22,832 nt of DNA, from IMG/VR virus record IMGVR_UViG_3300006874_003427, positions 1 through 22,832 of that record; one strand, written 5' to 3'. The position numbers and the translations under genes are program-made. This stretch comes from a virus. Below are positions 1 to 22,832 of the stretch, piece by piece. Every line of letters starts with the position of its first letter. Positions within the stretch are counted from its first letter, which is position 1. Below the pieces are notes generated by a model that made no database searches, was not told the DNA's origin, and saw only the letters and a program-made list of their open reading frames with translations.

Positions 1-1854
1 AGCCTACAACAATGGGGACAATGGCCATGGCCGAGACAGAACTTTGCTCAACTGATAAGCGATTTGAGAACACAGAATGGGGGCATTATAGGGCTGAATA
101 TTATGTTTCCGGAACCGGACAGGTTTGGAGGCGACCCGATTTTATCGAGTTGGATAAACGAGAATGGAGTCGTTTTAAGCCAGACTCCCTCAGCCAGAGG
201 GATAAGGAGTTCAGGCCCGCACATTGGGACGGCCACAATAGGTCCTTCGAACCCGACAGACTTCTTGCTAAGTTGGCCAAATCTCGTCGTAAATATTTCA
301 GAACTCGAACAGTCGGCTGACGGTATTGGTGTTATAGCATCAGCACCACAACCAGACAATCAAACCAGAACATATCCGTTAGCAATTGGTGTAGAGGGTA
401 AAATATATCCTTCGTTTGCTATTGAGATGTTGAGAGCATATACACAGAAGCCAAGTTATATGTTAAAGACATCAGAAATAGGTGTACAAGAATTTGCAGT
501 ACCACCTTTTGAACCTATTGTTACACAACCAGACGGAACAGCCTATATTCGTTTCAACAACACTTTTGAAGAATACGAATATACAGATGCGAGTGAACTG
601 CCTGACTTAGGTGGAAAGTTCGTTATAGTGGGTGTGAGTGCAGAAGGTGTTGCCAACCCGGTGCCCACTCCGAGAGGCAACATACTCCCACAGCATATAC
701 AAGCACACATGCTACAAAATTTTATTGATGGCAGTAACATTACCAGATCTGAATTATCGTCGCTTATAGAGCTTCTGTGTGCGTTGTGTGCTATGATTTT
801 AATAGCAATGTCAGTGTATAAAGCACCAATTTGGTTTAGTGGCATATCTTCCTTGGGTATTTTAGCAGGAATTGGCTATTACAGTACCTACTCTTATACA
901 GCAAATTTAATGTTGTTTGACGCAACATTTCCTGTGTTAGCAGGCTTTTTGATTTTCACACAGGCAAGTTTCAATAACTTTTGGATACAGTTTAAGTTAC
1001 GTGAACAAATCAAAAAACAATTTGAACATTACCTTGCTCCTGCAATGGTTAAAAAATTACAAAAGAATCCAGAACTGCTACAGTTAGGTGGCGAAACAAA
1101 AACAATGACATATTTGTTTTCAGACATACGTGGCTTTACACCTATCTCAGAACAGTTCAAAACAGACCCACAAGGATTAGGCAAACTGATCAACAAATAC
1201 ATGACACCCATGACAGACTTAGTGTTAGCAAACAATGGCACAGTAGACAAATACATTGGAGACGCTCTCATGGCAATATGGGGAGCACCACTCGACATAG
1301 AAGACCATGCTCAACAAGCCGTGGATACAGCAAGGGCTATGGAACCAGCATTGGCAAAATTAAATAAGGAATTACGTGATGAAGGTCTTATGGAACTTAG
1401 TATTGGAATTGGTCTCAACACCGGTGACGCAGTGGTGGGAAATATGGGTTCGGATCAGAGATTTGATTATAGTGTATTGGGGGATTCCGTTAACCTCGCC
1501 GCAAGATTAGAAGCTCAAACAAAAGAATACGGTGTGTTCTTTATGTTTACAGAGCACACCCTCAAACAAATAGAACGTGTTGAAGGCACAGTAATGTTGG
1601 ACAAGATTGCTGTAAAAGGCCAATCAGAACCAGTCAAAATTTATACTATTTTAGATAATCACAAGTACGCAAGAACAATTGAACGCATGGTTGATTATTA
1701 TCAAGACAGACTGTGGAGTGATTGTGCCCACCAAATTAAAATTATGAAAGACCATGGCTGGAATAACACACTGGCTGATTTATATGCAGAAAGGATCTCA
1801 CGCCCAATGCCACAAGGTGATTGGGATGGTGTTGACAGAAAAACTTCTAAGTAA
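1..1854 (+). CDS. CHASE2-domain class III adenylate/guanylate cyclase (5' truncated)
   Basis: The reading frame is open from base 1, so the true start lies upstream; 617 residues are visible (numbered from base 1). Residues 1-235 look like a CHASE2 extracytoplasmic sensor domain, opening with the WPWPR...FAQLI signature and an EPDRFGGDP stretch. Three hydrophobic segments follow at about 255-271, 276-297 and 300-323, then a linker ending in LQLGGETKTM. The class III cyclase domain starts near 367. Metal-binding Asp375 lies in FSDIRGFT and Asp421 in DKYIGD; Lys417 is the candidate purine-selecting Lys. Asn498 and Arg502 in VNLAARLE match the transition-state Asn/Arg. All catalytic positions look intact, so an active enzyme making cAMP (less likely cGMP) at the inner membrane is expected. 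A Ser sits where the second purine-selecting residue (Asp/Thr) is usual. The gene converges on, and overlaps by 8 bp, the phage 69-aa gene. Its first 360 bases are richer in G+C (about 49%) than the rest. The domain call is firm; the role in infection is unknown. Confidence 0.9.
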   Translation, partial: SLQQWGQWPWPRQNFAQLISDLRTQNGGIIGLNIMFPEPDRFGGDPILSSWINENGVVLSQTPSARGIRSSGPHIGTATIGPSNPTDFLLSWPNLVVNISELEQSADGIGVIASAPQPDNQTRTYPLAIGVEGKIYPSFAIEMLRAYTQKPSYMLKTSEIGVQEFAVPPFEPIVTQPDGTAYIRFNNTFEEYEYTDASELPDLGGKFVIVGVSAEGVANPVPTPRGNILPQHIQAHMLQNFIDGSNITRSELSSLIELLCALCAMILIAMSVYKAPIWFSGISSLGILAGIGYYSTYSYTANLMLFDATFPVLAGFLIFTQASFNNFWIQFKLREQIKKQFEHYLAPAMVKKLQKNPELLQLGGETKTMTYLFSDIRGFTPISEQFKTDPQGLGKLINKYMTPMTDLVLANNGTVDKYIGDALMAIWGAPLDIEDHAQQAVDTARAMEPALAKLNKELRDEGLMELSIGIGLNTGDAVVGNMGSDQRFDYSVLGDSVNLAARLEAQTKEYGVFFMFTEHTLKQIERVEGTVMLDKIAVKGQSEPVKIYTILDNHKYARTIERMVDYYQDRLWSDCAHQIKIMKDHGWNNTLADLYAERISRPMPQGDWDGVDRKTSK

Positions 1855-2056
1855 AAAATTTCTTAGCAAGATTAGGAATTTCGTTGTTTTGTATCATTTT
1901 AATAATGGTTTCGGTTATATTAATTTCTTGACGAACCATAGACATTCTAAACAAAAGTTTTTTTAATTCTTGTTCATAGAATTCTAATTCCTGCTCTTTT
2001 TGAAGTTTTTCATCTATCAGGTCTGCAATCTGTACAATCTTTTTACTATCCTGCAT
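1847..2056 (-). CDS. Small coiled-coil protein of unknown function (69 aa)
   Basis: I do not recognise this protein. It is 69 residues, strongly charged, and probably helical or coiled coil over residues 10-55 (heptad-like Leu/Ile with many Glu, Lys and Gln). The ATG lies exactly 5 nt after a perfect TATAAATA late-promoter box (2069 down to 2062), with no room for a Shine-Dalgarno site, so the mRNA would be leaderless. The 3' end overlaps the convergent cyclase gene by 8 bp. It is the last gene of the minus-strand block but has its own promoter, which supports a real late gene. Confidence 0.65.
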   Translation of the reverse strand: MQDSKKIVQIADLIDEKLQKEQELEFYEQELKKLLFRMSMVRQEINITETIIKMIQNNEIPNLAKKFFT

Positions 2057-2061
2057 AGTAA

Positions 2062-2069
2062 TATTTATA
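2062..2069 (-). promoter_or_regulatory. T4-type late promoter, TATAAATA
   Basis: A perfect TATAAATA on the minus strand, the consensus recognised by T4-type late sigma factor (gp55). Five bases (TTACT) separate it from the ATG of the 69-aa gene, so the predicted start of transcription is the A of the ATG. Confidence 0.75.
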
Positions 2070-2696
2070 CTATTCGTCAGGTTGCCAATCTTGCATGTTT
2101 AGGAAAAATTCGTAATAGTATCTTGCATCTTTTATATGTTGTCTAGCATGAAACAATTCTAGGGGGATTTCTTTTTCGTTAAGTTTTAATAGAGGCCAGT
2201 AGTATCTTTTTAATATTTTTTCAATACGTTTAATATCATGTTCTAGAGCATCTAGTATACTATTATTAAAAGATCGGTCTGTGATTAATTCTGCTAACCA
2301 CTGATGATTATAATTTTCTGGATTGTATCGGCGAACCATGTTTCTTGTTTCGTAATATAATGCTCGTACAGGATTAATATCTGTTCTATATTTTTTCATT
2401 ATATTAGGAAACACAAAATCTGAGTCTCTAGTTCTGGCATTTGTTAAACTGTGAGAATATTCTTTCTTCAAAGACTCTCTGAGCACAGATAAATCTTTAC
2501 TCATATTCTGTGAGTATTCAGAAATTAGTTTATCTGCTCTTTTTTGATAAATTTTAGTCATATGAGGTTTACATTTTTCAATGTCCTCTATAGACCAAAT
2601 GCCGTCTAATAGGTCGTGTGGTATTGTTTTTGTCTTTTCAAACTTGTCTAATTCTGCTTGTATACGAATACATATGAAATCAATTACACTTGACAC
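2070..2696 (-). CDS. Unknown protein (208 aa, GTG start)
   Basis: I do not recognise this protein. It is Lys/Arg/Tyr-rich and probably all helical; near the C-terminus are aromatic clusters (RRYNPENYNHQW, RYYWPLLKLNE, ARYYYEFF). No signal peptide or membrane segment is evident. Two in-frame GTG codons compete. The one at 2702 overlaps a GGAG sequence, while the one at 2696 sits 5 nt after that GGAG, so I choose 2696. It lies just downstream of the Nudix gene in the minus-strand block, with a weak late-type box (ATTAAATA, 2723 to 2716) overlapping the Nudix stop. Function cannot be inferred beyond being part of a tail/neck-linked operon. Confidence 0.7.
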   Translation of the reverse strand: MSSVIDFICIRIQAELDKFEKTKTIPHDLLDGIWSIEDIEKCKPHMTKIYQKRADKLISEYSQNMSKDLSVLRESLKKEYSHSLTNARTRDSDFVFPNIMKKYRTDINPVRALYYETRNMVRRYNPENYNHQWLAELITDRSFNNSILDALEHDIKRIEKILKRYYWPLLKLNEKEIPLELFHARQHIKDARYYYEFFLNMQDWQPDE

Positions 2697-2715
2697 TATC
2701 ACTCCAATTATACAT

Positions 2716-2723
2716 TATTTAAT
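2716..2723 (-). promoter_or_regulatory. Possible late promoter box, ATTAAATA
   Basis: ATTAAATA on the minus strand overlaps the end of the Nudix gene. It would start a transcript about 14 nt before the GTG of the 208-aa gene, leaving room for the GGAG site. It is a weaker match than the others, so this is tentative. Confidence 0.35.
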
Positions 2724-3144
2724 CAGTGTGTATGTCTAATATAGTGTGTAGTTTTTCTGTGCCGCCATTAGTGCCCAATGTTGTTTTGGCACCTTGATGT
2801 AGAGGCCTAGGCCACTGCCCTATATCTACCCACGCATAGCCTGCACTCTCACCGTTTAACTTAGGTGAAAATTCTTTTTCTATTACAGCAACAAAACTAT
2901 AATATATAAAATTTTTATCTCTGCTTTGATATATGTCTATTGGATTTAATTTTTCCAATTGAGGCATGAAACCAATTTCTTCACTTAATTCTCTTTTCAA
3001 ACATTCAAATGGAGTCTCATTTTTTTCTATGATACCTCCAAAGAAACCCCAGGTATGCTTAAAACGTTTATCACTATTTCTTAATTGTAGTAGGCATCTT
3101 CCTGTGTCTTTTGCTAAAAAAAGAACGCCAGCGGCTTTGATCAT
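2719..3144 (-). CDS. Nudix hydrolase (141 aa)
   Basis: This is a Nudix-superfamily pyrophosphohydrolase, which cleaves nucleoside diphosphates linked to another moiety. With the start at 3144, the Nudix box runs from residue 37 to 59 and fits GX5EX7REUXEEXGU exactly: Gly37, Glu43, Arg51-Glu52-Leu53, Glu55-Glu56, Gly58-Phe59. The metal-binding glutamates are all present. A longer frame reaches 3213, but the ATG at 3144 forms an ATGA overlap with the stop of the upstream gp15-like gene and has GGAG 9-10 nt upstream, so the shorter form is preferred and translational coupling is likely. The substrate is not visible from sequence; T4 also carries a Nudix enzyme (NudE), but specific equivalence is not claimed. 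Confidence 0.9.
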   Translation of the reverse strand: MIKAAGVLFLAKDTGRCLLQLRNSDKRFKHTWGFFGGIIEKNETPFECLKRELSEEIGFMPQLEKLNPIDIYQSRDKNFIYYSFVAVIEKEFSPKLNGESAGYAWVDIGQWPRPLHQGAKTTLGTNGGTEKLHTILDIHTD

Positions 3145-4490
3145 AATATTAGTCTCCAGTAACCACCATTGTATTCTCCTTCCCAACTGCTTATCCAACT
3201 GTTTGAAGTCCACTTAAATTGTGCGTTTGTATATGAGTTTGTTACATAAGCAACATCACTTACACTGCTACTGTCAAATACTATGTTCCATTGATTACCG
3301 TCGTACTCAATTATGTCGTTTTCGTTTGCTGTTATACCTCCCCACTCAGTAAATGACGCAAGAATGTTCTCAGTGAGTAGATATCGTTGTCCTAGTGCCT
3401 GTGGATCAAGTCCATTTGACGGCCTAGATGTTTGTGGATTAATAATTTTTGTAATGTCACTAAGTGTGTTTGATGGTAATGTGTCAACGTCTACGTTAAA
3501 AATTAAAGACGTTTCATCTAAAGGATTTGATACAACAGTTCCTATTACTAGTTGTGTTTGGTCGTCCATATCGCTAGATAAATTTAATTCTAACCTGCTT
3601 GTGGCTTTTAACTCCCCTTGCATTTCTATCAAGTCTGACCATTTAGTTGGTTGCCCTTGTGTAGTTACTAATTTCACACCACCATTTGCTACTTGTAGTC
3701 TATAATCATTTGGAGTTATAACAACTTGTGCAGTTTCGTCCCAATGCTCAAAGAAATCATAATATGAATCATCTGTAATACCCAAAGAATCTATGTCTTT
3801 GACACTATGAATATCTGCAATAATCTTTTGAATAATTTTTTGTCTTTGCACTTTTGCTGGCGGCGAAATCCAAATTGGAACGTCAAACGTTAAGGTTGAA
3901 ATATCAATTTGTTCGTCTACACCTGCAGGTAAACTTTTGCTACTAAAATTTATATCTGTAAGTTCTACTTCAAATACATTACTCCAATCTAATGGATTAC
4001 TATTAGATTGTAACTGGATACTTGGGTTAAACAATACCATAATTTGTTCAAGTAATTGTAATTTGGTATCAGTGTTAGTAGTCCATATATCTACCTGAAT
4101 AGTTAAATTGTATGGAACAGGCATGTATCTTTTTGTTGTGTACAAATTTCCTTGCTCACTTGTATACACATTATTTTCTCTGTCCCATTCTCTTTCAGCA
4201 ACTTGTTGTGTATCCATTAGATATGGGTCTTGTGTTCTTTCTCTTGCTATACCCAAACTGCCTATGCTTACGGTTATCATAGGAGCATTGTTAATTGTGT
4301 TTTCTGAATTGTTACGCAATATGTGTGCAACCATTCTGCTGACATCGCCATAACGTGCAGGTACACGATTATAGTTTACACCTTTTTCAGTGTTTTCTCT
4401 AACCTTAAAATTTGAGAAGATCCTGACAAGTTGGATCAGATAACGTTTTATCTGTTCGTCATACCAATAATCTAAATTTTTACCTGCCAT
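3141..4490 (-). CDS. 15: Tail sheath stabilizer/completion protein, gp15-like
   Basis: This resembles T4 gp15, which caps the tail tube and sheath at the head end and binds the neck. The N-terminal 230 residues show the family layout: RRY-type opening (DEQIKRYLIQLVRIFSNFKV), a conserved VPARYGD segment, PMITVSIG, the MPVPYNLTIQVDIWTTNTD strand, QIMVLFNPSIQLQ, and a FDVPIWISPP end. At 449 residues it is much longer than T4 gp15 (about 270). The extra C-terminus contains Trp/Tyr/Asn-rich stretches such as YDGNQWNIVFDSS and NSWISSWEGEYNGGYWRL. The ATG has AGGAAAGA just upstream and overlaps the 62-aa gene by 11 bp. It ends in an ATGA overlap with the Nudix gene. It sits with the gp14-like gene, as gp14-gp15 do in T4. 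Confidence 0.85.
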   Translation of the reverse strand: MAGKNLDYWYDEQIKRYLIQLVRIFSNFKVRENTEKGVNYNRVPARYGDVSRMVAHILRNNSENTINNAPMITVSIGSLGIARERTQDPYLMDTQQVAEREWDRENNVYTSEQGNLYTTKRYMPVPYNLTIQVDIWTTNTDTKLQLLEQIMVLFNPSIQLQSNSNPLDWSNVFEVELTDINFSSKSLPAGVDEQIDISTLTFDVPIWISPPAKVQRQKIIQKIIADIHSVKDIDSLGITDDSYYDFFEHWDETAQVVITPNDYRLQVANGGVKLVTTQGQPTKWSDLIEMQGELKATSRLELNLSSDMDDQTQLVIGTVVSNPLDETSLIFNVDVDTLPSNTLSDITKIINPQTSRPSNGLDPQALGQRYLLTENILASFTEWGGITANENDIIEYDGNQWNIVFDSSSVSDVAYVTNSYTNAQFKWTSNSWISSWEGEYNGGYWRLIL

Positions 4491-4668
4491 TCTTTCCTAT
4501 TCCTGTCTTTTCCATCCAGTCATGATATCTATAATAGTCACGTCTGTCAGAACACCAAAACCAACCTTTAGGGTTGCCTTGCTCTAAAACTTTGAACGCT
4601 CTTTCTGTTAGACGTTCTCTAGCCTCGACATCAGTCTCTCGGCTCTGTTCGTTACTTGTTTGTACCAT
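4480..4668 (-). CDS. Small charged protein of unknown function (62 aa)
   Basis: I do not recognise this protein. It is 62 residues, with a charged helical N-terminal half and an aromatic patch near the C-terminus (GWFWCSDRRDYYRYHDW). It overlaps the lysozyme 3' end by 61 bp in another frame and the gp15-like start by 11 bp. No later Met is available, so the long overlap appears genuine if the gene is translated. A purine-rich GAGGGCAGGGA lies upstream of the ATG. It could be a tail- or lysis-related accessory protein, but nothing in the sequence shows this. Confidence 0.5.
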   Translation of the reverse strand: MVQTSNEQSRETDVEARERLTERAFKVLEQGNPKGWFWCSDRRDYYRYHDWMEKTGIGKNGR

Positions 4669-5084
4669 CTGCTATCCCTGCCCTCTACTGCGGCTGTCTT
4701 CCAATCGCCTTCTAATATAGCGGCATGCATTTTTTTGAATTTACTTAAACGTGTCCTACCCATGTTAAACATCATATTAACCAGGATCTGCTGGACTTCG
4801 TCTGGTAAGTCGTTAAACTCCCCTCCTTCGTATAGAGCGTTACATTCTCCGATGGCAATGTCAAGGTCGTTCTCGAAACACTCCTTAACTCTTTGCTCCT
4901 CAACTGGAGTTCCTGTTGGTTGTCCATATTCCGGGTCACTTTCGAGGACAAGGTGACCAACTCCAAACGTGGGGTAACCGAGGTGATCGTTGTAGATTTC
5001 ATAAACTACTCCTTCATCAATTTTTAACTGTTCAAATACTGCTTCTCTGTTCAATTTTGTATCCTTAAATAATTTTCCAAACAT
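4608..5084 (-). CDS. T4-type lysozyme (muramidase, GH24)
   Basis: This is a T4 lysozyme-like enzyme that cleaves the MurNAc-GlcNAc bond of peptidoglycan. It is 158 residues, close to T4 lysozyme (164). The catalytic triad spacing is exact: Glu24 (KIDEG), Asp33 (YNDHLGYP) and Thr39 (TFGVGHL), matching Glu11-Asp20-Thr26. The RxRWY-type motif near the C-terminus (DSRWYKQVTNRAERL) is also conserved. There is no signal peptide. The ATG overlaps the gp14-like stop by one base (TAATG), and the gene lies inside a tail/neck operon. That placement leaves open whether it is the lysis endolysin, which would need a holin, or a tail-associated lysozyme like the gp5 domain. The enzymatic call is firm. Confidence 0.93.
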   Translation of the reverse strand: MFGKLFKDTKLNREAVFEQLKIDEGVVYEIYNDHLGYPTFGVGHLVLESDPEYGQPTGTPVEEQRVKECFENDLDIAIGECNALYEGGEFNDLPDEVQQILVNMMFNMGRTRLSKFKKMHAAILEGDWKTAAVEGRDSRWYKQVTNRAERLMSRLENV

Positions 5085-6145
5085 TAATTGTCCGTCCTTG
5101 GCTTAACAACTTTACTAAGATTAGTTTTCTCATTAGTTACTTCGCCGTCTGTTGCAACACTAAAGTTGTCATTGTTAATAAATGAAGTGAGAATTTTATT
5201 TGCCGCGGCCCATTGACTTTGGTTATCGTCTGATATTCTAATCCAACGAGTTCCCTTTTTCTTAAATAACCTATTTGGTTTGAAATCTGTTCTTAAGAAA
5301 TAATCGCCATCATTTACACCACTAGTAGGGAATTTTTCTCCACTTCCGACAACACTGATTCCATTCGGTGCGTCTCCACCTGCCCAAGTGCCAACACCTA
5401 CTGCTGGTTTGTCTTTGACACTTTCGTCATAATACAAATGTGCAGTTTGTCTATATTGAGGATCGTATGGTACATCATTTTCTGCTTGTTCTAAGATAGC
5501 ATCATTGACTTTAACTTCATTCTGATACGTACTAATTAAATTTCTTAGATCGCCTTCTTCTTCACCTGTACCAAGTATATCTCTGTATTCTTGACTGTCA
5601 CTTATTGGACCAAGTTTAACTCTCCACAAATGCGGCCACCAATTAGGATCAAAACCTTCAGCAGGTCTCGAACCTTCTTGTACAACATAAAAACGATTTA
5701 TTGCATCATCACTGCCTAATAATAAATCGTCACGCAAGTGAGGAAGTTCTAATACATCTCCAGGCATAAGTTTACGACCTATTGCTTCTACCATGCTTTC
5801 TATATGAAAGTTCATGAATAGTGTGTCGTTTGCTAAAAATGCTCCAAACTGAGTCAAGTCAAAGTCATTGTCTTGCATGTTATACTGTCCACGCAATTCA
5901 AAAATATCTTTGCTGTATTTTCTATCTCTGTTTTCTAAAAACAATAAATCTTGAATAAAAACTTCAGAGTTATTATTTGCACTGCTCGGTCTAGTAGGAT
6001 CACTACCGTCATTTTCAGCATGAACGCCTAAATATTTGTGTACATGGACACCAGTTCCACCCGCATAGATATGCTCGCCTACAATTCTATCTATAAATTT
6101 GTAGTCGTTTTGCTTTACTGGATTCCATAAACTTAGTCTTGGCAT
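5084..6145 (-). CDS. 14: Neck protein, gp14-like (head-tail joining)
   Basis: This is probably the counterpart of T4 gp14, part of the neck that joins the filled head to the tail. I base this on a family-like order: an EVFIQDLLFLENRDRKYSKD segment, then a DFDLTQFGAFLANDTLFMNF segment (compare FFSKFGL..nDei in gp14), then a MPGDVLELPHL...RFYVVQEGSR strand pair, and on its place beside gp15. The C-terminal part (residues 276-306) holds a Gly-Asp...Trp module like those inserted in gp18. An in-frame codon at 6175 gives 10 extra residues, but the ATG at 6145 lies exactly 5 nt after a GATAAATA late box, so I choose 6145. The mRNA would be leaderless. The structural role is likely; the exact gp number is less sure. 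Confidence 0.65.
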   Translation of the reverse strand: MPRLSLWNPVKQNDYKFIDRIVGEHIYAGGTGVHVHKYLGVHAENDGSDPTRPSSANNNSEVFIQDLLFLENRDRKYSKDIFELRGQYNMQDNDFDLTQFGAFLANDTLFMNFHIESMVEAIGRKLMPGDVLELPHLRDDLLLGSDDAINRFYVVQEGSRPAEGFDPNWWPHLWRVKLGPISDSQEYRDILGTGEEEGDLRNLISTYQNEVKVNDAILEQAENDVPYDPQYRQTAHLYYDESVKDKPAVGVGTWAGGDAPNGISVVGSGEKFPTSGVNDGDYFLRTDFKPNRLFKKKGTRWIRISDDNQSQWAAANKILTSFINNDNFSVATDGEVTNEKTNLSKVVKPRTDN

Positions 6146-6150
6146 ATTAC

Positions 6151-6158
6151 TATTTATC
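6151..6158 (-). promoter_or_regulatory. T4-type late promoter, GATAAATA
   Basis: GATAAATA on the minus strand, followed by GTAAT and the ATG of the gp14-like gene at 6145. It drives the leftward tail/neck block and lies 44 bp from the divergent late box at 6203. Confidence 0.75.
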
Positions 6159-6202
6159 AGAAAATTTTTAATCAAAAGAATGCTATTGAGTTTTAGTGTA
6201 AC

Positions 6203-6210
6203 TATAAATA
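6203..6210 (+). promoter_or_regulatory. T4-type late promoter, TATAAATA
   Basis: A perfect TATAAATA on the plus strand, followed by GTTAG and then an ATG at 6216 that opens a mini-ORF. It would transcribe the sugar epimerase gene rightward. Confidence 0.75.
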
Positions 6211-6215
6211 GTTAG

Positions 6216-6242
6216 ATGTTAATTACAGGACACAACACATGA
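6216..6242 (+). CDS. Possible leader mini-ORF (8 codons) coupled to the epimerase
   Basis: An ATG exactly 5 nt after a perfect late box opens an 8-codon frame, MLITGHNT, whose TGA overlaps the ATG of the epimerase as ATGA. It may be a leaderless coupling peptide or chance. An AGGA at 6227-6230 could also start the epimerase directly. Low confidence that the peptide itself matters. Confidence 0.25.
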   Translation: MLITGHNT

Positions 6243-7201
6243 AAATTTTTATCACTGGTGCAGATGGCTTTATCGGGTCGCACATGACAAAACGATTAGA
6301 AGCAGAACACGAAATATTTGCACTAGAACATGATCTCAGAGATCATTTAGCAGTTAAAAATCAACTCAAACGTGTTGATCCGGATTTAATTATTCATTTA
6401 GCCGCTAGAACAGAAGTAGAACAAAGTTTCTATGAGCAAATTACATTTAGCGAAATCAACTATGTAGGCACAGTAAACTTAATTGAAAGTTGCAGAGAAT
6501 TAAAAAATCTCAAAAATTTTGTGTTTGCAAGTACAATGGAAGTGTATGGCTGGCAACCTATTAGCGATCTTATTGCAGATGGCAATGAAGAGCCTGATGA
6601 TATTTGGGCATTCACAGAAGACACACAACCTAATCCAAATGCCCCCTATGCCGTTGCCAAATATGGTTGCGAAAAATATTTGGAATATGCAGGTAGGTGT
6701 TACAATCTGCCATACACAATTATTAGGCAAACAAATGCATACGGTAGAAAAGATAACAACTTCTTTGTTACTGAGCAAATTATCTATCAAATGTTAACCA
6801 ATCCAAATGAAATCAATTTAGGCTATGGAGAACCATATAGAAACTTTATATTCATTGATGATTTACTTGATGCATGGGAAACAGTGATACGTAATCCTGA
6901 TAAAGTTGCTGGTGAAATATTTTGCTTAGGTCCAGATAATGCAATCAAGATCAAAGACTATGTAAACATGATTGCTGACAAGATTGGATGGACTGGTACT
7001 ATATATTGGGATACCAAGCCTGTGAGACACGGTGAAATATATCTACTCAACAGTTCAAATCAAAAATTAACAAATGCAACTGGTTGGTCTCCTAAGGTAG
7101 AACTGTCAGATGGATTAGACAAAACTATTGAAATTTGGAAGAATATTCTTGCAAATGATCTGCCTTTTAACAACAATACAAAGTTTAGCAGGGGCAAATA
7201 A
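6239..7201 (+). CDS. NAD-dependent sugar epimerase/dehydratase (extended SDR)
   Basis: This is an extended short-chain dehydrogenase/reductase acting on nucleotide sugars in the cytoplasm, using NAD(P). The Rossmann glycine motif is TGADGFIG (residues 6-13), the active-site Ser98/Thr99 lie in FASTMEVYG, and the catalytic Tyr137-x3-Lys141 in YAVAK. The 320-residue length is normal for the family. The substrate (UDP-galactose, dTDP-glucose or GDP-mannose type) cannot be told from sequence. Its ATG has AGGA 8 nt upstream and overlaps the stop of an 8-codon leader ORF. It stands behind its own late promoter between two structural blocks, so it may be expressed late. A role in modifying virion or cell-surface sugars is inference. 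Confidence 0.88.
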   Translation: MKIFITGADGFIGSHMTKRLEAEHEIFALEHDLRDHLAVKNQLKRVDPDLIIHLAARTEVEQSFYEQITFSEINYVGTVNLIESCRELKNLKNFVFASTMEVYGWQPISDLIADGNEEPDDIWAFTEDTQPNPNAPYAVAKYGCEKYLEYAGRCYNLPYTIIRQTNAYGRKDNNFFVTEQIIYQMLTNPNEINLGYGEPYRNFIFIDDLLDAWETVIRNPDKVAGEIFCLGPDNAIKIKDYVNMIADKIGWTGTIYWDTKPVRHGEIYLLNSSNQKLTNATGWSPKVELSDGLDKTIEIWKNILANDLPFNNNTKFSRGK

Positions 7202-7223
7202 CCAAAAATTTGATATATAGTTG

Positions 7224-7251
7224 TTGACACAAAATAAAATACGTGTATAAT
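7224..7251 (+). promoter_or_regulatory. Sigma70-type promoter (TTGACA-16-TATAAT)
   Basis: A perfect -35 TTGACA (7224-7229) and a perfect -10 TATAAT (7246-7251) with a 16-bp spacer, about 30 nt before the ATG of the 379-aa gene. It is readable by unmodified host RNA polymerase, so this gene is probably expressed early or constitutively, unlike the late genes around it. Confidence 0.85.
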
Positions 7252-7280
7252 TAACTTTTACACATGTAGATACAACATAT

Positions 7281-8420
7281 ATGGCTAAACGACCTTCAAA
7301 GAAAAATATTTACTTGATGCCGGAGCCCAACTGGCAAGACATCAACAATGCTAAAACTGATGAGGAGAGACTTTCTCTTTATCGTAAGTTTGAATATTTT
7401 GTTCACTATGAGATTCCTGACAAGAAAACAGATGCTACTGTAGCAACCTGGCTTGACAAGGAAAGTGGTCTTGACAAAGACCTAATCAAAAAATTGAAGA
7501 AAGTTCCTGATGTTTGGTTTAGAAGTTTTGCCAAGCACACTTACATATGGTCGAAAACAGGATACATGTCTGAAGAGATGAAAGGCCACCTGCTTAAGAA
7601 GATTCCTGATCTTCAAAACAAAGCAGAAGAAATCATAGAAGAAAAACAAAAGAAGGCTGAGGACAAACCTAAAAAAGTAATCAGTATACAAGAACGTATG
7701 AAAGGCCAAGTAGAAGAACTTTGCGGTCAGTGGGAAGGATACATTGATCAAATCTTTTATGAAAGTTTTGATTTGAAAAAGTTTGACCCTTACAATGAGA
7801 TGAGAGCATTCAATGGTGGCATCATTAAGCCTAACCATGCTAAAATTATCAAAGAAGATTTTGCACATCAATATGAAGAAGCAACTGAGTTACTAGAATG
7901 GAAAAATGAAGATATCAAAGAAGGGTACAGTTATACAGACGCAAAGTTGCGTAAATTGTATCACGGTTTCTTAGAAAAAATTAACTCAGCATGTGATACA
8001 TTTATTGAAACAGGCAAAGCAAAACGCAAGCCACGTAAACCTAAAGCAGTCAGCAGAGAAAAACTAGTAAGCAAGGTCAAGTATAAAGCCAACGAACCTA
8101 CTTTGGGACTTGCTAGTATTAATCCAGTTGAGATTATAGATGCTACTGAGATTTGGGTGTTCAATACTAAAAATAGAAAGATTGGCATTTACAAAGTAGG
8201 TGGGTTGCACATGGGTCTTAGTGTAAAAGGCACTACCATACATCAATTTGATGAAGCCAAAAGTTTACAAAAAACTTTGCGTAAGCCAGCAGAACAACTA
8301 AAACTGTTTAAGGGTAACGCAAAAACAAAATATCAAAAAGCATTTGATGATATCAAAACAACAGACACTAGATTAAATGGTAGACTCAATGAGCATATTA
8401 TCATTCTCAAGGCTTTTTAG
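7281..8420 (+). CDS. Lys-rich protein of unknown function (379 aa), early-type promoter
   Basis: I do not recognise a named family, although the C-terminal segment (LSVKGTTIHQFDEAKSLQ, then KTLRKPAEQLKLF) recalls a conserved hypothetical protein of marine T4-like phages. It is very Lys-rich. Residues 113-150 look like a coiled coil (KAEEIIEEKQKKAED...), and a basic linker around 247-260 (KAKRKPRKPKAVSREK) separates a helical N-terminal part from a probably beta-rich C-terminal domain (EIWVFNTKNRKIGIYKV). The basic character would suit nucleic-acid binding, but that is inference. It is transcribed from its own sigma70-type promoter and has only a weak ribosome site. The stop codon lies inside a small hairpin (8409-8424). 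Confidence 0.85.
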   Translation: MAKRPSKKNIYLMPEPNWQDINNAKTDEERLSLYRKFEYFVHYEIPDKKTDATVATWLDKESGLDKDLIKKLKKVPDVWFRSFAKHTYIWSKTGYMSEEMKGHLLKKIPDLQNKAEEIIEEKQKKAEDKPKKVISIQERMKGQVEELCGQWEGYIDQIFYESFDLKKFDPYNEMRAFNGGIIKPNHAKIIKEDFAHQYEEATELLEWKNEDIKEGYSYTDAKLRKLYHGFLEKINSACDTFIETGKAKRKPRKPKAVSREKLVSKVKYKANEPTLGLASINPVEIIDATEIWVFNTKNRKIGIYKVGGLHMGLSVKGTTIHQFDEAKSLQKTLRKPAEQLKLFKGNAKTKYQKAFDDIKTTDTRLNGRLNEHIIILKAF

Positions 8421-8431
8421 CCTTAAAAAGT

Positions 8432-8439
8432 GATAAATA
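8432..8439 (+). promoter_or_regulatory. T4-type late promoter, GATAAATA
   Basis: GATAAATA followed by GTGTT and then the ATG of the gp13-like gene at 8445. This 5-nt spacing decides the gp13 start. Confidence 0.75.
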
Positions 8440-8444
8440 GTGTT

Positions 8445-9206
8445 ATGCCAAAAGATCAAATAGGATATAATAATAGAGACGATTTAATTTCAGAAATTAG
8501 ATTACGTCTTGCAGACGGTATAGTTGACGTTGAACTTGACCGAGAACATTATGACGTTGCTGTTGATAAAGCAATAGCACGTTATAGACAGCTCAGTTCG
8601 GGCAGTGTTGAAGAAAGTGTTATGTTTTTACAAACACAAATAGGCGTACAAGACTACACTTTACCAAATGAAGTACAAGAAGTTAGACGTCTTTACCGAA
8701 GAGGCGTTGGTAGCAGTTCTGGTTCTGGTGTAAACTTTGATCCTTTTGATGTGGCATTCAATAACATGTATCTGTTAAATGCAGGCCAAATAGGCGGACT
8801 TGCAACATTTGATGCATTCTCACAATATAAAGAAACCATTGGTAGAATATTTGGCAGTGAATACAACTTCTTATGGAATAGAAACACAAAAATACTTAAA
8901 ATTTTACGTAATGTTTCTACAGACGAAGAAATTGCAGTAGGTGTTTATAATTTTATTCCAGAAGATATTCTCTTAGGTGATGTGTATGCTAGTAACTGGC
9001 TAGGTTCTTATGCACTTGCTCAATCTAAAATGATTTTAGGTGAAGCTCGTAGTAAGTATGCTGGCGGACTTCCTGGAGCAGGCGGTGCTATTCAGTTAAA
9101 CGGTGAAACATTAAAGACAGAAGGTGCAACTGAAATTGAAGCACTACTTCAAAGTGTACATAATATGGAAGAAGGTAATAGTCCTTTAGGATTTGTAATA
9201 GGTTAA
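8445..9206 (+). CDS. 13: Neck protein, gp13-like (head-tail connector)
   Basis: This resembles the marine-phage form of T4 gp13, which with gp14 closes the packaged head and accepts the tail. Recognisable parts are the helical opening (DDLISEIRLRLADGIVDVEL), the AVDKAIARYRQ helix, the DYTLP strand, and the conserved C-terminal block WLGSYALAQSKMILGEARSK followed by a Gly-Pro-rich loop and LNGETLKTEG. A GTG in frame at 8430 lies within and before the late box. The ATG at 8445, 5 nt after GATAAATA, is the better start (253 residues). The dNMP kinase follows after 5 bp, so they are co-transcribed. No Shine-Dalgarno site precedes the ATG. Confidence 0.82.
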   Translation: MPKDQIGYNNRDDLISEIRLRLADGIVDVELDREHYDVAVDKAIARYRQLSSGSVEESVMFLQTQIGVQDYTLPNEVQEVRRLYRRGVGSSSGSGVNFDPFDVAFNNMYLLNAGQIGGLATFDAFSQYKETIGRIFGSEYNFLWNRNTKILKILRNVSTDEEIAVGVYNFIPEDILLGDVYASNWLGSYALAQSKMILGEARSKYAGGLPGAGGAIQLNGETLKTEGATEIEALLQSVHNMEEGNSPLGFVIG

Positions 9207-9211
9207 AATTT

Positions 9212-9871
9212 ATGATTATCGGTATTGTTGGTTTTATAGGCTCCGGTAAAGACACAGTCGCACAAGAATTTGTTAAAAGAGGTTGTATACAAGACAGTTT
9301 TGCGGCACCATTAAAAGATTTATGTGCAAGTGTTTTTGGTTGGCCTAGACATTTAGTTGAAGGCGACACAGTAGAGAGCAGAGACTTCAGAGAAACTCCG
9401 GATTTGTATTGGAGTAAAAGATTAGGCGTGCCTAATTTTACACCACGTTTAGCATTACAATTAATGGGCACAGAAGTAATGCGTAATCACTTTCATCAAG
9501 ATATTTGGTTAAGCAGTTTAGAATATAGAGTATTGCAACTGACAAAAAATGCACCATGTGTTGTTGTTAGCGACGCAAGATTCACAAATGAACTAGATTT
9601 GATCAAGCAAATGGGTGGTAAAATTATTTGGGTACAACGTGGAGAATTGCCTGAATGGTTTGAAGTAGCAAAAACTGCATCAACAAATGCAGTGTCACGT
9701 AAAATAATGGAAACAAGATACAAGGACGTTCATGAGAGTGAATGGAATTGGGCAGGATATCCAGTTGATTTTATAATCAAAAATGACGGTACACTAGAAG
9801 ACCTATACAAGCAAGTTGATAGTATACGAAATTGGGAAACAGGCGAATTTACTCATCTTAAATCTATTTAA
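9212..9871 (+). CDS. 1: Deoxynucleoside monophosphate kinase, gp1-like
   Basis: This is a P-loop dNMP kinase resembling T4 gp1, which phosphorylates dNMPs to dNDPs for phage DNA synthesis in the cytoplasm. The P-loop GFIGSGKDT is at residues 7-15. Family-like segments follow: FAAPLKDLCASVFGW, a LQLMGTEVMRNHFHQDIW block, VVVSDARFTNELD (the strand-turn with Asp-Arg) and a C-terminal DFIIKNDGTLEDL. The length of 219 residues is slightly below T4 gp1 (241). It starts 5 bp after gp13 with no clear ribosome site, so it probably depends on read-through from gp13. A 10-bp tandem repeat begins at its stop codon. Confidence 0.9.
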   Translation: MIIGIVGFIGSGKDTVAQEFVKRGCIQDSFAAPLKDLCASVFGWPRHLVEGDTVESRDFRETPDLYWSKRLGVPNFTPRLALQLMGTEVMRNHFHQDIWLSSLEYRVLQLTKNAPCVVVSDARFTNELDLIKQMGGKIIWVQRGELPEWFEVAKTASTNAVSRKIMETRYKDVHESEWNWAGYPVDFIIKNDGTLEDLYKQVDSIRNWETGEFTHLKSI

Positions 9872-9894
9872 TACCACTTAATACCACCTAATAC
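9869..9894 (+). repeat. Tandem 10-bp repeat, TAATACCAC(T/C), 2.6 copies
   Basis: TAATACCACT, TAATACCACC and a partial TAATAC lie head to tail, starting at the kinase stop codon and ending about 32 bp before the gp18 late box. The function is unknown; it could be a protein-binding site or replication slippage. Confidence 0.8.
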
Positions 9895-9925
9895 TTTTCA
9901 AAACGCCATAATATTTGCTATTTTT

Positions 9926-9933
9926 CATAAATA
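9926..9933 (+). promoter_or_regulatory. T4-type late promoter, CATAAATA
   Basis: CATAAATA followed by GTAGT. The predicted start is at 9939, giving a 30-nt leader with GGGAG (9958-9962) placed 6 nt before the gp18 ATG. Here the late promoter yields a normal leader. Confidence 0.75.
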
Positions 9934-9968
9934 GTAGTAACCATTTAACATTAAATTGGGAGAATATT

Positions 9969-12776
9969 ATGGCAGAATTAGTATCACCAGGCGTTAGTAT
10001 TACACTCAGCGATGAGAGTTTTTACGCATCTGCTGGAACAGGCACTGTACCTTTGATTGTTGTTGCAACAGCCAAAGACAAAGCATCACCAGCAGGAGGC
10101 ATTGCTCCTTTTACAACAGCAACGCACGAAGGCAAAGTAAAACTTATCACAAGTCAAAGAGAGTTACTTTCTAACTATGGTAATCCAACTTTCAAAACTT
10201 TAGGGGGTACTCCTCTACACGGCGACGAGCGTAACGAATACGGCTTGATGGCCGCATACAGTTTCTTAGGCATCGCAAATAGAGCATACGTTCTAAGAGC
10301 AGATGTTGATTTAGACGAATTAAATCCAAGTGCCGCGGCACCAACTGCAAAACCTTCAAACGGTTCATACTGGTTAGATTCAGATGACACAGTTTGGGGT
10401 CTTAAAAGATGGAGTGGTAGTGCATGGGTTAAACAATCAGTGTTAATTCCAGGTGCAAACGATGTTTCAAGTGGCGTACCATTAAGCTCATTTGGTCAGA
10501 ACGGTCAATATGCAGTTGTTTACGTTACTTCAACTGGTTCAACACAATCTATTATTAAATTATACCAAAAGATTTCAAGTGCATGGTTATTAATTGATAA
10601 CAACGGTACATTTAATAGTTCACATGATTTCCAAGTAGGTCCTCACACAGCAATACCTGCTACTCAAAGTGGTGGCGGAGCATTGTCAACAGGTGACTTA
10701 TTCCTACAAATATCAAGGCCAAACAACGGTACAGATATCATTCTTAAGAGATATAATGCATCTACAGGACAATTTGTTCAAGAATCTGTTGTTGGAAAAG
10801 TAAATTCATATGAAGCATATGGTGCTTATCCTAATGTAAAAGCAGGTGATATTTGGATTGACTATGACAGTAGTAAAGCAGAAATTGCAATTAAGAGACA
10901 CAACGGTGCAACATCATTAGTTGCTGACTCAACAAGCTCATTAGCAGGAACAACATGGGCAAATGCAATTCATGTAAGCGGTTCTACAGCATTTGAAATT
11001 ATTGTTAACGACAACGACGTTGTTAATGGTTCAGTTAACGGTGTTATTCCTGTTACTTTGTATGACAAAGACAGCGACAATGACGGTAACTTAACACTTG
11101 ACGATGTTATTACTGCTATACAAGATGCTGTTGGTGTTGCAGTTCCATCACAAACAGGTTCAGATTTAGTATCAGTTGCTAACGTTTCAGGACGTATTGC
11201 AATTACAGTAGCAGGCGGTAAGGATGTTAGAATTAAAAACGGTTCATTAGGTAGTGGATTTGATCCAACATCAGAACTTAACTTTAATTCCAGTTATAGT
11301 AATTGGGAATCTCCATCATTTACAGCAAGTGCAAATGAAATTACTGGCAGTTTAGCAGATGGTACTTTATGGTACGATAGCTCAGTCAGCAATTCATCTA
11401 TTGATATTTTATATAACAATGCAGGTACTTGGGCAACTTATCCATATGATGTTAACATTGCGGCTTCAGAGCCAAGTGTTCAATCAGATGGCACAAGTTC
11501 ACTTGTAGATGGCGATTTATGGATTAGCAGTGCTGATTTAGAAAATTATCCAAAGATCTACAAGAGAAATAGTGGTAATTGGATTTTAGTTGACTCTACA
11601 GATCAAGACAGCGGCGACGGTATTTTGTTTGCTGACTTTAGAGTATCACCTTCTGCGGCATCACTAGATGCTGACGCACCACTTCCAAGTTTATATCCAT
11701 ACAATATATTAGGTTGGAATAAGCGATTCTCAGGTGGTAACGTTAAGAGATGGACAGTAAATCACAGTGCAGGTTCAGTTGCTATTGGTAGCAGATGGGT
11801 AGACTACAGTGGTAATAAAGATGATGGTTCACCTTACTTGTTAAGAAAGGCACAAAGAGAAGCAGTTGTTAAATCATTAACATCAGCAATTAATTCAAAT
11901 CAAGAAATCAGAAATGAATCTAACAGATTTAACTTAATTGCCGCTCCAGGTTATCCTGAGCTTATGGGACCAATGATTTCTCTAAGTGGAAATAGAAAAG
12001 AAACAGCATTTGTAATTGGCGATGCTCCTTTAAGACTTAAAGCAGACGCTACAAGTACAGCGGCATGGGCAACAAATGCAAACAATGCATCAAACGGTGA
12101 AGAAGGCTTAGCCATCAACAACGATTATGCGGCTGTTTACTATCCACATGGTAAAACAAGTGACTTAGCAGGTAACGATGTAGTTGTACCAGCATCACAT
12201 ATTGCATTAAGAACTATTGCGTTTAACGACCAGGTGGCATTCCCATGGTTTGCACCAGCAGGTTTCCAACGTGGTGTTGTTAGTAATGCAAGTGGCGTAG
12301 GTTACATTGATCCAGATACAGGTGAATTTACTTCTGTAAGTTTAAGTGAAGGTCAAAGAGATAGTTTATACATTAATAGAATCAACCCTATTGCACAATT
12401 CCCAGGCAGAGGCCTAGCAGTGTTTGGACAAAAAACACTTTCAGGAAATTCAAGTGCATTAGATAGAGTTAATGTAGCCAGATTGGTTGTATATCTCAGA
12501 GAAAGACTTGACGATATCGTTAAGCCATTCTTATTTGAACCAAACGATGAAATTACACGTCAGAATGCTAAAGTATTGGTTGATAGATTCTTAGGTAATC
12601 TAGTATCACAACGTGGTCTTTATGACTTTGTAACAGTTTGTGATAGCTCAAACAACACTCCAGCAAGGATTGACAGAAATGAACTTTACATTGATATTGC
12701 TGTGCAACCAGTAAAAGCAGTTGAGTTTATTTACATTCCGATTCGTGTACAAAACACATTGGGTCAAACCAACTAA
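9969..12776 (+). CDS. 18: Tail sheath protein, gp18-like, with inserted repeats
   Basis: This is the contractile sheath subunit. The N-terminus (ELVSPGVSITLSDESFYASA) and C-terminal third are typical of T4-like gp18: RFNLIAAPGYPELMGPMISL, an AAVYYPHGKTSDL strand, then FEPNDEITRQNAK, FLGNLVSQRGLYDFVTVCDS and the VKAVEFIYIPIRV end. At 935 residues it is far longer than T4 gp18 (659). The excess lies mainly between about 128 and 545 and holds about five Gly-Asp...Trp modules. The frame extends upstream to 9915, but the ATG at 9969 has GGGAG 6 nt before it and lies after the late promoter. It is transcribed alone, ending at the terminator at 12793. The insert would sit on the outside of the sheath (inference from T4, where gp18 insertions face outward). 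Confidence 0.95.
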   Translation: MAELVSPGVSITLSDESFYASAGTGTVPLIVVATAKDKASPAGGIAPFTTATHEGKVKLITSQRELLSNYGNPTFKTLGGTPLHGDERNEYGLMAAYSFLGIANRAYVLRADVDLDELNPSAAAPTAKPSNGSYWLDSDDTVWGLKRWSGSAWVKQSVLIPGANDVSSGVPLSSFGQNGQYAVVYVTSTGSTQSIIKLYQKISSAWLLIDNNGTFNSSHDFQVGPHTAIPATQSGGGALSTGDLFLQISRPNNGTDIILKRYNASTGQFVQESVVGKVNSYEAYGAYPNVKAGDIWIDYDSSKAEIAIKRHNGATSLVADSTSSLAGTTWANAIHVSGSTAFEIIVNDNDVVNGSVNGVIPVTLYDKDSDNDGNLTLDDVITAIQDAVGVAVPSQTGSDLVSVANVSGRIAITVAGGKDVRIKNGSLGSGFDPTSELNFNSSYSNWESPSFTASANEITGSLADGTLWYDSSVSNSSIDILYNNAGTWATYPYDVNIAASEPSVQSDGTSSLVDGDLWISSADLENYPKIYKRNSGNWILVDSTDQDSGDGILFADFRVSPSAASLDADAPLPSLYPYNILGWNKRFSGGNVKRWTVNHSAGSVAIGSRWVDYSGNKDDGSPYLLRKAQREAVVKSLTSAINSNQEIRNESNRFNLIAAPGYPELMGPMISLSGNRKETAFVIGDAPLRLKADATSTAAWATNANNASNGEEGLAINNDYAAVYYPHGKTSDLAGNDVVVPASHIALRTIAFNDQVAFPWFAPAGFQRGVVSNASGVGYIDPDTGEFTSVSLSEGQRDSLYINRINPIAQFPGRGLAVFGQKTLSGNSSALDRVNVARLVVYLRERLDDIVKPFLFEPNDEITRQNAKVLVDRFLGNLVSQRGLYDFVTVCDSSNNTPARIDRNELYIDIAVQPVKAVEFIYIPIRVQNTLGQTN
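10350..11605 (+). repeat. Five diverged Gly-Asp...Trp modules inside gp18
   Basis: Protein-level repeats at about residues 128-156, 239-275, 290-325, 462-492 and 512-545 of gp18. Each has a Gly-(Asp/Ser/Thr)-(Leu/Ile/Tyr)-(Trp/Phe) start and a charged/aromatic strand. Most end in a second Trp or Phe about 18-24 residues on (Trp135/Trp153, Trp468/Trp488, Trp518/Trp538). They are probably small beta modules. Confidence 0.6.
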
Positions 12777-12792
12777 GTTATTATATAACTTG

Positions 12793-12818
12793 AAAAGGGC
12801 GGGTTTCCGCCCTTTTTA
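12793..12818 (+). terminator. Intrinsic terminator after gp18
   Basis: A GGGCGG/CCGCCC stem extended by AAAA/TTTT pairs, a GTTT loop and a T-run. It lies 17 bp after the gp18 stop and separates sheath from tube transcription. Confidence 0.9.
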
Positions 12819-12861
12819 TTGAGCGAATTAAATGCAGAGTTAATGATTTTGACCTAAATCT

Positions 12862-12869
12862 GATAAATA
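12862..12869 (+). promoter_or_regulatory. T4-type late promoter, GATAAATA
   Basis: GATAAATA with a predicted start near 12875, giving a 28-nt leader that contains TAGGAG (12891-12896), 6 nt before the gp19 ATG. Confidence 0.7.
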
Positions 12870-12902
12870 TTCGTATATAATTAAAGTTCGTAGGAGAACA
12901 CA

Positions 12903-13550
12903 ATGGCAGATGAAATTAACAGAATAGAAACCCGAAGCAAGTTCGGTGTACCTTTGAGTGGATCTACAGGTTCCGGTATTTTAATGCCGAAACTCAAGTA
13001 TCGCTTTAGAGTTGCAATGCTTGGTGGTTTTGGTGGCGAGCCAGAGTCTAGAATCTTTACGCAGAATGTGCAAAGTGTTACTAGACCAAAGATCACATAC
13101 GAAGAAGTAATCTTAGATAGTTACAACTCTAAGTCGTATGTACAAGGTAAGCATTCTTGGGAGCAAGTTACTGTCACATTAAGAGACGACATTTCAAATG
13201 GCGTCGCTAAGATAGTAGGTGCCCAAGTACAACGTCAGTTAAATCATTTCCAACAAACATCTCCAGCATCAGGTAACGACTATAAGTTTGATATGCAAAT
13301 TGAAATCTTAGATGGTGTTAATGCAGGTGCTAGTGAAGTTTGGTTCCTAGAAGGTTGTTTCTTAACAAACGTTGACTACAGTGACAGTGATTACAGTGCA
13401 AATGATCCAGTACAAATTATTTTACAGGTTCGTTACGATAATGCTGGACACTATCAAGGTAGTAATGACGTTAATGGATTAGTTACAGGACCACTAGGTG
13501 GAGCATTTAACCCGTCCGTTGACTTAAACGATCCAAGCCCATTATCATAA
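12903..13550 (+). CDS. 19: Tail tube protein, gp19-like
   Basis: This is the subunit of the inner tail tube through which DNA passes. The core matches the family: PKLKYRFRVAMLGGFGG, a TQNVQSVTRPKITYEEV strand, then WEQVTVTLRDDISNGV, a FDMQIEILDG strand, WFLEGCFLTNVDYSDSDYS and the VQIILQVRYDNA end. At 215 residues it is longer than T4 gp19 (163), with extra N- and C-terminal tails. A strong ribosome site (TAGGAG) and its own late promoter suit high expression. The tube-like 461-aa gene follows after 18 bp. Confidence 0.93.
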   Translation: MADEINRIETRSKFGVPLSGSTGSGILMPKLKYRFRVAMLGGFGGEPESRIFTQNVQSVTRPKITYEEVILDSYNSKSYVQGKHSWEQVTVTLRDDISNGVAKIVGAQVQRQLNHFQQTSPASGNDYKFDMQIEILDGVNAGASEVWFLEGCFLTNVDYSDSDYSANDPVQIILQVRYDNAGHYQGSNDVNGLVTGPLGGAFNPSVDLNDPSPLS

Positions 13551-13568
13551 TAACAGGGGGTTAGTGTC

Positions 13569-14954
13569 TTGAGTTTATTTGGCTCTGGCTCACTTGGAGG
13601 TAAGAAATTTTATGTTCAAGACTTCCATAATGCCTATAGATATAGACCCCATGTTAACCCTGTCAGGCAAAAATTTCAGGGTTACGTCAACTTTATTCTC
13701 AACAGAGAATTTTTTGGTTCGTTGTATGGTGAATCCTCTAAAAACGAATTTCGTACCACAATCAGCAGTTTGGTAAAAACTGCTGATTTACCTAGTATAA
13801 ATTTTCAAACTGAAACTAAAAATTCATTCAATAGAAAAAGTATAAAACTCACTGGTAGAGAATATAACCCTGTGACTATGCAGGTTTATGATACAGTAGG
13901 TAATGAATGGATTTCAGTGTTAATGAAATATTTTTCTTATCACTTCATGGATCCTCGCAATCAAGAGCAAGGTACTGACCCTGAAAGAAGAGATATAGGT
14001 GGTAGTAATCGTGGCAAATCCACAGGTGGAACTGACATGATAGGTTCACAATCAGGTCCATCAGAAGACTCTGGCATGACAAAGTTTACTGGTGCTTTTG
14101 ATTCAAATTCAGATGGATTAAATATTCAAGAAACATCACACTTTTTTGAACGTATAGATTATGTGCTGTATCATGGTAAAAGAGGTATACAGTATAGTTT
14201 AATAAATCCGTATTTGGTTAGGTTTACACCTGCACCACTAGATTATGCTGATTCCAATGCATTTGAATTTGGTTTAGAATTTCAATATGAAAAATTCACT
14301 GTTCACAGTGTTGCAAACTTCAGTTTAGGCGCAGAAGACTATGATCGATTTGATCCGTCAGCCGCTAAGTTCAAAGGTCCTGCACACGAATTAGATCCTA
14401 TAATGGAAGATGCTTTATCCGATAACGGTGCTCAGGGGCAACAGAGATTAGAATTTTTAACTCCTGCCTCAAGTGATTTATTACTCACAAGAAGTACTCA
14501 GGTATCCGCTTCAGCAGAAGATGGTGGCAGTGGAGATGGTACTGGTGATGATTCTGAACAAACTGATGAAACCAAGAGTGGCGACCCGGCACCAGATCCT
14601 AGCGATGTAACTGACAAACAAAATCAAAACAACGACGAGAATGATTCTGGGCCATTACAATCTGTATATGGAGAAGCCGCTACGTTTCCTGAAGATGATA
14701 CTTCGGGAGGCTTATTTGGAGAAAGTTGGTTTGGAGATTTACTTGATGCATCTTTATCAGCGGCAATTACAGGCGCAGATGTCAAAGATGCCGCATTGGG
14801 TTCACTAGGACAATCAGCCATTAGGTGGTTAGATACTAATCCTGATGCTGTTAAAGACATTGTTACAGGCAACAATAAATCACCTGTTGCTGAATCTGAT
14901 CAAGCCGCGGCTCCTGCCGAAGAACAAGATCCACCTACTAGAGGCGGCGGTTAA
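13569..14954 (+). CDS. Tube-like protein, possible baseplate/tube initiator (gp48/gp54 type)
   Basis: The first 250 residues look like a tail-tube fold: a FRTTISSLVKTADLPSINF strand (compare the gp19 signature), the KSIKLTGREYNPVTMQVYDT and WISVLMKYFSYHFMD segments, and a later FGLEFQYEKFTVHSV strand. Then come an acidic Gly/Ser/Asp-rich linker (about 315-365) and a C-terminal Ala/Gly-rich helical part. A tube-like protein other than gp19, next to gp19, suggests the tube initiator or baseplate-tube junction (T4 gp48/gp54), but the exact match is uncertain. The start is TTG with GGGGG about 10 nt upstream; no nearby ATG or GTG fits. Its stop overlaps the next ATG (TAATG). Confidence 0.6.
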   Translation: MSLFGSGSLGGKKFYVQDFHNAYRYRPHVNPVRQKFQGYVNFILNREFFGSLYGESSKNEFRTTISSLVKTADLPSINFQTETKNSFNRKSIKLTGREYNPVTMQVYDTVGNEWISVLMKYFSYHFMDPRNQEQGTDPERRDIGGSNRGKSTGGTDMIGSQSGPSEDSGMTKFTGAFDSNSDGLNIQETSHFFERIDYVLYHGKRGIQYSLINPYLVRFTPAPLDYADSNAFEFGLEFQYEKFTVHSVANFSLGAEDYDRFDPSAAKFKGPAHELDPIMEDALSDNGAQGQQRLEFLTPASSDLLLTRSTQVSASAEDGGSGDGTGDDSEQTDETKSGDPAPDPSDVTDKQNQNNDENDSGPLQSVYGEAATFPEDDTSGGLFGESWFGDLLDASLSAAITGADVKDAALGSLGQSAIRWLDTNPDAVKDIVTGNNKSPVAESDQAAAPAEEQDPPTRGGG

Positions 14955-15382
14955 TGTCAGTTTCTCTATACACAACATTTGGTAACGAAGTTTCTTATGA
15001 AATTAACAAAGGTGTGTTAACAGCATACCTTGAAAATGCAACCATTGATTTTCCCTTACCAGAAGCAAGTTCAACAATATTATCTGAGTTGATGGTAGAT
15101 GACGAAATAAATCCTCAAGAATTTGATGTTGTATATACTAAACTTCAAAAAATAGGTTTCAAAGAAGCCAACGCAAAAGCAATGTCCCAGATATTAATTA
15201 AGGTTGCAAAAGATCAAGGTGTTAATCCATTGACTTATTTTGACAACAACGATACTGCTTTGAAATTCACGCAAGATGCATACAATGCAATGAATTTACT
15301 TAGACCTATGGGAAACAGAATTGGTTTAGTGAAGCCAAAGAAAAATGTAGACTCTCCAGTAAATACTTTCATTCGCCCTTAG
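14954..15382 (+). CDS. Unknown protein (142 aa) of the tail operon
   Basis: I do not recognise this protein. It is 142 residues, with a short beta-like N-terminus (SLYTTFGNEVSYEINKGVL) and a helical middle that recalls small tail-assembly factors (TILSELMVDDEINPQEFDVV, then a GVNPLTYFDNN loop). It starts on a one-base TAATG overlap with the tube-like gene, so it is translationally coupled and should be made with it. No signal peptide or membrane segment is seen. The gp4 late promoter abuts its stop codon. Confidence 0.75.
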   Translation: MSVSLYTTFGNEVSYEINKGVLTAYLENATIDFPLPEASSTILSELMVDDEINPQEFDVVYTKLQKIGFKEANAKAMSQILIKVAKDQGVNPLTYFDNNDTALKFTQDAYNAMNLLRPMGNRIGLVKPKKNVDSPVNTFIRP

Positions 15383-15390
15383 TATAAATA
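15383..15390 (+). promoter_or_regulatory. T4-type late promoter, TATAAATA
   Basis: A perfect TATAAATA directly after the preceding stop codon, followed by TTAGT and the gp4 ATG at 15396. It is predicted to give a leaderless mRNA. Confidence 0.78.
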
Positions 15391-15395
15391 TTAGT

Positions 15396-15866
15396 ATGAA
15401 GAAATTTGCTCAAGGCACATACACCGTTACGAATGCACCCAAGTATGTTGGCGGCAAGGCACCGTTTTATCGCAGTAGTTGGGAATTGGCATTTATGAGA
15501 TTGTGCGATAACCACCCAAACATACTGAAATGGGCAAGTGAAAATATCAAAATACCTTACAGGCATCCTCTTACAGGCAATTATGCAAACTATGTTCCTG
15601 ATTTTATGATTCAGTATTTAGACAAAGATGGCAAAGAACATGTTGAACTTATAGAAATAAAACCTTCGAATCAAACAACACTTGAAGGCGCTCGTAGTCA
15701 GGGTCAAGCAACACAAACTGTAATTAATGCCGCAAAATGGACAGCGGCTCAAGAATGGTGTGAACGCAAAGGCATACGTTTCAAAGTAATAAATGAAGAT
15801 CAAATATTTCAAACAAAGAAAAAACGTAATCCTAAGAAACGTATTGCTAAGAAGAGAGTCAAATGA
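15396..15866 (+). CDS. 4: Head completion nuclease, gp4-like
   Basis: This is a homologue of T4 gp4, needed to finish packaged heads before tail joining. It has the TnsA-like PD-(D/E)xK nuclease pattern: Glu30 in YRSSWELAFM, Asp69 in YVPDFMI, and Glu87-x-Lys89 in IEIKPS, followed by the family helix NAAKWTAAQEWCERKG. At 156 residues it matches T4 gp4 (150). A Lys/Arg-rich tail closes it. The ATG lies 5 nt after a perfect late box with no Shine-Dalgarno site. A possible 18-codon basic ORF overlaps its stop. Confidence 0.93.
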   Translation: MKKFAQGTYTVTNAPKYVGGKAPFYRSSWELAFMRLCDNHPNILKWASENIKIPYRHPLTGNYANYVPDFMIQYLDKDGKEHVELIEIKPSNQTTLEGARSQGQATQTVINAAKWTAAQEWCERKGIRFKVINEDQIFQTKKKRNPKKRIAKKRVK

Positions 15867-15919
15867 AGATATTTAAGAGGCGACCAGCACTTAAACGTTT
15901 GGCAATTACAATCAAATAA
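15863..15919 (+). CDS. Possible 18-aa basic peptide after gp4
   Basis: An ATGA overlap with the gp4 stop opens an 18-codon frame rich in Lys and Arg (MKIFKRRPALKRLAITIK). The coupling geometry and a purine-rich AAGAAGAGAG upstream make translation possible. The size and lack of a recognised relative keep confidence low. Its stop lies within the gp16 late box. Confidence 0.25.
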   Translation: MKIFKRRPALKRLAITIK

Positions 15920-15922
15920 ATA
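15915..15922 (+). promoter_or_regulatory. T4-type late promoter, AATAAATA
   Basis: AATAAATA followed by GTATT and the gp16 ATG at 15928; the same 5-nt spacing as at gp4, gp13 and gp17. Confidence 0.7.
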
Positions 15923-15927
15923 GTATT

Positions 15928-16395
15928 ATGACAAAGAAACTGGAAGAAGAATTCAATCTACCACATTTGGACGAAATTGATTCAGATGAATCTTCTGGAC
16001 CAGTTACAGTACAAGAAATACAAGATGCAATTACCATAAGCGAAAAAATCAATAATGCACTTGCTGAAGTCCGCGGAATGGAAGCCCATGACAGTGAAAT
16101 GGATGACATTGCCAAACAAGCAGTAGAAAGTTATGAACAACTTATGAGTCTAGGCATGAACATGACTGATATGGCGGCAGGACCTGTGTTTAACAATGCG
16201 GCAAACATGTTAAAAATTGCACTAGAAGCAAAGGACAGCAAAACAACTCGCAAGTTAAAACAAATAGATCTCATGCTTAAAAAAGCGAACCTAGATATAC
16301 GTTCTAAAAAAGAAGGTGCAGATCCAGAAGAAGTAAATGCTACAATACTTGATCGTAATGAACTTCTTAAAATGCTAGGTAAAGAGTCTAAGTAG
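15928..16395 (+). CDS. 16: Small terminase subunit, gp16-like
   Basis: This is probably the small terminase subunit, which recognises DNA and regulates the gp17 motor. It is 155 residues (T4 gp16 is 164). It shows an acidic N-terminus, then two long helices with the family-like central region (YEQLMSLGMNMTDMAAGPVF, then a Lys-rich LKQIDLMLKKANLDIR helix) that forms the oligomer core in T4-like phages. The gene order gp4-gp16...gp17 supports the call. Its ATG lies 5 nt after a late box, with no Shine-Dalgarno site. The stop overlaps the GTG of the next gene (TAGTG). Confidence 0.75.
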   Translation: MTKKLEEEFNLPHLDEIDSDESSGPVTVQEIQDAITISEKINNALAEVRGMEAHDSEMDDIAKQAVESYEQLMSLGMNMTDMAAGPVFNNAANMLKIALEAKDSKTTRKLKQIDLMLKKANLDIRSKKEGADPEEVNATILDRNELLKMLGKESK

Positions 16396-17030
16396 TGAAC
16401 ATTATACTTGCCGGCGACAGTTGGGGTGTACCTAATTATCATGGAAAACCCGGCATACCACCAGAATACCATTTACAATATTTGTTGCAAGACGCTGGCC
16501 ATTATGTACTAAACGTTTCCAAGAATTCCTCTGGGAATTTTGAAGCATTTAATTGTATACATAAATTACACACTGGCGAAAAGTTTGATTATCTTGTATG
16601 GTTTCACACTAGTCCATATAGGGATCACTTGCCAACTAGAGAACAACCTAATTTTAGAAAGTACGTTCCTTATGAATATTATGCTAAAATTAATTTACTC
16701 ATAGAAGAAGTAGTATCTAAATATGGTGTAAAGTTTATTGCCATAGGAGGCTGTACAGCATTGCCTAAGCACATAAGCAAAGATAATCTGCATTACTTTA
16801 TAAAAGATTGGAAATCTGAAATAATAGGCAAGCAATTACCTGAAGCGCCATGGTGGGGTTGTATGCAATATAAAATTGACGATATAAACGAAGCCAGAGC
16901 CGCAGATGTTATGGTGGCCACCATCAGTAACAGCGATGATTTTCCTGATAACGGTCACCCTGGAATAAGACCCTATGCCGAACTCTTTGAAAGATTAACT
17001 AAAGAAGTTTTTGAAAAAAATGATAAATAA
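16395..17030 (+). CDS. SGNH/GDSL-like hydrolase (211 aa)
   Basis: This looks like an SGNH-superfamily esterase or lipase-like hydrolase. Block I is present as GDSW (residues 7-10, nucleophile Ser9), the oxyanion glycine/asparagine block may be Gly47-Asn48 (SSGNFEAF), and block V is Asp185-x2-His188 (PDNGHPG), giving a plausible Ser-Asp-His triad. It lacks a signal peptide. It starts with GTG overlapping the gp16 stop by one base. Such enzymes can deacetylate or de-esterify sugars; a virion-borne enzyme acting on surface polysaccharide is possible but is inference. Its position between the two terminase genes is unusual. Confidence 0.7.
   Translation: MNIILAGDSWGVPNYHGKPGIPPEYHLQYLLQDAGHYVLNVSKNSSGNFEAFNCIHKLHTGEKFDYLVWFHTSPYRDHLPTREQPNFRKYVPYEYYAKINLLIEEVVSKYGVKFIAIGGCTALPKHISKDNLHYFIKDWKSEIIGKQLPEAPWWGCMQYKIDDINEARAADVMVATISNSDDFPDNGHPGIRPYAELFERLTKEVFEKNDK
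17022..17029 (+). promoter_or_regulatory. T4-type late promoter, GATAAATA
   Basis: GATAAATA overlapping the end of the SGNH gene. The predicted start near 17035 leaves a 17-nt leader with AGGAG (17038-17042) 9 nt before the ATG at 17052. Confidence 0.68.
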
Positions 17031-17051
17031 GTATGACAGGAGAATATACTT

Positions 17052-17747
17052 ATGCAATTCAAAGAATTCTTATCAGAAAGTTTTAATAAAGAATACGGCT
17101 ACAGAGTAAAGTTTGCTTACGACTGTGGTGCAGAGCAAATGTCTGCACTTGAAAGTTGCTTGGCAAAATATAACTTTGTTAGTGCCGCTCCTTTCAAGAG
17201 ACAGCCAATACAAGAAAACCCAATTGAGTTTGTGAGAGCAAAGGGTGTTAAGTGCATATCAGAAGTATGTGCAACTGACATTGTATTGAAGTATCCTGTT
17301 AATCCAAGAATTTTAGAAGTATGGCTTTCAGTTAATTTAGGCATGGAAGTAGATCGTGTTTTAGTATATGAAGTAAACGATCCACGCAGAATTGAATCAG
17401 ATATTCAACAAGCAAGAGTTGCAGATGATGTAGACAGATATGTTAACGAAGAAGATGCAGAATTAGCAAAAGAAGACATGGCACATTATGAAGATGAGCA
17501 AGAAGGTGTCGATGATGGACCATACTTTGGCGAAGAACATAATGCAAAGTTCTTAGCAGAATTACAAAGAATCAAAGACGAAAAAGGTGCAGATTACTTC
17601 CGCAACTATCCAAGCAAAGATGAGTTAATGGGCGACAACCTAAGACCTACATATGATACAATTATGAATGTACCAAATATGGGTAAAGGTGCTGAAGCAA
17701 CCAAAGAAGTTGACAGTATTCGTCAAGCCGGAGGAGGCAGAGTATAA
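17052..17747 (+). CDS. Unknown, probable virion-associated protein (231 aa)
   Basis: I do not recognise this protein. The N-terminal half (to about residue 115) looks like a small alpha/beta domain containing four Cys residues (Cys25, Cys36, Cys70, Cys74). The C-terminal half is acidic and helical (DVDRYVNEEDAELAKED...). The MQFKEFLSES opening resembles the start of head-associated proteins in T4-like phages, where a prohead protease cuts near such sequences, but this is weak. It is behind a late promoter and a good ribosome site, and its stop overlaps the next ATG (TAATG), so it is made together with the 361-aa protein. It could be a scaffold or capsid-associated protein. Confidence 0.75.
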   Translation: MQFKEFLSESFNKEYGYRVKFAYDCGAEQMSALESCLAKYNFVSAAPFKRQPIQENPIEFVRAKGVKCISEVCATDIVLKYPVNPRILEVWLSVNLGMEVDRVLVYEVNDPRRIESDIQQARVADDVDRYVNEEDAELAKEDMAHYEDEQEGVDDGPYFGEEHNAKFLAELQRIKDEKGADYFRNYPSKDELMGDNLRPTYDTIMNVPNMGKGAEATKEVDSIRQAGGGRV

Positions 17748-18832
17748 TGTCTAAACAATTTTTTGAACTTGACGACAAAAACAATCCACTAGATAGAGGC
17801 AGTGCCGCGGCACTTGCAAAACTTGTTGGCGGCGGTAATGTTGGTAAAGCACAAGATGCTATAACAAGAAAATCCAAAGGCGAAACAGTTCCTAATACAA
17901 TAGACTTATCCACAAGTAAAATTAATGATATGATTGTTGATATCATTAATGCAGGCCCTGGAGCAGTTGAAAGACTTTTAAGATTCCATCAAGAAGTACA
18001 ACCTGAAAGAAATCCAGATCAAAAAGTTGATCAGGAAAAAGAAAAAGACAGAGTGTCTAAAGACAGTGACCAAATAAAATCAATTGAAAGTATAGAACTA
18101 GAAAATTTACAGTTACTTGCTGGATTACGAGAGTTTGACTCTAGCATGAACAGTAGAGCACAACAAGTTGGAAAAGACATTGGTGCAACTACAACAGGTC
18201 AACAGTTTGGACAAGCCGCAGATGATGTTGAAGCAGGTAAGTCAACGTTAAGTGGTAAAGCACTCGAAGCAATCAAGCCTTATATCAAATATATTTCATT
18301 TATAATGACACAACCAGAACTTTTTTCAAAGTTCAAAACACTCATTATGCAAGCCAATAAAATGATGCAGTCTCAACCTGCAGAATCATTAGACTTATCA
18401 GACGTTAGAGAAAGTTTAGCATATGGCATGCCACAAGAAAGTGACGAATCTGAAAATGTAACTTACAGCAAAACTAAAAAAGATGGTGATGCACAAGTAA
18501 CAATCAGTGCAAATGCTAAAAGTATGCAAGAACTTAACGATGTATTAAAATTAGCAGGTATTACATTACCACAATCAGACAAGCCAAGTGAAGAAGAACC
18601 AGAGCATGATCATGATGAAGTTGATCCATTTGATAAAGATGGTGATGACGTTTGTGATGGTTGTGGCAGAGAAATTGTTGACGGTGAGTGTGGATGTGAT
18701 GATCATGATCATGGTGGTGAAGATGAAGCACCAAAAGCATCAATGAAGTTGGCAGTTCGACCTGAAATGAGTACAGATAAGCAACTGTTAGTTAACTATC
18801 TTAAAGATAAGTTAGCCAAGTCGTTATCATAA
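17747..18832 (+). CDS. Unknown, probable virion-associated protein with metal-site tail (361 aa)
   Basis: The N-terminal 220 residues are helical, with an Asp/Lys/Gln-rich linker at 85-105. A central segment, VTISANAKSMQELNDVLKLA (about 245-265), resembles a module I recall from virion proteins of marine phages. The C-terminal part is Asp/Glu/His-rich and holds Cys303-x2-Cys306-x8-Cys315-x-Cys317 followed by DDHDH, a plausible zinc site, next to DPFDKDGDD, which resembles a calcium-binding Asp loop. A basic C-terminal helix ends the protein. It overlaps the 231-aa gene by one base, so the two are coupled. I do not assign a function. Confidence 0.78.
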   Translation: MSKQFFELDDKNNPLDRGSAAALAKLVGGGNVGKAQDAITRKSKGETVPNTIDLSTSKINDMIVDIINAGPGAVERLLRFHQEVQPERNPDQKVDQEKEKDRVSKDSDQIKSIESIELENLQLLAGLREFDSSMNSRAQQVGKDIGATTTGQQFGQAADDVEAGKSTLSGKALEAIKPYIKYISFIMTQPELFSKFKTLIMQANKMMQSQPAESLDLSDVRESLAYGMPQESDESENVTYSKTKKDGDAQVTISANAKSMQELNDVLKLAGITLPQSDKPSEEEPEHDHDEVDPFDKDGDDVCDGCGREIVDGECGCDDHDHGGEDEAPKASMKLAVRPEMSTDKQLLVNYLKDKLAKSLS

Positions 18833-18846
18833 TCCCCCAAAAACCA

Positions 18847-18854
18847 ACTAAATA
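18847..18854 (+). promoter_or_regulatory. Late promoter variant, ACTAAATA
   Basis: ACTAAATA followed by GTAGT and the gp17 ATG at 18860. The CTAAATA form is a variant of the late box, at the same 5-nt spacing seen at other leaderless starts. Confidence 0.6.
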
Positions 18855-18859
18855 GTAGT

Positions 18860-20443
18860 ATGGCCGCTAAAGGAACAGCAGATACTTCCTTAGTAAAATC
18901 TGCACATAAAAAAATCAATTATACTCAAAAGCAATTACTTGAGTTTAAGAGTTGTTGTGACAATGATTCTGGTCCTCTGTATTTCATGAAAACATATATG
19001 AAAATACAACATCCTACTAAGGGTGGTATAGATTTTGACCCTTACGATTATCAGTTAGAGCTTATAGAAAACTACAATAATTACAGATACAGTATTAACA
19101 TGCTGGGCAGACAGATGGGTAAAACCACTGTAGCCGCAGGTTATTTGTTGTGGTATGCTATGTTTAAGCCTGACAGTACAATATTAGTAGCGGCTCATAA
19201 AGCGGCAGGTGCCAGTGAAATTATGCAACGTATACGTTATGCATACGAAAATGTTCCTGATTATATAAGAGCAGGGGTAGCAGAATACAACAAAGGCAGT
19301 ATCACGTTTGATAATGGTTCACGTATAGTTAGCAGTACAACAACCGAAACAACTGGACGTGGTATGTCCTTAACATTAATTTATTGTGATGAGTTTGCGT
19401 TTGTGCGTAATACCATTGCAAAAGAATTTTGGACCTCACTATCACCTACACTAGCAACAGGCGGTAAAGCCATTGTAACAAGTACACCAAACAATGATGA
19501 TGATCAATTTGCAACTATCTGGCGTGGTGCAAATAAAATGTTTGACGAACATGGTAATGAACAAGAAGTTGGTGTAAATGGTTTTAGGCCCTTTCTTGCA
19601 ACGTGGGACGAACACCCAGAGCGTGATGAAGCATGGGCGTTACAAGAAAGGTCAAGTATCGGCGAAGAACGTTTTAGGCGTGAACACGATTGCGAATTTG
19701 TCATCTATGATGAAACATTAGTATCACCACTTAAACTTATAGAATTGCACGGAGTAGATCCTTTAAGGCAGATGGGACAAGTTCGCTGGTATAAACATCC
19801 ACATCCTAATTGCACTTATGTAGTAAGTTTAGACCCTAGTGCCGGGACAGGCGGAGATTATAGTGCAATACAAGTTATAGAATTACCTACTATGACACAA
19901 GTTGCTGAGTGGCAACATAATAGAACACCCATTGAAGGACAAATGCGTACTATGATGGAAATTTTACAGTACCTCAAAGAGCTTCAAGTACAACAAATTT
20001 ACTGGAGTGTTGAGAACAACACTATAGGTGAAGCCGCACTTGTAGTAATTCGTGATACTGGCGAGGAGAGTTTTCCAGGAGATTTCCTACATGAACCTAA
20101 AAAGATACAAGGGCAAAAAGGTAGAAAAGGTTTTCATACAAGTCATAGAACTAAAATAGAGGCTTGCGTACAATTAAAAAGATTTGTAGAGCAAGATAAA
20201 GTAAAATTAAATAGTAAAGCATTAATCAGTGAACTTAAAAACTTTGTTGCCAAAGGAAATAGTTTTTGTGCTAAACCAGGAGAACACGATGACCTGGTTA
20301 TGGCATTCATATTAGGTGTCAGAATGATAGCATATATTTCAACCTTTGAAGACGAAATATATAATATTGTAAACAGTAACCTCACAAATGCAGAAATCAT
20401 GATACCCGAAGACGAGTATGATGAGCCCATGCCGTATCTCTAA
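18860..20443 (+). CDS. 17: Terminase large subunit, gp17-like
   Basis: This is the DNA-packaging motor ATPase and headful nuclease. The deviant Walker A is GRQMGKTT (residues 83-90, Lys88), matching the SRQLGKTT type of T4 gp17. Walker B is LIYCDEF (Asp177-Glu178), and a SSTTTETTGRGMS stretch precedes it. The C-terminal RNase H-like nuclease shows Asp325 (VSLDPSAGTGGDYSA), Glu385 (YWSVENN) and Asp477/Asp478 (EHDDLVMA). At 527 residues it is shorter than T4 gp17 (610). The ATG lies 5 nt after a CTAAATA late box, with no Shine-Dalgarno site. It is separated from its gp16 partner by three genes. Confidence 0.97.
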   Translation: MAAKGTADTSLVKSAHKKINYTQKQLLEFKSCCDNDSGPLYFMKTYMKIQHPTKGGIDFDPYDYQLELIENYNNYRYSINMLGRQMGKTTVAAGYLLWYAMFKPDSTILVAAHKAAGASEIMQRIRYAYENVPDYIRAGVAEYNKGSITFDNGSRIVSSTTTETTGRGMSLTLIYCDEFAFVRNTIAKEFWTSLSPTLATGGKAIVTSTPNNDDDQFATIWRGANKMFDEHGNEQEVGVNGFRPFLATWDEHPERDEAWALQERSSIGEERFRREHDCEFVIYDETLVSPLKLIELHGVDPLRQMGQVRWYKHPHPNCTYVVSLDPSAGTGGDYSAIQVIELPTMTQVAEWQHNRTPIEGQMRTMMEILQYLKELQVQQIYWSVENNTIGEAALVVIRDTGEESFPGDFLHEPKKIQGQKGRKGFHTSHRTKIEACVQLKRFVEQDKVKLNSKALISELKNFVAKGNSFCAKPGEHDDLVMAFILGVRMIAYISTFEDEIYNIVNSNLTNAEIMIPEDEYDEPMPYL

Positions 20444-20456
20444 AATAAGTCTAGAA

Positions 20457-20464
20457 GATAAATA
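20457..20464 (+). promoter_or_regulatory. T4-type late promoter, GATAAATA
   Basis: GATAAATA followed by GTATT. The predicted start is at 20470, giving a 15-nt leader with AAGGAG (20471-20476) 8 nt before the ATG at 20485. Confidence 0.72.
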
Positions 20465-20484
20465 GTATTGAAGGAGATTTTTCA

Positions 20485-21744
20485 ATGGCTGTAAACACAG
20501 GATTGGTATCAGAAAAAATATTCAATTTACTGAAAGGTAAAGGATATGTGGTGAAAAGTTTTAACAAAGACGGAGAGTTAGTTACTGATCCACAAGAAGG
20601 CACAAGATTTGCAGTCGCTGAACCAAATTTGTTAGTTCGATTAGATCCTAATACAAGAGAAATTGCTCTTGCAGTAGGTGAAACTGTAGAACATGATGCA
20701 TTGAGAAATAGTCTCAAAGAATTAGCAAATGATTTTTTATTAACATTCGATTTTAGAATTTTTAATAAAACAATTAAACCAAAGGCTGAGAAAATAGATA
20801 TATCTCAGTCATCGGAGAAAGATATGGCAGATGTAATGGAAGGTTTCGGTGCAATGACTGGCAGTTCCAAAACAAGTTATCAAGGACTCGATAATGTAAA
20901 GATTGTGGTAAAACACAAAAAGCCAGTCAATGAAGAAATCAGAGGTGCTCGTAGTAGAAATATACACAGCGTCTTTATCCAACGTGGCGATGAAAAATTT
21001 AAGATGGCTGAAAATAATTTAGCCGCCGCTAGAGCAATGGCTCGCCATATACAAAAAGGTGGTGAAATGTTTGATTCAATAGGTTCAAACATTACCGAAA
21101 TGGCACAAGAATATCGTAAGTTACAAGAGTTTGTTAGATATGTTAAAACTGCTAATTTAGTAAATGAAAGTAATGAAGATATTGTGAACATTGCATTAGA
21201 AAATATATCATCAATTAGAAACACATTCAAGAAACTTGCAGGTACTAAAACTTATGCAAGTACTGTTAACGAAGTTGAATATCGTAATTCAGTTGAAATT
21301 TTAGAAGATGATATAGATCTTGAAAGCAAGTTTACTGAAACACACTTTGATGATAGAGTATCAAATGTAGTAGACAGTATTAAAAATGCTATGGCAAGAA
21401 GAAAGTCATTTGAAAGTAGAATACAAGAAGCAATCGCTAATGAATCGTTTAGTGGCCTGAAAGATTTAATCAGTGAAAATGACAGTTTAGATTTTACTAC
21501 ACCACATGCAAGACTAGGATATCAAGTAGGACAAATGAGTATAGCGTCTAAAGATGCAATGCTAGGAAATTATCTAAACGGTATCAGTAAGAAATTGTAC
21601 GGAGGCAACTCTCTTAATCAGTTTGAGTATTCAACTGTGAAAAGTTGTCTACTAAGTGCAAACCAACCTCGTACCAAGAGCAGTGTAGCAGAAAGTGCAG
21701 AATCTAGGTATGAGAAGTTTTTAGAACAGTTTGATATACTTTAA
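20485..21744 (+). CDS. Unknown, probable structural protein (419 aa)
   Basis: I do not recognise a named family, although the block IQRGDEKFKMAENNLAAARA (about 170-190) recalls a conserved protein of marine T4-like phages. The protein has an alpha/beta N-terminal domain (to about 105), then a long helical region with many Lys, Glu and Asn. No signal peptide or membrane segment is seen. A late promoter and a strong AAGGAG ribosome site point to high late expression, as expected for a virion component, but this is inference. An intrinsic terminator follows 17 bp after the stop. Confidence 0.8.
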   Translation: MAVNTGLVSEKIFNLLKGKGYVVKSFNKDGELVTDPQEGTRFAVAEPNLLVRLDPNTREIALAVGETVEHDALRNSLKELANDFLLTFDFRIFNKTIKPKAEKIDISQSSEKDMADVMEGFGAMTGSSKTSYQGLDNVKIVVKHKKPVNEEIRGARSRNIHSVFIQRGDEKFKMAENNLAAARAMARHIQKGGEMFDSIGSNITEMAQEYRKLQEFVRYVKTANLVNESNEDIVNIALENISSIRNTFKKLAGTKTYASTVNEVEYRNSVEILEDDIDLESKFTETHFDDRVSNVVDSIKNAMARRKSFESRIQEAIANESFSGLKDLISENDSLDFTTPHARLGYQVGQMSIASKDAMLGNYLNGISKKLYGGNSLNQFEYSTVKSCLLSANQPRTKSSVAESAESRYEKFLEQFDIL

Positions 21745-21760
21745 TTATTAAACGATCCAG

Positions 21761-21786
21761 AAAAAGCCGGCTTATGCCGGTTTTTT
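21761..21786 (+). terminator. Intrinsic terminator before gp32
   Basis: A CCGGC/GCCGG stem (21767-21771 with 21776-21780), a TTAT loop, extended by A-T pairs and a T6 run. It ends the packaging operon just upstream of the gp32 promoters. Confidence 0.9.
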
Positions 21787-21794
21787 CATAAATA
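21787..21794 (+). promoter_or_regulatory. Possible late promoter, CATAAATA, upstream of gp32
   Basis: CATAAATA immediately follows the terminator T-run. It would give gp32 a late transcript in addition to the sigma70-type one downstream; T4 gene 32 also has more than one promoter. Confidence 0.55.
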
Positions 21795-21824
21795 ACATTG
21801 TTAGAAAAAAGTTTAACAAAAAGG

Positions 21825-21853
21825 TTGACTTTCTTCTATCTAGGCACTATAAT
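21825..21853 (+). promoter_or_regulatory. Sigma70-type promoter (TTGACT-17-TATAAT) for gp32
   Basis: -35 TTGACT (21825-21830) and a perfect -10 TATAAT (21848-21853) with the optimal 17-bp spacer. The predicted start is near 21860, giving a leader of about 61 nt. It suggests early or middle expression by host-type polymerase, as needed for a replication protein. Confidence 0.85.
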
Positions 21854-21863
21854 AGAAAAGCAG

Positions 21864-21901
21864 TAATGCATGCCGCATTACAAACATGGCAAAACATGGC
21901 A
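21864..21901 (+). promoter_or_regulatory. gp32 leader: hairpin plus 10-bp tandem repeat
   Basis: A TAATGC/GCATTA hairpin with a 5-nt loop (21864-21880) is followed by two perfect tandem copies of AAACATGGCA (21882-21901), just before the AAGGAG ribosome site. T4 gp32 represses its own translation through its leader; this may be the equivalent operator, but that is inference. Confidence 0.45.
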
Positions 21902-21920
21902 CATATAAGGAGAAAACATT

Positions 21921-22832
21921 ATGGCTTCTAAATTAGATGAAATCCGTGCGAAACTAGCACAAATGGAATCCAAGCCTGGATCCAACAGCTCACAACAGAG
22001 CGACAAAGCAATTTACCCACATTGGAATATCGACGAAGGTACTTCAGCGACGCTGAGATTCTTACCTGACTCTGATACTGACAATGCGTTCTTTTGGGTA
22101 GAGCGTCAAATGATCCGACTCACCTTCCCAGGTGTTGTTGGTGGCGAAAACAAACCTGTAACTGTTCAGGTACCGTGTGGTGAAATGTATGGTGACAATT
22201 GTCCTGTACTCACTGAGGTACGTCCATGGTTTAAGGATGCTTCGTTAGAAGATATGGGTAGAAAGTATTGGAAGAAAAGATCTTACATTTTCCAAGGCTT
22301 TGTATCTGAGAATCCTCTGTCAGAAGAGTCCCCAGAAAACCCTATTCGTAGATTTGTAATTTCCCCTCAAATCTTTAACATTATCAAAGCATCATTGATG
22401 GATCCAGATATGGAAAATATTCCAACTGATTACGTTAATGGTACTGACTTTAGAATTACTAAAACCACAAAAGGACAGTATGCAGATTATTCAACTTCAA
22501 AGTGGGCACGTAAAGAAAGTGCATTAGATGAAGTTCAACTTGCGGCAATCGATCAACATGGATTGTTCAACTTGAAAGACTTCTTGCCTGCACAACCTAC
22601 AGCAGAAGGTTATCAAGCCATTGCTGAAATGTTCCACGCAAGTGTTGAAGGAGATTTGTATGATCCTGCTAAATGGGGTAACTTTTATAAGCCATATGGC
22701 GTAGAAGTTCCAAGCACAGCAACACCGGCTACTAGTGCTCCTGCACAAGCGGCACCGGCTCCAGTTGCTCCTGCACCAGTAGTAGAAAGTACACCTGCAC
22801 CGGCACCAGTTGCTGAGGCCGCTCCTGCTCCT
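21921..22832 (+). CDS. 32: Single-stranded DNA-binding protein, gp32-like (3' truncated)
   Basis: This resembles T4 gp32, which coats single-stranded DNA in replication, recombination and repair. The window shows 304 residues and no stop. The N-terminal helix (MASKLDEIRAKLAQME) fits the cooperativity domain, and the core has ATLRFLPDSD (compare AVIRFLPSKND in T4), MGRKYWKKRSYIFQGFV and a RRFVISPQIFNIIKASL segment. The T4 zinc ligands (His and three Cys) are mostly missing: only Cys86 and Cys94 remain, and the T4 CPVC reads CPVL. From residue 264 an Ala/Pro-rich linker begins and runs to the window end; T4 gp32 instead has an acidic Ser-rich tail. AAGGAG lies 8 nt before the ATG. Confidence 0.9.
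   Translation, partial: MASKLDEIRAKLAQMESKPGSNSSQQSDKAIYPHWNIDEGTSATLRFLPDSDTDNAFFWVERQMIRLTFPGVVGGENKPVTVQVPCGEMYGDNCPVLTEVRPWFKDASLEDMGRKYWKKRSYIFQGFVSENPLSEESPENPIRRFVISPQIFNIIKASLMDPDMENIPTDYVNGTDFRITKTTKGQYADYSTSKWARKESALDEVQLAAIDQHGLFNLKDFLPAQPTAEGYQAIAEMFHASVEGDLYDPAKWGNFYKPYGVEVPSTATPATSAPAQAAPAPVAPAPVVESTPAPAPVAEAAPAP

Follow-up and report, generated by a model that had tools for sequence, protein, structure and literature searches.

Phages that combine curli-type secretion genes with an adenylate cyclase have been described before. Wittmers et al. (2022; PMC9599517) describe pelagiphage podo- and myoviruses in which CsgF, CsgG, curlin repeats, FecR and adenylate cyclase are clustered, and PMC7029224 and PMC9004378 likewise report curli genes in phages of this kind. 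Annotated homologues of the cyclase occur in the Pelagibacter phage HTVC008M (I899_gp019) and the Methylophilales phage Melnitz (gene 104 of Melnitz-3), where the gene ends a CsgF-CsgG-curlin-FecR-curlin operon and convergent structural genes then follow. In bacteria, an outer-membrane beta-barrel feeds CHASE2 cyclases in Sinorhizobium (PMC13001267), and a FecR gene adjoins a CHASE2 histidine kinase in Burkholderia (PMC5192318).

The locus described here lies on a 22,832-nucleotide stretch of DNA from a marine bacteriophage (IMG/VR record IMGVR_UViG_3300006874_003427; hereafter the window), which opens within a gene for a CHASE2-class III nucleotidyl cyclase (1..1854, plus strand). Its domain order is that of the HTVC008M and Melnitz proteins, whereas its identity to them is 36-38% and its catalytic allele is W rather than their H and M. 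In PMC9599517, the gene set and order of the pelagiphage T8SS cluster are those of the window's relatives, but the phages covered there are pelagiphage podo- and myoviruses, while the window has a PA5oct-related backbone. The original prediction, made from the sequence alone, was aware of no cyclase of this form described in a T4-like phage. The annotated relatives in HTVC008M and Melnitz, together with the published cluster, overturn this novelty: the cyclase gene and its operon are already known. Four points are additions that we did not find in the literature examined: the phage lineage, the exchange of domains, the Asn-to-Ser allele and the lack of a receptor in SAR11. The accessible portion of PMC9599517 contains neither the CHASE2 name nor domain exchange, and a literature search reaching few subscription journals returned no publication on domain swapping in phage cyclases.

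The cyclase and its catalytic site

The window holds codons 60-676 and the stop codon of a 676-codon gene, whose 5' end is cut by the contig end; the open frame (1-1854) is far longer than expected by chance. The start is supplied by contig L004, in which an ATG at L004:1053 begins a protein of 676 aa starting MKWLYSGWAV, and the missing 59 N-terminal codons hold a fourth, N-terminal membrane helix. Profile searches with the window frame identified a CHASE2 periplasmic sensor domain at window residues 1-267 (1..801, plus strand; PF05226, E 7e-30, 104.8 bits) and a Guanylate_cyc domain at residues 366-550 (PF00211, E 1e-19, 71.3 bits against a cut-off of 21.9). An AlphaFold2 model of the cyclase (mean pLDDT 88.4, pTM 0.66) shows, in order, an N-terminal helix (7-23), CHASE2, three helices, the class III domain (423-612) and a helical tail. 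The three membrane/signalling helices, at full-length residues 312-333, 336-361 and 368-400 (757..1023, plus strand), are also visible in hydropathy, and the last of them extends towards the catalytic domain. Profile and model together thus give the layout of a CHASE2 receptor, with a periplasmic CHASE2 flanked by an N-terminal helix and further membrane helices. The CHASE2 domain, three membrane segments and class III domain had all been read correctly from the window in the original prediction.

The catalytic domain, of the W allele (full-length residues 423-612; 1090..1659, plus strand), is closest in structure to Spirulina CyaC (1wc1; VIA Z 26.4, 40% identity, rmsd 1.7 over 185) and P. aeruginosa CyaB. 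Because the structure search with the cyclase model was dominated by this domain, we make no fold claim for CHASE2. Both CyaC and P. aeruginosa CyaB have the catalytic fold in common with the window cyclase (Z about 26, 38-40% identity), but their sensor domains differ from its CHASE2.

The residue numbers given in the original prediction were exact: Asp375, Asp421, Asn498 and Arg502 correspond to D434, D480, N557 and R561 of the 676-aa protein in L004, and the W allele of the window has all four of these class III residues. Across the 224 phage cyclases compared, the two metal-binding Asp (1123..1125 and 1261..1263), the transition-state Arg (1504..1506) and the base-recognition Lys417 (K476; 1249..1251), all on the plus strand, show no variation (224/224). 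The transition-state Asn (1492..1494, plus strand) is Ser in every M-allele protein of the window's relatives, and these also have Asp at position 550 (91/91); that base-recognition position, Ser491 in the window (S550; 1471..1473, plus strand), is Thr or Ser within the W allele. In class III cyclases, K476 with Ser, Thr or Asp at 550 marks the adenylyl cyclase type. Since K476 is paired with S550 in the window cyclase, its residues suggest ATP as the substrate. In the cyclase family dN/dS is 0.05-0.07 for the catalytic domain and 0.10-0.20 for the sensor.

The phage and the curli operon of its relatives

Downstream, the cyclase meets a 69-aa minus-strand ORF (1847..2056) tail to tail, and the overlap between the two, already remarked on from the sequence, amounts to 8 bp. 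Beyond it lie convergent phage genes (2070..4490, minus strand) for an unknown protein, a Nudix protein and the gp15 tail sheath stabiliser, which are also found 3' of the cyclase in relatives; the cyclase has relatives on 80 IMG/VR contigs, with the same kind of convergent structural genes downstream. The Nudix protein (2719-3213), likewise downstream of the cyclase in relatives, matches the PADLOC candidate family PDC-S07 (3e-13). Contig L004, from another metagenome, covers window bases 1 to 4604 with zero mismatches, and contig L043, also from another metagenome, corresponds to ~11 to 11851 with 1 mismatch; compared base by base over 1847-1854, both span the junction. A contig from a third metagenome (L005) matches the window at 100%. 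When the view is extended upstream in relatives, as had been suggested, phage genes flank the cyclase on both sides. A chimeric contig or host fragment is ruled out by the independent contigs across the junction and by the 84/84 loci of sensor cluster 1 (the window's relatives, described below) that sit on a window-type backbone. The original view that the gene is not a decayed host fragment is upheld by the same contigs, by the intact catalytic site and by the low dN/dS of the catalytic domain.

As a lineage marker we used the terminase large subunit (18860..20443, plus strand), which is 58% identical to those of PA5oct-like Pseudomonas jumbo phages, 51% to that of Sinorhizobium phage Phosso and 34-35% to those of HTVC008M and Melnitz. 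The nearest named relatives of the tail tube protein (12903..13550, plus strand) are likewise PA5oct (47%) and Phosso (51%). An HTVC008M-type pelagimyophage (Kyanoviridae) is ruled out by the terminase identity of 34-35% and by the tail tube; these markers place the window phage outside the pelagimyophages, on a PA5oct-related backbone. The named jumbo phages in this comparison all lack the cyclase.

In relatives, the cyclase closes an operon with the order CsgF-CsgG-curlin-FecR-curlin-cyclase. CsgF, CsgG, FecR and cyclase stand in this order in 94/94 phage loci holding all four genes, and where 7 kb or more of sequence precedes the cyclase in a phage locus, FecR is present in 79/79 and CsgG in 78/79. 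The nearest backbone relatives of the window, L059 and L061, have the whole curli cluster; the window and the identical contig L004 end before reaching any curli-gene position, and there are no curli genes on the window contig.

In the window lineage, accessory genes often separate the cyclase from the curli genes, and on L004 a flavin reductase-like gene is directly upstream of the cyclase. Two contigs (L029, L030) carry an insert at this place with an epimerase match, further genes of which look sulfotransferase-like and glycosyltransferase-like by eye. A small predicted lipoprotein, judged by eye from the signal sequence, is encoded by 43 related ORFs 5' of the cyclase (e.g., L010:9353-9640), which in the window lineage often stand between it and the curlin genes; searches of PHROGs, NCBIfam and PADLOC gave no match for this protein. 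In HTVC008M, the second curlin-repeat protein (L003:8490-9812) also has a PA14 domain (2.7e-6), which is possibly a carbohydrate-binding part of an exported protein.

The closest bacterial homologues among those fetched are alphaproteobacterial CHASE2 cyclases. These have CHASE2, membrane helices, a class III domain and catalytic residues as in the window cyclase, but are about 35% identical to the phage proteins and have no curli genes nearby: CsgG or CsgF was found at none of 80 bacterial homologue loci. In 20 of 73 bacterial cyclase loci, a same-strand gene for a FecR-domain protein precedes the cyclase by 7-160 bp; in the other 53, none was detected directly upstream. The phage sensors form a single clade, separate from the 41 bacterial sequences kept in the tree; in the catalytic-domain tree, the split between phage and bacteria has a support of only 78. 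Because FecR-CHASE2 pairs occur in these bacteria and in Burkholderia, and curli genes are missing near the bacterial cyclases, the FecR-CHASE2 pairing likely predates the link to curli.

Mosaic cyclases

The 224 phage cyclases are mosaics, in which the sensor tracks the phage backbone and three catalytic alleles shift between lineages. The alleles, W, H and M, are 36-50% identical to one another and 83-87% identical within themselves, and the sensors fall into four clusters (29-36% identity between clusters); 8 of the 12 combinations of sensor cluster and catalytic allele were found. Sensor cluster 1, always on the window-type backbone, is joined to catalytic W in 52 loci, M in 29 and H in 3. 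The sensor tree requires 11 or more switches of catalytic type, against a minimum of 2. In the W/M hybrids the breakpoint falls at about residue 393, past the last membrane helix and ahead of the catalytic domain. L061 illustrates the pattern: compared with the window, its CHASE2 DNA is 85-97% identical and its catalytic DNA about 50%, and most of its genes beyond the cyclase show 85-94% identity to those of the window. Assembly chimeras are an unlikely source of the mosaics, since 29 W/M hybrids from many metagenomes break at this one place. These comparisons indicate that the catalytic half of the cyclase behaves as an independent cassette exchanged among phage lineages.

Unrelated marine T4-like phages may swap the catalytic half while keeping the envelope sensor, either in an arms race or to retune a cyclic-nucleotide signal whose reader lies outside the CRP family; we offer this as a tentative idea with a rather low chance of being right. 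The natural domain swaps provide ready pairs of one sensor with different catalytic domains for probing output.

Signal, readout and rival explanations

We lean, with moderate confidence, towards the membrane adenylyl cyclase serving as the sensing output of a curli-type secretion operon carried by the phage, coupled to FecR and curli and making cAMP. The phage would express CsgF, CsgG, curlin-repeat proteins and a periplasmic FecR-domain protein; CHASE2, between the first membrane helix and three more, would sense the state of the envelope or of curli export, probably together with FecR; and the helix that runs to the cytoplasmic class III domain would then switch on cAMP synthesis. The sequences themselves show the gene order in relatives, the domain order, the intact catalytic site, purifying selection, phage ownership and the FecR-CHASE2 cyclase pairs of alphaproteobacteria; we infer FecR or curli export as the signal, cAMP as the product and a role during infection. 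Counting against this reading are the accessory genes between curli genes and cyclase in part of the window lineage, the 53 bacterial loci where FecR was not detected directly upstream, and the scarcity of candidate cAMP receptors, with none found in the phage records searched and almost none in SAR11. The closest working analogy to this FecR-CHASE2 model is the beta-barrel-fed system of Sinorhizobium (PMC13001267), whose CyaD1, CyaD2 and CyaK are likened to the phage cyclase by published description, not by sequence.

Those Sinorhizobium cyclases act via Clr (PMC13001267), just as phage cAMP might drive the CRP/Clr regulon of a host, altering catabolite control or the cell surface or blocking superinfection, with the curli genes as mere neighbours of the cyclase. 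The presence of cNMP-binding proteins in 212 of 289 sampled alphaproteobacteria would suit such reprogramming, and the window lineage need not infect SAR11. However, the close FecR/curli linkage would be left without explanation, and in SAR11, which HTVC008M infects, class III cyclases are missing (0/78 genomes) and cNMP-binding domains occur in 5/78 genomes, all weak matches; we regard host reprogramming as unlikely. Because class III cyclases are missing and cNMP-binding domains nearly so, CRP-type catabolite control in particular is, on sequence grounds, an unlikely readout in SAR11. The host catabolite control put forward in the original prediction is thus unlikely for this one host group tested, though it could apply to the window phage if that infects a different host.

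The repeated catalytic swaps under a conserved sensor are also the pattern expected of an arms race over output, and PycC models match the catalytic domain at up to 3e-29, as they might if the cyclic nucleotide were a decoy or antagonist of a nucleotide-signalling defence or the cyclase were itself of Pycsar type. Yet PycC matches are expected from the common class III fold, K476 with Ser, Thr or Asp at 550 is of the adenylyl cyclase type, and a decoy needs no CHASE2 sensor. Among the tested proteins flanking the cyclase, moreover, no Pycsar effector (PycTIR or PycTM) was matched and no defence match was seen save that of the Nudix protein to a candidate family, and we judge interference with defence to be very unlikely. 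We give equally little credence to a selfish cassette, a FecR-curli-cyclase module that moves between phages and whose cAMP is of little benefit. Its occurrence in several phage lineages (also in PMC9599517) and the exchange of domains through recombination would fit, but the catalytic domain is under strong purifying selection and four of its catalytic residues never vary.

If the FecR/curli-coupled reading is correct, phages deliver a complete envelope-sensing second-messenger receptor, linked to a secretion operon, to hosts apparently without cAMP-reading machinery (SAR11 at least). A phage-encoded cAMP receptor of the PF00027 type was sought in six phage records, two of them complete (HTVC008M and Melnitz) and four large contigs, and no such cNMP-binding domain was found. 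Phages of some of the most abundant ocean bacteria would then call either for a cAMP reader yet to be recognised or for some unfamiliar use of what the cyclase makes. FecR would also be a testable partner for CHASE2, whose signals mostly remain unknown.

The SAR11 order was set by two genomes without a mismatch at any of the four SAR11 16S probe sites; the probe-matched stretches were confirmed to hold bacterial SSU rRNA, and the 78 genomes belong to that order. The sole cNMP-binding candidate there is a hit of 870 aa, just above the cut-off, in the five genomes. At one such locus (L320; G445:C6:56500-59900) the protein is at least 801 aa long; besides its weak cNMP-binding domain it has an extended C-terminal region that looks acyltransferase-like by eye.
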